A stretch of DNA of 64,000 bases from Stigmatella erecta. Its GTDB lineage: Bacteria > Myxococcota > Myxococcia > Myxococcales > Myxococcaceae. Of this stretch, positions 1 to 64,000 are shown piece after piece (the stretch's first letter is position 1; each line of letters starts with the position of its first letter). The notes under the pieces are model-generated. The model was given only the letters and a program-made list of their open reading frames with translations, was not told the origin of the DNA and did no database searches. The stretch lies in assembly GCF_900111745.1 (NCBI RefSeq), contig NZ_FOIJ01000013.1, positions 1 to 64,000 on the forward strand. The letters run 5' to 3'. Made by a program: the position numbers and the translations under genes.

Positions 1-103
1 CGGCTGCCTGGCTGTCTTCTCTCCCTTGTGCTGGGCTGGATGCTGGGAGGGCCCTACATCTTGGGCCTACTCCCTTCGGTTCAACACCCTCTTAGGATCA
101 GGG

Positions 104-1300
104 CTAGACATGCAAATCGTGCTCTCCAAAAGCCTCGAATGATGTCAATTCCGCATCGTTCTTGTAGTCCGGTTCAGCGACCAAGGCGCCCTGCAGAAGG
201 GGCTCCTCTCTCATCTCCGGTGGCAACTTCCGCAGCGCTCTCACCGACAAACGAGGAGTCGTATTATCCATGGCAGGTGCCTCGCCCGTGCATCCTGGGC
301 ATAGTTCCTCCGCGCGGCTAGGCGTAATGACCCCTTCAGCCAACGCGCGAAGCACTAGAAGCTTGAGACGAACCGGTTCCTCTCTGCCAGTAAACTCAAC
401 GGGTTCCCGATCACGCCACCCCTTGGCGCTGAACTGTGCGAAGAGGCGATTATGAGTCGGAGCATCAATTATCCCAAGTTCATGCGCACGGTGAGCCCAT
501 GACTGCATGCTCAGTCCATACTTCTGCTTCAAGAGCATGAGTTCTTCCATGCTGATGTTTCGACGCTTTTCTCCGAACTCACGTTTAGCAACAGAGGCGG
601 GGACGAGGAACGCAGCAGCAAAGCGATGAGCAAGATTCTCTTCTTCCGCCTCTGACAAGCCGCTGCAATTCATCGCAAGATGCCCGAGTTCATGCGCAAA
701 GTTGTAGCGCCGCCGGTCGATGGAAGGCCGAGCACTACTTACAAGAACTGGAAATTCACCGTTAGCCCAGCCGGACAGACCATCAAAATTTGGCGGTACG
801 TCAGAGGAGCAGACGGCGATGCACCCATTATCTTCAACTGTCTGCGTCACCGACTCCAGAGGCCCATCGCTTAGCTTCCAGTGCTTTCGCATGGCATCGG
901 CAGCTGCCTCAGCATCCTCTGGAGTAGCTACTTTCCGCGGAGACGGAAAGCGATGTCGCTGCCTAGAGTTCAGCGTCTCCTCAAGCCAGACGTGTCCCTC
1001 GACAATCTGCGCGACAGACGCCTGAACTTTTTGTTGGAGACTCCGCGTCAGGCTCGCGTGCTTGCGGAATGCACGCCACTCCACCTGAGCGGTTGGCTCT
1101 CGGACGAAGAAGTCCGCACGAACGCCGAGCGTTCTGGCGAGCATGAGTAACGTGCTTGGCCGTGGAAGGCTTTTTCCAGTCTCGTACTTTGACAGTGCCG
1201 CCTTGGTCAACGGGTGACCGTTAGCCTCCAAGCGAACCGACACCTCATCCAGGGTCAGACCCGCAGCTGTTCGCGCCTGGCGTAGCCTCGTTCCAATCAT
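104..1300 (-). CDS. XRE-family regulator with ImmA/IrrE metallopeptidase domain
   Basis: A two-domain stress or mobile-element regulator. The N-terminus (about residues 1-65) is a Cro/C1-type helix-turn-helix (RLRQARTAAGLTLDEV... ALSKYETGKSLP). The middle carries a zinc-peptidase motif, FAHELGHLAMNC (HExxH), followed by an ENLAHRFAAAFLVP segment typical of the IrrE/ImmA (DUF955) family. Known members cleave or control a partner repressor or toxin. The frame is open to a TTG at 1321, but I chose the ATG at 1300 (MIGTRLRQ) because an AGGGA ribosome site lies just upstream and the extra residues fall outside the HTH fold. The promoter region contains a palindrome suited to autoregulation (separate entry). 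Any downstream partner lies outside the window. The neighbouring repeats suggest mobile DNA. Confidence 0.88.
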   Translation of the reverse strand: MIGTRLRQARTAAGLTLDEVSVRLEANGHPLTKAALSKYETGKSLPRPSTLLMLARTLGVRADFFVREPTAQVEWRAFRKHASLTRSLQQKVQASVAQIVEGHVWLEETLNSRQRHRFPSPRKVATPEDAEAAADAMRKHWKLSDGPLESVTQTVEDNGCIAVCSSDVPPNFDGLSGWANGEFPVLVSSARPSIDRRRYNFAHELGHLAMNCSGLSEAEEENLAHRFAAAFLVPASVAKREFGEKRRNISMEELMLLKQKYGLSMQSWAHRAHELGIIDAPTHNRLFAQFSAKGWRDREPVEFTGREEPVRLKLLVLRALAEGVITPSRAEELCPGCTGEAPAMDNTTPRLSVRALRKLPPEMREEPLLQGALVAEPDYKNDAELTSFEAFGEHDLHV

Positions 1301-1313
1301 CGTCGTCCCTGAA

Positions 1314-1387
1314 GTTGACAAGATCTGCCTCCTAGCACCACTTCGTCAACGTTGACAAGGTCAGGTCGATTCCCAATTTCGTCAACG
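1314..1387 (-). promoter_or_regulatory. Putative operator/promoter of the XRE-ImmA gene
   Basis: The 12-bp perfect palindrome GTCAACGTTGAC lies at 1345-1356. The half-site GTTGACAAG occurs at 1314-1322 and again at 1351-1359, and another GTCAACG at 1381-1387. On the minus strand, TTGAC elements could serve as a -35 box. Repeated half-sites immediately upstream of an XRE gene are typical of autorepression. The sites are seen directly; binding is inferred. Confidence 0.5.
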
Positions 1388-1822
1388 CCACCATGCTTCT
1401 AGCAAGCTGGGGTGACATCGGCAGGTCCCTAAATAGGACAACTACATGACCACACTTCCCGCTAAGGGAGGCGATCGCATGCCCGCCTGAGGGGATGCCA
1501 AGTAAGGAGAGGCATGAGGCTCAAGCCTGAAGCATCTCCCACTTTAGGCCAGCAGGCCCTTGATTTTTCTGGGCTTCAGTATGGTGGATGCCCCTGTTCG
1601 GGGTAACCCAGTCCGGAAAATCTCCTCGCCTTGGCGGGATAAGGACCGAAGAGAAAGCTTCGTCCTCGCACCTGTCACGGTGCGGGCGAGGCGTGATCAG
1701 TCGGGCGGGAAGGGGGTGAACGCCATGCTGAGCGCCGTGAGGATGCTGCTGGCCTCGACACTCACTCGAAAGATGATGGCGGCCGTCGTCTTCGCGCTGG
1801 TCGAGCATCTTCGGGAGCGGGT
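1388..1822. other. Stretch without a convincing gene
   Basis: Open frames cross this stretch on both strands but none shows a recognisable domain or consistent codon bias. They contain many Arg, Cys and Ser residues typical of spurious translation. A short AT-richer patch near 1560-1620 stands out from the window. It may be decayed mobile DNA flanking the inverted-repeat element at 1823. Confidence 0.4.
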
Positions 1823-2083
1823 GGGCTTGCCCCGATTTGGTGGCTCTCCCGCATTTTGTGTGGATCTTGGGCGACTGCGGACGGCCGCACGAGCGGGGCT
1901 CGCCTGCTTGCTGCCTCCGAACCACACGAAGTACGGGAGAGCCCAAAACCGGGGCAGGCTCAGCTCAAGTTCCTCAAGCGTCAGATGTACGGACGCGCCA
2001 GCTTTGATTTACTGCGGCGTCGTGTCCTTCTCTCTGCGTAATCCACACGAAGTGCGGGAGAGCCACCAAATCGGGGCAAGCCC
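1823..2083. mobile_element. 261-bp element bounded by 43-bp inverted repeats (MITE-like)
   Basis: The left end (1823-1865) and right end (2041-2083) are inverted copies of the same 43 bp, matching at 41 positions by my hand alignment. A third, more diverged copy in the right-end orientation lies at about 1922-1960. The core GGCTCTCCCGCA..GTGTGGAT resembles terminal repeats of ISL3-type insertion sequences as I remember them. No transposase can be read between the ends, so this looks like a non-autonomous miniature element or an internally deleted IS. The inner third end suggests nested insertion or a deletion series. I could not identify a target duplication. Confidence 0.55.
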
Positions 2084-2307
2084 ATCCCTTTGTCTCAGGT
2101 GCGAGTGGCCTTTCGCGGGGTTGCTGAAGAGGACGTTCGCCTTCGACGTGTTCATCTGCGTGCGGCGATGCGTGGGGCTCCCGCCAAGGCCATCGGCGAG
2201 GAGTACGGGACTTGAACCAGTGGACAAGGCGGTAGAGAACCCCAAGCAGGACGTGCGTGTGCCCCCTCGAACCTCGCTGGAGGGGCACACCGGGGACACT
2301 GGAGCCT
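2084..2307. other. Non-coding stretch with a degenerate tRNA-like segment
   Basis: On the minus strand, 2195-2232 contains a T-loop-like GGTTCAAGTCCCG. Further 5' on the same strand (about 2240-2260) a CCTGCTTGGGG stretch resembles the anticodon arm of tRNA-Pro(GGG). The matching half of the anticodon stem is missing, the T-stem has a mismatch, and no acceptor stem can be closed. It therefore does not fold as a functional tRNA. It may be a decayed tRNA or an attachment-site remnant next to mobile DNA. Confidence 0.2.
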
Positions 2308-2613
2308 TCAGCACGCCCAGGTGGGAGGGCTGGCCCGGCGCAGAAGCCCGGTCCGTTCGGAAATCCCTTCCAACTCGCGGACGAAGAACAGGTCCTCACC
2401 CAGCCCGGAGACGCGCACCCGGATGAGTGGATCTGCGGGGTACTGAAGCCACGGGTCGTCGAACACCAGGGCCACGACGATGCCCGTGTGGCCGAGGAAC
2501 CGCTCATCCACGGAGCCCTCCGGCGAGGCGGGGACAATCCGCACCCGCTCGCCGATGCGCACGGGGGCGCCCTCCACGTCCACGGTGAGGATGAGCGAAG
2601 GGTCTCGGATCAT
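2308..2613 (-). CDS. Small SH3-barrel-like protein of sigma operon
   Basis: A 101-residue soluble protein of unknown function. It starts at an ATG overlapping the stop of the anti-sigma gene (ATGA), so it is translationally coupled as third gene of the ECF operon. The sequence alternates short hydrophobic strands (VRIGERVRIVPASPEG... GHTGIVVALVFDDP... LIRVRVSGLGEDLFF), like a KOW/SH3-type small beta-barrel. It has no signal peptide, membrane segment or catalytic motif. I think similar short proteins occur in other myxobacteria, from memory only. A role tied to the sigma/anti-sigma pair is inferred from coupling alone. Confidence 0.65.
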   Translation of the reverse strand: MIRDPSLILTVDVEGAPVRIGERVRIVPASPEGSVDERFLGHTGIVVALVFDDPWLQYPADPLIRVRVSGLGEDLFFVRELEGISERTGLLRRASPPTWAC

Positions 2614-3272
2614 GGCGCGAAGGAGCGGGGTTTGAGGAACCTGGAGAGCACGAGTGACACACCCGCGACGAGGGCCCATGCGGACAGGTGGTAGCCAGCG
2701 ACATGGCGCCAGTCCTGCGTACAGGCCAGCTCGCCCACGAGCGCGCCGGCGGTGCCCACGGCGAGGCCCGCGTTCAGGGCCCGCAGGGGGTGGAAGGCGG
2801 CGCTGCGCAGGGTGAGCAGCGCCACGGCCATGGGCAGCAGGGCCACGCTGGCGTGGCTGGCGGTGCACACCCAGCCCGAGAGGGTGGGGGCCGCATGGGG
2901 CGTGGCGCGGCCAAGCACCAGCACGGCGGCGCTGACGGCGGACAGGGCGATGCCCACGCGCCGCGCCTGGCGCCCGCGCGGGGACAGCGCGCCCCAGGCG
3001 CAGATGCCCGCAGTGAGCCACAGCAGCGCGAACAAGGGCCCGCGCCCGAGCAGCACGGGGAGCGAGGTCTGTCCCGCGACGAGCAGGATGCCGGCCGTCA
3101 CGAGGACCAGGGCCACGGGCACGGTGAAGACCCAGGCGGCCTGGGCGCGCCACCGCCGGACGGGCCGCTTCAGGGCGAGTTCCTCTCGCGCGCCGGCCAG
3201 GGCCCGCTGCAGGGCGGCGGCGTTGGCGGGCGGGGCCTGCGCGAGCAGGGTGTCGAGCGTGCCGGGCCTCAT
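2610..3272 (-). CDS. Polytopic membrane anti-sigma factor (NrsF/DUF1109-like)
   Basis: A 220-residue membrane protein with a short cytoplasmic N-terminus and about six hydrophobic segments (from about residue 45 to 212). It follows the ECF sigma gene with a 4-bp overlap (its ATG overlaps the sigma stop). This arrangement, size and topology fit NrsF/DUF1109-type anti-sigma factors that hold an ECF sigma factor at the inner membrane. Conserved-looking Cys and His residues occur near predicted membrane borders (CTASHASVALL and CTQDWRHVAGYH) and could take part in metal or redox sensing. The assignment rests on context and topology; there is no zinc-binding anti-sigma motif of the soluble type. 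Confidence 0.65.
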   Translation of the reverse strand: MRPGTLDTLLAQAPPANAAALQRALAGAREELALKRPVRRWRAQAAWVFTVPVALVLVTAGILLVAGQTSLPVLLGRGPLFALLWLTAGICAWGALSPRGRQARRVGIALSAVSAAVLVLGRATPHAAPTLSGWVCTASHASVALLPMAVALLTLRSAAFHPLRALNAGLAVGTAGALVGELACTQDWRHVAGYHLSAWALVAGVSLVLSRFLKPRSFAP

Positions 3273-3820
3273 GGCTCCTCCAGCCCGCCGAGCAACTGCC
3301 GGAGCTTCTCGTAACCCCGGTGGGCCCGGAGCCGGGCGGCGCCCACGCTGATCTCCCGGAGCGAGGCGATCTCCTCGAAGGACCAGCCCTCGACCTTGGC
3401 GAGGATGACGGCCTCGCGCTGGTCGGGGGGAAGCTGCTGGAGCGCATCCTCGATGTGCTTGCGCGCGCCCGGGTCCCCCACGGCGGGGGGCACGGAAGTG
3501 GGGGCGGCCTGGCTGTCGCGCGCATAGGCCTCCACGTGCTGGCGGTGGCGCAGTGCGTCCCGGGCGGCATTGGCGGCGATGGTCAGCAACCAGGGGGCGA
3601 AGCGGGTGCCGGGCTCATAGCGGCCCCGGGCCCGGATGACGGACAGGAAGGTGGTCTGCAGCAGGTCCTCCGCCAGGGGGCCATCGCGCACCATGCGCGT
3701 GAGAAAGCCCTGCACCCGCCCGGCATGCCGGGCAAAGAGGGCCTCGAACGCGTCCTGTTCTCCCTGGCAGAAACGTTCCATGAGCTCTTCGTCCGTCGGG
3801 CTCCCCATCCTCTGGCTCAC
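3269..3820 (-). CDS. ECF-type RNA polymerase sigma factor
   Basis: A compact group 4 sigma-70 factor of about 183 residues. Region 2 is clear (ELMERFCQGEQDAFEALFARH... DLLQTTFLSVIRARGRYEPG... FAPWLLTIAANAARD). Region 4 follows (LQQLPPDQREAVILAKVEGWSFEEIA), with a helix-turn-helix for the -35 element. The frame is open to 3862. I prefer the GTG at 3820 because a GAGGGG ribosome site lies 8 nt upstream; the ATG at 3808 is the alternative but has no spaced ribosome site. The gene heads a three-gene coupled operon with its anti-sigma factor and diverges from kup, so the 3821-3997 gap probably carries both promoters. Confidence 0.9.
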   Translation of the reverse strand: MSQRMGSPTDEELMERFCQGEQDAFEALFARHAGRVQGFLTRMVRDGPLAEDLLQTTFLSVIRARGRYEPGTRFAPWLLTIAANAARDALRHRQHVEAYARDSQAAPTSVPPAVGDPGARKHIEDALQQLPPDQREAVILAKVEGWSFEEIASLREISVGAARLRAHRGYEKLRQLLGGLEEP

Positions 3821-3997
3821 GGACGATTCCCCTCGAAAAACGTTTCCAGGTCCTCCTGGCACCCCGCGTCAACGGGAGTAACCCACCGGAAGGACTGGGA
3901 AAAGTCCAGCCGGTGGCATCCGGGACGTTGGGGACTGAGCACGAGTCCCCGGGCGCCGGAAAAGACCCGTGGCCGCAGAGCCCCCGCCCCCGGCGCC

Positions 3998-5908
3998 GTG
4001 CTACGGACGCGGGGCGTGACCGGTCCCGCCCCTCATCGGCGCGAAGCCCCGGGCCCCCAGCGGCCCGTGCTCCTCCTGCTGTCCGCCATGGGGGTGGTGT
4101 TCGGAGACCTGGGCACGAGCCCCCTGTACGCGCTCCAGCAGAGCTTCCACGGCCCGGAGGCCGTCCCCGCGACGCCGCAGAACATCCTGGGCGTGCTGTC
4201 GCTGTTCATCTGGTCGCTGCTGGCGGTGGTGTGCCTGAAGTACCTCACGCTCCTCATGCGCGTGGACAACCACGGCGAGGGCGGCATCCTCGCGCTGGTG
4301 GCGCTGCTCAAGCCGGGCCGGCAGGGCAAGGGCAACGGCTGGGTGGTGGGGCTGGGGCTGTTCGGGGCGGCGCTCTTGTACGGGGACGGGGTGATTACGC
4401 CGGCCATCTCGGTGCTCTCGGCGGTGGAGGGGCTGAAGGTGGCCACGCCCATCTTCGAGCCCTACGTCGTGCCGCTCACGGTGCTCATCCTCGTGGCGCT
4501 CTTCGCGGTGCAGCCCTTCGGCACGGGGAAGGTGGGGGGCGTGTTTGGCCCCATCGTGGCGCTGTGGTTCGTGAGCATCGGTGTTCTGGGGGCTTGGGGG
4601 ATTTCGCGGGCGCCGGAGGTGCTCGCCGCGTTCAATCCCTGGCATGCGGTGCGCTTCTTCCAGGCGTCGGGCTGGCACGGCTTCCGGGTGCTGGGGGCCG
4701 TCATCCTCTGCCTCACGGGCGCGGAGGCGCTCTACGCGGACATGGGCGGCTTTGGCCGGCGACCCATCCGGCTCGCGTGGTTCACCCTGGCCTTGCCGGC
4801 GCTCGTACTGAGCTACCTGTCCCAGGGGGCGTGGCTGCTGCACCACCCGGAGACGGCGGATGCGCCCTTCTTCCGCTCGCTGCCCGCGGGGGCGCTCTAC
4901 CCCATGGTGGCGCTGGCCACGCTGGCCACGGTGGTGGCCTCCCAGGCGCTCATCTCGGCGGTGTTCTCGCTCACGCAGCAGGCCATCCAGCTGGGCTATT
5001 GCCCGCCGCTGCACATCGTCCACACCTCGCCCGGGCACAGGGGGCAGATCTACCTGCCCGGGGTGAACTGGGGCTTGATGCTGGCCTGCGTGGCGGTGGT
5101 GCTGGGGTTCCGCGCGTCCGCGGCGCTGGCGTCGGCCTACGGGCTGGCGGTGGCGGGCACCATGGCCATCACCACGGTGCTCTTCGCGGCGGTGGCGCGC
5201 GAGCGCTGGCACTGGCCCACCTGGGCGCTGGCGCTCGTGACGGGGGCGTTTCTCGCGGTGGACCTGTCCTTCCTGGGCGCCAACCTGCTCAAGGTGGCCG
5301 AGGGGGGCTGGCTCCCGCTGGGGATGGGCCTGGGCGCTTTCCTGGGGATGGAGCTCTGGCAGCGGGGGCGGCGGCTGCTCGTCGCGCACCACAACGCGAA
5401 GGGGCTGGACCTGGACGCGCTCCTGCACGAGGCCACCCAGGGGGGGCTGCCCCGGGTGAAGGGCACCGGGGTGTTCCTGAGCGGCATCCACCACGGGCCG
5501 CCCCTGGTGCTGGTGCACCACCTGCGGCACAACCAGCTGCTGCACGAGCACGTGGTGCTGCTGACGGTGCACATCGAGTCCGTGCCCGCAGTGAGCGCGC
5601 ACGAGCGCGTGGCGCTGGAGCCGCTCGGCGAGGGCGTGTTCCGCGTGCTGGCGCGCTATGGCTACATGGAACGGCCGGACGTGCCGGAGGCGCTGCGGCA
5701 GGCGCAGGCGCAAGGCCTGGCCGTGGCCCCCGGGGCGGTGACGTACTACGTGGGCTGGGTGAACGTGCGCGCGCAGCGGGGCGGAGGGCTGCCCCGGTGG
5801 CTCAAGCGGCTCTACGGGGCGATGCAGCGCAATGCCTACCACACGACGGACTATTTCCGTCTGCCTTCAGCGCAGGTGATGGAGCTGGGCGCCCGCGTGG
5901 AACTCTGA
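3998..5908 (+). CDS. kup: Kup-family potassium uptake transporter
   Basis: An inner-membrane low-affinity K+/H+ symporter of the Kup/HAK/KUP family. The signature GVVFGDLGTSPLYALQ lies at the start of the first membrane segment. RVDNHGEGGILALVAL and DGVITPAISVLSAVEG follow, then about twelve hydrophobic helices and a soluble C-terminal domain. The open frame runs in from 3320, but the upstream part is antisense to the sigma gene and has no Kup character. The GTG at 3998 gives 636 residues, close to the family's usual size. A GTG at 4016 or 4068 is possible. The gene diverges from the sigma operon and precedes a cyclotransferase-like gene by 25 bp. Confidence 0.93.
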   Translation: MLRTRGVTGPAPHRREAPGPQRPVLLLLSAMGVVFGDLGTSPLYALQQSFHGPEAVPATPQNILGVLSLFIWSLLAVVCLKYLTLLMRVDNHGEGGILALVALLKPGRQGKGNGWVVGLGLFGAALLYGDGVITPAISVLSAVEGLKVATPIFEPYVVPLTVLILVALFAVQPFGTGKVGGVFGPIVALWFVSIGVLGAWGISRAPEVLAAFNPWHAVRFFQASGWHGFRVLGAVILCLTGAEALYADMGGFGRRPIRLAWFTLALPALVLSYLSQGAWLLHHPETADAPFFRSLPAGALYPMVALATLATVVASQALISAVFSLTQQAIQLGYCPPLHIVHTSPGHRGQIYLPGVNWGLMLACVAVVLGFRASAALASAYGLAVAGTMAITTVLFAAVARERWHWPTWALALVTGAFLAVDLSFLGANLLKVAEGGWLPLGMGLGAFLGMELWQRGRRLLVAHHNAKGLDLDALLHEATQGGLPRVKGTGVFLSGIHHGPPLVLVHHLRHNQLLHEHVVLLTVHIESVPAVSAHERVALEPLGEGVFRVLARYGYMERPDVPEALRQAQAQGLAVAPGAVTYYVGWVNVRAQRGGGLPRWLKRLYGAMQRNAYHTTDYFRLPSAQVMELGARVEL

Positions 5909-5933
5909 CGCCCATTCCGGGCAGACTGGCCGC

Positions 5934-6446
5934 ATGTCCGGCACCGCCCCGCTCCCCTGGTTCGTGTTCTCCCTGGCGCTGGCGCCCGGGCCCGTGTCCG
6001 CTCGGCTCCAGGGCCTGCCGGTTCCCGAACTCCCCGAGGGGGAGCTGGCCGAGGCGCTGGACGTGGGGCTCGTCCACGATGTGCCCTCCCCGGAGTGGGG
6101 TGGCCGGGTGGCGAGGCTGGTGGAGGCCCCGGGCCAGCGCCTGCCGGGGCTGCTGCGCGCGGTGCCCGCCCCCCTGTGGGAGCAGGTGGCGCGGATGGAG
6201 GCGCTGCTGGGCGGGGCCACCGAGGAGCGCACCGTGCGGCTCCGCACCGCCTCCGGAGCGCTCCGCACTGCCCGGGCCTTCAGTCCGGCCGTGCCGAACG
6301 GCCCCGGGGCCGGTCCGGTGAGCGTGGCTTTTCTCGTGGCGCTGGCCCGGGCGGCGGAGCACGCGGGGCTGCCGGCGGCCTACGTGGAGCGGCTCCAGGC
6401 GGAGGCCCACCTGGTGCACACCGTGCAGCAGTCCCGGGACCGCTGA
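5934..6446 (+). CDS. Gamma-glutamylcyclotransferase-fold-like protein
   Basis: A 170-residue soluble protein. Its layout recalls small gamma-glutamylcyclotransferase-like proteins: an N-terminal strand (PWFVFSLALAPG), a GRVARLVEAPGQRLPGLLRA segment, then a helix ending EQVARMEALLGGATEE and strands ERTVRLRTASGALRTARAF. The usual YGSxL nucleotide-type loop near the N-terminus is not recognisable, and I cannot point to the catalytic Glu with certainty. The resemblance is therefore structural and tentative. It sits 25 bp downstream of kup and could be co-transcribed. No signal peptide. Confidence 0.5.
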   Translation: MSGTAPLPWFVFSLALAPGPVSARLQGLPVPELPEGELAEALDVGLVHDVPSPEWGGRVARLVEAPGQRLPGLLRAVPAPLWEQVARMEALLGGATEERTVRLRTASGALRTARAFSPAVPNGPGAGPVSVAFLVALARAAEHAGLPAAYVERLQAEAHLVHTVQQSRDR

Positions 6447-6541
6447 CCCCTGGCAACTTCCCAGGGACGAGGGGCGATAATGGAGTACCCCTACCCTTGG
6501 CTCCCCATTGACGGGGAGAAGGCTCCCGGAAGGTCCCCAGG

Positions 6542-7900
6542 ATGCAGGTTCGTGCGAGGAGTGCACCCACCCTGGCGGAGCCGCGGACGCCGTTGACGGT
6601 GGAGGACACGGTCCCCTCCGAGTCCGGGAGCTGGCGCCGCTCGCTGGCGCGGGAGGTGCCCATCGCCGAGCTGCAGCAGAAGTTCGGCTGGACGGAGGGA
6701 AGCTGGCAGGCGGAGCTGCTCCAGGCGGCGGATGGCGCCGCCACATCGCCCGCGTCCCGGCGGGGCAACGGCAGCGTGTCGGCGGCGGAGGTGAACCGGT
6801 ACCTGGCCGAGCCCGGGGACGGCCGCTTCCTCACCTCGGAGGCGGTGCAACAGCAGCGCGGGGCGCTGGAGCAGCGGCTGACGGGCAGGGCCCGCTCCGT
6901 GGACGTGGATGCCTTCGACACGGGCTGGCAGGAGACGGTGGCGCGCCGGGCGGATCAGCTCGGCAACGCGAACGGAAAGCTGACGCGCGCGGAGCTGAAC
7001 ACCTTCCTCACGGACGTGAAGGCGGGGAAGGTGGAGGACACGGCGTGGGTGCCGGACCAGCAGCAGGCGGTGTTCGAGAGCAAGGTGGCCGAGAGCGCCG
7101 GCGAGGCGGATCCGCTGCGGCCCACGGGGGGGGAGGGGGGCGTGGCGCTGGTGAAGGAATACATGCGCCTGTCGATGGACGAGGCGAAGAACGTGCCCAC
7201 CTTCGTGAGCTACCTCGTGTCGGCGGCGGACCTCCAGGAGACGCCGGTGGACGTCTCGCGCGAGAAGAGCCACTTCCGGAAGGACCCGGCGCTGGGGGAG
7301 GCGGGGGTGGCGGCCACGGACTACACGGGCTCGGGCTTCGACCGGGGCCACATGAAGCCGGCGGAGGGCTCGCCCACGCAGGAGGCGATGGACGAGAGCC
7401 ACCTGATGAGCAACGTAGCGCCGCAGCACCCGGACCTGAACCGGCAGGCGTGGCGCACGCTGGAAGACGCGGTGAATGACCTGGTGCAGGCCTCGGGGGG
7501 CAAGGCCCACATCGTTACCGGGAACCTGTACCTGAACGCCCAGGGCAAACCGCTGCCGCCGGAGGCGCTCGAGACGTTGGGAACGAACGCACGGCGCATC
7601 GCGGTGCCCACGCACCAGTTCAAGTCGGTGCTGCTGGAGCTGCCCAACGGCAACCTGAGCATGTTCGCGTACATGGTACCCAACGTGAAGGACGCGCCGA
7701 CGAAGAAGGAGGACATCACCCCCTTCCTGGAGGCCTCGCGCACCTCGGTGGATGCCCTGGAGGCACTGCTTGGCCAGGACCTGTACGCCCAGCTGCCCGG
7801 GTCCCTGCAGGCGAAGCTGGAGTCGGACGCGGCGGCGCGCATCGCCTTCCAGCGCTCCAGCCGGTACGAGGCGGCCTCCCTGTTGTGGCCCGGACAGTGA
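6542..7900 (+). CDS. NUC1/EndoG-type DNA/RNA non-specific endonuclease
   Basis: A 452-residue protein. The central and C-terminal part (about residues 200-420) is a beta-beta-alpha-metal nuclease of the Serratia nuclease/EndoG family. The active-site motif FDRGHMKPAEGS sits near residue 270 (catalytic His in DRGH), followed by SHLMSNVAPQHPDLNRQAW, which contains the metal-ligand Asn. Known relatives cut single- and double-stranded DNA and RNA with Mg2+. The first 170 residues contain two EF-hand-like helix-loop-helix stretches (around GNGSVSAAEVNRYL and NANGKLTRAELNTFL), suggesting calcium dependence. No signal peptide is evident at the ATG, so export, if any, is non-classical. The next gene is a secreted monooxygenase. 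Confidence 0.87.
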   Translation: MQVRARSAPTLAEPRTPLTVEDTVPSESGSWRRSLAREVPIAELQQKFGWTEGSWQAELLQAADGAATSPASRRGNGSVSAAEVNRYLAEPGDGRFLTSEAVQQQRGALEQRLTGRARSVDVDAFDTGWQETVARRADQLGNANGKLTRAELNTFLTDVKAGKVEDTAWVPDQQQAVFESKVAESAGEADPLRPTGGEGGVALVKEYMRLSMDEAKNVPTFVSYLVSAADLQETPVDVSREKSHFRKDPALGEAGVAATDYTGSGFDRGHMKPAEGSPTQEAMDESHLMSNVAPQHPDLNRQAWRTLEDAVNDLVQASGGKAHIVTGNLYLNAQGKPLPPEALETLGTNARRIAVPTHQFKSVLLELPNGNLSMFAYMVPNVKDAPTKKEDITPFLEASRTSVDALEALLGQDLYAQLPGSLQAKLESDAAARIAFQRSSRYEAASLLWPGQ

Positions 7901-7949
7901 GTGCGGGAACAGGGCTTGAGGGTTGACCCGAAAATTCCCGGTTTCGCCT

Positions 7950-7975
7950 CTTGTGAGAAGCAACCTCCTCACAAG
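7950..7975. promoter_or_regulatory. Inverted repeat in the leader of the LPMO gene
   Basis: CTTGTGAG (7950-7957) and CTCACAAG (7968-7975) form a perfect 8-bp inverted repeat with a 10-nt spacer, ending 14 nt before the ATG at 7990 and touching the AAGGA ribosome site. It could be an operator or an RNA hairpin that controls translation. The pairing is seen; the function is inferred. Confidence 0.35.
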
Positions 7976-7989
7976 GATGAAGACCCGTC

Positions 7990-8973
7990 ATGACCAAGCA
8001 TGTTCCTGCCTCCCTGGCCCTGGTGTCGCTGCTGTCCGCGGGGGCGTCGTGGGCCCACGGCTCCATGGAGGTGCCGGTGAGCCGCGTGTACAACTGCTAC
8101 AAGGAGGGGCCCGAGAGCCCGGACACGGCGGCCTGCAAGGCGGCGATCGCGGCGGGGGGCACGCAGGGGCTCTACGACTGGAACGGGGTGCGGCAGGGCA
8201 ATGCCAATGACCAGCACCGCGCGCTGATTCCCGACGGGAAGCTGTGCAGCGCGAACAACGAGGTGCACAAGGGCATCGACCTGGCGCGCAGCGACTGGCC
8301 GGCGCGGCGCATCGTCCCGGGCACGGACGGGAAGTTCGAGTTCGTCTACCACGTGACGGCGCCCCACGCGACGAAGTACTTCCGGTTCTACGTGACGCGC
8401 GCGGGCTACAACCCGTCGCAGCCGCTCAAGTGGTCGGACCTGGAGTCCACGCCGTTCTGCGAGGTGAACAGCCTCACGCCGGTGAACAGCCGCTACCGGG
8501 TGCGCTGCCCGCTGCCGGCGGGCAAGCAGGGCCGCCACGTCATCTACAACATCTGGCAGCGCTCGGACAGCCCGGAGGCCTTCTACGCGTGCATCGACGT
8601 GGACCTCGGCGCCACGGCGCTCAACCACGTGGACACGGGCTGGAAGGAGCTGGACAGCGTGCAGGCGCGCGAGGAGCTGCCGGCGGGGAGCCGGGTGACG
8701 TTCCGGGTGTTCGACCGGGACGGGCGGGACGCGGAGCTGCATGACCTGCGGCTGACGGAGAGCAGCGCGGCGGCGAACTGGCTGCTGCGGCTGGCCGAGC
8801 AGGTGAACAACAGCTCGCGCTACGTGCGGGTGGGCGCGCTCGACGAGAAGGGGAAGATCCTCCCCATCGAGTCGGCCCAGGGCAACAGCGTCTACGTGCA
8901 GGAGGACGGCTACCGCTTCCAGATCGACATCGAGAAGCCGTCGGCCACGCCCGAGAAGTCCTGCGACCACTGA
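7990..8973 (+). CDS. Secreted AA10 lytic polysaccharide monooxygenase (GbpA-like)
   Basis: A copper enzyme that oxidatively cleaves chitin or cellulose. The 22-residue signal peptide ends ASWA, which places His23 at the mature N-terminus (HGSMEVPVSRVYNC). Together with His126 (TAPHATKYF) it forms the histidine brace. The catalytic domain covers about residues 23-205 with several Cys pairs. The remainder (about 210-318; GWKELDSVQAREELPAGSRV... YVQEDGYRFQIDIE) resembles domain 2 of Vibrio GbpA. The chitin-binding module 3 and CBM73-type ends of GbpA are absent. In a predatory, polymer-degrading myxobacterium this would act outside the cell on insoluble substrate. A leader inverted repeat and a strong downstream hairpin frame the gene as a single unit. 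Confidence 0.92.
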   Translation: MTKHVPASLALVSLLSAGASWAHGSMEVPVSRVYNCYKEGPESPDTAACKAAIAAGGTQGLYDWNGVRQGNANDQHRALIPDGKLCSANNEVHKGIDLARSDWPARRIVPGTDGKFEFVYHVTAPHATKYFRFYVTRAGYNPSQPLKWSDLESTPFCEVNSLTPVNSRYRVRCPLPAGKQGRHVIYNIWQRSDSPEAFYACIDVDLGATALNHVDTGWKELDSVQAREELPAGSRVTFRVFDRDGRDAELHDLRLTESSAAANWLLRLAEQVNNSSRYVRVGALDEKGKILPIESAQGNSVYVQEDGYRFQIDIEKPSATPEKSCDH

Positions 8974-8979
8974 TCAAAG

Positions 8980-9012
8980 CCTGGGGCAGGGGTTTGAAAC
9001 CCCTGTCCTGGG
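8980..9012. terminator. Bidirectional hairpin between convergent genes
   Basis: The stem core CAGGGGT/ACCCCTG extends outwards through several G-C and G-T pairs to about 15 bp around a short TTGAA loop. It sits between the stops of the LPMO (+) and the FG-GAP/MopE gene (-). Both strands give the same strong hairpin, without a clear U tract. Confidence 0.6.
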
Positions 9013-9019
9013 GTATGGC

Positions 9020-11902
9020 CTAGATACACTCCGGACGGCTGACCAGAACATACGGCGTGCTTCCCTCTCCACAGGCGCCTGGATTGTGGCAGCTCCGGCG
9101 CCCCTTCGAGGGATCTCCACAGAGATCGCCGTCGGTGTCCGGGTACCACATCCTCAGGACGTTCGCGGACGGATCCGTATCGTTGCAATCGATCTCGTCC
9201 TCGGAAAGCTCAGGCGGACCTTGGGGCGGCGGGCCCGGAGGCGAATGGGGTTTGGGAATATACTTGCCCCGGACTTCGCCTGGACGATCCGTCGGGTTGG
9301 AGCAGCGCAAGAGCGCGAAAACGTTCCACGGGTACCCATCGCGGTCGCCATCGCCATACCACCAGATGGCGCCCTCCGAGTCGTTGACGTCCCCGTCACA
9401 GTTGTTGTCGATCTGTGGGAAGTAGGAGTGGGGCGGCGCGCCGGGATCTGGATTAATTTCGCACACTTCGGTATTGCCCGGGAATGCCAGGGGCTGGGTA
9501 TCATCACAATCCCCTGTCACCTTCGAGCTGTTGGCGGGCTTGCCGCAGAAGCGGCCGAGAACCCCGGTTCCCCCATGACCATCGCCGTCCGCATCGGAGA
9601 ACCAGATCGCGGCAGCGGGCGAATCATCCGGGGTGCCGTTGCAGTTGTTGTCCCTCTGCGGCCCATCCTCGGGCTCACACGTCTCGGTCCGGGTGGGACT
9701 GACGCTGGAGTCTGTGTCGTCGCAGTCATCGTTCCGGCGTGAGTACTGTCCAGCCGGAGGTGTGCACGACTCCACGAAGTCCGTGGCGTTGCCAACGCCG
9801 TCCGCATCCGCGTCCACGTACCAGCGCGTATGCCTGTTCAGCGTCGCATCGCGGTCGTTGCAGTCATCCTTGTTGTCGACATAGCCCGGCAATGCGCTGG
9901 CAGAGCAAGCCGCCAGGTGAGGCAAGAACTCCAGGCTGCCATCGCCGTCGCCATCCACGTCCACGTACCAGACGGCGGCGGGGCCATCATCGACGGCCTC
10001 GTTGCAGTCGTTGTCCTTGCCGTCGCATTTTTCGGGGGCTCCCGCATAGGTGTCAGGGTCCGGGTCGTTGTCAGCACCGGGGGTGTTGCATTCGTGGGCA
10101 GCCCCCTCGTTGTTGACCCACTCAGGACCAGGGCTGGCGCAAGAGCGCCGCAGAGGCTCATTCGGATCGATGTAGGAGTCACCGTCAGCGTCCCTCCCCC
10201 AGTTGATGGTGTCCGATGCACCATCCTCGTCAGTGGCGCCGTTGCAGTTGTCGTCAACCCCTACCGTCGAACACAGTTCAATAGCGCCGGGATGGACATC
10301 GGCCCTTGAGTCGTTGCAGTCGAGGGGGCTTTCTGAACCGCCCAGAACCCATGTCCCCTCGGCAGGCGGCGCACAATCCATGACTGGATTGCCCGCTCCG
10401 AAACCATCGCCATCCTTGTCGGCAAGCCATGCGCGAGGCTTCTGTCCGCGAATCAGGTACGCGATGCCCTGCCCGCCATTCTTGCCCGGTGCTCCGATGA
10501 GAATGTCCTCGGCCTCATCTCCGTTGAAGTCGCCCGCAGATGCCACCGCGTGGCCTGCCCGGTCTCCGGTACTCTCTCCTTCAAGCAGGGTCACGGTAGA
10601 GCCCAGAAGGTCCCCTCCGTTGAACTGTGCGGGCTCCTTTCCATGAACGAGGTACACGGCACCCTTGTCTGCCTGATGGCCCGGCGCTCCAATGAGCAGG
10701 TCGAGACGGTTGTCCGCATTGAAGTCGCCCGCGGCCACGGAGGCACCCGCCTGGTCTCCCGGGGCGCCCGTGAACGCGGCGATGGAACCCAGCGAGACCG
10801 TGCCGGAGTACGTTCCTCCCCGGATGAGGTAGGCCTTGCCGGGGGTGGCGCCCGTGCTGGGCGCCCCGACGAGGATTTCCTCGTCCCCATCCCCATCCAC
10901 ATCCCCCACGCGCGCTATGGCCGTGCCCGCGAGGTCTCCGGCAGAGGCTCCAACGAACTTGATGTCGGCGCTGGACAGGGCCCGGGTCCCTGTCACGGGA
11001 CCGTGGAAGACAAAGGCCGCACCTGCCTCGGTCTTGGCGCCATCCCTGTAACCGGGGATGCCCACGATGAGATCCAGGTTCCCGTCGCCATTGAGGTCCG
11101 CGAGGGCCAGCGAGGTGCCGGCCCGAAGCTCGGACTGCTGGAGTTGCGGTGCGGTGTTCTGGATCCGGACGGGCGTCGCCGACAGGTTGGCGCCATGGGG
11201 GGCCGAGACCGTGTTCTTCACGATGTAGATGACACCGCTGTTGGCCTGGGCGGTCAGGGATTCATTGAAGGGCGCGCCGACGATGAGGTCGGTCTGGCCA
11301 TCCCCCGTCACATCTCCCACGGCCAGGGCCGCACCGGCGGCGTCATTGGCCACCGCGCCCAGGTACTTCGCGGCATTGCTCAGCGGGATGGCTTGAGGGG
11401 CCGTGGACAGGACGGCGCCATCCACCGTGTAGACGCCGCCCTTGTTGGCGTTGGCGCCCGTGGCTCCTGTCAACAGTTCCAGGCTGTCATCGGTCCCAGG
11501 GAGGTTTCCCAGCGCGACCGAAACGCCAGCCCTGGCGGAGGGATCTCCGGAGAGTTTGTGCTTGATGACAGAAAAATTCAGATTGGTGTTGCCAAGTACC
11601 AGGCATGCCGAGCCACGGTTGGAGATGTCCCCCGGAGCACCGATGAGCACGTCGCTGAGCCCATCCCTGTTGGCATCTCCTGAGTGGAAAGACCATCCCG
11701 TCTGGGCTCCGCAGTTGAGTTTTTGGGATTGCCCACCCTCTCCCAGGGATTGTGAGGGGACCTGGCATTGAAGCCGCTGTTCCTGGGTTTTGAGAGGAGC
11801 GGACATCTCCACGTCTTGAGACGGCTGCTCCTGCCCACACGCCGCCATGGCCGCGCATGTCAGGAGAAAGCTCATGCGAGCATACGGACTTTTCGAGAGC
11901 AC
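9020..11902 (-). CDS. FG-GAP lipoprotein with MopE-type calcium motifs
   Basis: A large surface lipoprotein of about 960 residues. The N-terminus KSPYARMSFLLTCAAMAAC has a charged region, hydrophobic core and lipobox Cys. I chose the GTG at 11902 because it keeps the Lys/Arg residues and has a GGAGG upstream; the ATG at 11875 is the alternative. The first half is a run of about seven FG-GAP/integrin-type repeats (e.g. GDVTGDGQTDLIVGAPF, VGDVDGDGDEEILVGAP) that build a calcium-binding propeller. The second half has repeated Cys-rich DxDxDG blocks followed by DCNDxxAxVxPGxxExC and DNNCNG segments, the putative metal-binding (MopE) repeat. Likely calcium-stabilised adhesion or sensing at the outer surface. 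A neighbour at 12180 shares the FG-GAP half. Confidence 0.87.
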   Translation of the reverse strand: MLSKSPYARMSFLLTCAAMAACGQEQPSQDVEMSAPLKTQEQRLQCQVPSQSLGEGGQSQKLNCGAQTGWSFHSGDANRDGLSDVLIGAPGDISNRGSACLVLGNTNLNFSVIKHKLSGDPSARAGVSVALGNLPGTDDSLELLTGATGANANKGGVYTVDGAVLSTAPQAIPLSNAAKYLGAVANDAAGAALAVGDVTGDGQTDLIVGAPFNESLTAQANSGVIYIVKNTVSAPHGANLSATPVRIQNTAPQLQQSELRAGTSLALADLNGDGNLDLIVGIPGYRDGAKTEAGAAFVFHGPVTGTRALSSADIKFVGASAGDLAGTAIARVGDVDGDGDEEILVGAPSTGATPGKAYLIRGGTYSGTVSLGSIAAFTGAPGDQAGASVAAGDFNADNRLDLLIGAPGHQADKGAVYLVHGKEPAQFNGGDLLGSTVTLLEGESTGDRAGHAVASAGDFNGDEAEDILIGAPGKNGGQGIAYLIRGQKPRAWLADKDGDGFGAGNPVMDCAPPAEGTWVLGGSESPLDCNDSRADVHPGAIELCSTVGVDDNCNGATDEDGASDTINWGRDADGDSYIDPNEPLRRSCASPGPEWVNNEGAAHECNTPGADNDPDPDTYAGAPEKCDGKDNDCNEAVDDGPAAVWYVDVDGDGDGSLEFLPHLAACSASALPGYVDNKDDCNDRDATLNRHTRWYVDADADGVGNATDFVESCTPPAGQYSRRNDDCDDTDSSVSPTRTETCEPEDGPQRDNNCNGTPDDSPAAAIWFSDADGDGHGGTGVLGRFCGKPANSSKVTGDCDDTQPLAFPGNTEVCEINPDPGAPPHSYFPQIDNNCDGDVNDSEGAIWWYGDGDRDGYPWNVFALLRCSNPTDRPGEVRGKYIPKPHSPPGPPPQGPPELSEDEIDCNDTDPSANVLRMWYPDTDGDLCGDPSKGRRSCHNPGACGEGSTPYVLVSRPECI

Positions 11903-12138
11903 TGAACCTCCACCGCGCGCGGGGGGGAAGGGTGTTCTCAGTGAGAAATCGACTTGCTCTCTCCCGCGCAGGGCGGCCCTCGTAGCACAAAGCAAAGGCC
12001 TTGCGCCGCGCAGGTCTGTGTTTGGGTATCGGTTGACGTTTTAGGGAGCCGATTGTTCTCTGGGCGGGGGGCAAGCGCAGGATTGTGAAAGCTCAGGTGC
12101 CTTGGGGTTCTCGCTCCACAGGGCATGGGAGCCCGTAT

Positions 12139-12168
12139 GAGGCCACGGCCCACCGCTGCCGTGGCCTC
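12139..12168 (-). terminator. 11-bp perfect stem-loop after the FG-GAP gene
   Basis: GAGGCCACGGC (12139-12149) pairs perfectly with GCCGTGGCCTC (12158-12168) around an 8-nt loop. It begins 12 nt beyond the stop of the minus-strand gene at 12180. No U-rich tail follows, so it may be a factor-assisted or processing hairpin. Confidence 0.55.
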
Positions 12169-12179
12169 CGTGCTCCCGC

Positions 12180-14165
12180 TCAGGGCACGATGCTGACTGC
12201 TTCCACCGCATCCACCTTGTAGGGCAGCGCCAGCACGCCGCGCAGGCGCACATAGCGGTACGGCGTGCCGTTGCCCGTATACGTCACGGTCGTCATCCGC
12301 GTGCCGAAGCCCAGGTCCAGCATCCGGAGCGCGCCGCTGCTGATCACCGTGTTGTCGGCCCGCAGGAAGTCCACCTGCGTGATGACCCCGAGCGCCAGGC
12401 CCTGGTAGTACACCTTCAGGTCTCCCGTGCCCTCCTCGCCCACGCCCATGTCGAGCACCAGCGCGCTGCCCAGCGCCCCCACCACCGTGGCCGGCTTCCC
12501 ATCCGGCGCACCCACGGCGTTGTTGGGGTTGAGCACGATGGAGGACGTGTTGGGCGCCACGGCATCCGCGTACGGGTCTCTTGGCAGCAGCCCCTTGCAC
12601 GTCAGCGAATAGAGGGCCGGGCTGTTCGGCGCGTTGTGGTGGACCTCCAGCGTCGCCGTCCGCGGCGTGAGCCCATTGGGCGTGCACTTCACCGTCAGCG
12701 GCTGGGGCGCACCCCCATCCGGAATGGTCAACGTGCCCGGCGCCACGCTGAACTCCGCAGCCTGCGGGCCCGTCAGCGTGTAGCCCGTCACCTCCAGCGT
12801 GGCGTTGCCCGTCTCCCGGACGGTGATGACCGTGCTGGCGGAGGCACCCATCTGGGCACTGCCCACGTTCACCTCCGCGCCCGGGGCCGGATCCGAGTCA
12901 TACCCGGGCCGCACCGCCGGGGCGAAGATGTGCACCGCGCCCGCGTCCGTGTCCGTGGAGTCCTCGCCCGGCGAGCCCACCACGAGCAGCTCCTCCCCGA
13001 GCGCCACCGAGTGGCCCGTGCGGTCATTCTCCGCCGAGGCGCGGACCGTCACCCGCTGCCGCTCGTTCCAGAGGTTCCCGCTCCGGGCGAACACATGCAC
13101 CGAGCCCCCGTTGAGCGCGTCCGCATCGTCCCCCGGCGAGGTGGCCACGGCCTGCTCGCCGCTGAGCGCCACCGAGTAGCCAAACAGATTGCCCTGGCTG
13201 TTCTCCGCCGCGGTGAACTTCTTCTGCTGGACCCATCCCGCCCCCCCGCGCGCGTAGACATAGGCCGAGCCCGGGCCGTGGGCCTTGTCGCTCCCGAACG
13301 GTGCTCCCAGCACGGCCGTGCCCCCATTCAGCGCGACGGAGAAGCCCACGAGGTTGTCCTCCACCGCATCCGGCGGGGAGAGCTTCTGCTGCTGGCTCCA
13401 GAGCGCCCCGCTGCGCGCGAAGATGTACGCCGCGCCCGAGCCGCCGCCGTTCCCGCTGTCATAGGGCGCGCCGATGAGCACCGCCGTGCCGTTCAGGCTC
13501 AGCGAGAAGCCGAAGCGCACCTCCGCCGCCGCGTCCGGGGCGGTGAGCTTCTGCTGCTGCGTCCAGCTCCCCGCGCTGCGCGTGAACACATACGCGGCCC
13601 CCGAGCGGCTGCCCGCGGTGCCGTCATGCGGTGCCCCGATGGCGGCCGTCTCGCCATGGACCGTCACCGCATGGCCAAACACATCCCCCGCCGCCGTGCC
13701 TGGGCTGGTGAGCTTCTGCTGCTGGGTCCAGACCGTGCCGTTGCGCACGAACACATAGGCCGAGCCCGAGTCCGTCCCGGAGTCATCGTCCAGCGGGGCG
13801 CCCACCACGGCCGTGTTGCCGTGAACCGCGACCGCGTAGCCGAAGAGATCTCCAGCCGCCCCGTCCTCGGCCGTGAGCTTCTGTTGCAGGCTCCAGGCCT
13901 TCCCTGTCCGGACGAACACGTACGCGGAGCCCGAGGCGCTGCCCCGGTCCGAGTGGTCGCTGTAGGGCGCGCCGACGATGAGGGTGTCCACGTTGTACGA
14001 CACCGAGAAGCCGAACAAGTCATAGGCCACCGTGTCGTCGGCCACGAGCCGCTGCTGCGGCACCAGCTCCGGACTGCCCTGCGCCAGGGCGTCTCCGGCC
14101 AGCGCGGCCAAGGTCACGAGCGTGCCAAGCACCGAGTGCGCGATGAATCCTCGCTTCTGTCGCAT
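12180..14165 (-). CDS. Secreted FG-GAP repeat protein with Ig-like and C-terminal beta domains
   Basis: A 661-residue exported protein. The signal peptide ends near ALAGDALAQG. Residues about 35-415 hold seven near-identical repeats of about 54 residues (DLFGFSVSYNVDTLIVGAPYS... GSAYVFVR... WSLQQKLTAEDGA), an FG-GAP propeller. A choice-of-anchor-D/Ig-like domain follows (STVITVRETGNATLEVTGYTL, about 430-525). The C-terminal beta domain (about 540-661) resembles a lectin- or discoidin-like sandwich (LVLDMGVGEE... RYVRLRGV). The Ala/Thr/Gly-rich, low-Cys composition fits a surface or matrix protein. The same strand and family as the MopE-type gene next door suggest a surface-protein island. Ligand unknown. 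Confidence 0.85.
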   Translation of the reverse strand: MRQKRGFIAHSVLGTLVTLAALAGDALAQGSPELVPQQRLVADDTVAYDLFGFSVSYNVDTLIVGAPYSDHSDRGSASGSAYVFVRTGKAWSLQQKLTAEDGAAGDLFGYAVAVHGNTAVVGAPLDDDSGTDSGSAYVFVRNGTVWTQQQKLTSPGTAAGDVFGHAVTVHGETAAIGAPHDGTAGSRSGAAYVFTRSAGSWTQQQKLTAPDAAAEVRFGFSLSLNGTAVLIGAPYDSGNGGGSGAAYIFARSGALWSQQQKLSPPDAVEDNLVGFSVALNGGTAVLGAPFGSDKAHGPGSAYVYARGGAGWVQQKKFTAAENSQGNLFGYSVALSGEQAVATSPGDDADALNGGSVHVFARSGNLWNERQRVTVRASAENDRTGHSVALGEELLVVGSPGEDSTDTDAGAVHIFAPAVRPGYDSDPAPGAEVNVGSAQMGASASTVITVRETGNATLEVTGYTLTGPQAAEFSVAPGTLTIPDGGAPQPLTVKCTPNGLTPRTATLEVHHNAPNSPALYSLTCKGLLPRDPYADAVAPNTSSIVLNPNNAVGAPDGKPATVVGALGSALVLDMGVGEEGTGDLKVYYQGLALGVITQVDFLRADNTVISSGALRMLDLGFGTRMTTVTYTGNGTPYRYVRLRGVLALPYKVDAVEAVSIVP

Positions 14166-14410
14166 GAGCTGTCCCCCCCCGGGAAATGAATCGAACGCCC
14201 CCCGGCAACGGATGCCGCGGCGCGCTCGACCCCTCTATTCGTACAGAGGCGACCGGAATGAGACAAGGCAGCAGTTCAGGAAATAATGGAAAACTCTGAG
14301 AAAGTGAACGATGGCGCTTCGAGGCCCGGAGGGACCCTGCCCAGCAATGCACGCTTGGGGGGCAGGCAGGCGTCAGTCCCTCCGGACCTGCTCGAGCTGC
14401 TCGGCGGGCC

Positions 14411-16312
14411 TCACGGGCCCGTGTAGATGCCGATGGTGCCGTGCGCGGTGTCGGAGCCCTGGAAGGCGAAGAGCACCCGCCGGGGGCTGGAGGCGCGATC
14501 CACCTGGACGTCCTGGACGGGGACCCAGATGAGGTGGTTGGGAATCACGCCGTCTCCGTAGTTCACCACGGTGCTGCCGCGCACCCGGCTCACGCCGCCA
14601 CCCCAGCGCATGCCCACCCAGACGCTGTCATCGAGCGGGTCCGCCGCGACGGCGCCCACGTACCCCTTCTTGTCGGCCAGCTCCGTGGAGAGCGTGCGCA
14701 GGCGCTGGCCGTTCGCGTCGAGCAGGGCGAGCCCCCGGGTGAAGCTGCCCACCCACACGCTCTGGTTGGCCATCACCGCCATGCTCGACACGTGGTCATC
14801 CACGCGCTGCTCGCGGGTGGGCGGGGTGGGCTCGCTCACGGCGTCCGGCCAGATGTCGTAGCGGTTCCAGGCATAGCCGCTGTCCTCCGTCTGGCTCTGG
14901 GCGCTCCAGTAGTTGTTGCCGTTGGTGCCGTAGCGGAAGCGGGTGGAGCGGTTGGCGCCGCCGAACCAGACATCCCCGTTGGAGGCCACCGACACGCCCC
15001 AGTACGCATCCGTGAGCAGGACCCACCGCGTCCCGTCCGCGTTCCACGCGTTGATGGCCGGGTGGGCGTGCTCCATCACCCCGGCGCAGCCGTAGTCCCA
15101 CGTGCCGGGGGCGCAGCTGTAGCCCGCGAAGTTCGCGTTGCCCCAGGCGAAGCCGTGGTTGCCGCCAAACCAGACGCTCTGCGTCTTCGGGTCATAGGCG
15201 ATGCGCCAGATGTTGCAGACCTTCTCGCGCCCGCGCGGCTCGGCGGCGACCTTGTTGGGTCCGGTGGACAAGTCATAGTGCACTACCTGGAGGCCCGTGG
15301 CCGTGAGCGTCACCCGGTCCGCGTCCCCGCTCTTGTAGACGCTCGCGTCCGGGGTGCGGCCCGCGTAGTAGGCCTGGTCCCACTCGTCCTCGCACGTGGG
15401 CATGCCCGCCGCGGGCTTCTTGCCCTCGTAGCCCACGAAGGCGACGCCCGCGGGGCCTCCCGCCACGGAGATGACCTTCAGGTACTTCACGCCCGGGGGC
15501 GCGCTGCCATCGAGCATGTACCCGTAGGGGCGCAGGCCGTCGGCCAGGGTGAAGCGGCGGAACTGGGTCTGCCCCTTCTGGAGCACGAAGAGCCCCTCCT
15601 CGCCGCCGGCCACCCAGAGGTTGCCCCCCGCGTCCGCGCTCACGCCGTACACGTACCGGGGCACGCCCTGCGCCGCGCTGTAGAACGTCCAATCCCCCGT
15701 GGGCGGCGGGGGCGTGGTGCCGCCGTCCACCGTCACCACGAGCTGGGGCCGCAGGTCCGCCTTCGAGCTCTCCCGCGAGTAGAAGACGGTGCCGTCATGG
15801 CCCGTGGAGGTCACCACGAGGTTGAGCTCGCCATCGGCGTGCACGGCGGCCGTCACATCCCACTCGGCCCAGGTGTCCGCCGTCACCGCGCCCACGCTGG
15901 CCAGCCGCGTCTGCGGCACGGGCTTGTTGGCGTAGGTGAGGGTGCTCTCCTGCCAGGCGCTCCCCGTGGTGGACACGGCGGGCCCGGTGGTGGACGCATC
16001 CGTCATGTACAGGCGCAGCTTCGCGCTGCGCACGGAGCCCTTCAGCCCGCTCACGTTGAAGCGCAGATAGGAGGAGTAGTCCGGCGAGGCATCCGCCTTG
16101 AGCGTGCTGGAGGTGCCGAAGTTCTGCGCCGGGTTGGAGGACTCCACCCGGGCATCGGCGATGGACCCGAAGGTCTGTGTTTCCAGCAACTCCTGTGACT
16201 GTGTTTCCCCCGCCGGTCCTTCCTCCGGTCCGGTCACGCCATTGCAGCCCACCGTCAGTCCCACCGCAGTGGCACAGACGACCCACTTCGCCCCGCGCTT
16301 CCCTCTGCTCAC
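14411..16312 (-). CDS. Lipoprotein with CBM96-like domain and beta-propeller
   Basis: A 633-residue lipoprotein. The signal segment MSRGKRGAKWVVCATAVGL ends at a lipobox GC (TVGCNG). Residues about 45-200 form a DNRLRE/CBM96-like domain (DARVESSNPAQNFGTSSTLK... YLRFNVSGLKGSVRSAKLRLYM), typical of secreted carbohydrate-associated proteins. The rest (about 205-630) consists of propeller blades resembling two-component regulator propellers (GNLWVAGGEEGLFVLQKG, GDVWFGGANRSTRF, DDSVWVGMRWGGGVSRV). No kinase or output domain follows, so this is a free-standing outer-membrane or surface protein. It is the third large surface protein in a row on this strand. Function unknown beyond likely glycan contact. 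Confidence 0.8.
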   Translation of the reverse strand: MSRGKRGAKWVVCATAVGLTVGCNGVTGPEEGPAGETQSQELLETQTFGSIADARVESSNPAQNFGTSSTLKADASPDYSSYLRFNVSGLKGSVRSAKLRLYMTDASTTGPAVSTTGSAWQESTLTYANKPVPQTRLASVGAVTADTWAEWDVTAAVHADGELNLVVTSTGHDGTVFYSRESSKADLRPQLVVTVDGGTTPPPPTGDWTFYSAAQGVPRYVYGVSADAGGNLWVAGGEEGLFVLQKGQTQFRRFTLADGLRPYGYMLDGSAPPGVKYLKVISVAGGPAGVAFVGYEGKKPAAGMPTCEDEWDQAYYAGRTPDASVYKSGDADRVTLTATGLQVVHYDLSTGPNKVAAEPRGREKVCNIWRIAYDPKTQSVWFGGNHGFAWGNANFAGYSCAPGTWDYGCAGVMEHAHPAINAWNADGTRWVLLTDAYWGVSVASNGDVWFGGANRSTRFRYGTNGNNYWSAQSQTEDSGYAWNRYDIWPDAVSEPTPPTREQRVDDHVSSMAVMANQSVWVGSFTRGLALLDANGQRLRTLSTELADKKGYVGAVAADPLDDSVWVGMRWGGGVSRVRGSTVVNYGDGVIPNHLIWVPVQDVQVDRASSPRRVLFAFQGSDTAHGTIGIYTGP

Positions 16313-16510
16313 GTTCGGTCCCCACCCTCGCGCGTGCCGTCACCCGCCGGGGTGCGCACGTGCGATGCCGCACTTGCATCCAGAGTGCCGGGGCGGAGAC
16401 GGGGGGAAAGCCGCTGGGACGGGGACTGTGGGAGGAAAGCCAGTTCCTCCCAGGGGAAACCCGCGGACTGTGAATGCCCCAACGGGCCCGGTGTTGGGGA
16501 AAGACGTGGC

Positions 16511-17092
16511 TCAGTGTTGGATGCGCGTGCCCAGCAGGAGCAGGAAGCCGGCGATCCACCGCGGGTGGGCGGGCCAGGCCGGGGCGGTGACGAGGTTGCC
16601 ATCCACCACGGCCTCGTCGGAGGCCACCTCGATATAGGAGCCGCGCGCCAGGGCCACCTCGGGGCCACAGGCGGGGTAGGCCGTGCAGCGCTTGCCCTCG
16701 AGCGCCCCCGCGGCGGCGAGGATCTGCAAGCCATGGCAGATGGCGGCGATGGGCTTGCGCGTCTCGGCGAAGTGGCGGACCACCTTGAGGACCTTGGGGT
16801 TGAGGCGCAGGTACTCCGGCGCCCGGCCTCCGGGCACCACCAGCCCGTCATAATGAGAGGCTTCGATTTCGGCGAACGTGGCGTTGAGGATGAAGTTGTG
16901 GCCGGGCTTCTCGCTGTACGTCTGCGCCCCGTCGAAGTCGTGAATCGCCGTGCGGACGAACTCGCCGGACTTCTTGTCCGGGCAGACGGCGTGGACCGTG
17001 TGCCCCACGGCCTGCAACGCCTGGAAAGGCACCATCACCTCGTAGTCCTCCACGTAGTCGCCCACCAGCATCAGCAGCTTCTTGCCCAACAT
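16511..17092 (-). CDS. DJ-1/PfpI family protein
   Basis: A 193-residue cytoplasmic protein of the DJ-1/PfpI superfamily (glutamine-amidotransferase-like fold). The nucleophile elbow is [13 protein letters not shown] (Cys near residue 119). The conserved acidic and glycine loops [17 protein letters not shown] and [15 protein letters not shown] are present. Length and motifs fit PfpI/YhbO-type proteins, variously described as intracellular peptidases or protein/nucleotide deglycases; sequence alone does not decide which. The ATG is preceded by GGAG at proper spacing. The next gene upstream diverges, so 17093-17204 probably holds two promoters. Confidence 0.9.
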
Positions 17093-17204
17093 GGTTCACT
17101 CCGGGTTGTGGTTCGTGTGTTGGGATAACATGCCGCGTGGCCCACCGTCTTCGGCGCTTGACGCAGGAAGTCAGGGCAAGTCCTTTCCGCGGGAGTGTTG
17201 AGTG

Positions 17205-18575
17205 ATGAGCGAGCACCTGGAGAGGGACCTCGCGGCCGTGGTGCCGCCCGAGGGGCTTGTCATCGATCCGGACGTGCTCGATGCGCACCGCCACGACCAG
17301 GCGGCGTGGGCCCCTGCGGGACGGCCCCGCGTGCTGGTGCGCCCGGGGTCCACGGCCGAGGTGCAGGCGGTGCTCCGGGTGGCCACCGCCCACCGGGTGC
17401 CCGTGGTGGCCCGGGGCGCGGGCTCGGGGCTGTCCGGGGGCGCCAACGCCGTGGAAGGGTGCATCGTGCTGTCGCTTGCCCGGATGAACCGCATCCTGGA
17501 AATCGACCGGCGCGCCCTCCTGGCTGTCGTGCAGCCTGGCGTCATCAACGGCGCGCTCAAGGCGGCGGTGGCCGAGCAGGGGCTTTGGTACGCGCCGGAC
17601 CCGGCGAGCTGGGAGTTCTCCACGCTGGGCGGCAACCTGGCCACCAACGCCGGGGGACTGTGCTGTGTGAAGTACGGGGTGACGGGGGATTCGGTGCTGG
17701 GGCTCGAGGTGGTGCTCGCGGATGGCTCGGTGGTGCGCACCGGGGGCCGCACGGTGAAGAACGTGGCGGGCTATGACTTGACCCGGCTGTTCGTCGGCTC
17801 CGAGGGCACGCTGGGCATCCTCACCGAGGCCACGCTGCGGCTGCGGCCCCGGCCGCCGAAGGCCACCACGCTGCTGGCCTCGTTCCCCTCGCTCACCGGA
17901 GCGGGCGTGGCGGTGACGGACATCATGGCGGGCCTGCGGCCCTCGCTGCTGGAGCTGATGGACCGGACCACGGTGCGCGCGGTGGAGGCCGCCCGGCCCA
18001 TGGGGCTGGATGGGGAGGCGGCGGCGCTGCTGCTCGCCCGCTCCGACGCGGGCGGCGAGCAGGGCGTGGCGGAGTGCGCGCGGATGGCGGCCCTGTGCGA
18101 GGCGGCCGGAGCCTCCTTCGTGGCGCAGTCGGCGGACGAGGCCGAAGGGGAGCTGCTCCTGGGCGCGCGCCGCTTCGCGTTCCCCGCGCTGGAGAAGCTG
18201 GGCACCACGTTGCTGGATGACGTGGCGGTGCCGCTGTCGCGCATCGCGGAGCTGCTCGCGGCGGTGGAGCGCATCGCGGCCCAGCGCGGGGTGCTCATCG
18301 GCACGTTCGGGCACGCGGGCGACGGCAACATGCACCCCACGCTCGTGTTCGACCGGAACGACCCGGACGCGGTGGCCCGCGCCCAGGCGGCGTTCGAGGA
18401 CATCCTCCAGGCGGTGGGCGCGCTGGGGGGCACCCTCACGGGGGAGCACGGGGTGGGGCTGCTCAAGCGCCCCTTCCTGGCCGCCCAGCTCGGCCCCGGG
18501 ACGATGCGGCTTCACTACACGCTCAAGGCCGCGATGGACCCGCTGGGCCTGCTCAACCCCGGCAAGCTGCTCTGA
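17205..18575 (+). CDS. FAD-linked oxidase, GlcD-like
   Basis: A flavoprotein of about 456 residues in the glycolate oxidase/D-lactate dehydrogenase (GlcD) family. The N-terminal PCMH-type FAD domain shows [36 protein letters not shown] and a middle [16 protein letters not shown]. The C-terminal FAD-oxidase domain carries [15 protein letters not shown] and the closing [14 protein letters not shown]. Family members oxidise 2-hydroxy acids such as glycolate or D-lactate. No partner glcE or glcF lies beside it, so it may be a stand-alone dehydrogenase. The ATG at 17205 follows an adjacent in-frame GTG at 17202; both have the same GGGAG site. Confidence 0.9.
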
Positions 18576-18588
18576 GCAGGCCCCGGGC

Positions 18589-19839
18589 TCAGCCCTCGCC
18601 GGCGAGGGTCCGCAGGAGGCCGTCCCGCATCTGCTTGCGGATGGGGTACAGCCCCCGGTTGGGGAAGGCCCCGGCCTGGCGCGTGGCGGCGCCGATGGAG
18701 GGGTAGAACGGGTCTGCCTTCAGCGCCGGGGTGTCGTAGACCTCCAGCGCGGCGGGCATGAGGTAGCGCGGGACACGGCCGGCGGCGGGCGCATCCTCGC
18801 TCATGAGCAGCCAGGCGTAGGTGCTCGCCTGGCTCATGTACGCGGTGAACTGGAGGGCGGCCTGCTCGCAGGCGCCGGTGCAGTTCTTGCCGAGGAAGAA
18901 GGAGTCGGTGAACACGATGGGCTGGTTGCCCTGGCCCAGCGGCGCGAGCGAGATGCGCAGCGTGCCCGCCGTGGCCTCCTCGGGCCGCCGTTTCAGCACG
19001 GTGTGCAGCCGCTCGGAGTAGCCCAGCAGCGCGTCGGCCTGGCCATCCGCGAAGAGGTGCGTGGGCAGGTCGAAGTTCTCGCTGGCGTCGTAGGTGCCGT
19101 CGAGGCAGGGGTTGCCGCTGGCCGTCTCGCAGCCCTGGGCCAGGGCCTTCATGCCGGCGAGCACCGCTGGGTCATACTGGGTGGAGACGGCCGACTGGAC
19201 GTTCCCGGCGCCGTAGGTGTCCGCCCACGCGTCGAAGTAGAGCGCGGGCAGGTTCCAGCTTCCCAGCCAGTTGCCCGTCAGGTTCATGGCCGGGGTCTGC
19301 AGCCCGTCGAGCGCCTGGACCAGCGCGTCCACCGCCGGGGCGCTGCTCACCGCCTCGCTGCGCGAGAGGAGGTAGTGCGCGCACAGCCAGTGCGGCACCC
19401 CGTAGAGCTGGCCCTGGTACGTGGAGGCCTCGAGGCTCGCGGGGTGCCACTGGGGGCCCTGTGGCAGCGCCGGCCAGGGGCGCACGGCGCCCGTCTCCAC
19501 GATTTCGCCCAGCAGGGACGTGTCCGTCTCGACGACGTCGTAGGGGCAGTCGCCCTCGCCGCGCAGGGAGCGCGCGAGCTCGGCGGGCTCGTAGAGGTCG
19601 TCCTTGAAGCACGTGGGGTTGATGACCAGGTCCACGTCCGGGTGCAGCTGCTCGAACTCACTTTCGAGCCGCGCGCCGAGGGAGCGGAACTGATCTCCCG
19701 CCGCGTCGGGAATGTACGAGTAGAGCGGGACCCGGAGCACGGTCCGGGGCCCGGGTGTGGGCTCCGGCTCCGAGTCACCACAACCCAGGAGGGGGCACGT
19801 CACCGCGCTGATCAGCAACATCCATTGGGGAGAGGGCAT
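18589..19839 (-). CDS. Thiaminase-I-like extracellular lipoprotein
   Basis: A 416-residue lipoprotein (lipobox PLLGC, Cys20) with the fold of a periplasmic binding protein. It reads like bacterial thiaminase I (thiamine pyridinylase), which swaps the thiazole of thiamine for a base: VLRVPLYSYIPD at the start, YDVVETDTSLLGEIVETG, and YGVPHWLCAHYLLSR. Cys153 sits where I expect the catalytic Cys of BcmE, by memory of that family. NWLGSWNLPALYFDAWADTYG also fits. A plain extracellular solute-binding protein is the alternative, but no ABC permease or ATPase gene is adjacent, which favours an enzyme. Placement outside the cell would let it degrade or scavenge thiamine from prey or the environment. 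Confidence 0.58.
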   Translation of the reverse strand: MPSPQWMLLISAVTCPLLGCGDSEPEPTPGPRTVLRVPLYSYIPDAAGDQFRSLGARLESEFEQLHPDVDLVINPTCFKDDLYEPAELARSLRGEGDCPYDVVETDTSLLGEIVETGAVRPWPALPQGPQWHPASLEASTYQGQLYGVPHWLCAHYLLSRSEAVSSAPAVDALVQALDGLQTPAMNLTGNWLGSWNLPALYFDAWADTYGAGNVQSAVSTQYDPAVLAGMKALAQGCETASGNPCLDGTYDASENFDLPTHLFADGQADALLGYSERLHTVLKRRPEEATAGTLRISLAPLGQGNQPIVFTDSFFLGKNCTGACEQAALQFTAYMSQASTYAWLLMSEDAPAAGRVPRYLMPAALEVYDTPALKADPFYPSIGAATRQAGAFPNRGLYPIRKQMRDGLLRTLAGEG

Positions 19840-19881
19840 GTCCGGTTTATAGCCGGATTCCGCGCGGTGCTCCCCTGGGGG

Positions 19882-20658
19882 TTAGAAGCGGTACTGCGCC
19901 TTGATGCCGCCCATGAGCCAGAAGTGGAACGCCTTCTCGTCGATATCCACCGACGCGGAGTCCTCACCGTCCGAGACGCTCAGGCTGGAGTACTGGCCCA
20001 CCGTGAAGGTCGCGAAAGGACCCACCGCGAAGTGCTTGCTGAGCTTGAAGTCCACGCCGCCCTGGAGCGCCGCGAACTCGAAGCCACTGGCGGTGGTGCT
20101 GGCCTCAATGGTTTCGCCGCCGAACTCCGCGGAGGCGCTGAGGTTGAAGCGCTCGTAGCCAACGCCCAGGCCCACCCAGGGGTCCACCTTCGCGAACGGG
20201 GCGGTGTGGTAGGCCAGGTTGACGCCGAAGCGCATCACGCTGATGGAGCAGCTGGCGCCCTCCTCGCAATCCTCGGCGAGGAGCCCCGGGGCGTACTGGA
20301 ACGAGCCGCCCAGGTAGAGGTGGGAGGTGAGGAAGTAACCCGCGTCGAGCTGCAGCGGGATGATGCCTGAAATCACATCGCTCAAGTTCGCGTCGGCCTC
20401 GCCCGTCGCCTTTCCGAGGGGCAGGCCATAGCCGGCCCGCAGGCCCAGGGAGAACCCGCGGCCGTCCTGACCGGAGGACTCCTCGCCGTCCTCGGCGTCT
20501 GCGTCGTCCTCGTCGTTCCGCGAGCGGTCATCGGAGTAGTCACTGTCGTCGGACTGGTCGCGCTTGATGTTTCCGTTGTTGCGCCAGTCCGCCATGGCGG
20601 CGGGGGCGATCAGGGAGAGGGTCAGCGCGGAGAGCTTCCAGAAGGGATGGAGGTTCAT
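19882..20658 (-). CDS. Outer-membrane beta-barrel protein with acidic N-terminal linker
   Basis: A 258-residue exported protein. The signal peptide ends IAPAAMADW. A strikingly acidic low-complexity linker follows (about residues 32-65, rich in Asp, Glu and Ser), which could bind calcium or extend from the surface. Residues about 66-258 alternate in the pattern of an eight-stranded barrel (FSLGLRAGYGLPLG, VDPWVGLGVGYERFNLSA, FWLMGGIKAQYRF) and end in a terminal Phe, the classic outer-membrane assembly signal. There is a single pair of Cys (EDCEEGASC). No enzyme motif. Function unknown; small-barrel adhesin or structural protein. Confidence 0.78.
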   Translation of the reverse strand: MNLHPFWKLSALTLSLIAPAAMADWRNNGNIKRDQSDDSDYSDDRSRNDEDDADAEDGEESSGQDGRGFSLGLRAGYGLPLGKATGEADANLSDVISGIIPLQLDAGYFLTSHLYLGGSFQYAPGLLAEDCEEGASCSISVMRFGVNLAYHTAPFAKVDPWVGLGVGYERFNLSASAEFGGETIEASTTASGFEFAALQGGVDFKLSKHFAVGPFATFTVGQYSSLSVSDGEDSASVDIDEKAFHFWLMGGIKAQYRF

Positions 20659-20897
20659 GATGTTCCGTCAGGGAAGGATGCAGCGGTGTGCTGCGGCGAT
20701 GCGCTCCTTCAGACGGGGAACCTTCCGGGAGATTCAACGCGAACGCCCGGGAGTGGACGGTCGCGCGCACCAGTGGTGGGTAGCGGAAGCTCGCCGCGCT
20801 CACCGGTGAACGCCCTGGTGGCGTTCCACTTTTTCGTTCCTAGCTTGAATTCCGGCCTCATCACGAGGCGGCTTCGCAGGCGCGAAGTGGGGGGAGT

Positions 20898-22142
20898 ATG
20901 GGCCGTCATCAAGAGCCGGAGCTGGAGTCCGCCGTGTCCGCGGATGTACACGATGCGCTCGGAGAGGATCTCGACGCCTATCTGGACCGTGAGCTGCTCC
21001 GTCCGCCCGCGCCGAAGCCCGCCTCCCGCGCCGTGATGGCCCCCCGGAAGCCCCGCAAGAGCCTCCAGGGCATGCTCGCGCTGGCGGCCGAGGAAGAGCG
21101 GTGGCTGTGCTCGGAGCCGGGGCCCGAGGGGCAGTCCGAGTCTCCCCCGCTGCTCCGCGAGGCCGCCCCCGGCAAGAAGCCTCCCGAGGTGAGCGAGACG
21201 CAGACCCCGCAGGTGCTGCTGCCGGAGCTGGCCTGGGGCTCCGAGCCCGCGCCCCTGTCCGAGGCGGAGAGCGCCTCCTTGCAGAAGCCCTGGCAGACGC
21301 TGGAGGACACCCTCCGGCCCCCGGCCCCGCGCCGGCGCCTCGGGCCCGTGCTGTGGGGGATGGGGGTCCTGGGGATGGGGGCCCTGGGGGTGGGGGCCGC
21401 CTGCGCGTTCTGGGCGATGCGCCCCGCGGTGCTCCGTTCTCAGGAAGTGAGCGAGGCGGCTGCGCCCACAGGCCCCGTCGCCGTGGTGGCGCAGGCTCCC
21501 GCGGAGCCCGAGCGGGTCCCGGAGCCGCCACGTCTCAAGCCACCCGTGCGGCAGACCGTGGCCGCCGCGGAGCCTGCCAGGGACCTTCCGAAGGCGCCCG
21601 GGCCCGCGGCGGTGAAGGCCGCGCCGCCAGCCGTGGCACCGGTGGCCAAGGCTCCGCCCACGCCCACCGCGCCAGAGCCCTCCAAGCTGGACTCGGCGGA
21701 GGAGCTGGACGCGGAGTTCGCCCAGAAGCTCAGCGTCGCGGACAAGCGCAGTGCCCCGGCGCCCGAGCGCAAGCGCGCCGCGCCCGGGTGGGGGCCGTCG
21801 AAGGTGGAGGAGGAGGACCTCGGCGATTCGAGCGATGTGTCCCACCGCGGCGAGCTGCCCGAGCGCCTGGAGCCCTCGGAGATTCAGAGCGTGGTGGTGG
21901 CCAACCAGCCCGCGATCGCCTCGTGCATCCGGCGCCACAAGGAGGCCACGGGCAGCGAGGGGGGCTCCTTCGTGCTGCGCTGGACCATCCTGGCCAGCGG
22001 CTCGACGGCGCAGGTGGGCATGGCCTCCGAGGAGATGCGGGGCACGCCCCTGGCCCGCTGCATCGAGGGGCTCGTGCGGGGCTGGAAGTTCCCGCGCCAC
22101 CGCGTGCAGCAGGCGCCCATCCAGTTCCCCTTCCGTTTCTAG
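20898..22142 (+). CDS. AgmX/PglI C-terminal domain protein (TonB-like)
   Basis: A 414-residue single-span protein. It has a long charged cytoplasmic N-terminus, one membrane helix (about residues 150-175; LGPVLWGMGVLGMGALGVG), then a Pro/Ala/Lys-rich periplasmic linker (about 190-270). The C-terminal domain of about 100 residues has the AgmX/PglI form (VVVANQPAIASCIRRH... GSFVLRWTILASGSTAQVG... RCIEGLVRGWKFPRH), with two Cys that probably form a disulfide. Such myxobacterial proteins resemble TonB in layout and some are tied to gliding motility or energy transfer to the outer membrane. No ExoB/ExoD-type partner is adjacent. Which process it serves is unknown. Confidence 0.8.
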   Translation: MGRHQEPELESAVSADVHDALGEDLDAYLDRELLRPPAPKPASRAVMAPRKPRKSLQGMLALAAEEERWLCSEPGPEGQSESPPLLREAAPGKKPPEVSETQTPQVLLPELAWGSEPAPLSEAESASLQKPWQTLEDTLRPPAPRRRLGPVLWGMGVLGMGALGVGAACAFWAMRPAVLRSQEVSEAAAPTGPVAVVAQAPAEPERVPEPPRLKPPVRQTVAAAEPARDLPKAPGPAAVKAAPPAVAPVAKAPPTPTAPEPSKLDSAEELDAEFAQKLSVADKRSAPAPERKRAAPGWGPSKVEEEDLGDSSDVSHRGELPERLEPSEIQSVVVANQPAIASCIRRHKEATGSEGGSFVLRWTILASGSTAQVGMASEEMRGTPLARCIEGLVRGWKFPRHRVQQAPIQFPFRF

Positions 22143-22148
22143 GCGCGG

Positions 22149-23105
22149 TTAGCCCCGCCGGGCGAGCTGGGCCGCCTTGAGCAGCGCTTCCACCATGGGC
22201 ACGCGGTTCGCCTGGCCCTTGCCCGCGATGTCATACGCGGTGCCGTGGTCCGGCGAGGTGCGCGGCACGGGCAGCCCCAGCGTCACGTTCACCGTGCGCT
22301 CGAAGTCCAGCGCCTTGGCCGGGATGAGCCCCTGGTCGTGGTACATCGCCAGCACCGCGTCATAGGGGATGGCATCCGGCCGCGCGAAGAGCCCGTCCGC
22401 GGGCACGGGCCCGTGCGCATCCACCCGCGCCGCGCGCGCCCGGCGGATGGCGGGGGTGAGCACCTCCACCTCCTCGCGCCCCAGCAGGCCTCCCTCGCCG
22501 GCGTGCGGGTTGAGCCCCAGCACGGCGATCCGGGGCCTGCGCCCCACCACGGGCGTGAGCGAGCGCGACAGCAGCTTGAGCTGCGCGGTGAGCCTCTCCA
22601 CCGTGAGCAGTTGGGAGAGTGCCGAGATCGGCACATGGTTGGTGGCCAGCGCCACGCGCACGCGCGGCCCGTCCATCATCATCATCACCTCCACGCCGAA
22701 GGCCTCCGCCAGCACCTCGGTGTGGCCCATGAAGGGGATGCCCGCGCGCGAAATCTGCTCCTTGGACACCGGCGCGGTGCACAGCGCGTCCACCTGGCCG
22801 TTTCGCGCCGCCTCGATGGCCGCGGTGACGTAGGCGTACTGGGCCCGGCCGCCCTCCCGCGTGGGCTGGCCCGGCACCCGGTCCTTCTCCGCAAGCTGCG
22901 TCACCACGCACACCGTGGGGCCCGTCACCCGGCCCAGCGTCTGGGGCGTGGCGCGCGCGTACCGGGCGAAGAGGGGGAAGCGCTCCAGCGTGGGCCCGTC
23001 GCCGAACACCACCGGCACCAGCGCCTGGCGCACCCGGGGCAGCGCCAGCGCCGCCGCCGTCACCTCCGGGCCAATGCCCGACACGTCCCCCAGGGAGATG
23101 CCCAC
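22149..23105 (-). CDS. pdxA: 4-hydroxythreonine-4-phosphate dehydrogenase (PdxA)
   Basis: A vitamin B6 biosynthesis enzyme oxidising 4-phosphohydroxy-L-threonine with NAD(P). Family motifs are clear: VGISLGDVSGIGPEV at the start, ALCTAPVSKEQISRAG, PFMGHTEVLAE (metal His), GLNPHAGEGG, AMYHDQGLIPAKAL and SPDHGTAYDIAGKG. The start is unusual: no ATG exists upstream in frame. The GTG at 23105 would begin directly at the first strand; a CTG at 23135 overlapping the surA stop is an alternative. The 318 residues from the GTG are near the usual size. It is last in an operon with two parvulin-type foldases, an arrangement (surA-pdxA) also common in Gammaproteobacteria. Confidence 0.92.
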   Translation of the reverse strand: MGISLGDVSGIGPEVTAAALALPRVRQALVPVVFGDGPTLERFPLFARYARATPQTLGRVTGPTVCVVTQLAEKDRVPGQPTREGGRAQYAYVTAAIEAARNGQVDALCTAPVSKEQISRAGIPFMGHTEVLAEAFGVEVMMMMDGPRVRVALATNHVPISALSQLLTVERLTAQLKLLSRSLTPVVGRRPRIAVLGLNPHAGEGGLLGREEVEVLTPAIRRARAARVDAHGPVPADGLFARPDAIPYDAVLAMYHDQGLIPAKALDFERTVNVTLGLPVPRTSPDHGTAYDIAGKGQANRVPMVEALLKAAQLARRG

Positions 23106-23131
23106 CCGGGGACGGGGCGCTTCCTCCCGGC

Positions 23132-24112
23132 TCAGATCTTCACCTCGACGGAGGACTTCTGCCGCAGCTCCTGCACGTACTGGTCGATGTACTTCTCCGT
23201 CTTGTCCTGGCGCAGCTGCTGCTCCAGCTTGGCGCGCAGCTCCTCGTAGGGGGCCACGCCCACCGCGCGGCGCTCCTCCACCTTCAGCACGTGCCAGCCG
23301 AAGTTGGTGCGGATGGGCTCGCTCACCTCGCCCTCCTTCAGCGCGAACGCCGTCTTCTCGAACGCGGGCACCATCACCCCGCGCCGGAAGAAGCCCAGGT
23401 CCCCGCCGTCCTCCGCGCTCGGGCCCTCGCTGCGCGCCTTCGCCAGCGCCGCGAAGTCCATGCCCGGCCGGCGCGCCTCCTCCGCGATGGCCTGCGCCTT
23501 CTTCTGCGCCGCCTCCACCTGCTCCGGCGAGGCCTTCGGGTCCACCGACACCAGGATGTGGCGCGCGTGCACCTCCGCCTCGCCGCCCTCCAGCTTCGCG
23601 TACTGCGCGTAGGCGGCCTTCAGGTCCTCCTCGGACACCTTCACCTTGGGGCCCACCTTCATCTGCATCAGCCGGCCGCGGGCGATCTGCTTGCCGAGGA
23701 ACTCCCGGTAGCTCTTGAGCGTGTAGCCCTCGCGCTGCAGGAGCTGCTCGAACTGCTCCTGCGTCTCCATGCCGTTCTGCTTGCGCACGTCCGCCATCGC
23801 CTCGTCCACCTCCGAGGGCGACACCGTCATGCCCAGCTCGCGGATCTCCGCCTCGATGAGCTTCTCGGCGATGAGCACATCCAGCGCCTGCTTCATCATC
23901 TGCGCGCGTGCGTCCGCGCGCCGGCGCGCATCCTTCTCCCCGGCGAGCCGCGCCAGCTCGGGCGCCGCGCGCTGGTTCACCTCCGACAGCGTGATGATGT
24001 CGCGGTTGACCACCGCGGCCACCCGGTCCACCAGCTCCGCGCGCGCGCCGCCGCCCCACAGGAGCGCGGCCGCCGCGATGACACCCAGCTTCGTCTTCAT
24101 CCCGTTCCTCAT
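23132..24112 (-). CDS. SurA-type periplasmic peptidyl-prolyl isomerase
   Basis: A 326-residue exported foldase. The signal peptide ends near GGGARAELV. The SurA-type N-terminal helical domain (VDRVAAVVNRDIITLSEVNQRA) is followed by one parvulin domain (about residues 180-285) with VHARHILVSVDP, GGDLGFFRRGVMVPAF and PIRTNFGWHVLKVEER. Only one isomerase domain is present, against two in E. coli SurA. Its likely clients are outer-membrane beta-barrels such as those in this window. The start ATG overlaps the stop of the upstream foldase (ATGA), and an alternative ATG lies 12 nt inside. It shares an operon with a second foldase upstream and pdxA downstream. Confidence 0.9.
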   Translation of the reverse strand: MRNGMKTKLGVIAAAALLWGGGARAELVDRVAAVVNRDIITLSEVNQRAAPELARLAGEKDARRRADARAQMMKQALDVLIAEKLIEAEIRELGMTVSPSEVDEAMADVRKQNGMETQEQFEQLLQREGYTLKSYREFLGKQIARGRLMQMKVGPKVKVSEEDLKAAYAQYAKLEGGEAEVHARHILVSVDPKASPEQVEAAQKKAQAIAEEARRPGMDFAALAKARSEGPSAEDGGDLGFFRRGVMVPAFEKTAFALKEGEVSEPIRTNFGWHVLKVEERRAVGVAPYEELRAKLEQQLRQDKTEKYIDQYVQELRQKSSVEVKI

Positions 24113-25101
24113 CTTCCCTTGGCCGCCGCTGCCTGAGCCGTGGGCCGCCCCCGGATGGACTGCAGCGTGCTCTCGTTCACCGAGAGCTTCGCCTTGTCCA
24201 GGAGCGCCTTCTCGAAGGCCTCGTGCGCCTCTTCCTGCTTGCGTTTGACTTCGCGGGCCTCCACCTGCGCCCGCACCTCGGCGAAATCCCGCTTGCGCGC
24301 CGGCTTGAACTCGAGCACCCGGAACAGGTGGTAGCCATACTCCGTGGACACCACGTCCGACACCTGCCCCGGCCGCAGGTTGAACACCACCTCATCGAAC
24401 GCGGGCGGCATCTGCCCGCGCGGGAAGAAGCCCAAATCTCCCCCCACCTTGGCGTCCGCGCTCAGCGAGTACAGCCGCGCCAGGTCCGCGAACTTCTTGC
24501 CCGCCTTGAGCTGCGCCTGCACCCGCCGCGCCTCGTCCAGCCCCTTCACCACCAGCTGCGCGGCGTGCACCTGCTCGGGCTCCTGGAACTCCGCCTCGTG
24601 CGCGGCGTAGTACGCCCGGAGCTCCTCCTCCGTCACCGCCACGCGCGAGTAAACGTGGTGCGTGAAGAGCTTCTCGATGAGCAGCCGGTTCGCCTCGCGC
24701 GCCCGCAGCTCCGCGAGCGACAGCTGCCCCTGCGCCAGCACGTCGCTGAAGCCCTCCGCCGGGTAGTCCCCCGACAGCCGCAGCATGCGCCGGTCCACCT
24801 CGTCCGGGGTGACCGTGAGGTTGTACTGCTTGGCCTGCTGCAAGAGCAGCATCCGCTTGATGAGGGTGTCCAGCAGCGCCCGCTTGAAGGGCTCCACCTC
24901 TTCGGGGGTGCGCTCGGGGCCCTCCGCGGACGACAGCTCCCGCCACAGCTCCTGCTCGAACTCGGCCCGGCCCAGCACCTCGCCGTTCACCATGGCCACC
25001 ACGTTGGCGTCCGGGGCCTCGCGCGGCGGCTTGTCACACCCCCCCACGCCCAGGATCAGGCAGAGGACCAGCAGGGGGGCGCGCGGAAGGGTGGGGCACA
25101 T
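24109..25101 (-). CDS. Lipoprotein parvulin-type peptidyl-prolyl isomerase
   Basis: A 330-residue membrane-anchored foldase, a diverged paralog of its neighbour. The start at 25101 (MCPTLPRAPLL) has AGGAAG 6 nt upstream and gives a lipoprotein signal ending LGVGGC. It has an N-terminal SurA/PrsA-like helical region (AMVNGEVLGRAEFEQEL) and one parvulin domain (about residues 165-265; VHAAQLVVKG, GGDLGFFPRGQMPPAFDEVVF, VSTEYGYHLFRV). The first His of the usual parvulin AxHILV motif is replaced here by AAQLVV, so isomerase activity may be reduced while chaperone function is kept. First gene of the foldase-pdxA operon. Confidence 0.87.
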   Translation of the reverse strand: MCPTLPRAPLLVLCLILGVGGCDKPPREAPDANVVAMVNGEVLGRAEFEQELWRELSSAEGPERTPEEVEPFKRALLDTLIKRMLLLQQAKQYNLTVTPDEVDRRMLRLSGDYPAEGFSDVLAQGQLSLAELRAREANRLLIEKLFTHHVYSRVAVTEEELRAYYAAHEAEFQEPEQVHAAQLVVKGLDEARRVQAQLKAGKKFADLARLYSLSADAKVGGDLGFFPRGQMPPAFDEVVFNLRPGQVSDVVSTEYGYHLFRVLEFKPARKRDFAEVRAQVEAREVKRKQEEAHEAFEKALLDKAKLSVNESTLQSIRGRPTAQAAAAKGR

Positions 25102-25159
25102 GCGGAACTTCCTGTAGCAGGACCGGGCCAAAGGGCAACAGTGCCCGCCGCCCCCGCCC

Positions 25160-26179
25160 CTAGAGCCGGGTGGCGTGCGCCGAGAGGAACGTCTCCAGCA
25201 GGGGGAAGATTTCGTCCGGCGCCCGGCGCCCCAGCACCAGGTCCGCGTGGCCGTAGTCCTCCGCGAACCCGTGGTCCCTCCCGGCGATGACCAGCTTCAC
25301 CGGCCCCCCCAGGTGCTCCTGCGCCCGCGCCACCGCCAGCGGCGGGGCCAGCAGGTCCTTGTTGCCCGCCAGCAGCAAAAACGGCATCCGCGCGCCGGCC
25401 AGCGGCGCCCGGTAGTCGAACCCACCATCATAGGAGGTGAAGGCGTTGGTGGAGACCCACCGCGCGAACTGGCGCGCCACCCCTCCGGAGATGTCCGAGG
25501 GCACGTTGGCCAGCGCCCGCTTCACCACCTCCGTCTCCATGTTGGCCGCCAGCATCATGTAGCGCGTCAGCGGCCCCGGCGGCGCCCCGAAGAACGCCAG
25601 CCCCGCGACGCGGCGCGTGGGAATCATTTTGAGCCGCAACAATGGCTCGATGCGTTGAATGAAGAGGCGCAGGCCGGGCTGAACGGCGAAGGTGAAGGGG
25701 CTGCCCAGGGCGACGGCGGCGCGCACGGGGGCCTGGGGGTTGCGGGCCAGGTGCGCGTAGAGCATCAGCCCGCCCTTGGAGTGGCCCACCCAGAGCACTT
25801 CCTTGGCCCCGGTGGACAGCGCGGTGCGCAACGCGGCCCGCACGTCGTACTCGGCCTGGTCATCGAAGGTGAAGTCCCCGCTGGGGCCCGCGAGCCCCCG
25901 GCCGCGCAGCTCCAGCACCCACGTCTCGAAGCCCGCGCGCGCCAGGTGCCGGGCCAGGCTGTAGTGCTCGTCGAAGTCCATGTGGAAGCGGTTGGCTCCC
26001 AGGCCATGGCAGAGGATGACCGGCTCGGCGTAGCGCCGTTCCCCCCGGGGGTGGTAGCGGCCCAGACAGATGGCGGCCCCGTCATCGGTGGGCACCCGGT
26101 AGAGCTCATCGGGCCGGAAGGTCAGGGTGAGCGGACCTTCAGCCCCTGGCCGTACCGTCCGGGAGAAAAGATCTGCCAT
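25160..26179 (-). CDS. Alpha/beta hydrolase (lipase/PHA-synthase-like)
   Basis: An alpha/beta hydrolase of about 339 residues. The oxyanion region is VILCHGLGANR. The nucleophile elbow is WVGHSKGGLMLYAHL (Ser). The acid is in LLAGNKDLLAPP and the catalytic His in AEDYGHADLVLGRRAPDEIF. The closing motif and large cap resemble lipases and polyhydroxyalkanoate-related hydrolases acting on hydrophobic esters. No signal peptide. The ATG at 26179 (MADLFSRT) is preferred; an in-frame GTG at 26212 would add 11 residues. It diverges from the CBS-domain gene. Substrate unknown. Confidence 0.85.
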   Translation of the reverse strand: MADLFSRTVRPGAEGPLTLTFRPDELYRVPTDDGAAICLGRYHPRGERRYAEPVILCHGLGANRFHMDFDEHYSLARHLARAGFETWVLELRGRGLAGPSGDFTFDDQAEYDVRAALRTALSTGAKEVLWVGHSKGGLMLYAHLARNPQAPVRAAVALGSPFTFAVQPGLRLFIQRIEPLLRLKMIPTRRVAGLAFFGAPPGPLTRYMMLAANMETEVVKRALANVPSDISGGVARQFARWVSTNAFTSYDGGFDYRAPLAGARMPFLLLAGNKDLLAPPLAVARAQEHLGGPVKLVIAGRDHGFAEDYGHADLVLGRRAPDEIFPLLETFLSAHATRL

Positions 26180-26289
26180 TCGATGGAGCCTGGGCTCCTG
26201 TGCTCGCGTCACAAAAGAATTGTACCCGGGTGGAACGCCCTGCGCTTCGTTGAAAAGTGAGCATCCTCAAGAACGGCAGGGAGGTTGCA

Positions 26290-26640
26290 ATGCCACATCC
26301 CCACACTGACCTGGAGGACCATGGGATGCAGTACCAAAGCGCAGATGGGAAAGAAGCCTCCTGCCCCGCTGTCACCGTTTTACCCACCACGACCCTCCTG
26401 AGTGCCTTGCAGGTGATGGAGCGGCACCACGTCCGTCTGCTCCCCGTGGTGGACGACACGGGGCGGTTGCTGGGGTTGATCAGCGAGGCCCACATCCTGG
26501 CCGCCTGGGGGGAGGACCCCTTGCTGCCGGTGTCGCGGGTGATGGAGCAGTGCGTGGGGGGCGAGGAGCCGAGGGACGTTCAGCTGATCCGGGCGGCGGA
26601 CTTACTGGAAGGACACCTGGAAGAGACCGGGAGCCACTGA
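26290..26640 (+). CDS. Small CBS-domain protein
   Basis: A 116-residue protein holding one recognisable CBS motif (AVTVLPTTTLLSALQVMERHHVRLLPVVDDTGRLLGLISEAHILA). The second motif of the usual Bateman pair is reduced to a short tail (PVSRVMEQCVGG). CBS domains bind adenine nucleotides and sense energy state, and a single copy may work as a dimer. The frame is open from a GTG at 26257, but the ATG at 26290 has a GGGAGG site 6 nt upstream and is preferred. It lies 30 bp before a GIY-YIG gene on the same strand. Confidence 0.82.
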   Translation: MPHPHTDLEDHGMQYQSADGKEASCPAVTVLPTTTLLSALQVMERHHVRLLPVVDDTGRLLGLISEAHILAAWGEDPLLPVSRVMEQCVGGEEPRDVQLIRAADLLEGHLEETGSH

Positions 26641-26670
26641 AGTTTCTCCCGGTACGGTACAGTCCCGCAC

Positions 26671-26946
26671 GTGCAGGACGCTTCTTCGGCTTGGACCGTC
26701 TACATGCTGCGCTGCCGGGACGGAACGTTGTACACCGGCGCCACGAACAACCTGGAGCGCCGGGTGGCCACGCATGGAAAGGGACGGGGGGCGGCGTACA
26801 CGCGGGCCCGGCTGCCCGTGGCGCTCGTGTGGAGCGAGCCCGCCGTGGACCGGAGCGCCGCCCTGCGCCGCGAGGCCGCCCTCAAGCGGCTGACCCGGGC
26901 CGAGAAGCTGCGGCTGGTGCGCGGCCAGGCAAGCGGGGCGTCTTGA
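26671..26946 (+). CDS. GIY-YIG nuclease family protein (UPF0213/YhbQ-like)
   Basis: A 91-residue stand-alone GIY-YIG domain. The core motifs are WTVYMLRCRDG and LYTGATNNLERRVATHG, then ARLPVALVWSEP and the helix ALRREAALKRLTRAEKLRL. Conserved Tyr, Arg and Glu positions are kept. Relatives of the YhbQ type are thought to bind or nick DNA, with little known in vivo. The GTG start is required, since the later ATG cuts the first strand. No ribosome site is obvious. Confidence 0.87.
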   Translation: MQDASSAWTVYMLRCRDGTLYTGATNNLERRVATHGKGRGAAYTRARLPVALVWSEPAVDRSAALRREAALKRLTRAEKLRLVRGQASGAS

Positions 26947-27044
26947 AGTGAGCAATCCCGGGGGACGGACGGTTGCTTCCCGGCCGGCCTCCGGAAGGAA
27001 TTCCCGCGGGGCGTCCCCCGCCTCCTTCTTTCGCGTGAGGCGTC

Positions 27045-27863
27045 ATGGGTTCGGTCATCTGGAAGCGCAACAATGTGACGGTGCTGGGCAAGGGGCCGGA
27101 GACGCTGCTGCTGGCCCACGGGTTCGGCTCGGAGCAGAGCGCCTGGCGCTTCCAGGCCGAGGCGTTCCAGGACCGGTACCGCGTCGTCCTCTTCGACCAC
27201 GTGGGCTGCGGCAAGTCCGACTTCAACGCCTACTCCGCGCACCGCTACCGCAGCCTGCACCGCTACGCGGAGGACATGCTGGAGCTGTGCGACGAGCTGG
27301 GGCTGGCCGACTGCACCCTGGTGGGCCATTCGCTAAGCGGCATGGTGGGGGTGCTGGCGTCGGCGATGGACCCCACGCGCTTCCGGCGGCTCGTGTTCGT
27401 GAAGGCCTCGCCGCGCTACCTGAATGATCCGGCCCAGGACTATGTCGGGGGCTTCGAGCAGGCGCAGATCGACGCGCTGTACGAGTCCATGTCCGCGTGC
27501 TTCGTCTCGTGGGCGAGCGGCTTCGGCAAGGCGGCCGTGGGCAACCCGGAGCGGCCCGAGCTGGCGCAGGAGTTCATCCGGTCCCTGAGCGGCATGCGGC
27601 CGGACATCGCCCGGTCCATCGCGCGCATCATCTTCCAGTCGGATCACCGGCAGGAGCTGGCGCGCGTGCGGCCCCCCACGCTCATCCTCCAGGCGGGGGA
27701 GGACTTCGCGGTGCCGGACTCCGTGGCCCACTTCATGGCGCGCACCATCCCCCAGGCGACGCTCGTCCCCATCCCGGCGCGGGGGCACCTGCCCCACCTG
27801 AGCGCGCCCCTGGCGGTGACGCAGGCCGTGGACGCGTTCCTCACCTCGCCGCTGCTCTCCTGA
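27045..27863 (+). CDS. RsbQ/KAI2-like alpha/beta hydrolase
   Basis: A 272-residue hydrolase close in sequence to RsbQ and plant KAI2/D14 receptors: VLGKGPETLLLAHGFGSEQSAWR, VLFDHVGCGKSDFNAYS, the nucleophile elbow LVGHSLSGMVGVLAS, the acid in LILQAGEDFAVP and the His in PARGHLPHLSAPL. RsbQ in Bacillus helps switch on the general stress response with a PAS-domain phosphatase, and other members hydrolyse small lactone-like molecules. No RsbP-like partner is next to it. It overlaps the convergent zinc-ribbon membrane gene by 23 bp at the 3' end. Confidence 0.88.
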   Translation: MGSVIWKRNNVTVLGKGPETLLLAHGFGSEQSAWRFQAEAFQDRYRVVLFDHVGCGKSDFNAYSAHRYRSLHRYAEDMLELCDELGLADCTLVGHSLSGMVGVLASAMDPTRFRRLVFVKASPRYLNDPAQDYVGGFEQAQIDALYESMSACFVSWASGFGKAAVGNPERPELAQEFIRSLSGMRPDIARSIARIIFQSDHRQELARVRPPTLILQAGEDFAVPDSVAHFMARTIPQATLVPIPARGHLPHLSAPLAVTQAVDAFLTSPLLS

Positions 27864-28893
27864 AGCCGCGCGCCACCGCCACATCGATGATGAGCGCGCC
27901 CGCAAGGAAGAGCCACGGGCCCGGGCGGGAGACGAGCCCGAGCACGGCCCACAGGGTGATGCCTCCCGCCAGCGCGGGCAGCAGCCACGGGGAGCGGCTG
28001 AACTGGGACGGCCGCGTGCGGGTGAGCACCACGAGCGCCCCGAGCGATAGCACCACCAGGGCCGAGAACGGCCGGGCGCGCCCCGAGGTGGCATAGGGCG
28101 GCATGTAGTTCACCATCGAGTCGTAGCGGAACTCGTAGTGGTCCACGTAGTTGCGCGTGAAGCCATCCATCTGCATCTCGCGCACGTGGTAGGGCTGGAA
28201 GCCGCCCAGGAAGCCGCCGCCGCTGTAGCCCCACGTCAGCAGCCACATCGAGGTGACGCACACCAGCGCGCCCACCAGCACCCAGCGGCCGAGGCGCTGC
28301 TGCTCCGGGGTGCCCGGGCTGGCCACGAGCGGGCGCAGGGCGTGCCGCTGGTCATAGCCGAGCACGAGCGCGGCCAGCAGCCACAGCAGCGGGATGAAGC
28401 CCAGCGACAGCACCATGAACGCCTGCACGAACGTGAGCAGCGTGAAGAGGGGCAGGAAGTGCGGGTGCTCGGCCACCTGGGCCGCGCGCACCAGCGGGGG
28501 GGGGAGGACGCGGCCCGCGGCCCGCAGCTCGCGCGCGCCGATGAGCACGCTGCCCGCGAGCATCAGCACCGACCAGACCCAGCCGATGCCGGAGAAGAAG
28601 GGCAGCAGGGACAGGAGGATGGCGAGCGCCACCAGCCCCGCGCCCAGCAGCGCCAGCGAGCGTCCCGGCAGCCGCCCCCGCAGGCGCGGATCCTCCAGGA
28701 CATTCTGCACCGCCTGGGCGGTGTGCTCCGCGGCCCGCCGGGTGGCGTCCGCCGCGGAGGCCGCGGCCCGGCTCACCTCGGGGGGAAGCCGGGGGCCGTC
28801 CGGGGAGGCCTCGGGGGCGGTGGCCTGGCCACAGTGGGCGCAGAACCGGCCTGGGGGTGTGGGGAGCGATTGCCCGCAGTGCGCGCAGAACAT
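27841..28893 (-). CDS. Zinc-ribbon multi-span membrane protein
   Basis: A 350-residue membrane protein. The N-terminus has two zinc-binding knuckles, MFCAHCGQ and RFCAHCGQ (CxxC twice), forming a zinc ribbon. A linker leads to about seven hydrophobic helices (from about residue 78), with a soluble loop near 235-275 rich in Tyr and Asp. No transporter or enzyme motif. Many myxobacterial genomes carry such zinc-ribbon membrane proteins of unknown role. It overlaps the convergent RsbQ-like gene by 23 bp. The ATG has a GGTGGGG site. Confidence 0.75.
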   Translation of the reverse strand: MFCAHCGQSLPTPPGRFCAHCGQATAPEASPDGPRLPPEVSRAAASAADATRRAAEHTAQAVQNVLEDPRLRGRLPGRSLALLGAGLVALAILLSLLPFFSGIGWVWSVLMLAGSVLIGARELRAAGRVLPPPLVRAAQVAEHPHFLPLFTLLTFVQAFMVLSLGFIPLLWLLAALVLGYDQRHALRPLVASPGTPEQQRLGRWVLVGALVCVTSMWLLTWGYSGGGFLGGFQPYHVREMQMDGFTRNYVDHYEFRYDSMVNYMPPYATSGRARPFSALVVLSLGALVVLTRTRPSQFSRSPWLLPALAGGITLWAVLGLVSRPGPWLFLAGALIIDVAVARGFRRAAAR

Positions 28894-28966
28894 GGCCCCA
28901 CCTTAGCCCACCCCGGTGCCGCCTGCGCCGAATCCCGGGAACGGCCGCCTGGGGCGCGGCCCGGCG

Positions 28967-29060
28967 TCAGGGCTTGGCGGCCTGGCGCACGAGGTTCAGC
29001 ACGAGCGCAGCCTGCCCCCAGGCTTCCAGGGCGCGGGAGCGCTCGCCGTCCGGCCGGGCC
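28967..29060 (-). pseudogene. Possible C-terminal gene remnant
   Basis: On the minus strand a frame ends DGERSRALEAW... LVRQAAKP and a TGA at 28967. Nearly every third base in the last 27 codons is G or C, like real genes here. Upstream the frame loses that pattern, has no start codon and runs into the divergent gene at 29173. I read it as the tail of a deleted gene. A 10-bp inverted repeat (GGCTTCCAGG at 29021-29030, CCTGGAAGCC at 29064-29073) lies inside or beside it. Confidence 0.25.
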
Positions 29061-29172
29061 GCACCTGGAAGCCCGGGGGAGAGGACGGGCCCGCCGAGGC
29101 AGGCGTGCGCGCCACTGGACGGTTGCGGCCGGGGCCGGTGGCCTCGCCGCGCTGGCGCGGTAGGGTGGGTCC

Positions 29173-30144
29173 ATGGCCGAGTCCCCCGCCCCCCTTCCCG
29201 CAGCCCTGGAGCCCTCGGATCCGCTGTCGGTCCTCAACGGCGCGTTCCGGGAGGCGTATGCCGCGCGCCGGGAGGAGCTCCTCGCGGGGCTGGGCCCCGT
29301 GATGGCCCAGATCGACGATGTGCTGATCCTCCGGAAAGGCGGCCAGCGCTTCGAGGGCCCCGCGCGCACCCGGCGCTACCACGCGTTCAAGTCCATCACG
29401 CACGTGCCCCTGGCGCTCCACATGCTGCTCGCGGAGCGGCGGGGCGCGCCCGGCGAGGCCCTGCGGGAGCGGCTCCAGGGGATTCAGCGGCTCATCACCG
29501 CCGCGGTGGAGAGCCTCGGCCACCGGGGCTTCACGCCCGGGGAGGCCGCGCGCCAGCGCCGGATCCTCGATGCGGCCCAGGGCCTCCTCGCGCAGGCGCT
29601 GGCCCCGGGCGGCGTCACCCCCGAGGCGCTCACCGCCTACGCGCGCGCGCAGGCCTCCGACTTGCTCCTCAACGCGGAGGACGCGGCGAGGGATCAGCTC
29701 GAGACGATGCACGCCACCGTCGAGGCCTGGAAGCGGCAGATGACGCCGGAGGAGCGGCAGCAGCTGCGCGTGGTGGTGGCCACCTCGCACATGGCCCGCC
29801 CGGGCAACGTGGCCGTGCAGTACTTCTCCGTCACCCTGGGCGAGACGTGGGAGGGCCGCTTCGACCAGGAGGACCTGCATCCCGGCAAGCGCGTCCTGTC
29901 CTCGGAGACGTCCTTCGACGAGGCGGCGGCCTTCTCGCTGCTGGCCACCCACGTGCTCGATGCGCGCGTGGGCAGGCGCTTCTTCGGCGAGGAGGACCGG
30001 CTGGCGCGCGATGTGCTCGCGGATGCGGCCGAGCGGCTGCTGGCCCAGATGTTTCACCGGGACCCCGAGCCCCCCGCGAACCCGGACAGCGCGCCCGGGG
30101 CGCCGCCCCGGTCCTCATCCTCCAGCAGGGCGGGCCAGCCGTAG
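29173..30144 (+). CDS. Hypothetical all-alpha protein
   Basis: A 323-residue soluble protein that I do not recognise. It is rich in Ala, Leu, Arg and Glu, and predicted largely helical. Possible landmarks are MAQIDDVLILRKGGQRFEGPART, RYHAFKSITHVPLALHMLL and VVVATSHMARPGNVAVQYFSVTLGE. The middle His and Arg residues could be catalytic or structural. The C-terminal 25 residues are low-complexity (Pro, Ser, Ala). It overlaps the convergent cysQ by 91 bp, so this tail is also cysQ coding sequence and may be an extension by loss of an earlier stop. Confidence 0.7.
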   Translation: MAESPAPLPAALEPSDPLSVLNGAFREAYAARREELLAGLGPVMAQIDDVLILRKGGQRFEGPARTRRYHAFKSITHVPLALHMLLAERRGAPGEALRERLQGIQRLITAAVESLGHRGFTPGEAARQRRILDAAQGLLAQALAPGGVTPEALTAYARAQASDLLLNAEDAARDQLETMHATVEAWKRQMTPEERQQLRVVVATSHMARPGNVAVQYFSVTLGETWEGRFDQEDLHPGKRVLSSETSFDEAAAFSLLATHVLDARVGRRFFGEEDRLARDVLADAAERLLAQMFHRDPEPPANPDSAPGAPPRSSSSSRAGQP

Positions 30145-30914
30145 CCAGGGTCCCCGAAGGCCAGGAACGGGGGGTTGAGGATCTGCGGCTTGTTGTAGAC
30201 GAGCCGCTGGCCGGCGAGGTCCGTCACCTGGCCCCCGGCGGCCTCCAGGACGGCCTGCGCCGCGGCGGTGTCCCACTCGCTGGTGGGCAGGAAGCGCGGG
30301 TAGAAGTCCGCCTGGCCCTCGGCGATGAGGCAGAACTTGAGCGAGCTGCCCAGGGTGGCCGTGCGCGGCGTGCCGAGCCGGCGCAGCAGCGCCTCCACCC
30401 GGGGGCCCGCGTGGTCCTTGCTCGCCACGACGGTGAGCTGCCCGGGCACGGCGGGGCGGGTGCGCAGGGCCACGGGGGCCTGGCCGGGCACGGCCTTGAA
30501 GGCGCCGCCCGCCGCGCTGCCCCAGTACGTCACCCCGGTGACGGGCACGTGCACCACGCCCAGCACGGGCCGGGTGCCGGAGATGAGGGCGATGTTGACG
30601 GTGAACTCGCCGCTGCCCTTGATGAACTCCTTCGTCCCATCCAGCGGATCCACCAGCCAGAAGGTGCTCCAGGCGTGACGCCCGGCCGCCTCCTCCGCGC
30701 TGGACTCCTCCGAGAGGATGGGCAGGTGGGGGGTGAGCCGCCGCAGCGCCCCCACGATGTGGGTGTGCGCCGCCCGGTCCGCCGCCGTTAGGGGCGAGTC
30801 ATCCGCCTTCCGCTCGAAGGCGACCGTGCCCCCATGAAACGCCAGGGTGGCGCGGCCCGCCTCCTCGGCCACGCCGCACACCGCCGCCACCCTTGCCTCA
30901 TCGAGTTCGAGCAT
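30054..30914 (-). CDS. cysQ: 3'(2'),5'-bisphosphate nucleotidase CysQ
   Basis: An Mg2+-dependent inositol-monophosphatase-family enzyme that removes PAP produced in sulfur assimilation and sulfation. Motifs: ERKADDSPLTAADRAAH, the Glu pair in LSEESS, WLVDPLDGTKEFIKGSGEF (metal Asp residues) and SEWDTAAAQAVLEAAGG. The ATG at 30914 (MLELDEARV) is preferred over the upstream 30941 start because AAGGACAGG immediately precedes it. It diverges from the hybrid kinase (70 bp apart) and overlaps the 3' end of the hypothetical gene at 29173. Confidence 0.93.
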   Translation of the reverse strand: MLELDEARVAAVCGVAEEAGRATLAFHGGTVAFERKADDSPLTAADRAAHTHIVGALRRLTPHLPILSEESSAEEAAGRHAWSTFWLVDPLDGTKEFIKGSGEFTVNIALISGTRPVLGVVHVPVTGVTYWGSAAGGAFKAVPGQAPVALRTRPAVPGQLTVVASKDHAGPRVEALLRRLGTPRTATLGSSLKFCLIAEGQADFYPRFLPTSEWDTAAAQAVLEAAGGQVTDLAGQRLVYNKPQILNPPFLAFGDPGYGWPALLEDEDRGGAPGALSGFAGGSGSR

Positions 30915-30984
30915 CCTGTCCTTCCGCCCGGGTGGCGGCACCCTCGTTGATCACCCGGAAACATGTATATTTGAATTATCCATC

Positions 30985-33099
30985 ATGGGCAGCATCGCGC
31001 AGTTGTCGGAGTCATCGAGGGAAGGGGCGCTGGCGGAGAAGTTCCTGGCCGCCGAGCGCGGCGTGGTGCTGCTCCGGCTGTTGATCATCGTGGTGGGGGC
31101 CGTCACCTACCCGTGGGTGGAGGGCATCACCGGACAGGGGGCCTGGTTCGCCTACGGGGTGCTGGGCCTGGCGATGGCCTACGCGCTCTTCCTCTATTGG
31201 TGGGAGCCCTACCGGCGGTACCAGGCGGCGTTGCTGGCCACGGTGACGTCCGCCATTGATCTGGGCTTCGTGATGGCGTGGCAGGTCGCCACCGGGGGCG
31301 TCCACACCCCGTACTTCCCCATCATCTGCCTGACGGTCATCGTCATCGGCGTCCGGTACACGCCCCGGGCGACGGTGCTCTCCACGCTGCTCATCGGCGG
31401 CTGCTACGTGTTCATGCTGGCCCTGATGGGGCAGCTCGGGGCGTACCCCGGGCTGGTGCTGCTCAACCTCGGGCTCATCTTGATGGCGGGGCTGCTGGGG
31501 CTGATCTGCTCCCGGATGGTGCTCGAGCAGCTGGTGGCCCGCATCGAGCTGCAGAAGCGCCTCCAGATGGAGGAGCAGCTCAAGGGCAGCGAGGCGGCCC
31601 TGGCCGAGGCCCAGGCCATTGCCCACATGGGCAGCTGGAACTGGGAGCTCTCCTCGGACCTGCACACGTGGTCCGCCGAGCTGTACCGCATCCTGGGCCG
31701 GGCCCCCGGCGAGGCGAGCCACGAGGCCCTGCTCAAGAGCATGCACCCGGAGGAGCGGATGCCCTTCGAGCAGGAGCTGAACCGGGTGCTCGCGGGGCGG
31801 CCCTCGCTGCACGGGGAGTACCGGCTGCTGCAGGCCACGGGCGAGGTGCGGTGGATCCACATCTGGGGCCGGGTGGTGCGCGACGGCTCGGGCCGGCCGG
31901 TGCGGCTGAGCGGCACGGCGCAGGACATCACCGAGCGCAAGACCCTGGAGATGCGGCTGGCGGTCGCCGACCGGATGGCCGCCCTGGGGACGCTGGCGGG
32001 GGGCGTGGCCCATGAAATCAACAACCCGCTGACGTTCATCACCAACAACCTGCTCTACCTGGAGGCGAACCTGGGGACGCAGGCCGCCGCGCAGCTGCCG
32101 CACCACGAGGAGCTGCGCAAGGCGCTGGCCGACGCGCGCGAGGGCGCCAACCGCGTGCGCACCATCGTGAAGGACCTGCGGACGTTCTCCCGCGTGGAGG
32201 ATGCCCGGCGCGTGCCGGTGGACGTGCACCAGGGGCTGGACTTCGCCATCAACATGGCGGCCCCGGAGCTGCGCCCCCGGGCCCGGCTGGTGCGCGACTA
32301 CGGCCCGGTGCCCCCGGTGCTGGGCGACGAGACGCGCCTGGGGCAGGTGTTCCTGAACCTCCTGGTGAACGCCGCGCAGGCCATCCCCGAGGGGAACCCC
32401 GAGGCCCACGCCGTCACGGTGCGCACGCGCGTGGACGCCTCCGGCCAGGTGGAGGTGGAGATCCGCGACACCGGCTCGGGCATGAAGCCGGAGGTGCTCG
32501 CGCGCATCTTCGAGCCGTTCTTCACCACCAAGCCCGTGGGGGTGGGCACGGGGCTGGGCCTGTCCATCTGCCACGGCATCATCGTGGCGCTGGGCGGGCG
32601 GATTTCCGCCTGGAGCGAGGTGGGCCAGGGCACGGCGTTCACCGTGACGCTGCCGGCCACCGAGGCGCCGCGGGCCATGCCCGAGGAGAAGGCCCCGGTC
32701 CCCTCCCGCGGGGCGCGGGCGCGCGTGCTGCTCATCGATGACGAGCCGCTGGTGGCCTCGTCCATCCGGCGGACGCTCAAGGACAGCTACGACATCACCA
32801 TGCTGCTGGGCCTGGAGGCCCTGCAGCGGCTGCTGGGCGGCGAGACGTTCGACGCCATCGTGTGTGACCTGGCCATGCCGGACATCACCGGCATGGAGCT
32901 GCACGACCGGCTCCGGGAGCACCGCCCGGACATGGCCGCGCGGATGATCTTCCTCACCGGCGGGGCCTTCACGCCCCGGGCCCAGGCGTTCATCGGCCAG
33001 GCCCGGTACTGGCTGGAGAAGCCCGTGGAGATGCCCGCGCTGCGCGCCCTGCTGCAGGACGTCATCGAGGAGACCCGGCCGCCGCCGGACGCGTCCTGA
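30985..33099 (+). CDS. Membrane hybrid histidine kinase (PAS-HK-REC)
   Basis: A 704-residue sensor. The N-terminus has about six hydrophobic helices (residues 25-190) forming a membrane sensor of 7TM type. A PAS domain with PAC tail follows (about 215-325; AIAHMGSWNWELSSDLHTWS), then a HisKA region with phospho-acceptor His343 (LAGGVAHEINNPLTF). The ATPase domain keeps the N box (VFLNLLVNAAQA), RDTGSGM and GTGLGLS. The C-terminal receiver (about 580-700) has the phosphorylatable Asp628 (IVCDLAMPD) and Lys (LEKPVE). An intact hybrid kinase, probably acting through a phosphorelay; the target is unknown. The upstream extension of the frame to 30847 is antisense to cysQ and was dropped. Confidence 0.9.
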   Translation: MGSIAQLSESSREGALAEKFLAAERGVVLLRLLIIVVGAVTYPWVEGITGQGAWFAYGVLGLAMAYALFLYWWEPYRRYQAALLATVTSAIDLGFVMAWQVATGGVHTPYFPIICLTVIVIGVRYTPRATVLSTLLIGGCYVFMLALMGQLGAYPGLVLLNLGLILMAGLLGLICSRMVLEQLVARIELQKRLQMEEQLKGSEAALAEAQAIAHMGSWNWELSSDLHTWSAELYRILGRAPGEASHEALLKSMHPEERMPFEQELNRVLAGRPSLHGEYRLLQATGEVRWIHIWGRVVRDGSGRPVRLSGTAQDITERKTLEMRLAVADRMAALGTLAGGVAHEINNPLTFITNNLLYLEANLGTQAAAQLPHHEELRKALADAREGANRVRTIVKDLRTFSRVEDARRVPVDVHQGLDFAINMAAPELRPRARLVRDYGPVPPVLGDETRLGQVFLNLLVNAAQAIPEGNPEAHAVTVRTRVDASGQVEVEIRDTGSGMKPEVLARIFEPFFTTKPVGVGTGLGLSICHGIIVALGGRISAWSEVGQGTAFTVTLPATEAPRAMPEEKAPVPSRGARARVLLIDDEPLVASSIRRTLKDSYDITMLLGLEALQRLLGGETFDAIVCDLAMPDITGMELHDRLREHRPDMAARMIFLTGGAFTPRAQAFIGQARYWLEKPVEMPALRALLQDVIEETRPPPDAS

Positions 33100-33100
33100 C

Positions 33101-33403
33101 TCAGGCGGGGGTGGGCGAGGGGGCCGCCGGGGGCTGGGGGCGCTGCTTCCGGGCCCGGGCGCGGACCCAGAGAATGCCGAGCACCAGGAACACCGCCGCG
33201 CCGATGCCCGAGCCGATGAGCTGGGCCCGGATGAGGTCCGCGGTGACGTCGCGCACCACCTGGGGCAGGTTGCACACCGTCTGGGCGGCCAGCGGCGTCT
33301 CGTTGTACCAGGCCATGAAGTGCGGGGCCGCGTAGGTGGCGGCCTGGTTGCCCAGGAAGGCCCCCGCCAGGATGAAGGTCAGCAGGGTCTTGAGCACGGC
33401 CAT
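33101..33403 (-). CDS. Small two-span membrane protein
   Basis: A 100-residue protein with two hydrophobic helices, MAVLKTLLTFILAGAFLGN near the start and LIGSGIGAAVFLVLGILWV near residue 65, then a basic, Pro-rich cytoplasmic tail. I do not recognise a family. The start at 33403 is chosen for its GAGG ribosome site; the frame extends upstream only over non-membrane residues. Convergent with the hybrid kinase, with its stop 1 bp beyond the kinase's. Confidence 0.62.
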   Translation of the reverse strand: MAVLKTLLTFILAGAFLGNQAATYAAPHFMAWYNETPLAAQTVCNLPQVVRDVTADLIRAQLIGSGIGAAVFLVLGILWVRARARKQRPQPPAAPSPTPA

Positions 33404-33501
33404 CGCGGGGCACCTCGGCAGGGGGGGCGGGAAGCGGTGGCCGTCATTTATATGCGCGGGGGGCCGCCGCAAAGCCCGGACCGTGTTATCTCTCGTCCAT
33501 C

Positions 33502-33783
33502 GTGCCGCTCCTGCCGCTCGCCGCCCTGTTCGCGCTCGTGACGCTCGTCTGCGCCGCCTTCCTGCTGCTCCACGCGTTCCGCCGCAGCGTGGGCACCGGG
33601 ATGATGGTGCTGCTCATCCCCTTCTACGTGCTGTTCTACGCCTTCAGCCAGTTCGAGCACCCGCGCAAGAGCCTCATCCTGGCGGGGTTCTTCGGCTGCT
33701 CGCTGCTGGCGGCCGTGTGCCTGGGCCTGGGGGCGCACGCGCTCTCGGAGAGCCTGTCCAGCCTGCCTCCTCCCGGGTACTGA
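33502..33783 (+). CDS. Small multi-span membrane protein
   Basis: A 93-residue, very hydrophobic protein with three helices (LPLAALFALVTLVCAAFLL, GTGMMVLLIPFYVLFYAF, LILAGFFGCSLLAAVCLGL). No known family. GTG start without a clear ribosome site, perhaps leaderless. It lies 7 bp before the B-box-like gene and probably forms an operon with it. Confidence 0.6.
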   Translation: MPLLPLAALFALVTLVCAAFLLLHAFRRSVGTGMMVLLIPFYVLFYAFSQFEHPRKSLILAGFFGCSLLAAVCLGLGAHALSESLSSLPPPGY

Positions 33784-33790
33784 ACCCGCC

Positions 33791-34234
33791 GTGAGCCTGG
33801 AGCCCGCGGGCGCGCAGTGCGCGAAGCATCCCGGGGTGGCCGCGGTGGCCCCGTGTGCCCGGTGCGGCACCTTCCTGTGTGGCGAGTGCACGGAGCTGGT
33901 GGGGGAGGCGGCCTACTGTGAGGCGTGCGTGCTCTGGCTGCGCCAGCACGGCGCGCCCTCGCGCGGGGTGCAGGCGGTGCTCGCGCTGAACGTGCTGGCC
34001 ATCGTCTGCTTTCCCATGTGCGGCTTCTCGGTGCCCGTCCTCAACTTCGCCGCCGCGGCGGCCGGGCTGTGGTGGCCCGCGCGCGAGCTGCGGCGCATCC
34101 AGCGCGGCGAGGGGCCCCTGCGTGGCGTGCGCCAGGCCCAGGTGGCCCGGGGGCTGGGCGGGGTGAACCTGCTGCTCCTGGGGCTGTGGGCGGCGGCGCT
34201 GCTCTACGCCTGGAGCCGGGGCGCCATCTATTGA
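33791..34234 (+). CDS. B-box-like zinc-finger membrane protein
   Basis: A 147-residue protein. The N-terminal module CAKHPGVAAVAPCARC followed by CGECTEL and CEAC resembles the B-box-type zinc fingers of small bacterial membrane proteins. Two membrane helices follow (AVLALNVLAIVCFPMCGF with FSVPVLNFAAAAAGLWW, then GLGGVNLLLLGLWAAALLYAW). Likely a small membrane sensor or scaffold. GTG start 7 bp after the preceding gene, same strand. Confidence 0.7.
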   Translation: MSLEPAGAQCAKHPGVAAVAPCARCGTFLCGECTELVGEAAYCEACVLWLRQHGAPSRGVQAVLALNVLAIVCFPMCGFSVPVLNFAAAAAGLWWPARELRRIQRGEGPLRGVRQAQVARGLGGVNLLLLGLWAAALLYAWSRGAIY

Positions 34235-34246
34235 GGTGAGGGAGGC

Positions 34247-34939
34247 TCAGACGCCCCGCGCTTCCGGGTCCCACATGTACTTGTGGAGCTGGAGCTGGAA
34301 GCGCACCGGCAGCCGGTCGTCGATGACCCACTCGGCGAGCTCGCGCGGGTGGAGCTTGCTGAACACGGTGGAGAACAGCATCCCGAAGGGCTTGGTGGCG
34401 AGCGCGTGCTCGGCGATGAGCGCCTTGCTCCACTCATAGTCCTCGCGGCTGCCGATGACGAACTTCAGCTCGTCGCGCGCGTTCATCGACTGGAAGTTGC
34501 GCAAGTCGTTGCGGTCGCTCTCGCCCGAGGACGGCGTCTTGATGTCGACGATCTTGTGCACCTCCGGGGGCACGAGCCGCACGTCGATGGCGCCGCTCGT
34601 CTCCAGGAGCACCTTGAGCCCCTCGGCGAGCAGCGCCTCCATGAGCGGATACACGCCCGGCTGGAGCAGGGGCTCGCCGCCGGTGATTTCCACCATGGGC
34701 GTGCGCATCGCCTTCACCTCCTGGACGACCTGCGCGTTCGTCATCCGCGTGCCGCCGCGGAAGGCGAACGTGCTGTCGCAGTAGGTGCAGCGCAGGTGGC
34801 AACCCGTGAGGCGCACGAAGGCGCACAGCAGGCCCGCGTGCGAGGACTCTCCCTGCACAGAGAGGTAGAGCTCCTTCACCATCACCGAGTCGATGGCCGG
34901 GCTGCGGTGGGGCTCGATGCGAGGGCGTAGGGCGAGCAT
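34247..34939 (-). CDS. queE: 7-carboxy-7-deazaguanine synthase (QueE)
   Basis: A radical SAM enzyme of the queuosine/7-deazapurine pathway, converting carboxytetrahydropterin to 7-carboxy-7-deazaguanine. The CxxxCxxC cluster motif is at Cys47, Cys51 and Cys54 (TGCHLRCTYCDS). The flanking YLSVQGESSHAGLL and EITGGEPLLQPG are family hallmarks. 230 residues is normal. The ATG at 34939 is preferred over the longer open frame, which is antisense-like. No other queuosine genes (queC, queD, folE) are in the window. It neighbours nudC on the same strand, 60 bp away. Confidence 0.92.
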   Translation of the reverse strand: MLALRPRIEPHRSPAIDSVMVKELYLSVQGESSHAGLLCAFVRLTGCHLRCTYCDSTFAFRGGTRMTNAQVVQEVKAMRTPMVEITGGEPLLQPGVYPLMEALLAEGLKVLLETSGAIDVRLVPPEVHKIVDIKTPSSGESDRNDLRNFQSMNARDELKFVIGSREDYEWSKALIAEHALATKPFGMLFSTVFSKLHPRELAEWVIDDRLPVRFQLQLHKYMWDPEARGV

Positions 34940-35000
34940 GGCGGTCGAACGGGGCGCTTTAGCTACCTGGACCGGAACGTGCAAGCATGCAGCGCCCCGT

Positions 35001-35852
35001 TTATCGCCCGCCTGCCTGCCTGCCTGCCTGAACCTGGGCGACGAACGCGTCGATGAGGCGCCGGGCGATGCTGAGCGGGGGCGGAATGCGGGGCAGGGCG
35101 TCGATGGCGTACCAGTTCGCCTCCAGGATTTCCTGGCCGTCCACCTGAATCTCGCCCCCGGCGTACTCGGCGTTGAAGCCCACCATGAGCGAGCGCCCGA
35201 AGGGCCACGGTTGGCTTCCAAAGTAGCGCAGGTTCTTCAGCTCCAGGCCCACCTCCTCTTTCACCTCGCGCAGCACGGTCTCCTCCAGGGACTCGCCCGG
35301 CTCCACGAACCCGGCCAGCGTGCTGAAGAAGGCGTCGGGAAAGCTGGAGGCGCGCGCCAGCAGCATGCGCTCGCCCTGGGAGATGAGGACGATGATGGCC
35401 GGGGAGATGCGCGGGTAATACGGCGTGCGGCACGCGGGGCAGCGCCGGGCGCGCTCGCCGGGAACCAGGTCCGTGGGCTGGGCACACCGGCCGCAGAAGC
35501 GGTGGGTCACATCCCACTCAGCGATGGCCAGCGCCCGGCCCGCCACGCCGAGCCACACGTCATCCAGCACCATGAACAGGCCGCGCGCGGCCATCAGCTT
35601 CATGCCCGGCGGGGGCTCCAGCTCCTTCGGATAGGGCACCGCGTAGCAGTCCCGCCCCTCCAGGGTGCCCAGGAAGTGCGCGCCCTCCAGGAGCGCGGGC
35701 AGCTCGGCCCCCGTGGGAATGGTGAGGTGCCCCTCGCGCTCGGCGACGAGCACCTCCAGCCCGCGCGCGGCGAAGAGCAGACACGCCTCGCGTGCCCGCG
35801 AAGGGGGAACATGGCCTGGGACGAAGCGGGGGGGATTCACGGCGGACACCAT
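35001..35852 (-). CDS. nudC: NADH pyrophosphatase NudC (Nudix)
   Basis: A 283-residue NudC-type hydrolase that cleaves NAD(H) to NMN(H) and AMP and, in other bacteria, removes NAD caps from RNA. The zinc ribbon is Cys120/Cys123/Cys138/Cys141 (FCGRC... RRCPAC). The Nudix box reads GFVEPGESLEETVLREVKEEVG. The following SQPWPFGRSLMVGF is the NudC-specific SQPWPFPxS-type motif. The C-terminal tail (VQAGRQAGGR) is encoded by a CCTG tetranucleotide repeat. Start ATG at 35852. Confidence 0.93.
   Translation of the reverse strand: MVSAVNPPRFVPGHVPPSRAREACLLFAARGLEVLVAEREGHLTIPTGAELPALLEGAHFLGTLEGRDCYAVPYPKELEPPPGMKLMAARGLFMVLDDVWLGVAGRALAIAEWDVTHRFCGRCAQPTDLVPGERARRCPACRTPYYPRISPAIIVLISQGERMLLARASSFPDAFFSTLAGFVEPGESLEETVLREVKEEVGLELKNLRYFGSQPWPFGRSLMVGFNAEYAGGEIQVDGQEILEANWYAIDALPRIPPPLSIARRLIDAFVAQVQAGRQAGGR
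35011..35030 (-). repeat. (CCTG)5 tetranucleotide repeat in the 3' end of nudC
   Basis: Five perfect CCTG units, read CAGG on the coding strand, sit just before the nudC stop and encode its AGRQAG-type tail. A change in unit number would shift the frame for the last residues only, so the Nudix core would be unaffected. Confidence 0.8.
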
Positions 35853-36208
35853 AGCGTGGGTGCCCCCGGCGTGCGCATCGCCGGCATTCGCGTCGGCATT
35901 CGCGCCAGGCAGGCGTTACGGGAAGGGGATGAGGCCTCCCCCCCCTGGGCGCCCGGCCGGAGCCCCACCCCCTGAGGCAGCCAAGTGGGATCTTCCCGAA
36001 ACTCGCTATGAACAGGAGCGGGCAGGAAGAGCCGTGCCACGAGCCCAAATTGATTTCTTCTACACGGCCTGCCCGGTCATCCAAGAGACAGGCGCCGGCG
36101 TGCCGGTTACAAGGAAACGTGTTTCAGTAAAGGGGTTCCTTCCCGGCAGGACGCGGTTGGGCCCCGGGACGTGCGCGGCGCGGAAGTGGGCGGCAGGGAG
36201 ATGACGGC
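35853..36208. other. Intergenic region between nudC and the REC/kinase-like gene
   Basis: 356 bp between divergent genes, likely holding both promoters. An imperfect direct repeat GGCATTCGCGTCGGCATTCGCG lies near 35883-35905. AT-richer patches at about 36000-36130 are suitable for a promoter of the downstream gene, which has a GGGAG ribosome site. No ORF or RNA gene is convincing. Confidence 0.4.
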
Positions 36209-38023
36209 ATGGAGATGAACCAGAGGGCTCCTCGGCGCAGACACGGTTTCGGCCCGCGGCACGCCAGCGCCGCGGGCATCGCCCCGCCGCGGGGGGGCTC
36301 GTCGCTGCCCCGGCGCACCGTGCAGGAGCTGGCCTCCTCGGGCGGCATCTCCGTGCTCGTCATCGACGACGAGCCCGACATGCGCGAGCTGATCAGCGTG
36401 TCCCTGCCCTCCTCCGAGTTCGAGGTGGTGATGGCCGAGGGCGGCCGGGCCGCGGTGGCGCTGCTGGCCACGCGCCGCTTCGACGTGGCCATCACGGACC
36501 TCAAGTCGCAGGACGCCCACGGCATGGAGACCGTCTCGGTGCTGCGGCAGATGGATCCGGACATGGAGGTCATCGTCGCCACGGGCTTCGTGAACGCCGA
36601 GACGGCGCGGGCCTGCATGCGCTACGGCGCGTACGACTACATCCGCAAGCCCTACGACATCGAGGAGCTGCGGCACGTGCTGCTGCGCGCCGTGGAGAAG
36701 CGGCGCCTGCGCTCGCTGGTGCCGCTCTACGAGGTGAGCTGCGCGCTGCTGTCGCTGCGCACCCGGGCCGAGGTGCTCGCGCACCTGGGCGAGCTGGCGC
36801 TGGACCTGGTGCCGCACCAGGCCTTCCGGCTGCTGCTGCCGGATCCGGACACGGGCGTGCTCCACCTCTGCTCCCCGCCGGACGGGCTGGAGCTGCCGCT
36901 GGAGGCCCTGCGCGGCATGGCCCTGCGCGCCATCGAGCGCCAGGAGCCCGTGAGCGTGACGCACGCGGCGAAGGAGTGGCCCTTCTCGCCCGTCTCCCGC
37001 CTGGGCGCGGCCATCGCCTACCCGCTGCAGGCGGGCACCGCCCCCGCGGGCAGCCTCATCCTCATGCGGGGCATCGCCCAGCCGGCCTTCTCCGTCTCCG
37101 AGCTTCAGCGGGGCAACCTCTTCTGCGCGCAGCTCGCGCTGGCGCTGGAGACCGCGCGGCTCAACAGCGAGATGGACGCGCGCCTCAAGGAGATGCTCGC
37201 GGCGCGCGGCGAGATGGTGAAGGCCGAGAAGCTGGCCACCGCGGGCAAGCTGGCCGCGGGCCTCACCCACGAGCTGAGCAACCCGCTGGCCTTCACCAAG
37301 GCGAGCCTCCAGGCGCTCACGGGCTACTCGCGCAACGTGAAGACGCTCTCGTCGGTGACGCGCGACGTGGCGCACGAGCTGGCCTCGCGCGGCGAGCCGC
37401 GCCTGATGGAGCTGGCCCGGCGGCTGCTCGCGGTGACGGGCTCCGAGGCGCAGGCGGTCATCCAGGACTCGGCGGACGCGGCCGAGGACGCCGTGGACGG
37501 CATCCGCCGCGTGGAGGGGCTGCTCTCCGAGCTGCGCACGCTCTCGGGCGACTGTCCCGTGGTCCAGTTCGAGCAGATGGACGTCACCCCGCTCTTGCAG
37601 GTGTGGAAGGAGAAGGAGCACCTGCCGCGGCCCATCCGCGTGGACGCCCCCAACGCCGTCATCGCGCACGTGGGGCGCAAGGAGCTGGAGAGCAGCCTGA
37701 CGCGCCTGGTGACGTTCCTGTGTGAGATGCCGCTGGAGCGGCCGGGGGCCTCGCGCGAGCCGGTCGTCCTGCGCGCGGGCCACGACAAGGACCGGCCCGC
37801 CATCTGGCTGGAGGACCCGCTGCTGGTGCTCTCCGAGGAGCGGCGCTCGGACATCTTCGATGCGCGCATCCAGGAGGACTCCCACGGCGGGCGCACCATG
37901 CGGTTGAACCTGAGCCTGGCGCTGGCCTACCAGATTCTGCGCCGCATGGGCGCGGACCTGGCCGTGCTGCCGGCCCCCTCGGGGGGCAGCACCTTCCGGC
38001 TGCTGCTGCCCGGGATGGGCTGA
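36209..38023 (+). CDS. Receiver-GAF-like-histidine kinase protein with degenerate ATPase
   Basis: A 604-residue cytoplasmic protein. The N-terminal receiver domain (about residues 47-165) has VLVIDDEPD, the phosphorylatable Asp97 (AITDLKSQD) and the Lys in IRKPYD. A GAF-like sensory region (about 175-315) and a short coiled linker follow. The HisKA-like helix has His354 (LAAGLTHELSNPLAF). The C-terminal ATPase-like domain lacks a readable N box (RLVTFLCEMPLE in its place) and the DxGxG loop, so it may not bind ATP. It would receive phosphate and signal by dimerisation or histidine transfer. It lies directly upstream of the glycosyltransferase and eps genes on the same strand, so control of exopolysaccharide is a fair guess. 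Confidence 0.82.
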   Translation: MEMNQRAPRRRHGFGPRHASAAGIAPPRGGSSLPRRTVQELASSGGISVLVIDDEPDMRELISVSLPSSEFEVVMAEGGRAAVALLATRRFDVAITDLKSQDAHGMETVSVLRQMDPDMEVIVATGFVNAETARACMRYGAYDYIRKPYDIEELRHVLLRAVEKRRLRSLVPLYEVSCALLSLRTRAEVLAHLGELALDLVPHQAFRLLLPDPDTGVLHLCSPPDGLELPLEALRGMALRAIERQEPVSVTHAAKEWPFSPVSRLGAAIAYPLQAGTAPAGSLILMRGIAQPAFSVSELQRGNLFCAQLALALETARLNSEMDARLKEMLAARGEMVKAEKLATAGKLAAGLTHELSNPLAFTKASLQALTGYSRNVKTLSSVTRDVAHELASRGEPRLMELARRLLAVTGSEAQAVIQDSADAAEDAVDGIRRVEGLLSELRTLSGDCPVVQFEQMDVTPLLQVWKEKEHLPRPIRVDAPNAVIAHVGRKELESSLTRLVTFLCEMPLERPGASREPVVLRAGHDKDRPAIWLEDPLLVLSEERRSDIFDARIQEDSHGGRTMRLNLSLALAYQILRRMGADLAVLPAPSGGSTFRLLLPGMG

Positions 38024-38126
38024 GCCCTCCGCCGCGGCGGCGCGGCCCCTGGCGTGGTTGACCGGTGCGGGGGCTGGCGTCTACATGGGGCTCCACGCCC
38101 GGGGCTTCGGGGCGCCCGAGGACTTC

Positions 38127-39179
38127 ATGCCGCAAGACTCCGCATTCATCGCCGTGGGGGAGCCGGCCCGCCATGTCAGCGGCGCGCTGGAGAAGAAGGT
38201 GCCCCGGGGCGAGTTCGTCGCGATGAGCCAGGGGCCCTTCACCCAGGTGCTCTCCATGGCGCAGCAGGAGCTGAACCCCGCCTCCAACGTGGACTGCGCG
38301 CGCTTCGCGCTCACCGCGTGGCGCGCCACGCGCCGGCGCCAGAACATCCTCCTGGGCGAGGAGTTCCCCGGCATCCAGTTCCTGGCGTGGGAGGCGCTGC
38401 TGGGCCGGCGCCAGCGGCGCATCGTGCTGCTGGTGCACAACGTGGCGAGCAAGAAGCGCCTGCTGGCGCTGGCGAAGGTGGGGCTGGCGCGGCACGTGGA
38501 CCACTTCCTGTGCCTGTCCGAGCACAGCCGGCGCGTGCTGGTGGAGGAGTACGGCATCGCGCGCGAGCGCATCACCGTCATCTACTCGCGCGTGGACACG
38601 GACTACTTCCAGCCCCAGCCGGCGCAGCCCGTGCTCCACCGGGTGTGCTCCGCGGGCGCGGTGAACCGCGACTACGGCACGCTCATCGCGGCGGCCACCG
38701 GGCTGGACGCCGAGGTGAAGATCGCCGCGGACACCGCCTGGCGCTACTCGGTGGCGGGCAAGGCGCAGAAGGGCGCCCAGGCCCTGCCGCCCAACGTGGA
38801 GATGCGCTCCTGGGGCAACTACCTGAACCTGCGCCAGCTCTACGCCGAGTCGCGCGCGGTGGTGGTGCCCCTGGAGCGGCCCATCATCAGCGGCATCACC
38901 GTGGTGCTGGAGGGCATGGCCATGGGCAAGCCCGTCATCCTCACGCGCAACCCCTATGTGGAGGGCTTCATCGAGGACGGGGTGACGGGCCTCCTCGTGG
39001 ATCCAGGCAACCCCGCCCAGCTGCGCGAGCGCATCCAGTGGGTGCTGGCGAATCCCGCCGAGGCCGAGGCCATGGGCCAGCGCGCCCGCGAGAAGGCCGT
39101 GCGCGACTTCTCCGTGGAGCGGTACGTGGAGCGCATCCTCAGCCCCTTCGCCGGCGAGGCGCCGCCCCCCCGCACCTGA
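38127..39179 (+). CDS. Family 4-like glycosyltransferase
   Basis: A GT-B-fold glycosyltransferase of about 350 residues. The C-terminal half carries the GT4 signature: VIYSRVDTDYF, HRVCSAGAVNRDYGTLIAA, then GITVVLEGMAMGKPVILT and GFIEDGVTGLLVDPGN with the EX7E-type arrangement for nucleotide-sugar binding. The frame is open from a TTG at 38058, and an ATG lies at 38085. I chose the ATG at 38127 because GAGG is spaced 5 nt upstream and it starts at the first strand (DSAFIAVG). It lies between the REC/kinase-like gene and the eps operon, with a long untranslated gap before epsZ, so it may be transcribed separately. Likely adds a sugar to the exopolysaccharide unit. Confidence 0.8.
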   Translation: MPQDSAFIAVGEPARHVSGALEKKVPRGEFVAMSQGPFTQVLSMAQQELNPASNVDCARFALTAWRATRRRQNILLGEEFPGIQFLAWEALLGRRQRRIVLLVHNVASKKRLLALAKVGLARHVDHFLCLSEHSRRVLVEEYGIARERITVIYSRVDTDYFQPQPAQPVLHRVCSAGAVNRDYGTLIAAATGLDAEVKIAADTAWRYSVAGKAQKGAQALPPNVEMRSWGNYLNLRQLYAESRAVVVPLERPIISGITVVLEGMAMGKPVILTRNPYVEGFIEDGVTGLLVDPGNPAQLRERIQWVLANPAEAEAMGQRAREKAVRDFSVERYVERILSPFAGEAPPPRT

Positions 39180-39552
39180 GGCCGGACCCGGGGGAAATGC
39201 TGGCGCGGCGCGTCAAGTTGAACCGGCACAAGGCCTCGCCTAGACTCCCGGAAAAACCTGTTGGGGGTCCCAAGGCCCACGTGGGGAGTAGGCAACGGCG
39301 TCATGCCCTGGGGGAGGACTGTCGGTGGCTGGAAGTTCTAAGTGCTGAGCTTGCTTGCTCTTCGGGTACGAGGTTCGCATCTCCTACCCAACGGGTATTT
39401 TAACGGCGTCGAATTTCAGCGTGCTTGCGTGCACTTTTCGAGGACCCGTACAATCTTAGGAGGTTAAGAGCAGGGAGGCGCCGTGAGGTCCGCCCCCTGC
39501 ATTCCGGGGGACTCAAGCCCCGGGCTTTTCCCTGGGTCGTGGGGAGGTTGGC
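39180..39552 (+). promoter_or_regulatory. Leader/promoter region of the eps operon, with a sigma-54-like site
   Basis: 373 bp without a gene. At 39364-39380 the sequence GGGTACGAGGTTCGCAT has GG at 39365-39366 and GC at 39377-39378, exactly ten bases apart, as in -24/-12 promoters (consensus TGGCACG-N4-TTGCA). It matches five of seven bases in the first box and four of five in the second. Further down, an AT-rich patch (GGGTATTTTAACGG) and a GGAGG near the epsZ start suggest a leader of about 150 nt. The sigma-54 reading is tentative. Confidence 0.35.
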
Positions 39553-41067
39553 ATGCAGACGGCATCGGTCCCGAAAGAAAGCGCCGACAGCTCGGCGCCG
39601 TCGCGCGAGCCCAACAAGGCTGCCGCCGTGGCAGAGGCCCCCCGGGTCTTTGTCGCGCCGATGCGGACCTCGAAGCCGGTGCGCGGGCGCCTGGCACCGG
39701 GCTTCGCCGCGAAGCTGAACCTGTTGGCGGACCTGGCCTGGGTGGTGGTGGCGCTCCTGGGCTCTACGCTGCTGGCGGGGCACTCGCTGCAGCTGGCCAA
39801 CCTGGACTTCTGGCTGCTCTTGGGCGTGGCGGGGCTGGGCTGGCTGCTGGTGGGCACCACGCTGTGCCTGTACGACGCGCGCTTCTCGGACCGGGCGCCG
39901 CTGGATGATCTGGCGCTCACCTCCATCACGGTGGTGGTGATTACCGGGGTGCTCTACCTGGAGCGGCTGCTGATCGCCGGGGGCATGCCGGTGGTGGCGC
40001 TGACGTTCTTCCCGCTGATGCTGTGGACGGGCGTGGTGACGCTGCGCCACCTGGTGTTCCGCCGCCTGGCGGTGCGCGAGGAGCCGCTGGACGAGGCGCT
40101 CATCCTGGGCATCGGCGCCATGGGCCGGCTCACCGGCGAGCACCTGGCCGAGCACGGGCGGCGCCGGGTGTGCGGCTACCTGGCCTTCAGCAACGAGGTG
40201 CAGGGCCCCAGCTCCCCGCAGAACGTGCTGGGCAAGGCGGAGCGCCTGGAGGAGGTGCTCTGCCAGGTTCCCGTGGATGTCGTCTACATCTCCGGCAACG
40301 TGCAGAAGCACGGCACCGAGATGCAGGCGGCCATCAAGCTGTGCGAGAAGTTCGGCATTCCCTTCGCGCTGCCGGCGCACCCGTTCCGCATGGACCGGGC
40401 GCGCCCCGAGCACGGCCACGCGGTGGCCGACGGCTACCTGCACTTCGTCACGCACGCGCCCCAGCCGCACCAGATGGCCATCAAGCGCCTGTTCGACATC
40501 ACCTCGTCCTCGGCGGCGCTGCTGGTGCTCTCGCCGCTGATGCTGATGGTGGCGCTGCTCATCAAGCTCACCTCGCGCGGGCCGGTGCTCTTCAAGCAGA
40601 AGCGCGTGGGGCTGCACGGCAAGCCCTTCAGCATGCTGAAGTTCCGCTCCATGGTGGTGAACGCCGAGGAGCTCAAGACGCGCCTGGAGGCGATGAACGA
40701 GCAGACCGGGCCGGTGTTCAAGATCAAGAATGATCCGCGCATCACCCGCGTGGGGCGCTTCATCCGCAAGTACTCCATCGACGAGCTGCCCCAGCTGCTC
40801 AACGTGCTGCGCGGGGAGATGAGCGTGGTGGGCCCCCGGCCGCCCTTGCCCAACGAGGTGGCCAAGTACGCGGCCTGGCAGCGCCGGAGGCTGTCGGTGC
40901 GGCCCGGGCTCACCTGCATCTGGCAGGTGTCGGGGCGCAATCAGATCACCTTCGACGAGTGGATGTACCTGGACATGCAGTACATCGACCACTGGACGCT
41001 GCGCACCGACCTGGACCTCATCCTGAAGACGGTCCCGGTGGTGCTCACCGGCAGCGGGGCCAGCTAG
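39553..41067 (+). CDS. epsZ: Polyisoprenyl-phosphate hexose-1-phosphate transferase EpsZ
   Basis: This enzyme starts exopolysaccharide synthesis by placing the first sugar phosphate on undecaprenyl phosphate at the inner membrane. It has 504 residues: about four N-terminal helices (about 55-170), a CoA_binding_3-like domain (EALILGIGAMGRLTGEHLAEHG), a fifth helix (LLVLSPLMLMVALLIKL) and the catalytic bacterial sugar-transferase domain (KRLFDITSSSAALL, FKQKRVGLHGKPFSMLKFRSM, SIDELPQLLNVLRGEMSVVGPRPPL, RPGLTCIWQVSGR). This is the WbaP/WcaJ type. Position ahead of Wzx, OPX and barrel genes matches M. xanthus EpsZ (MXAN_7415 from memory). It has a good GGGGAGG ribosome site. Confidence 0.92.
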   Translation: MQTASVPKESADSSAPSREPNKAAAVAEAPRVFVAPMRTSKPVRGRLAPGFAAKLNLLADLAWVVVALLGSTLLAGHSLQLANLDFWLLLGVAGLGWLLVGTTLCLYDARFSDRAPLDDLALTSITVVVITGVLYLERLLIAGGMPVVALTFFPLMLWTGVVTLRHLVFRRLAVREEPLDEALILGIGAMGRLTGEHLAEHGRRRVCGYLAFSNEVQGPSSPQNVLGKAERLEEVLCQVPVDVVYISGNVQKHGTEMQAAIKLCEKFGIPFALPAHPFRMDRARPEHGHAVADGYLHFVTHAPQPHQMAIKRLFDITSSSAALLVLSPLMLMVALLIKLTSRGPVLFKQKRVGLHGKPFSMLKFRSMVVNAEELKTRLEAMNEQTGPVFKIKNDPRITRVGRFIRKYSIDELPQLLNVLRGEMSVVGPRPPLPNEVAKYAAWQRRRLSVRPGLTCIWQVSGRNQITFDEWMYLDMQYIDHWTLRTDLDLILKTVPVVLTGSGAS

Positions 41068-41183
41068 CGGCGCCCGGCCGGGCGGGCCGGGCGGCAGGCT
41101 GGAGACGGGGCGGGGAGGCGGTCCCCGAATTGACGCGGGTGCGGTGCTGTCGTTGACTGGCCCCTCTTCCGCGCTCCGAGCCC

Positions 41184-42719
41184 ATGTCCACGCAGCCCCC
41201 CGACCCGAGCGCCGCGGCGCTTCGCCCCTCCTCCCCGTCTCCCGCGCTGGATGTCACGGCGTCGGTGCGCAATGCCCTGAAGCTGGGCGGCTCGCTGATG
41301 GTGACGTACGGCATCGCGCTGGCGGTGCGCCTGCTGCTGCCCCGGGTGCTGGGGCCGGAGGCCTTCGGCCAGTTCAACTGGGCCTCGGAGGGCTTCACCG
41401 CGGTCTTCTTCGTGCTCGTGGGGCTGGGGCTGGAGGTCTACATCCGCAAGGAGGTGGCGCTCCGGCCGGAGCACGCCAGCGAGTTCTTCGGCGGCACGCT
41501 GCTGCTCCAGGTGGGCCTGGCCGTGGGGCTCCTCGGGCTGATGCAGGGGCTGATGGTGGCCGACGGCAAGCCGGGCCCCGTGCGGCTCCTGGTGCTGCTG
41601 CTGGGCATCTACCAGCTCTTCTTCCGGTGCAACGGCACGCTGGCCGCGGTGCTCCACGCGCGCGAGCGGGTGGATGGGCTGTCCGTGGCGAACATCGCCA
41701 CCAAGTGCGTGTGGGGCGGCGGGCAGCTGCTCGTGCTGGCGCTGGGGCTGCCGCTGCCGTGGCTGGGGGTGCCCATCCTCGCCTCGGAGGTGCTGCGCGC
41801 CGCGGTGCTCTTCCGCCTGTCGCGCCGGCACGCGGGGCTCCAGTTCCAGGTGAGCGCGCGCGGCACGCGCGAGGCGCTCACGGGCGCGCTGCCCTTCTTC
41901 CTCAACGAGGCGGCGCTGGCGGCCAACGGCCCCATGGGCATCTTCCTCCTGGGCCTGCTCACCAACACCACGGAGGTGGGCTGGTACGGGGCCGGGTGGA
42001 ACCTGGCGGGCATGACGCTCATGGCGGCGCCGGTGCTCACCTGGGTGCTCCTGCCGCTGCTGTCGCGCGCCGCGTCCCAGTCGCCCGAGGAGCTCACCCG
42101 CATCACCCGCCGCACCCTGGAGGCGGTGCTCGCCTTCTCCATTCCGCTCACGCTCGCCATGGGGCTGGGCGCGGACGTGTGGATCGGCTGGGTGTACGGC
42201 GAGGCCTTCACGCCCGCCGCGGCGGTGCTGCGGCTGCAGGCCCCCATCCTCGCGCTCACGTACGTGGCCATGGTGTGCGCCAGCGTGCTCACGGTGACGG
42301 GGCAGGGCTGGCGGGTGACGCGCACCTCGGTGGTGTCCATGGTGCTCAACGCCACGCTCAACCTCACGCTGGCGCGGCCCTTCCTCGCGTGGTTCGGCCC
42401 GGTGGGCGGCGCGTGCGCCTCGGCGCTGGCGCTCTTCACCTGCGAGGCGGTGGTGGTGCTCCTGCTGGTGCGCGCGGTGGGCCACCAGGCCTTCGACCGG
42501 CAGAGCCTCGTGCGGCTGGGCAAGACGCTCGGCATCTGCGCGGTGGTGGGCGGCGTGCACGTGGCGCTCGCGGGGCTCGGGGCCCTGCGGCTGGCCGTGG
42601 GCGCCGCGCTGTATGTCCTTCTCGTGTTCGCCACGGGCGCGGTGCGCCTGGAGGAGCTGCGAAACCTGATGCGCCTGGTGCGCCGCCGGGGAGCCCCCGC
42701 CCCGGCCTCCCCCGCGTGA
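41184..42719 (+). CDS. wzx: Wzx-type polysaccharide flippase
   Basis: A 511-residue inner-membrane protein with about 12-14 helices, of the MOP/polysaccharide transport family, moving lipid-linked repeat units to the periplasmic face. The start NALKLGGSLMVTYGIALAVRLLLPRVLGPEAFGQFNWA is typical of Wzx/RfbX. Later helices contain LPFFLNEAALAANGPMGIFLLGLL and the charged loop LTRITRRTLEAV. Third step in the eps pathway after EpsZ and the glycosyltransferases. Spacing to the OPX gene is 17 bp, and to epsZ 116 bp. In M. xanthus the same position is Wzx-EPS. Confidence 0.9.
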   Translation: MSTQPPDPSAAALRPSSPSPALDVTASVRNALKLGGSLMVTYGIALAVRLLLPRVLGPEAFGQFNWASEGFTAVFFVLVGLGLEVYIRKEVALRPEHASEFFGGTLLLQVGLAVGLLGLMQGLMVADGKPGPVRLLVLLLGIYQLFFRCNGTLAAVLHARERVDGLSVANIATKCVWGGGQLLVLALGLPLPWLGVPILASEVLRAAVLFRLSRRHAGLQFQVSARGTREALTGALPFFLNEAALAANGPMGIFLLGLLTNTTEVGWYGAGWNLAGMTLMAAPVLTWVLLPLLSRAASQSPEELTRITRRTLEAVLAFSIPLTLAMGLGADVWIGWVYGEAFTPAAAVLRLQAPILALTYVAMVCASVLTVTGQGWRVTRTSVVSMVLNATLNLTLARPFLAWFGPVGGACASALALFTCEAVVVLLLVRAVGHQAFDRQSLVRLGKTLGICAVVGGVHVALAGLGALRLAVGAALYVLLVFATGAVRLEELRNLMRLVRRRGAPAPASPA

Positions 42720-42736
42720 GCTGGAGTCCTGGTGTG

Positions 42737-43378
42737 ATGAGCCGTTCGAATCTCTCCGCGCTGTCCGTGTCCCGCAGCCCCGCAGGGTGGGTCCTGCTGC
42801 TGCTGCTGCCCATGCTCGTGGGCGGCTGCTACCGGCCGGGCCGCTTCACCTGGGTGGATGACTACCGCGCGCCCCCGTCGCTCCAGGACGAGGGCTACAT
42901 CATCCGCCGGGGAGACCTGCTGAACATCAACGTCTGGAACCAGCGCGAGCTGTCCGCGGACACGCTCGTGCGCGAGGACGGCCGCATCACCCTGGCGCTG
43001 CTCAACGACGTGGACGCCGCGGGCGTCACCCCGCCGGTGCTGGCGCGGCGGCTGGAGGAGCTCTTCAAGCCCATGGTGAACAACCCCGTCGTCTCGGTGC
43101 GCATCTCCCGGCCCGAGCCGCTCAAGGTGGCCGTGCTGGGCGAGGTGAAGAGCCCGGGCATGAAGGAGCTGGCCCCCGAGTCCGGCGTGCTGCACGCGCT
43201 CGCGCAGGCGGGCGGCTTCACGGACTACGCCCAGCTCGACGGCATCTTCGTGCTGCGGCAGCAGCCGGACTCCCCGCTGCCGGTGCGCATCCGCTTCGAC
43301 TACGAGGCCATCTCCCGCACGCGCGGCAAGGGGGCCTCCTTCCTCCTGCGCACCGGCGACGTGGTGGTGGTGGAGTAG
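42737..43378 (+). CDS. epsY: Short OPX lipoprotein EpsY
   Basis: A 213-residue outer-membrane polysaccharide export (OPX) protein. Its lipoprotein signal (LLLLLPMLVGGC) is followed by a Poly_export domain (YIIRRGDLLNINVWNQRELSADTLVREDGRITLALLNDVDAAG) and one SLBB domain (VAVLGEVKSPGMKELAPESG, ALAQAGGFTDYAQLDGIFVLR). It lacks the C-terminal amphipathic helix domain with which Wza crosses the outer membrane, so it cannot form the pore alone. Work on M. xanthus describes EpsY with the adjacent EpsX barrel as a composite translocon, and this gene pair fits that model. The ATG at 42737 is chosen because the longer frame is the antiparallel shadow of wzx. Confidence 0.92.
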   Translation: MSRSNLSALSVSRSPAGWVLLLLLPMLVGGCYRPGRFTWVDDYRAPPSLQDEGYIIRRGDLLNINVWNQRELSADTLVREDGRITLALLNDVDAAGVTPPVLARRLEELFKPMVNNPVVSVRISRPEPLKVAVLGEVKSPGMKELAPESGVLHALAQAGGFTDYAQLDGIFVLRQQPDSPLPVRIRFDYEAISRTRGKGASFLLRTGDVVVVE

Positions 43379-43382
43379 GCGC

Positions 43383-44597
43383 ATGGCGACGCTCCTGCCC
43401 GCGCTGGTGACGGGGCTCGTGCTGGCCAGCTCACCGGCCATCCGCTACTCGAGCGCGTTCCGGGCGGAGACGTTCGTGCGCACCCCGGGCCTGGCGGAGC
43501 GGGCGGACCGCTCGGTGCTGGAGGACGTGGTGCTCACGCCCCGGGGGCAGGCCATCCTCTACACGCCGCGGCTGGAGGTGAAGGCCATCCTCGAGCCGCA
43601 GTTCATGCTGCGCCGCACCCTGTCCCAGCCCACGCTGGAGGTGCTCACCTTCTTCTTCCTCCGGGGCGAGTACCAGCTGCGGCGCGGGCTGAAGGTCTGG
43701 GCCATGGAGTCGGCCACCTACGGCACCTTCCCCTTCGAGGACTTCCGCGTGCCGGCCCCCGTGAGCGGCGGCGGGGACCGGCTGCTGGACGCCAACCGCT
43801 ACATCTACGCGGAGACCATGGCGGGCGTGGATGTGACGGGGATCCGGCGCACCTACATCGGCGCGTATGTGGCCTATGTCATCAACGGCCTGTTGGATCC
43901 GCCCACCACCATCCGCACCCGGAGCGAGACGGACCGCGTCACCCCGGCCCAGTACAGCGTGGAGCTGCGCGCGCAGGCGTTCCACTCGCTCACGCGCCGC
44001 TTCGTGCTGGGGCTGCACCTGTACGGGCGGGACGTGGACTTCTCCACGGGCGCGCGGCTCACCCAGCTCCAGTCCACCCAGGTGACGCAGTACCAGTTCC
44101 ACCCGCTCGTCCAGGGCAAGCTGGAGCTGGGCGTGGCGGTGGGCGAGCGCTTGCCGCAGCGCGACGAGTTCTCCGGGCTCAAGCCATTCCTGCTCCAGCC
44201 CATGGGGGATGTCTCGCTCACGGTGCCGGTGCCGGTGGGCTACCACTGGCCGGTGCAGGCCAAGCTGTCGGCCCGGTACGTGCCCTACATCAGCCCGTTC
44301 ACCACCATCGTCTACCCTCGCAGGGAGCAGGCCGTGGCCCTGGAGTGGAAGGGCCGGCGCCAGGCCCAGGTGAACCTGGAGATGGCCCTGGCCCAGTCGG
44401 CGACGCGGGGCTTCCACGAGCCCGACGGCGAGGAGCGCGTCACCCTCAAGTTCCAATGGCCGCTTACTCGCACCTCGGCCGTGGTGGCGTCTGGCCGACT
44501 CTTGAGGCTGCGAGAATTTCTGATCTCCGACGACCCCCTCTATAAGTGGTTTGCGGGCGTCGGATTGGTGATTCGCCAGGAGAATGGTAGGCTTTAA
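43383..44597 (+). CDS. epsX: Outer-membrane beta-barrel EpsX
   Basis: A 404-residue exported protein, 4 bp after epsY. The signal peptide is short (MATLLPALVTGLVLASSPA). The rest shows regular alternating strands with aromatic girdles (LEVLTFFFLRGEYQLRRGLKVWAMES, TYIGAYVAYVINGLL, FVLGLHLYGRDVDFS, VTLKFQWPLTRTSAVVASG), compatible with about 18 strands. It does not end in Phe or Trp. No OPX or peptidoglycan-binding motif is present. Position and size match M. xanthus EpsX (MXAN_7418 from memory), the barrel half of the composite OPX/beta-barrel exporter for EPS. Confidence 0.85.
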   Translation: MATLLPALVTGLVLASSPAIRYSSAFRAETFVRTPGLAERADRSVLEDVVLTPRGQAILYTPRLEVKAILEPQFMLRRTLSQPTLEVLTFFFLRGEYQLRRGLKVWAMESATYGTFPFEDFRVPAPVSGGGDRLLDANRYIYAETMAGVDVTGIRRTYIGAYVAYVINGLLDPPTTIRTRSETDRVTPAQYSVELRAQAFHSLTRRFVLGLHLYGRDVDFSTGARLTQLQSTQVTQYQFHPLVQGKLELGVAVGERLPQRDEFSGLKPFLLQPMGDVSLTVPVPVGYHWPVQAKLSARYVPYISPFTTIVYPRREQAVALEWKGRRQAQVNLEMALAQSATRGFHEPDGEERVTLKFQWPLTRTSAVVASGRLLRLREFLISDDPLYKWFAGVGLVIRQENGRL

Positions 44598-44615
44598 TCC
44601 CACCAAGAAGCACGA

Positions 44616-44789
44616 ATGAAGAAGTTCCTGCTGCTGTCGGTGCTGTACGCATTGGTCGTGCTTCCGGGCGTGGCGGCCCGGGAGCGTCACCCGGTTCGAG
44701 GCCTCAAGAAAGCCATCGCGCTGATGGTCCTCTTCAACCTCTGTTACGCGTTCGCCGTGCTCGTCATCTGGCCGCAGATGGACGACTGA
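44616..44789 (+). CDS. 57-residue membrane protein of the eps operon
   Basis: A short ORF missed by length filters. The ATG is 18 bp after epsX. It encodes a helix at the start (MKKFLLLSVLYALVVLPGVAA), a basic stretch (RERHPVRGLKK) and a second helix (AIALMVLFNLCYAFAVLVIW), ending QMDD. Third positions are mostly G or C. It sits exactly between epsX and the response regulator, where I think M. xanthus also has a small gene (MXAN_7419). Probably a small inner-membrane subunit or assembly factor of the exopolysaccharide machine; function unknown. Confidence 0.68.
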   Translation: MKKFLLLSVLYALVVLPGVAARERHPVRGLKKAIALMVLFNLCYAFAVLVIWPQMDD

Positions 44790-44818
44790 CCTGAAGGAGA
44801 GGAGCCGGAATCCCCCGT

Positions 44819-45243
44819 ATGGACGCCTCGCAACGAACGGTCCTGGTGGTCGAGGACTCTCCCTGTTCCGCAAGATGGTGGGGGAGTTTCTTCACGCCCT
44901 GGGCATCGAGCGCGTCCTGGAGGCCTCCAACGGCCGGGCGGCCATGGAGTTCCTGGCCGCGGGGAGGCCCGACCTGGTGTGCCTGGATCTGACCCTGCCT
45001 GACGTGTCGGGGTACGACTTGTGCGAATACATCCGGGGCACCAAAGCGTTGGCGACGGTGCCAGTACTGATGATCAGCGCGAGAGGCACCTTATTGGACC
45101 GGGCACAGGCCGAGGAAGTCGGTGCGGATGGCTACTTGACCAAGCCTTTTTCGCAAGACGAGTTTAACCAGCAAGTCCTGTCCATGTTGGCCAGAAACGT
45201 GAAGGCTCTACCGGGTGGAGGGAAGAACGATGCCCGCACCTGA
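44819..45243 (+). CDS. epsW: Stand-alone response regulator EpsW (frameshifted in this sequence)
   Basis: A single receiver domain. The ATG at 44819 opens MDASQRTVLVVEDSP, which contains the acidic pocket. After the CCC at 44861-44863 the frame is wrong; one extra C restores LFRKMVGEFLHALGIERVLEASN. That second frame, open from 44875, has the phosphorylatable Asp in LVCLDLTLPDVSGYDL, the Ser/Thr in MISARG and the Lys in LTKPFSQDEF. The domain is complete if the frameshift is a sequencing error and would be inactive if real. In M. xanthus EpsW is a response regulator within the eps locus. The last 14 bp overlap the epsV start. Confidence 0.72.
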
Positions 45244-46726
45244 GGAGCGGCTGCCGGAGGTGGAGCGCCAGCAGGCGCAGCTCTTCGACTGGGAGCAGCT
45301 GCGCGACTACTTCGGCTACGTGAAGAGCGCGGTGAAGCGCCACCGGTGGCTGGTGCTGGGCACGTTCCTCATCACCGCCGGGCTGGGCCTGGCGGCGGCG
45401 AAGCTCCTGCCGCGCACCTGGTACGCGGAGACGAAGCTCCTGCCGCGGCGCGCCTCGGCCATCGCCGCGCTGGTGAACCCCGAGCGGCCGAACCTGCTCA
45501 ACCCGGATCCGCCCAACCCCATGCGCCCGGCCAACGAGGTGGACGCGCCCACCAAGGCGGCCGCCGAGGCCGTGCTGCGCCGCGACAACCTGGTGTCGCT
45601 GGTGAAGAAGCTGAACCTGCTCGACCGCTGGGAGGCCACGCGGCCGCCGCTTTTGCGCGCCAAGGACACGGTCATGCGCATGCTCACCGCCCCGCCGGAC
45701 GAGGATGCGCGCATGGACGGCATGGTGGGCGTGCTGGAGAAGAAGCTCTCGGTGGGCACCAACGACGGCAAGGTGACCATCGGGGTGGAGTGGGGCGACC
45801 CGCAGCTGGCCTACGAGCTGGTGGACGCGGCGCAGCAGAGCTTCCTCCATGCGCGCGAGCGCGAGGAAGTCTCCAGCATCGACGACGCCATCACCATCCT
45901 GGAGGAGCACGAGCGCCAGGCGGCCGAGGCGGTGAAGCTCTCCTACGACGAGTTCGAGAAAACGTTCTCGGCCATCATGCTGGAGCGCCGGCGCGTGGTG
46001 GGCGACCCGCGGCTCATTCCGCGCTTCTCCTCCACGGACCAGGAGCTGGCGCAGCTGCGCTTCCTCATCCGGGCCAAGCGCCGCGCCATCGCGGACGCGC
46101 AGGTGCAGCACAACCAGCGCGTGACGGAGATGCAGGACGACCTGGCACAGAAGCGCGAGATGTACGCGCCGGACCACCCCTCGGTGGTGGAGCTGGAGGG
46201 CCGGGTGGCCTCGCTGCGCCAGGGCTCGCCGCAGGTGAAGGCGCTGGTGGGCGAGGAGAAGGAGATGCTGGCCGAGTACGCGGACCTGGGCGGCAAGTCG
46301 CTGCCGTTCCCGGACGAGCCGGTGCCGGACCCGTACGGCCTGGAGCGCGTGCTGATGGGGCTTCTGCCCGCCATCTCGGAGAACCCGAGCGCGGCGGTGT
46401 CCCTGGAGCAGCTGCGCAGCCGGCTGAGCGCGCAGCAGCAGATCCTCAAGCGCATCGACTCGGCGAAGCTCGAGCGCAACATCGCCATGCGCTCGTTCAA
46501 GTACCGCTTCACGCTGCTCACGCCGGCCGAGTTCCCCAAGAAGCCCATCAAGCCCAACGCGCTCGTCATCTCCCTGGGCGCGGTGGTGGCGGGCCTGGTG
46601 CTGGGGGTGTTCGCGGCGCTGGCGCGCGACGTGCTCAGCGGGCGGGTGCTGGAGAGCTGGCAGGTGGAGCGCGGCCTGGGCCTGCCGGTGCTGGCGGAGC
46701 TGGACCGCCGTCCGGGCGGACTGTGA
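45230..46726 (+). CDS. epsV: Polysaccharide co-polymerase (Wzz/PCP) EpsV
   Basis: A 498-residue chain-length and export protein of the inner membrane. The N-terminal Wzz helix (about residues 32-60; HRWLVLGTFLITAGLGLAAAKLLPRTWYAETKLLP) leads into a large periplasmic, coiled-coil-rich region (about 65-425; AITILEEHERQAAEAVKLSYDEFEKTF, DDLAQKREMYAPDHPSVVELEGRVASL). The C-terminal helix (NALVISLGAVVAGLVLGVFAALARDVL) follows the Pro-rich PAEFPKKPIKP motif. The cytoplasmic tyrosine kinase of Wzc-type proteins is absent, so this is a PCP-2 without kinase. The ATG at 45230 has a GGAGGGAAG site and is preferred over the GTG at 45215. Confidence 0.9.
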   Translation: MPAPEERLPEVERQQAQLFDWEQLRDYFGYVKSAVKRHRWLVLGTFLITAGLGLAAAKLLPRTWYAETKLLPRRASAIAALVNPERPNLLNPDPPNPMRPANEVDAPTKAAAEAVLRRDNLVSLVKKLNLLDRWEATRPPLLRAKDTVMRMLTAPPDEDARMDGMVGVLEKKLSVGTNDGKVTIGVEWGDPQLAYELVDAAQQSFLHAREREEVSSIDDAITILEEHERQAAEAVKLSYDEFEKTFSAIMLERRRVVGDPRLIPRFSSTDQELAQLRFLIRAKRRAIADAQVQHNQRVTEMQDDLAQKREMYAPDHPSVVELEGRVASLRQGSPQVKALVGEEKEMLAEYADLGGKSLPFPDEPVPDPYGLERVLMGLLPAISENPSAAVSLEQLRSRLSAQQQILKRIDSAKLERNIAMRSFKYRFTLLTPAEFPKKPIKPNALVISLGAVVAGLVLGVFAALARDVLSGRVLESWQVERGLGLPVLAELDRRPGGL

Positions 46727-46756
46727 GCGGGCGCGGATGGCCCCGGGGGTAACACC

Positions 46757-47950
46757 ATGATGGTGATGGACGCGCTGCTGCTCGTGCTCGGGCTGCCGGT
46801 GGGCGTGGGGTGCGGCTACCTGCTGCTGCTCACGCTCCTGTCGGCGGGCAAGGCGGCCCCCGCGCGCGGGGGCTCCCCGCGCAAGTTCGATCTCATCGTC
46901 CCCGCGCACAACGAGGAGGCGGGCATCGCCAGCACGGTGGCGAACCTGTCCGCGCTGGACTACCCGGTGGCGCAGCGGCGCATCCTCGTGGTGGCGGACA
47001 ACTGCTCGGACGCCACGGCGGACCGGGCGCGCGAGGCGGGGGCCACGGTGCTGGTGCGCCACGACACCGAGCGCCGCGGCAAGGGCTACGCGCTGGAGCT
47101 GGCCTTCGCGCAGAGCCTGAAGGATGGCTTCGCCGACGCGGTGGTGGTGGTGGACGCGGACACGCACGTCTCCCCGCACCTGCTGCAGTCCTTCGCCCAG
47201 CGGCTGGATGCGGGCGCGCAGGCGCTCCAGGCGCACTACGGCGTGCTCAACCCGCATGCCTCGTGGCGCACGCGGCTGATGACCATTGCCCTGGCGCTGT
47301 TCCACAAGGTGCGCTCCATGGGGCGCGAGCGGCTGGGCGTCTCCTGCGGCCTGCGCGGCAACGGCATGTGCTTCACCCACCGCGTCATCCGCGAGGTGCC
47401 GCACGAGGCGTTCTCCATCGTGGAGGACCTGGAGTACGGCATCCGCCTGGGGCGCGCCGGGCACCGCGTGCACTACGTGTGGGAGGCGGACGTGCTCGGG
47501 GAGATGGTGTCCTCGGAGAAGGCCTCGCGCTCGCAGCGCCGCCGGTGGGAGGGTGGCCGGTGGGCGATGACGAAGCAGTTCGGCGTGCCGCTCCTGGGCG
47601 AGGCGCTGCGCAAGCGCGACGGGGTGCTGCTGGACCTGGCCATGGACCTGCTGGTGCCGCCGCTGAGCTACGTGGTGCTGGGCGCCGGGGGGCTCACGGT
47701 GGCCGCGGGGGCGCTCTCGGCGTGGCAGGGGCAGGTGGCCCTCTCCGCGCTGCTGGCGGCCTTCTGCGTGGGCAGCCTGGGGCTGTACGTGCTGCGCGGC
47801 TGGTGGGTGTCGGGCATGGGCGCGCGCGGGCTGATGGACCTGGGGCGGGCGCCCTTCTACGTGGTGTGGAAGCTGTGGCTGGTGCTGAGCCGGCCGCAGG
47901 AGAAGAAGGGGGAGTGGGTGCGGACCACCCGTGAAGCGCGCAAGCCCTGA
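46757..47950 (+). CDS. epsU: Membrane glycosyltransferase family 2 (EpsU-like)
   Basis: A 397-residue GT-A enzyme. An N-terminal helix (ALLLVLGLPVGVGCGYLLLL) is followed by the GT2 domain: FDLIVPAHNEEAGIASTV, the DxD in AVVVVDADTHVS, the acceptor loop GLRGNGMCFTHRVI, FSIVEDLEYGIRLG (catalytic acid) and the QRRRWEGGR motif. C-terminal helices span the membrane. It matches EpsU of the M. xanthus eps locus in position. Probably adds a sugar to the lipid-linked repeat on the cytoplasmic side. The ribosome site GGGGG precedes the ATG. Confidence 0.9.
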   Translation: MMVMDALLLVLGLPVGVGCGYLLLLTLLSAGKAAPARGGSPRKFDLIVPAHNEEAGIASTVANLSALDYPVAQRRILVVADNCSDATADRAREAGATVLVRHDTERRGKGYALELAFAQSLKDGFADAVVVVDADTHVSPHLLQSFAQRLDAGAQALQAHYGVLNPHASWRTRLMTIALALFHKVRSMGRERLGVSCGLRGNGMCFTHRVIREVPHEAFSIVEDLEYGIRLGRAGHRVHYVWEADVLGEMVSSEKASRSQRRRWEGGRWAMTKQFGVPLLGEALRKRDGVLLDLAMDLLVPPLSYVVLGAGGLTVAAGALSAWQGQVALSALLAAFCVGSLGLYVLRGWWVSGMGARGLMDLGRAPFYVVWKLWLVLSRPQEKKGEWVRTTREARKP

Positions 47951-47985
47951 GGGGCGGTGCGGCACGGTCCTGCCCCCGGGCGGTG

Positions 47986-49530
47986 ATGGAAACCTTCCTC
48001 TCGCGCACACCGGTCTTCTTCGCGCTGCTGGCGGGCCTGGTGCTGGCCACGCTGGGCCTGCTCGTGCTCTTCCCGGCCGTGGCGCTGCTGCCCATGGTGG
48101 CCGCCATCATGGTGTGGGTGCTGGCGAAGGTGCCGGTGCGCTACCCGGTGCTCGTGCTGCTCACCGTGCTGCTGGTGGTGGACTGCGCGGTGGAGAACCC
48201 CTACTCGGGGCACTGGAACTCACCGCTCACCTTCATTGGCCGGCTGTGCTTCATCAACCTCAACGTCGTCACCGGCGTGCCGGGCCTGGGCTTCACGCTC
48301 ATCGACCTGTCGGTGTTCGGGCTGAGCGCGCTCTACATCTACCGGCGCGCGGCGGGGCTGAAGACGGACGGGGTGATGACGCCCCTGCCCAAGCCCCTGG
48401 TGATTGCCCTGCTGGTGGTGATTGGCACCGTGATGTGGATGTACCTGTGGGGCATGGCCCGGGGCGGAGACCCGCGCCCGGCGAAGTGGCAGCTCCAGAA
48501 GATGCTGCTGCTGCCCATCATCGTCATGCTGTTCACCGTGTCCATCCGGGGCGCGGAGGACTTCAAGATGCTGGGCCGCATCATCGTCACGTCCGCCTTT
48601 GTGAAGGCGTTCCTGGGCGCCTTCTTCATCGTCTTCATCGCCCGGCCCCGGGGGCTCTACACCGAGTACGCCACCACGCACTCGGACACGATGATCTACG
48701 TGACGGGGCTGGCCATCGGCGTGGCCTCGTACACAGAGGAGCCGACGCGCCGCCATTTCTGGCGCATGGTGATTGTCTGCGGCGTCATCCTCATGGGGAT
48801 GCACTACAACGACCGGCGCCTGGCGTACGCGAGCTTCAACCAGTGCCTCGTCGCCATCTTCCTGATCAGCCCCTGGTCCTGGGTGAAGCGCTATGTAGCG
48901 CGCGCGGGCATCGTCCTGGCCCCCGTGTTCCTGCTCTACGTCATGGTGGGCTGGGCGAATCCCACGGGCTTTTTCTCGCCCGTGAACACGTTCAAGTCGA
49001 TGCTCGTGGGCGAGCACAACGACACCGGCGAGATGGATTACCGCGACGTGGAGAACTTCAACGTCATCAGCACCTGGCAGCGCAACCCGATGCTCGGCAC
49101 CGGGTACGGCCACGGCTTTGAAGAGGTCATCAAGCTCGCGGACATCTCCCACCTCTTCGAGGACTACCTCTACCACCCGCACAACTCGGTGCTGGGCCTG
49201 CTCGCCTTTGGCGGCGTGGTGGGCTTCAGCGGCATGTGGATGTTCGTCGCGCTCACCGTCTTCTTCGCCGTGCGCGCCTACCACCGCGCCCACCCGCCGG
49301 TGTGGCGCGCGGGCGCACTGGTATGTGTTTCGGTGGTGCTTGCCTACACCAACCAGTGCTTCGGCGACATGGGGCTCAGCAGTTGGTACTGCAACTTGCT
49401 CATCGCCCTGGCGGTGACGTGCGCGGGCAAGGTGGCGACGCAGGCGGGGGCGTGGGGGTCGACAACACCCTCACCGTCTGAAATGACCGGGGAGATGGTG
49501 GAGGCGAAGGAAGGAGTGGGACGCACATGA
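47986..49530 (+). CDS. wzy: Wzy-type polysaccharide polymerase (O-antigen ligase family)
   Basis: A 514-residue inner-membrane protein with about 11-12 helices. The large periplasmic loop has the Wzy_C/O-antigen-ligase pattern: TWQRNPMLGTGYGHGFEE, then the YHPHNSVLGLLAFGGVVGF motif with the His residue. It polymerises repeat units at the periplasmic face together with Wzx and the PCP. In M. xanthus Wzy-EPS is, I believe, separated from this block by other genes; here it directly follows epsU. The ATG at 47986 is preferred; a GTG lies one codon upstream. Its stop overlaps the next gene (ATGA). Confidence 0.85.
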   Translation: METFLSRTPVFFALLAGLVLATLGLLVLFPAVALLPMVAAIMVWVLAKVPVRYPVLVLLTVLLVVDCAVENPYSGHWNSPLTFIGRLCFINLNVVTGVPGLGFTLIDLSVFGLSALYIYRRAAGLKTDGVMTPLPKPLVIALLVVIGTVMWMYLWGMARGGDPRPAKWQLQKMLLLPIIVMLFTVSIRGAEDFKMLGRIIVTSAFVKAFLGAFFIVFIARPRGLYTEYATTHSDTMIYVTGLAIGVASYTEEPTRRHFWRMVIVCGVILMGMHYNDRRLAYASFNQCLVAIFLISPWSWVKRYVARAGIVLAPVFLLYVMVGWANPTGFFSPVNTFKSMLVGEHNDTGEMDYRDVENFNVISTWQRNPMLGTGYGHGFEEVIKLADISHLFEDYLYHPHNSVLGLLAFGGVVGFSGMWMFVALTVFFAVRAYHRAHPPVWRAGALVCVSVVLAYTNQCFGDMGLSSWYCNLLIALAVTCAGKVATQAGAWGSTTPSPSEMTGEMVEAKEGVGRT

Positions 49531-50282
49531 GCCGCAAGGGTGGGAACTCCCGGCGAGCGGAGCAAAGGCGCGATTTCACCTCGTCAACGCTTCGGCCGCC
49601 GGCGACGGTGTCGCCATTGGGCAGACGCCCGGAAATGAGTACACTGGGCGAGTCCATGTTCGAGCCGAATGACACGTCCGGTGGTGCAGGCACTCCCCGT
49701 GGGGGGGAGGCCAATGCCTCGAAGCAAGGACAGGGCCGTCCCCGGCCGTGGTCGGTGGTGCGTGGGCCGACGCCTGTTCCGCTTCCACTGGTTCCGGATG
49801 AGCCTCTCTACAACGAGGTCGTCCCGGCCCCACCGCCGCAACCCGAACCCATCCCCCACGAGCTGCTGCACCTGTGGGCGATGCTCACCCAGCGCGAGAA
49901 GTGGTCCTCGCTCGTGGTGGTGCCGGCGCAGCCGGGGGCCTCGGGCATCGACGCGGCCCGCGCCATCGTCGAAGTGGGCAACCAGTACCGCGAGAAGCCC
50001 ATCCGCTTCCTCAGCGCCGAGGGGCTTCCTCCGGGCGCCGGGGCCCGGCTGGCCTGGGAGATGCGGGCCCACGTCGAGCAGGGCGGGATGGTCGTGGTCT
50101 GCATTGACTCGGTTCTCTCCAACCCGGTGTGCATCGAGGTGGCGATGGCGGCCGAGCGCGCGCTCCTGTGCGTGCCGCTGGGCTCCACGCAGTTCACCGC
50201 GGCGCGCCAGACGCTGGAGCTGATCGGCAAGCACCGCTTCCTGGGCAGCGTGACGCTGCAGCCCAAGGGGAGAAAGAAGTGA
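49527..50282 (+). CDS. BY-kinase-like protein lacking a P-loop
   Basis: A 251-residue protein. The first 105 residues are Pro/Gly-rich and disordered. The remainder (ELLHLWAMLTQREKWSSLVVVPAQPGASGIDAARAIVEVG... GMVVVCIDSVLSNPVCIEVAMAAERALLCVPLGSTQFTAA) follows the fold of the CpsD/Wzc tyrosine kinase: a loop at the place of Walker A, then a strand ending in Asp and an LLxVP-type strand. The Walker A Gly-Lys-Ser/Thr is absent (QPGASGIDAA), and there is no Tyr cluster at the C-terminus. It may be a non-catalytic partner for the kinase-less EpsV. It is coupled to wzy at the start and to the next glycosyltransferase at the end. Confidence 0.6.
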   Translation: MSRKGGNSRRAEQRRDFTSSTLRPPATVSPLGRRPEMSTLGESMFEPNDTSGGAGTPRGGEANASKQGQGRPRPWSVVRGPTPVPLPLVPDEPLYNEVVPAPPPQPEPIPHELLHLWAMLTQREKWSSLVVVPAQPGASGIDAARAIVEVGNQYREKPIRFLSAEGLPPGAGARLAWEMRAHVEQGGMVVVCIDSVLSNPVCIEVAMAAERALLCVPLGSTQFTAARQTLELIGKHRFLGSVTLQPKGRKK

Positions 50283-51385
50283 GCGACTCGCCCCCGGCGA
50301 GCCGAGAGGCTGCGCCGCGGGCCGATGCGCCGCGGCCTCGTCTCAGCGTGGTGATGGCCACGTACAACCGGCTGGCCCTGCTGACGCGGCTGCTGGAGCA
50401 ACTCGGGCGGCAGACGCTGCCCCCTTCCGATTACGAAGTCGTGGTGGTGGATGACGGCTCCAAGGAGCCCGTCCGCGAGCCGCTCGAGGCGCTGGCCAAG
50501 ACGCTGCCCTACGCGCTCCAGGTGGAGGTGCAGCAGAACGCGGGCGCGGCGGCGGCGCGGCACCGGGGCGTCACCCGGGCGCGCGGGGAGATTGTCCTCA
50601 TCACCGACGATGACATGCAGGTGCCGGAGGACTTCCTCCAGCGGCACCTGGAGCAGCACCCGCTCGGCTCGCGCCACGTCATCCTGGGGCGCATTGATCC
50701 GGACCCGGCCATCCACGACATGCCCCTGTTCGAGCGCTGGTACGCGTACCTGCACGACCGGCTGGCGCAGCGGCTGGAGGGGGGCGGGGCGCGGGGCTTC
50801 AACCTGTACACGGGCAACGTCTCGTTCCGCCGCGAGGACTACCTGGCGGTGGGAGGCTTTGATCCGGCGCTGAAGCAGTCGGAGGACATCGAGCTGGGCA
50901 TCCGCCTGGAGAAGGCGGGCTGCCGGGTGGGGTTCTGCAACGCGGCGTACGTGCTCCACGGCTCGGACCATACGAGCTTCGAGAAGTGGCTCGCGCGCGC
51001 GCACCGGTACGGCATCATGGACTCGCGGCTGTCCGAGCGGCACTCGGACGTGCCGCAGGTGGACCCGTGGAGAATGCTCTTCGAGATGAACGTGCTGGCG
51101 CGGCCCCTGCTCGCCACCGCGGTGGTGCTGCCGGGGCCGACGCGGCCAGTGACGGGCGCGCTGATGGGCGCCGCGAAGCTGGCGGACCGGCTGGGCCTGG
51201 CGCAGGTGGCCTACAAGAGCACGTCGGTGGCCTACACCATGGAGTACCTGCGCGGGGCGCGGGCGGAAGCTGGCTCGTGGCGCGAGGTGGCGCGGCGCAT
51301 CGCCCGGTACCGGCGCGTCGCGGCCGGGGGCGAAGAGACGCCCTCGCCCGGGCCCACGCGGAAGGACGCGAGCGGCGCCTCATGA
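50279..51385 (+). CDS. Glycosyltransferase family 2
   Basis: A 368-residue GT-A enzyme. Motifs: RLSVVMATYNRLALLTRLLEQL, EVVVVDDGSKEP, QNAGAAAARHRGV, the DxD in IVLITDDDMQVPEDF and the catalytic region FNLYTGNVSFRREDYLAVGGFD with SEDIELGIRLEKAG. No membrane domain is evident. Start is a GTG overlapping the stop of the BY-kinase-like gene, and its own stop overlaps the next ATG, so three genes are coupled. Likely a further sugar-adding enzyme for the same polysaccharide. Confidence 0.88.
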   Translation: MSDSPPASREAAPRADAPRPRLSVVMATYNRLALLTRLLEQLGRQTLPPSDYEVVVVDDGSKEPVREPLEALAKTLPYALQVEVQQNAGAAAARHRGVTRARGEIVLITDDDMQVPEDFLQRHLEQHPLGSRHVILGRIDPDPAIHDMPLFERWYAYLHDRLAQRLEGGGARGFNLYTGNVSFRREDYLAVGGFDPALKQSEDIELGIRLEKAGCRVGFCNAAYVLHGSDHTSFEKWLARAHRYGIMDSRLSERHSDVPQVDPWRMLFEMNVLARPLLATAVVLPGPTRPVTGALMGAAKLADRLGLAQVAYKSTSVAYTMEYLRGARAEAGSWREVARRIARYRRVAAGGEETPSPGPTRKDASGAS

Positions 51386-54063
51386 GCGGGGCAACCGGAG
51401 GGCACCGCCCCACCGGGAGCAGGCGCGGGCACACGGGGCGGTGGGTGGCCCTGGGGCTGGCGTGGGCCCTGGTGCTCACGGCCTGCCAGGAGTCCGCACG
51501 CGGCAGTCCCCCCGCGGCCACCGCCCGCCCGGCCACGGGCAAGGCCCACCTGAAGGTGGAGCTGGCGCAGGTCATCTACGAGGGCGGCTTCAAGGCCGGC
51601 TGGAAGGACGTGGGCTGGGCCGAGCGCGAGGTGACGGGGCCGGGGCCCGCGCGGGTGCTGATGGCGGAGCTGGGCTCGTGGGCCATGGAGCACGAGGGCC
51701 CGCTGAAGGGCACCTTCGGCGGGGTGGCGCTGCGCTACCACGCGCCCCCGGGCTACGGGGACTTCCTGGAGGTGCGGCTGGACTCCCAGGACAGCACCAC
51801 CTTTCCGCGGGTGAGCGTGGAGGCGCGGCACGCGGTGGCCCAGGAGGGCGAGTGGGTGCAGCTGCTCATTCCCATGGGCGAGCTGAACCCGGAGCAGCGC
51901 TCCTTCGAGCGGCTCGTGCTGCGGGCACGCAAGCGCGTGGGGCGCGAGTGGGTGGAGCTGGATCAGATCGGCCTCACGCGGCCCGGGGCGCAGGTGGCGA
52001 GCAGCGGCCGGCAGGCGTCGCTGGTGCTGGAGGAGACGGCCTACGACGGCGGGGTGAAGCCGGGCTGGGCGGCCAGCGGGTGGACCGAGCGCGTGGTGGA
52101 CAAGGGGCCCGCGCAGGTGATGATGGCGGAGCTGGGCGGCTGGTCGCTCCAGCGCAAGGAGCCGCTGCAGGGCACCTTCGGGGGGCTGGCGCTGCGCTAC
52201 CGGGCGCCCGCGGGCTACGGGGACTTCCTGGAGGTGCGGCTGGACACCGAGGACGCCACCGTCTTCCCGCGCGTGCGCGTGGAGGCGCGGCACCAGGTGA
52301 ACCGGCAGGAGGACTGGGTGCAGGTGCTCGTGCCGCTGGCGGAGCTGAACCCGCAGATGAACCCCTTCAGCCGCATCGTCATGCGGGCCTACAAGAAGGT
52401 GGGCACGGACTGGGTGGAGCTGGACCGGATTGGGCTGACGGGCACGAGCGAGGCGGCGGTGGGCGCGCTCTCGGTGGGCGGTGGGCGCGTGGCGGTGGGG
52501 CCGCCGAAGGCCGCGGCCCTCTCGGTGCTGTGCACGGAGCCCACGCACGCCATCAGCCCGCTCATCTACGGCATCGCCTTCAACGCCCTGCGCGAGAGCA
52601 AGGACGCGCACCTCTGGGAGATGGGGGCCACGGCGCGCCGCTGGGGCGGCAACCCCACGAGCCGCTACAACTGGCGCATCAACGCGTGGAACACGGCCAA
52701 CGATTGGTACTTCCGCAACACCTCGCCCGGGGATGAGCCGAAGTTCACCTACGAGGAGTTCCTGCTGAGCAACCGCGCGCACGGGCTCCAGTCGGCGCTC
52801 ACGCTGCCGATTCTCGGCTGGGTGGCCAAGGACACGGCGTCGGTGAGCTTTCCGGTGTCGAAGTTCAAGTCCCAGGAGAAGACGGCCCCGGAGATGCCGG
52901 AGGCGGGCAACGGCAAGTCGCCCTCGGGGACGTTGCTGCCGCCGCTGCCGCCGGAGCAGACGAGCGTGGCCGCGCCGCCGGAGTTCATCGCCGAGTGGGT
53001 GCGCACCCTTCGCCAGAAGGACGGCGGGCGGGGGCGCAGCGTGCAGATGTACTTCCTCGATAACGAGCCCATGCTGTGGAACTCCACGCACCGGGACGTG
53101 CACCCGCAGCCCACCACGTACGACGAGCTGCTGGAGCGCACGGTGGCCTACGGCACGGCGGTGCGGCAGGCGGATCCGGAGGCGGTCATCGCGGGGCCGG
53201 CGGAGTGGGGATGGACGGCGTATTTCCGCTCGGCGGCGGACGTGGACAAGACGCGCCCGGCGGACGCGGACCGGAAGGCGCACGGCAACGTACCGCTCTT
53301 GCCCTGGTACCTGCGCAAGCTGAAGGAGCACCAGAAGAAGACGGGCGTGCGGCTCCTGGACGTGCTGGATGTGCACTTCTACCCGCAGGGCACGGGCATC
53401 GGCCTGGAGGAGGCGGGGGAGACGGACGAGGCCACCTCGGCGCTGCGCATCCGCTCCACGCGGGCGCTCTGGGACGACAACTACAAGGACGAGTCCTGGA
53501 TTGGCGAGCCGGTGCGGTTGATTCCCCGGCTGAAGAAGATGGTGGCGGAGAACTACCCGGGGCTGGGCATCGCGCTGGGGGAGTACAACTTCGGCGCCAC
53601 GCGGCACATGAGCGGAGGGCTGGCGCAGGCCGAGGCGCTGGGGCGCTTCGCGGAGGGCAACCTCACGGCGGCGTTCCACTTCACGTATCCGCCGGACCGC
53701 AGCCCCACGTGGTGGGCGTTCCGGGCGTACCGGGACTTCGACGGCAAGGGCGGGCGCTTCCAGGACCTGTACGTGCCCACCAAGGCGGTGGAGGGCACCT
53801 CGCTGTTCGCCTCGCGCAGCGTGGATGGACAGCGCGTGGTGGCGATTGCCCTCAACCTGCAGCCGGAGACGGCCCGCGCGGCGCGGGTGGAACTCAAGGG
53901 CTGCGGGGCGCTGCGGGACGCACGGGTGATGACGTACACGGGCGAGCCCGATGGTTTCGCCGAGCAGCCGGGAGGCTCCTTCCAGACCGATGGGCTGGAT
54001 GCGCTGCTGCCGCCCTACTCCATCACCGTGCTGGACCTGACGCTGGCGCCCGCCCGGAAATAG
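51382..54063 (+). CDS. GH44-like lipoprotein glycoside hydrolase
   Basis: An 893-residue lipoprotein (signal ending VLTAC). Residues about 50-170 and 180-310 are two homologous beta-sandwich modules (WAMEHEGPLKGTFGGVALRY, WSLQRKEPLQGTFGGLALRY), probably carbohydrate-binding. The catalytic part (about 375-870) resembles family 44 endoglucanase/xyloglucanase: LIYGIAFNALRESKDAHLWEMGATARRWGGNPTSRYNW, the acid/base Glu in YFLDNEPMLW, HFYPQG, and the nucleophile Glu in IALGEYNFGA. Within an eps operon it may trim or edit the polymer during export. It is coupled to the preceding glycosyltransferase (ATGA). It could alternatively hydrolyse foreign beta-glucans. Confidence 0.85.
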   Translation: MSGATGGHRPTGSRRGHTGRWVALGLAWALVLTACQESARGSPPAATARPATGKAHLKVELAQVIYEGGFKAGWKDVGWAEREVTGPGPARVLMAELGSWAMEHEGPLKGTFGGVALRYHAPPGYGDFLEVRLDSQDSTTFPRVSVEARHAVAQEGEWVQLLIPMGELNPEQRSFERLVLRARKRVGREWVELDQIGLTRPGAQVASSGRQASLVLEETAYDGGVKPGWAASGWTERVVDKGPAQVMMAELGGWSLQRKEPLQGTFGGLALRYRAPAGYGDFLEVRLDTEDATVFPRVRVEARHQVNRQEDWVQVLVPLAELNPQMNPFSRIVMRAYKKVGTDWVELDRIGLTGTSEAAVGALSVGGGRVAVGPPKAAALSVLCTEPTHAISPLIYGIAFNALRESKDAHLWEMGATARRWGGNPTSRYNWRINAWNTANDWYFRNTSPGDEPKFTYEEFLLSNRAHGLQSALTLPILGWVAKDTASVSFPVSKFKSQEKTAPEMPEAGNGKSPSGTLLPPLPPEQTSVAAPPEFIAEWVRTLRQKDGGRGRSVQMYFLDNEPMLWNSTHRDVHPQPTTYDELLERTVAYGTAVRQADPEAVIAGPAEWGWTAYFRSAADVDKTRPADADRKAHGNVPLLPWYLRKLKEHQKKTGVRLLDVLDVHFYPQGTGIGLEEAGETDEATSALRIRSTRALWDDNYKDESWIGEPVRLIPRLKKMVAENYPGLGIALGEYNFGATRHMSGGLAQAEALGRFAEGNLTAAFHFTYPPDRSPTWWAFRAYRDFDGKGGRFQDLYVPTKAVEGTSLFASRSVDGQRVVAIALNLQPETARAARVELKGCGALRDARVMTYTGEPDGFAEQPGGSFQTDGLDALLPPYSITVLDLTLAPARK

Positions 54064-54472
54064 CCCGGGACGTCACTGCGGAGCGGAAGTGGCCCAGTGG
54101 AGGGCCGCGCCCCTGCGGATCCGGCCGCCGCGCCCATGGCCGTGGACTATTGCTGAGTTGAGAGAATGCGCCATCCGCAGACGTCGATGGCGTACGTGGC
54201 GCCTACGCCGAGAACCGGAGGGCCTCCGATGTCGCAGGCGTTCGCGTCTGGGATGCATGACTGGGCCGTGGTGGCTTCTGAAACAGAGCGCAGGCGGGCA
54301 GGAGGCAGAGGAGAGATAGAAGTTCACTCTTGCCCCTCATGACACGCGCCCTCGCTGGCTCAGTGGGAAAGCCGAGCGGTCCATGCTGACAAAGAAGACC
54401 TTCAGCCACCAGCGCGGTCCTCGCACCAGAGGGCGGTAGAGCCGCTCCCGGACGCCTTGCTAGGCTTGTGCG
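54064..54472. other. Intergenic region after the eps operon
   Basis: About 410 bp closing the eps operon. Open frames on the plus strand are Arg- and Trp-rich and look spurious. The only candidate gene is the 45-residue minus-strand lipoprotein listed separately. A promoter for the coiled-coil gene at 54473 must lie in the last 130 bp. I see no clear terminator. Confidence 0.4.
54203..54340 (-). CDS. Possible tiny lipoprotein
   Basis: A 45-codon frame from the ATG at 54340. Its start MRGKSELLSLLCLLPAC is a plausible lipoprotein signal with Arg/Lys, a hydrophobic core and lipobox LPAC, followed by a short polar tail rich in Thr, Ser and Pro. GAGGG lies 9 nt upstream. Too short to test by composition, and it could be chance. 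Confidence 0.3.
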   Translation of the reverse strand: MRGKSELLSLLCLLPACALFQKPPRPSHASQTRTPATSEALRFSA

Positions 54473-55213
54473 ATGGACACGCTTACCCGCCCGGAGCAGG
54501 GGCGCTCGCAGCGGGACGAGCTGGAGCGCCTCCAGGAAGATCTGCGGGGCCTTCGCCGCCAATGTGAAGCTCTTCCCACCGAGAACGCCGGGTTGGCCGC
54601 CCAGGTGGCCCGGCTGGAGGATGAGGTCCGCTGGCTGCGCCGCTCGCTGGCGGTCGCGCACGGCGAGCAGGTAAGGCCCTCGGCCTCTCTGCCAGAGCGG
54701 CTCATCCTTCCGTTCCGTGCCAGCCCCTCGCGGCGGACCCTGTACGGCAAGCTTCGTTCCGCGCTGCCCATCTCGGGGGTGTTTGTCGGCCTCTCGCTCC
54801 AGTCGATGCACAGTCTCCGGGCCGTGGTGACGCTCGGGCTCCTCTTTCCGGTCTGCGTCGCGGTGCGGGCCTTCTTGCTGGAGCCTGGGGAAATGGCCGA
54901 GGGCGTTGCCTGGCAGTTCGACGAGGAGGGCTTCGCCCCGGACACTTTGCCCGAGAGCCCCGGCAAGGTGTTGTACTCCGAGGTGCACAAGGTCGAGGTG
55001 ATTCAAGGGCCTCTCCATCGGCTCTTCGGCTCGGGTGCCGTCCGGGTTACGTGGATACCCTTGGCCACGACATCCCTCGGGAAGGCGGAGGCCTATCCCA
55101 GCCGCTCCATCCTCATCGACCTGCTCGATGATCCCCACCGGCTGGCGGAGTGGCTGCGGCAGCGCGCCTTACCGGCGCAGGCCAGGAACGTGGGAGGGGC
55201 TCATGGCGTCTGA
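54473..55213 (+). CDS. Coiled-coil membrane protein (paralog 1)
   Basis: A 246-residue protein of unknown family. The N-terminal coiled coil (about residues 10-65; RDELERLQEDLRGLRRQCEAL... VARLEDEVRWLRR) is followed by a hydrophobic hairpin (about 95-140; LPISGVFVGLSL, AVVTLGLLFPVCVAV). The C-terminal domain (about 145-235; VAWQFDEEGFAPDTLPESPG... LIDLLDDPHRLAEWLRQRA) looks like a small bacterial PH-like fold. The next gene has the same three-part layout and overlaps this one by 11 bp, so the pair arose by duplication. Confidence 0.72.
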   Translation: MDTLTRPEQGRSQRDELERLQEDLRGLRRQCEALPTENAGLAAQVARLEDEVRWLRRSLAVAHGEQVRPSASLPERLILPFRASPSRRTLYGKLRSALPISGVFVGLSLQSMHSLRAVVTLGLLFPVCVAVRAFLLEPGEMAEGVAWQFDEEGFAPDTLPESPGKVLYSEVHKVEVIQGPLHRLFGSGAVRVTWIPLATTSLGKAEAYPSRSILIDLLDDPHRLAEWLRQRALPAQARNVGGAHGV

Positions 55214-55871
55214 GGGCCCTGTGGACCCCGGAATCGCTCAAGCCCTCGAGCGCATCCAGGAGGACGTGCGTACGGGTCAGCGTGCGATGCGCACGCTGAC
55301 CGAGGAGAACGGCAGGCTCCAGGCCCGGCTTGGGCAACTTCAGACCGAACGGGAGCAGTTGAGCCGGACGTTGCAGGAGGTCCGGCAGGGCAAGCCCTTG
55401 CGCCGGCCCCGGCTGCCGGAAGTCCTGGCCCCCCCGTTCGAGGTCCGCACCCAGGTTCCCCTGCGCCGTGCATTCCTGGGTCAGCTTCCGCTGGTGCTGG
55501 TCGTTGCCGCCTTGCTGACCTTGCCGTGGGATTTCCGCATCGGGATCATGGTGGTGTTGTGCGTCCTCTATGCCGGGGTCTCGGTTTATCCGCAGCTCAG
55601 GCTCTGGCTCGGCCGTCCTTCCTGGCGTTTCACCGGAAGTGGCCTGGAGGACGGTGGCCATTCGGGGCTCCCGGCGGCGATTCCTTACGAACAGGTGGTC
55701 TCCGCCACAGCGGAAATCTCTCCCGCGCAGCTCCGCCGCGGAGTGGGGACCGTGACGGTGAAGTTCCGGCCAGCGCCCGGTGCACCGGAGGACTTCGTGT
55801 CGCTGCTCGATGTGCCCGAGCCGGAGCGCCTGGCGGAGTGGATCCAAATGAAAGGCATTCCGGTGAAGTGA
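55203..55871 (+). CDS. Coiled-coil membrane protein (paralog 2)
   Basis: A 222-residue protein with the same order as its upstream neighbour. Coiled coil (about residues 10-60; IAQALERIQEDVRTGQRAMRTL... RLGQLQTEREQLSRTLQEV), paired helices (about 88-125; LGQLPLVLVVAALLTLPWDF, IGIMVVLCVLYAGVSVYP), and a PH-like C-terminal domain ending DVPEPERLAEWIQMKGIPV, which parallels DDPHRLAEWLRQRALPA in the other protein. The chosen ATG lies inside the end of the preceding gene, suggesting translational coupling and a hetero-oligomer. Function unknown. Confidence 0.72.
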   Translation: MASEGPVDPGIAQALERIQEDVRTGQRAMRTLTEENGRLQARLGQLQTEREQLSRTLQEVRQGKPLRRPRLPEVLAPPFEVRTQVPLRRAFLGQLPLVLVVAALLTLPWDFRIGIMVVLCVLYAGVSVYPQLRLWLGRPSWRFTGSGLEDGGHSGLPAAIPYEQVVSATAEISPAQLRRGVGTVTVKFRPAPGAPEDFVSLLDVPEPERLAEWIQMKGIPVK

Positions 55872-55975
55872 AGGTTTCCTTGTCCCGGGCGGCGCTTGAA
55901 GGCTTCGATCTGTCAGGATGCCGTGGTTTAGTCGGCTCACCTCTTATGAAGAGAGGATGAACAGGAGCATCTGAC

Positions 55976-56482
55976 GTGAAGCAATTCCTTGCACTGTGCG
56001 CGATGATGACCCTCGTGGGCTGCGGTACCGCGCTCTCGCCTGATTCCGAAGAGGTGGGCACCTGGGAGGCGCCTGTCTGCGGCGTGTCCAGCTGTCCCTC
56101 TGGAACCCGCCCCACGCAATACTCCTGTGACGGTGGATGTCCCAACTCCGACTGCCGCAGCGCTCTCAACGCGGCGACCTGCGTGGCCACGGACTTGAGC
56201 AGCACGGTCACTTTCTGTGGGGGCGGGGGGTGTCCTTCGGGCTACTACAGGGCCTCGAACATCTGGAAGCAGGAGTGCAGTTACAACCCCGGTGCTGTGC
56301 CGGGGTCGTCCCCCAACGCGAGCGAGTGCGTTCCTGCGCCTGCCCCCGGTGCGGTGTCTTCCTATACGGTCTGCGGCACCAGCCATACGTGCGCGCCAGG
56401 CTATACCAGCGGGACAGCCTTCCACCTGGATGGGTGCTGGTTCGCGGGCAATAACGCGAAGACGTGCGTCGCCGTTCCTTGA
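55976..56482 (+). CDS. Cysteine-rich lipoprotein
   Basis: A 168-residue secreted lipoprotein. The signal MKQFLALCAMMTLVGC ends at the lipobox. The mature part has about 15 Cys in a pattern of repeated short loops (PVCGVSSCPSG, SCDGGCPNSDC, FCGGGGCPSGYY, CGTSHTCAPGY), which suggests a disulfide-knotted fold rather than an enzyme. GTG start with AGGAG 8 nt upstream. The convergent kinase gene as read would overlap its 3' part by 275 bp; if the kinase frameshift is corrected, the overlap disappears. Confidence 0.75.
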   Translation: MKQFLALCAMMTLVGCGTALSPDSEEVGTWEAPVCGVSSCPSGTRPTQYSCDGGCPNSDCRSALNAATCVATDLSSTVTFCGGGGCPSGYYRASNIWKQECSYNPGAVPGSSPNASECVPAPAPGAVSSYTVCGTSHTCAPGYTSGTAFHLDGCWFAGNNAKTCVAVP

Positions 56483-57962
56483 TAAGCCGGGTCCTGGGCC
56501 TGGGCTTCACGCTTGATGGGAGGGTCCCGAGGCACTCGGGCTCTCCCCTGGCCCGGGCGGCGCTCAGGGGTGGCTGCCTGGCTCGGAGGTGGGGGGGCGG
56601 CGGTGCGGGTTGGAGCACCGGGCCGTAGCACTGGCTCGTGAAGACATAGCCACTCCCCTCGCAGTCTTCGCGTTCCAGGCTGAGCCGGATCCAGCAGCCT
56701 CCATTGAGGGCGAGTTGCCCCTGGCGAGGACACCGGCCCTTCGCATCAGGGGTGGCCTGTCCTGGCCTTGGTGGGGGCAACGTGTCCGTGGACATTACCT
56801 CGGGCACCGAGGCGTCCGGGGGATCCACCGGGGGCATCCGCGACAGGGCATCGCCCAGGCCTACCGTGTCCGAATCTTCCTGGCTGGACGCTCCAGCCTC
56901 TGTCCAGGAGAAGGAGGGCCGTACCTGGGTCCTGCCACGGATCTCCCAGCCTATCCAGGCAGAGAGCATCAGGAGCATCGTGGCTGCCGCGAACCTGGGC
57001 CACAGAGGGCTCCTGCGTGGGGAGGTCTGTGTACCGGTGCGTTCGTGCGGTGACGCGGGTGCGCGCTGGCGAGCGAGCTGCTCCAACGCTTCCGCCAGCT
57101 CCTTCGCGGTTCCCCGGTCCTCGGGATGAACCCGGAGCATCCGGACGATCAGCGCGTTGAGCTGGGGATCGAGGCCCGGGACGATGGCAGCGGGAGCGGG
57201 GGAGGCCATCTCCCCCAACTGCCAGGTGCCCTGCTCATCCCTGAACGGGTCGCTCAGCTCCGGGTACGTGCCGGTGACGAGCCGGTACGCCGTGACGCCC
57301 AGGGCGTAGAGGTCATCCGAGGGCGTGTCTTCATACCGGGCAGCGGGCTCCCACATGTATCGCAGCGAGAACAGCGAGGACTCCGCGGAGCGGTAGGCCG
57401 GGGTGCCCGTGAACGCCCCCGGCGGCGTCAGGGTGGCCGCCCCCGGGTGGATGCCCGAGCCGAAGTCCGTGAGCATCGCGCGCTGATCCGCGTGCCGCAC
57501 CAGGACATTTCCACCCTTCACGTCCCGGTGCACGGCGCCCTGCGCATGAAGGGCCTCCAGGGCGCGGGCGAGCTGGGCCAGCACCCGGACCCCCTGTTCT
57601 TCAGAGGGGGCGTGCTTCTGGGCCCAGTCATAGAGCGGAGTGCCGTCCACCCACTCCATGACAAGGTAGGGATGCGTGGTGCCGGCGGGATGCTGCCACT
57701 CACCGGCATCCAGCAGGCGCGGGACACTTGGGTGGTTCACGCGGGAGAGCAACTCGGCCTCTCGTGAGAACCGAGGATCCCATGGCAGCAGGGCCAGCTT
57801 AAGGGCCACGGGAGTGGAGGGTGCTTCACCCGCCCGGACCGCACGGTAGACGGCCCCATGGACGCCGTGGCCTGCTGGTCCCATCACGCGCCAAGGGCCT
57901 ACCGCCGATCCTGGGCGGAGCCATCCCGGGAGTGGTGTGGAAGCGTGATTCTGTTGGGTCAC
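56208..57962 (-). CDS. Membrane Ser/Thr protein kinase (probable frameshifted tail)
   Basis: A Hanks-type kinase. The Gly-rich loop is GPAGHGVHGAVYRAV and ATP Lys55 is in VALKLAL. The catalytic loop is AVHRDVKGGNVLV and the metal loop LTDFGSGIH, with activation segment GTPAYRSAESSLFSLRY. One membrane helix (about residues 322-340) follows. The extracytoplasmic tail is Pro-rich and ends with a Cys pair (GGCWIRLSLEREDCEGSGY... CYGP). In this sequence the frame continues after a run of seven G (56591-56597) into an Arg/Pro-rich tail to 56208. Removing one base gives PPTSEPGSHP and a stop at 56564, an ending of the kind I recall for myxobacterial kinases of this group. The true end is probably 56564. 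Confidence 0.8.
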   Translation of the reverse strand: MTQQNHASTPLPGWLRPGSAVGPWRVMGPAGHGVHGAVYRAVRAGEAPSTPVALKLALLPWDPRFSREAELLSRVNHPSVPRLLDAGEWQHPAGTTHPYLVMEWVDGTPLYDWAQKHAPSEEQGVRVLAQLARALEALHAQGAVHRDVKGGNVLVRHADQRAMLTDFGSGIHPGAATLTPPGAFTGTPAYRSAESSLFSLRYMWEPAARYEDTPSDDLYALGVTAYRLVTGTYPELSDPFRDEQGTWQLGEMASPAPAAIVPGLDPQLNALIVRMLRVHPEDRGTAKELAEALEQLARQRAPASPHERTGTQTSPRRSPLWPRFAAATMLLMLSAWIGWEIRGRTQVRPSFSWTEAGASSQEDSDTVGLGDALSRMPPVDPPDASVPEVMSTDTLPPPRPGQATPDAKGRCPRQGQLALNGGCWIRLSLEREDCEGSGYVFTSQCYGPVLQPAPPPPHLRARQPPLSAARARGEPECLGTLPSSVKPRPRTRLIKERRRTSSRYCPRTSTHPGGRLSRWYSLARTYGWCRRPYRKTPHRGQAQERTRSRWGTTPAQHRGCNCTPASRCSRPCSSPKDTPRPHRK

Positions 57963-58060
57963 GGGGTGGATCTATCACTGCTGATTCAGCAGGTGGATTT
58001 CGATGTTCTTGGCGTGCGGCCTTGACCCACGGCGCCCATGCTTGATTGAAGGGCAGGGGC

Positions 58061-58978
58061 ATGGTTCACCGTACTTGCGTCGCGCTGGTGCTTCTTCTCT
58101 CGGCCTGCGCCACGACGGAGCAGGGCCCGGGAGCACACGTGTCCCCGAGCGAGAGAGTCGCCAACCTTCAGCGGGCATCGCAATACCCTTGGGCGGATAA
58201 CGGGGATTGCGCGGTACGCGAGGCATCCAACGGATGGCCGCTCTTGGCTGAGAAGTGCTACCCCGCGCTCGACCATGGCAGGGTCAAGTTCCGGGATGTC
58301 ACGAGAAGATGCGCTGTCGCCTCGGCGGGGGCAGTAGCGGTGGGAGTGGGGCTCTGCGTCTTCGCTGCACCCGAGATCGTGGTGGGCGCGGTGATTGTGA
58401 CGGGGGCAATAGTGGTGGCTGCCGCTATCCAAGAGGAATTGCATGCGTATGAGCGAAGCGCAGCGCGTGATCGCGCGAAGCCCAAGACGCAGGCGCGGGC
58501 ATCCCGTCAGCAGCAATCCATGGCGAATGGGAAGCCCAAGCCGGAAGGCGCCCCGTCGGGGACGGATTGGTTTCCTCCAGACCCGCCTGGTTCCTCGGAT
58601 CCGCGTGAGCGCAGCCCCGAGTGTGCGCCCAGACGGGCTTCGCATCGCGGAGGCAATGTCCCGCACAACGAATGCGCCGACCGAGTTCCGCAGAATGCTT
58701 TTCCCGGTTGGGATGTGCTTGTCCATGGCAAGCACTTCGACGCGCTGCAGCTGGCTTCACGCACGTTGTGGGAGGTCAAGACCGACAACTTCGACACGTA
58801 CACGGAAGACCTCCGGGACATCGTGGTCAGAAGTCAGGTGCCGGAGATGCAGCATGAGCGCGCCCTCGCCCTGGCCTGCGGATTCGGCTTCAAGGTCGGC
58901 GTGCGCAGCCCAGCACACAGAGCTGCCCTCCTAAGGCAGGACCCCACACTCAGGATTGTCGTCATGGATTGGTGCTGA
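58061..58978 (+). CDS. Lipoprotein with C-terminal PD-(D/E)XK-like nuclease domain (SitA-like toxin candidate)
   Basis: A 305-residue lipoprotein (LVLLLSACATTEQ). After a polar segment there is a hydrophobic stretch (about residues 88-125; VASAGAVAVGVGLCVFAAP, VVGAVIVTGAIVVAAAI), then a charged linker. The C-terminal domain (about 195-305; VPHNECADRVPQNAFPG, GKHFDALQ, LWEVKTDNFDTY, VVMDWC) has Asp227 and Glu238-x-Lys240 spaced as in PD-(D/E)XK nucleases, and recalls the family I remember as DUF6310. Lipoprotein plus nuclease plus an adjacent small gene 1 bp downstream is the SitA/SitI pattern of M. xanthus, toxins moved by outer-membrane exchange. The toxic function is inferred. Confidence 0.7.
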   Translation: MVHRTCVALVLLLSACATTEQGPGAHVSPSERVANLQRASQYPWADNGDCAVREASNGWPLLAEKCYPALDHGRVKFRDVTRRCAVASAGAVAVGVGLCVFAAPEIVVGAVIVTGAIVVAAAIQEELHAYERSAARDRAKPKTQARASRQQQSMANGKPKPEGAPSGTDWFPPDPPGSSDPRERSPECAPRRASHRGGNVPHNECADRVPQNAFPGWDVLVHGKHFDALQLASRTLWEVKTDNFDTYTEDLRDIVVRSQVPEMQHERALALACGFGFKVGVRSPAHRAALLRQDPTLRIVVMDWC

Positions 58979-58979
58979 A

Positions 58980-59735
58980 ATGACAGCCACGCCAAGAACC
59001 CTCAGCCTGATCGCCTATGCCCCTGTGCTCACGAGGGATGACCGCCGCCCTTTGGCCATTGTTCATGGAATGGAGCGTGCGTGCGCTGGGCTGCACCTGG
59101 GGTGGACGATTTCCAAAGAGGGGCAGCGCATTCCCCTTCCTGACCGGGATGCCTTTATTTCCCGCGAGAGGAAAGACGGAGGATTTCCGCTCCTGCGCAA
59201 TGGGGATGCGGCGTTCCGGGTGACGGTGACGGGGTGGCAAAGCCCCGCGAGCAGCTCGCCGGGGGGACAGGCACAGTTGGAAGTTCATGCGGACCTGCCA
59301 CTGGACGCCCCCGGCGTCGCGGCGGCGGATGTGCTGGAGGCTGTCGGAGAGGGGGCACACGCGTTCTGGGGGCGCGTGCTGACCGAGGGAATGGCCATGG
59401 CCGTGCCGGAGCAGTTTTGCCACCCGGGAGATGAGCCTCATGTCCCGCCTCAGGGACTTCCCTCACTCAAACTTCCCTGGGAACTCCCCTCGCCTGAGAT
59501 TCCGCATTACCTCGGGTGGCTGAACTACTGGTCGGCCGCCGCCGCCCGGGCCACCGGGTTCCCGGACCCTGCCCGCGACGCCGAGCTGTTGTCACGGGCG
59601 CGGCGCACGGCGTCGGGAGGGTGGGTGGTGCAGCTCACGGATGCGCCGCTCGATCTCGACAACCCCGCCCACCTCGCCGCGCTCCTGCGGGCCTACGAGC
59701 GCTTTCCGGTGATCGGCGGACGTTTTGCCGCTTGA
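58980..59735 (+). CDS. DUF5953-like protein, candidate immunity partner
   Basis: A 251-residue soluble protein starting 1 bp after the nuclease-like gene, so coupled in translation. No signal peptide. Notable parts: LSLIAYAPVLTRDDRRPLAIVHGMERACAGLHLGW, DAFISRERKDGGFPLLRNGD and LPWELPSPEIPHYLGWLNYWSAAAARATGFPDP. I recall similar myxobacterial proteins as DUF5953. A role as cytoplasmic immunity protein is inferred from position and size. A second role in processing the toxin is possible. Confidence 0.66.
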   Translation: MTATPRTLSLIAYAPVLTRDDRRPLAIVHGMERACAGLHLGWTISKEGQRIPLPDRDAFISRERKDGGFPLLRNGDAAFRVTVTGWQSPASSSPGGQAQLEVHADLPLDAPGVAAADVLEAVGEGAHAFWGRVLTEGMAMAVPEQFCHPGDEPHVPPQGLPSLKLPWELPSPEIPHYLGWLNYWSAAAARATGFPDPARDAELLSRARRTASGGWVVQLTDAPLDLDNPAHLAALLRAYERFPVIGGRFAA

Positions 59736-59753
59736 GCCCCTTCGCCCATGAGT

Positions 59754-59785
59754 GAGCCCGGCCCCTTGGAGAGAGGACCGGGCTC
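59754..59785. terminator. Bidirectional hairpin between the immunity-like gene and GH2
   Basis: GAGCCCGG and CCGGGCTC pair over 8 bp, continued past one mismatch by two or three further G-C pairs. It sits between convergent stops at 59735 and 59818. TTC follows on the plus strand but no long U tract. Confidence 0.5.
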
Positions 59786-59817
59786 TTCAATCGCCGAGCC
59801 GCGTCAGAGGACCGGCA

Positions 59818-62580
59818 TCACGGCGCCCAGGGGCCCACGATGTTCCAGCTCGCGTCCGCGTTGAAGCCCGCGGCCGAGTCCCAGGTGCCCCCGTAGCCCG
59901 CCGCCGTCCACACCTCGCCGCCGAAGTGGCGCAGGTAGCGGCCCGGAAAGTTGAAGGACTCGAACGAGACGCCCGTGCCCGACAGGCCCGGCTGCGCGCA
60001 GAAGGTGGCGTCCTGGTCGAACAGCGCCGAGCCATCCCGCCCATCCTTCCGAACCCGGTTGCTGTTGTGCCGCAGGTACTGCCCGGGGAAGTTGCGCGAC
60101 TCGAACGAGTAGCAGCTCGACTCGGCGAGCCCTGGCACCAGCCGGAAGGTCGCGTCCTGCTTGAGGGTGGCGCTGCTGGCGCCGTCCACCACCTCCGTGT
60201 TGGCCACGCTGTCGATGTGGCGCAGGTAGCGGTTGGTGTAGCCCGCCGACGTCACCTGGAAGGACTGGTAGCTGCCCGAGGGGACGTTCGCGGCGCTCTG
60301 CCACCACGGCGCGGCGATGGCCCAGGTCGCATCCTGGCGGAAGGACGTGGTGTTCTCGAGCGTGTCCACCCAGAGCTCGCTGTTGCGGTGGCGCAGGTAG
60401 GCACCGGCCTTGTTCTTGGCCTCCAGAGAAACGTTCGCCGAGCCATCCAGCCCCGCGCGGGCGCAGAAGGTGGCGTCCTGATCGAAGAGCGCCGTGCCAT
60501 CCCGCGCGTCCCGACGGATGCGGCTGCCGGAGTGGCGCAGATAGCTGCCCGGGTAGTTGCGCGACTCGAACGAGTAGCAGGCCGCATCCGCGAGCCCCAC
60601 GGTGATCTTGAACGTCGCATCCTGCTTGAGCGTGCCGTTGCTGGCGCTGGTCACCGCCTCGGTGGTGCCCAGGCTCTCGTAGTGGCGCGCATAGCGGTTG
60701 GTGAAGCCCGGCGTCGTCACCTGCAGGGAGCGGTACTGGCCCACGGGCAGCGGCCCCATGCTGTTGAGCTGCCGCGAGGCGGCGATGAGGCTGTCGTGCG
60801 CCGCGCGCACGGTGTTGAGGTCCACCTTCAGGATGGCGCGGTCATAGGTGAACATGCCGTTCACCTCGTTCTCCACGTCGGTGATCTCCGTGTACACCGC
60901 CGCGCTCAGGCCGGGCTTGTTCATCAGGTTCCGGAGCCCATTCATGAGGCTCACGTAGCGGGAGGTCAGCTCCGCGCCGTTGGCGACCATCTCGTAGCCG
61001 AAGCCGTTGCCGGGGCTCCACTCGTGGCCGGCCACCCGCAGGCCCAGGCCGCCGAACTCGCCCAGCACCGCGGCGCGCGTGGCCGAGGGCACTGGCGAGG
61101 CCGGGCCCACGTAGACGTGCCAGTCGGCGAGGTCCCCGTTGCCACCGTCCACCGCGCCGCAGCAGTTGATGCCGCTCATGTTGTCCACCAGGCGGCTGGG
61201 GTCCCACCCCTTCACCAGCGACGCCAGCCGGGCCTGGTCGTACTGGCCCCAGCCCTCGTTCTGCACCACCCAGGCGATGACCGAGGTGGCGCTGCGGTGC
61301 TCGTCGATCATCTCCTTCAGCTCGAGCTCGAACTGCGTCCGCGCGGCGGTGGAGGGCGTCCGCAGGTCCATCAAGGGCATGTCCTGCCACACGAGCAGGC
61401 CCAGCTTGTCGGCCCAGTAGAACCAGCGCTGCGGCTCCACCTTGATGTGCTTGCGGATGAGGTTGTAGCCCAGGTCCTTGTGCTTCTGGATGTCGAACTT
61501 CAGCGCCTCGTCCGTGGGCGCGGTGAAGATGCCGTCCGGCCAGTAGCCCTGGTCCAGCGTGCCGATCTGGAAGACGAACTGGCCGTTGACCACCGGCCGC
61601 AGCGCGCCGCCCACGAGCTTCAGGCCCACCGAGCGCATGCCGAAGTAGCTCGTTACCTGATCCACGGTGGTGGCGCCGCTCTTGAGCGACACGCGCAAGT
61701 CGTAGAGGAAGGGGCTCTCGGGGGACCAGAGCTTGGGGTTGGGCACGGGGATGCGGAGCTCTCCGTCCACGGTGCCGGTGGCGCTGCCCACCTGGGTGGT
61801 GCCGTTGAAGGCGATGGCCTCCACCGTCTGGCCGCTGAGGCCCGTGCCGCGCACCGTCAGGCGCAGGGCGGAGCCGGCCACGTCTGGCGTCATGTCCAGC
61901 CGGGTGATGCGGGCCGAGGGCGTGGGCTCCAGCCACACCGTCTGCCAGATGCCCGAGGCGGCCGTGTAGAAGATGCCACTGGGGTTGTTGCGCTGCTTGC
62001 CGACAGGCTGACCGCCCACCTCGGTCGGATCATAGACGCCGACGATGATCTCGTTGGTGCCCCCGTTGAGGTTGCCGGTGATGTCGAAGCTGAAGCCGTC
62101 GAAGCCGCCCTGGTGCGTGCCCACCAGCTGGCGGTTGACGTAGACGGAGGCCTGCCAGTCCACGGCGCCGAAGTGGAGGTTGATGCGGCGGCCGTTCCAG
62201 GCGGCGGGCACCGTGAAGGTGCGCCGGTACCACATGCGCTCATGGTACCGCTTGATGCCGGAGAGGGCGGACTCGATGGGGAAGGGCACCAGCACGCTCT
62301 CGGCCAGGTTCTGGCCGAAGGGAGGCGTCTGGCCTGCGGTGGCGCTGGCGAACTGCCACTCGCCATTGAGGTTCTGCCAGTCGGCGCGGACCATCTGGGG
62401 CCGCGGGTACTCCGGCAGGGCATTGGTGGTGGACACCTGCGAGGTCCACGGGGTGGCCAGGGGCGGGGTCTTCGGCGCCCAGGCGGCCCGGGCGTTGTGA
62501 AGCGGGAGCAAGGCACAGAGCAGGGGCAGCAACCGCAGGGCGGTGCGGCCCACACGCGTGAGTTCAGGGGATCGGATCAT
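59818..62580 (-). CDS. Secreted GH2 glycoside hydrolase with AbfB domains
   Basis: A 920-residue exported enzyme (signal ending NARAAW). The N-terminal sugar-binding domain (about 45-200; MWYRRTFTVPAAWNGRRINLHFGAVDWQASVYVN) and Ig-like domain (about 205-305) lead to a GH2 barrel (about 310-595): KHIKVEPQRWFYWADKLGLLVWQDM, the acid/base Glu in WVVQNEGWGQY and the nucleophile in AAVLGEFGGLG. The C-terminal part (about 610-920) carries two AbfB/CBM42-type domains built of FESRNYPGSYLRHS- and ALFDQDATFCA-type repeats. Such enzymes act on beta-galactosides or beta-mannosides, and the AbfB domains bind arabinose side chains. The hemicellulose target is an inference. Confidence 0.88.
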   Translation of the reverse strand: MIRSPELTRVGRTALRLLPLLCALLPLHNARAAWAPKTPPLATPWTSQVSTTNALPEYPRPQMVRADWQNLNGEWQFASATAGQTPPFGQNLAESVLVPFPIESALSGIKRYHERMWYRRTFTVPAAWNGRRINLHFGAVDWQASVYVNRQLVGTHQGGFDGFSFDITGNLNGGTNEIIVGVYDPTEVGGQPVGKQRNNPSGIFYTAASGIWQTVWLEPTPSARITRLDMTPDVAGSALRLTVRGTGLSGQTVEAIAFNGTTQVGSATGTVDGELRIPVPNPKLWSPESPFLYDLRVSLKSGATTVDQVTSYFGMRSVGLKLVGGALRPVVNGQFVFQIGTLDQGYWPDGIFTAPTDEALKFDIQKHKDLGYNLIRKHIKVEPQRWFYWADKLGLLVWQDMPLMDLRTPSTAARTQFELELKEMIDEHRSATSVIAWVVQNEGWGQYDQARLASLVKGWDPSRLVDNMSGINCCGAVDGGNGDLADWHVYVGPASPVPSATRAAVLGEFGGLGLRVAGHEWSPGNGFGYEMVANGAELTSRYVSLMNGLRNLMNKPGLSAAVYTEITDVENEVNGMFTYDRAILKVDLNTVRAAHDSLIAASRQLNSMGPLPVGQYRSLQVTTPGFTNRYARHYESLGTTEAVTSASNGTLKQDATFKITVGLADAACYSFESRNYPGSYLRHSGSRIRRDARDGTALFDQDATFCARAGLDGSANVSLEAKNKAGAYLRHRNSELWVDTLENTTSFRQDATWAIAAPWWQSAANVPSGSYQSFQVTSAGYTNRYLRHIDSVANTEVVDGASSATLKQDATFRLVPGLAESSCYSFESRNFPGQYLRHNSNRVRKDGRDGSALFDQDATFCAQPGLSGTGVSFESFNFPGRYLRHFGGEVWTAAGYGGTWDSAAGFNADASWNIVGPWAP

Positions 62581-62721
62581 GGTCTCCTCCGCGCGGGCGG
62601 CAGAAGTGGATGGAGCCGGGAGGCTCCGGGATCGTCACCCTTTACATGGAATTTCAGGATTTAGAATGAAAACTGATATTCCCGTGTCTTCCAGGAGGCT
62701 CGGCCGCCGCGGGGGCCGGGT

Positions 62722-64000
62722 TCAGGGGATGGTGACGCCGGAGGCGACGCGGCCCTGGTTGAGCCACCCACCGTGGCCATCGCCGCCTGCCCACGCGTAC
62801 ACCGTGACGGCATGGGTGGCGGGGTCCTCCAGGAGGTAGTCCGCGTTGCCGTCGCCGGTGAAGTCCGCGAACGAGACCTGGGCGGCGTTCGAGGTCAGAC
62901 CGGTGGCGCTCTGACCCAGGACGAACCAGCCGCCCCGTCCGTCGCCGCCCCGGTTGAGGTAGGTCTGAACGGCGCCATCCGCGCCCAATACGCTGTAGTC
63001 GGCCCGGCCGTCGCCATCGAGGTCGGCGAACCGGACGCGGCTGGCCTCGGGGGTGACGCCGGAGGCGATCTGGCCCAGGCCGAGCCAGCCCCCGCGCCCA
63101 TCGCCGCCGCGGTTCAGGTAGGCCTGGACCGCGCCGTTCGCGCCGATGAAGAGGTAGTCGGTCTTGCCGTCGCCGTCGTAGTCGGCGAACTGGACGCGGC
63201 TGGCATCCGTGGTGACGCCGGAGGCGATCTGGCCCAGGCCCAGCCAGCCCCCGCGTCCATCGCCGCCGCGGTTCAGGTGAACCTGGACCGCGCCGTTCGT
63301 GCCGATGAGGAGGTAGTCGGCCTTGCCGTCACCGTCGTAGTCGGCGAACCGGACCCGGCTGGCATCGGGGGTCAGGCCCGTGGCGACCTGGCCGAGCGGC
63401 GACCAGCCTCCGCGTCCATCGCCCCCCCGGTTGAGGAGGGCGGACACCGCGCCGCTGCTGGCGATGGTGAGGTAGTCCATCCGGCCATCGCCGTCGAAGT
63501 CCGCCCACCGCACCTTGTCCGTGCCGGCCTCGGTGCCCGCGCCCAGCGCCGGCCCGCCCACCGCCCAACCGTCGGTGAACGCCCGGTCCAGGGCCGCGTG
63601 GAAGGCCTGGGCCATGCGCTGGTAGCCCTCGTCATTGGGGTGGAGGCGGTCGGGAAGCTGGGCGGCGGTGAGCGCGGGCGGCTCGACAAAGCGGAACTTG
63701 TTGCCCGCCTGCTGCTGGCTGCCCGCCAGGGCCCGGACCTGGTTGTTGAACGTGCTGACCTGGGACTCCAGGCCCGGCGTGGTGGGAATCAAGCCCATCA
63801 CGAGGACGGTGATGCCGGGCTTGTTGGCGAAGATCCGGTCGGTCAGGGCCTTCAGGCGTTGGGGGGCGTTGGGGACATCGACACCGCGGTTGAGATCATT
63901 GATGCCGATGTGCAACAGGACGGCGTCCGGCCGGGTCCCGGCCATCCAGCCGTCGATGCCTGCGCGGATCTGATCGATCGTGTAGCCGCTGTGCCCCTCG
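62722..64000 (-). CDS. SGNH/GDSL hydrolase with FG-GAP repeats (partial)
   Basis: The gene runs off the right edge of the window, so its start and signal peptide are missing. The visible part begins EGHSGYTIDQIRAGIDGW and continues with an SGNH-type esterase core (LLHIGINDLNRG, block III Asn; DRLHPNDEGYQRMAQAF, the Asp/His dyad). After about residue 150 come six tandem repeats of 47-50 residues (ADYDGDGKADYLLIGTNGAVQ, RGGDGRGGWLGLGQIASGV) of the FG-GAP/VCBS type, which bind calcium. The repeats are very similar in sequence, suggesting recent expansion. Together an exported carbohydrate- or lipid-esterase with a propeller. Confidence 0.85.
   Translation of the reverse strand, partial: EGHSGYTIDQIRAGIDGWMAGTRPDAVLLHIGINDLNRGVDVPNAPQRLKALTDRIFANKPGITVLVMGLIPTTPGLESQVSTFNNQVRALAGSQQQAGNKFRFVEPPALTAAQLPDRLHPNDEGYQRMAQAFHAALDRAFTDGWAVGGPALGAGTEAGTDKVRWADFDGDGRMDYLTIASSGAVSALLNRGGDGRGGWSPLGQVATGLTPDASRVRFADYDGDGKADYLLIGTNGAVQVHLNRGGDGRGGWLGLGQIASGVTTDASRVQFADYDGDGKTDYLFIGANGAVQAYLNRGGDGRGGWLGLGQIASGVTPEASRVRFADLDGDGRADYSVLGADGAVQTYLNRGGDGRGGWFVLGQSATGLTSNAAQVSFADFTGDGNADYLLEDPATHAVTVYAWAGGDGHGGWLNQGRVASGVTIP

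What the first reader, a model, noticed from the sequence alone, without database searches (positions are those of the whole stretch)
44819..45243. EpsW response regulator split by a one-base frameshift
The sequence up to CCC at 44861-44863 encodes VLVVEDSP. One additional C gives a perfect continuation into the rest of the receiver. Either the exopolysaccharide operon has lost a regulator in this strain or the sequence has a homopolymer error.
Basis: seen in the sequence. Interest (0 to 1): 0.55.

Follow-up and report, generated by a model that had tools for sequence, protein, structure and literature searches.

The report
Broken regulator gene for slime production
In this soil myxobacterium the gene for EpsW, the switch that turns on exopolysaccharide (slime) production, is out of frame by one base compared with its close relatives, so it is either a very recent mutation in the sequenced strain or a single error in its assembly; either way it is an ordinary broken copy of a known gene.

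Summary
From ATG 44819 the window encodes MDASQRTVLVVEDSP; after CCC 44861-44863 the receiver continues in another frame, open to 45243. Read literally, the gene makes 15 EpsW residues plus 42 unrelated ones and stops at TGA 44990. The 7 closest relatives all have an intact 141- or 142-residue gene and one more base here. Family-wide, 79 of 80 match rows begin at EpsW residue 1-6; only this genome's begins at 15, so homologs starting only at 44875 are excluded. The next best match in this genome is 43% identical. The neighbouring eps genes and a Dif-like cluster are open. After the break, the 4 substitutions assigned to this lineage are all silent, so the lesion is very recent or not real. Comparisons with G003 over about 180 kb, and with G004 and G005 over the window, showed no other clear mid-gene frame break in this genome, within limited sensitivity. 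Recent null mutation or isolated error: near even; reads are needed. Low novelty.

The parts
44819..44863 (+). epsW 5' part: codons 1-15 (MDASQRTVLVVEDSP), first strand and acidic pair of the receiver
   Evidence: aligned to intact genes; the role of the acidic pair is general knowledge of receivers
44861..44864 (+). site of the frame break: three C, where the 7 closest relatives have one more base at the aligned place
44864..44992 (+). out-of-frame tail of 42 codons ending in a premature TGA at 44990-44992
44864..45243 (+). rest of epsW in the shifted frame (open; first ATG 44875): phosphorylation aspartate region CLDLTLP and TKPF lysine present
39553..41067 (+). epsZ, initiating phosphoglycosyl transferase (PF02397), open; proposed target of EpsW in M. 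xanthus
   Evidence: PMC12802240
41184..42719 (+). wzx flippase, open
42737..43378 (+). epsY, OPX protein (PF02563, SLBB), open
43383..44597 (+). epsX (named by position), open
44616..44789 (+). 57-residue hydrophobic ORF between epsX and epsW, open; its sequence aligns in the 7 relatives
45230..46726 (+). epsV, polysaccharide co-polymerase (weak Wzz/GNVR matches below the Pfam cut-offs), open; overlaps the end of epsW by 14 bases
46757..47950 (+). epsU glycosyltransferase, open

Best explanation
This is epsW, the single-domain (CheY-like) response regulator of the eps exopolysaccharide cluster. It is one base short in a short C run, which breaks the frame after codon 15. Among the genomes compared this is private to this one, and it is very recent. 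I take it as slightly more likely to be a true null mutation of the sequenced strain than an error. Mechanism. Shown in sequence: translation from 44819 ends after 57 residues and no complete receiver can be read in one frame. Inferred: a product restarted at ATG 44875 would lack the first strand and the acidic pair that binds the metal, so it could not be phosphorylated. From work in M. xanthus (PMC4671073, PMC12802240): without EpsW, EPS and S-motility are lost while the Eps proteins measured keep their levels, and EpsW~P is proposed to activate EpsZ. Predicted here: an EPS-poor, S-motility-defective strain with an otherwise complete cluster. Loss of EPS through culture passage is a plausible but untested reason, for which I found no paper.
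For: Frame break confirmed. One base fewer than in 7 of 7 closest relatives, which all have an intact ORF. The only N-terminally cut match among 80 match rows in 78 of 96 family genomes. Next best own match 43% identical. epsZ to epsU open; Dif-like cluster with MCP, CheW, CheY, CheA and CheC open. Little sign of a noisy assembly: in 180,461 aligned bases against G003 there are 40 isolated non-triplet indels of 10 bases or fewer, and I saw no other clear mid-gene break in this genome. A scan with ORFs of G005 and G004 finds epsW from both as a frame switch with 97% and 96% identity after the break; the other switches it lists are of low identity or very short. The window (+ strand) holds 256 runs of exactly 4 C and 102 longer ones. 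M. xanthus: epsW deletion and D58A are EPS-minus.
Against: The gene after the break shows no decay: 8 silent and 1 replacement difference from G003, the replacement on the G003 branch, with 4 silent and 0 replacement changes on this branch. A wrong base count explains that just as well. The frame-break scans are of limited sensitivity: the filter did not flag epsW itself, because too little gene lies to its left, and three sites pass it only on the G003 side (3990, 14172, 181826; small counts, not settled). A two-base difference at 56612 alters the end of a minus-strand frame. No reads, no second assembly of the species and no phenotype could be checked.
Confidence: 0.52

Rival explanations
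1. Assembly or base-calling error: the strain has an intact epsW and one C was dropped from a short run in the consensus.
For: No decay after the break; intact in 7 of 7 closest relatives; the gene is needed for EPS in M. xanthus; the neighbouring genes are kept. In another genus of the family, draft contigs of 7 genomes end next to epsV or epsW, so assembly trouble in this gene pair does occur, though at a different place.
Against: The run is short, local GC is 61% and folding is no stronger than in shuffles (z 0.96). No other clear mid-gene frame break seen in this genome in the parts compared; random errors would fall mostly inside genes.
Confidence: 0.42
2. The gene still works in this form, by recoding at the C run or by restart at ATG 44875.
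For: The second frame is open and conserved.
Against: No slippery heptamer is visible at TCTCCCTG (inspection), and the 7 relatives read straight through. A restart product lacks residues 1-19, among them the acidic pair, and no family match row starts there. The 18 bases before 44875 show no obvious ribosome-binding sequence (inspection).
Confidence: 0.05
3. The lesion is part of wider decay of the exopolysaccharide pathway in this lineage.
For: EpsY has 6 silent and 13 replacement codon differences from G003.
Against: The cluster genes from epsZ to epsU are open and full length against G003. Silent/replacement codon differences are 22/5 for EpsX, 19/2 for EpsV and 36/13 for EpsZ.
Confidence: 0.01

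Closest known systems
EpsW (MXAN_7420) of Myxococcus xanthus
   Same: Single-domain receiver in the same place of the cluster: epsZ, wzx, epsY, then epsW, epsV, epsU (MXAN numbers 7415-7417 and 7420-7422 from passages; that epsX is MXAN_7418 is recalled).
   Different: The frame is broken after codon 15 here.
Intact EpsW of the nearest genome G003 (and G004, G005)
   Same: The post-break protein is 99% identical to that of G003.
   Different: One base more at the break, giving an unbroken 141-residue ORF.
DifD-like single-domain receiver in the same genome (G000:C11)
   Same: Same domain family; in M. xanthus DifD is the other receiver phosphorylated by DifE.
   Different: 33% identical to EpsW, in a chemosensory cluster, open; not a replacement on this evidence.

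Membership tests
EpsW orthologs (epsW of the myxobacterial eps cluster) | Best match of the genome to EpsW of close relatives | tested here: met
   98% identity over residues 15-141 of the G003 protein; next own hit 43%
EpsW orthologs (epsW of the myxobacterial eps cluster) | Position between epsX and epsV in the eps cluster | tested here: met
   M. xanthus gene numbers
EpsW orthologs (epsW of the myxobacterial eps cluster) | Complete receiver domain in one reading frame | tested here: not met
   from ATG 44875, profile positions 1-14 are missing
EpsW orthologs (epsW of the myxobacterial eps cluster) | Phosphorylated by DifE and required for EPS | not testable with these tools
   needs biochemistry; known for M. 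xanthus
Pseudogene by recent frame break | Frame break private to the lineage, relatives intact | tested here: met
   7 of 7 closest relatives intact; 79 of 80 family match rows begin at residue 1-6
Pseudogene by recent frame break | Relaxed constraint after the break | tested here: not met
   4 silent, 0 replacement changes on this branch; too recent or not real
Programmed frameshift gene | Shift conserved in relatives | tested here: not met
   0 of 7 relatives need a shift

The most novel reading that the evidence does not exclude
A natural strain with an open Dif-like cluster and eps cluster has just lost only the switch EpsW. It would be a natural test of whether EpsZ can ever act without EpsW, or of whether EPS loss is selected in culture.
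Probability: 0.3. Interest if true: 0.35.

Novelty: new member of a known kind. Interest (0 to 1): 0.15.

Why it matters
Mostly for annotation: the gene should be labelled epsW with a frame break, not a shorter regulator that starts at 44875, and surveys that pair EpsZ with EpsW should not score this genome as simply lacking the gene. If real, the strain is probably EPS-poor and a poor reference for social motility of its species.

Tried and rejected
Homologs starting at 44875: rejected by the family search. Close second copy: none above 43%. Programmed shift: not conserved. Generally noisy assembly: not supported. The scan, with lenient gap costs, gave many compensating pairs and a composition score that did not flag epsW, so I repeated it with stricter gaps, whose filter also misses epsW. 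In one search the clearest other mid-gene break lies in G003 (aligned to contig position 121783). Three sites pass the filter on the G003 side only (3990, 14172, 181826) and three more on the G000 side only (16400, 29164, 54404); counts are small and they are not settled. One search inspected frames at 21 indels of the first 104 kb of the contig; I judged all but epsW to be at gene edges or between genes, with a changed frame end at 56612. The other indels had only the filter.

One search used ORFs of G005 and G004 as queries on the window and gave 8 and 9 frame-switch pairs (on the G003 stretch, as control, 6 and 6). epsW is among them from both. The other pairs in the window have both members under 90% identity, except one 31-residue piece from G004 only (22158-22250). 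I take them as frames that are not genes, but looked closely only at the site near 33.42 kb, which both queries flag and where G003 has one more G: it lies between two divergent ORFs.

Second epsW lesion in G077: rejected as a probable assembly join. Missing epsW in G070, G072, G074, G076 and G080: their contigs end next to epsV, so absence is not shown.

My first translation used 44820 as start and gave a wrong stop; corrected. In one search I aligned minus-strand loci without turning them; that alignment is void and was redone. In one search a motif filter found the ORF in 10 of 17 loci (the 7 close ones and L017, L020, L022); not found were L009 (this genome) and L018, L019, L021, L023, L024, L025, where the filter, not the gene, may be at fault. 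Literature searches; one search gave nothing usable on EPS loss in culture (listing only). PMC12802240: abstract, introduction, one results section and found passages. PMC4671073: abstract, start of the introduction and the first of two parts of the results. PMC7484181: abstract start and found passages only. All other papers: listing only.

Full report
What is there. The window reads ATG at 44819-44821 and CCC at 44861-44863. From that ATG it encodes MDASQRTVLVVEDSP, then 42 unrelated residues, then TGA at 44990-44992. The rest of a response-regulator receiver is in another frame, open through ATG 44875 to the stop at 45241-45243. Pfam gives the part from 44875 PF00072 at 77.4 bits but only from profile position 15; the intact protein of the nearest genome, G003, gives 95.6 bits from position 1.

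What gene it is. The neighbours are a sugar-phosphate transferase (EpsZ-like), a flippase, an OPX protein (EpsY-like), an EpsX-like protein, a 57-residue ORF, then this gene, then an EpsV-like co-polymerase and a glycosyltransferase. This fits the order of M. xanthus MXAN_7415-7422, in which epsZ, wzx and epsY are 7415-7417, epsW is 7420, epsV 7421 and epsU 7422 (passages of PMC4671073 and PMC7484181). PMC7484181 names Stigmatella aurantiaca among genomes in which the two eps clusters are one. The EpsV match to Pfam is weak and below the curated cut-offs, so its name rests on position and on relatives. As to the organism: G006, of the same genus as the window's genome, has a contig of 525,431 bases, the same length as a contig named Hyalangium versicolor. 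G005 is 10,260,756 bases long, which I recall as the length of S. aurantiaca DW4/3-1; that is recall, not a result.

Comparison with relatives. A DNA search of 59 genomes, this one included, gave 26 with a match. The 7 closest other loci (G001-G006 and G020), properly oriented, align through the break and each has one more base there than this genome. All 7 have an intact ORF, six of 141 residues and one of 142. In 96 genomes of the family, this one included, 78 match the G003 protein at 1e-25, with 80 match rows. 79 rows begin at residue 1-6; the row of this genome begins at 15. Two other rows contain one in-frame stop, G033 and the second G017 row, both in matches that run to residue 136 or 137. 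One row (G077) stops at residue 77.

No close backup. In this genome the next best match to the post-break protein is 43% identical and lies in an open frame of 538 codons. A Dif-like cluster (MCP, CheW, CheY, CheA, CheC) is present with open frames in G000:C11. That it is the Dif system rests on gene content; I had no M. xanthus Dif sequence to compare.

How old. Between this genome and G003 the post-break codons differ 9 times: 8 silent and 1 replacement. With G004 and G005 as outgroups, 4 silent changes fall on this branch, the one replacement falls on the G003 branch, and 4 silent ones cannot be assigned. If changes were unconstrained, about a quarter would be silent, so four out of four would be unlikely. 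The break is therefore recent against the split from G003, or not real.

Is the assembly noisy? Over 180,461 aligned bases between this contig and G003, 145 indels were found, 103 not a multiple of three, 40 of them isolated and 10 bases or fewer; this genome is the shorter one in 25 of the 40. Frames were inspected at 21 such indels in the first 104 kb (from the alignment); I judged all but epsW to lie at gene edges or between genes. The rest had only the automatic filter, which also misses epsW and leaves a few weak sites unsettled. The clearest other mid-gene break belongs to G003. A second kind of scan, ORFs of G005 and G004 against the window, does find epsW from both, and no other switch of comparable identity and length. 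The one other coinciding site that I looked at closely, near 33.42 kb, is between genes. A further check: of 150 receiver matches listed for this genome (262 candidates, 150 scored), only epsW begins later than profile position 3. The site itself is not unusual in GC or folding. All this argues against a generally poor assembly but cannot exclude one wrong base.

How it would act. In M. xanthus, DifE phosphorylates EpsW, and an epsW deletion or D58A loses EPS and S-motility (PMC4671073). EpsW~P is proposed to activate EpsZ by direct contact, without significant change in transcripts or levels of the Eps proteins measured (PMC12802240). By inference the broken gene gives no phosphorylatable EpsW, so this strain would make little EPS if the sequence is true. 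epsV begins 14 bases before the end of epsW, so early termination could also lower epsV translation; that is untested.

Verdict. I put 0.52 on a true recent null, 0.42 on an error, 0.05 on a working product and 0.01 on wider decay. It is an ordinary broken allele of a known gene.

Noticed in passing
L150-L159 (G070, G072, G074, G076, G077, G079, G080, G084), compared with L160-L162: In one other genus of the family (g43), draft contigs of 7 genomes end at or near the epsW/epsV junction, where three complete genomes show a segment of 82-90% GC (60-base windows). L157 and L158 seem to carry sequencing-adapter remnants (motif recalled), and the truncated epsW of G077 looks like a false join. Missing epsW there is probably an artefact.
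   Followed up: partly
44616-44789: A 57-residue hydrophobic ORF between epsX and epsW whose sequence aligns in the 7 close relatives; no function assigned here.
   Followed up: no
42737-43378: epsY has more replacement (13) than silent (6) codon differences from G003, unlike epsX, epsV and epsZ.
   Followed up: no
44789-44791: A second one-base C-run difference from G003, just after the stop of the 57-residue ORF and outside genes; it cannot be polarised because G004 and G005 lack that stretch.
   Followed up: partly
G059 (one contig, 12,489,432 bases): No EpsW match at 1e-25, no EpsX at 1e-15 and no EpsV at 1e-30; only weak receiver matches. By recalled length this may be Archangium gephyra, the exception named in PMC12802240.
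   Followed up: partly
G003, at the place aligned to G000:C13 position 121783: G003 seems to have a one-base break in a frame that is 681 codons long and open in this genome.
   Followed up: no
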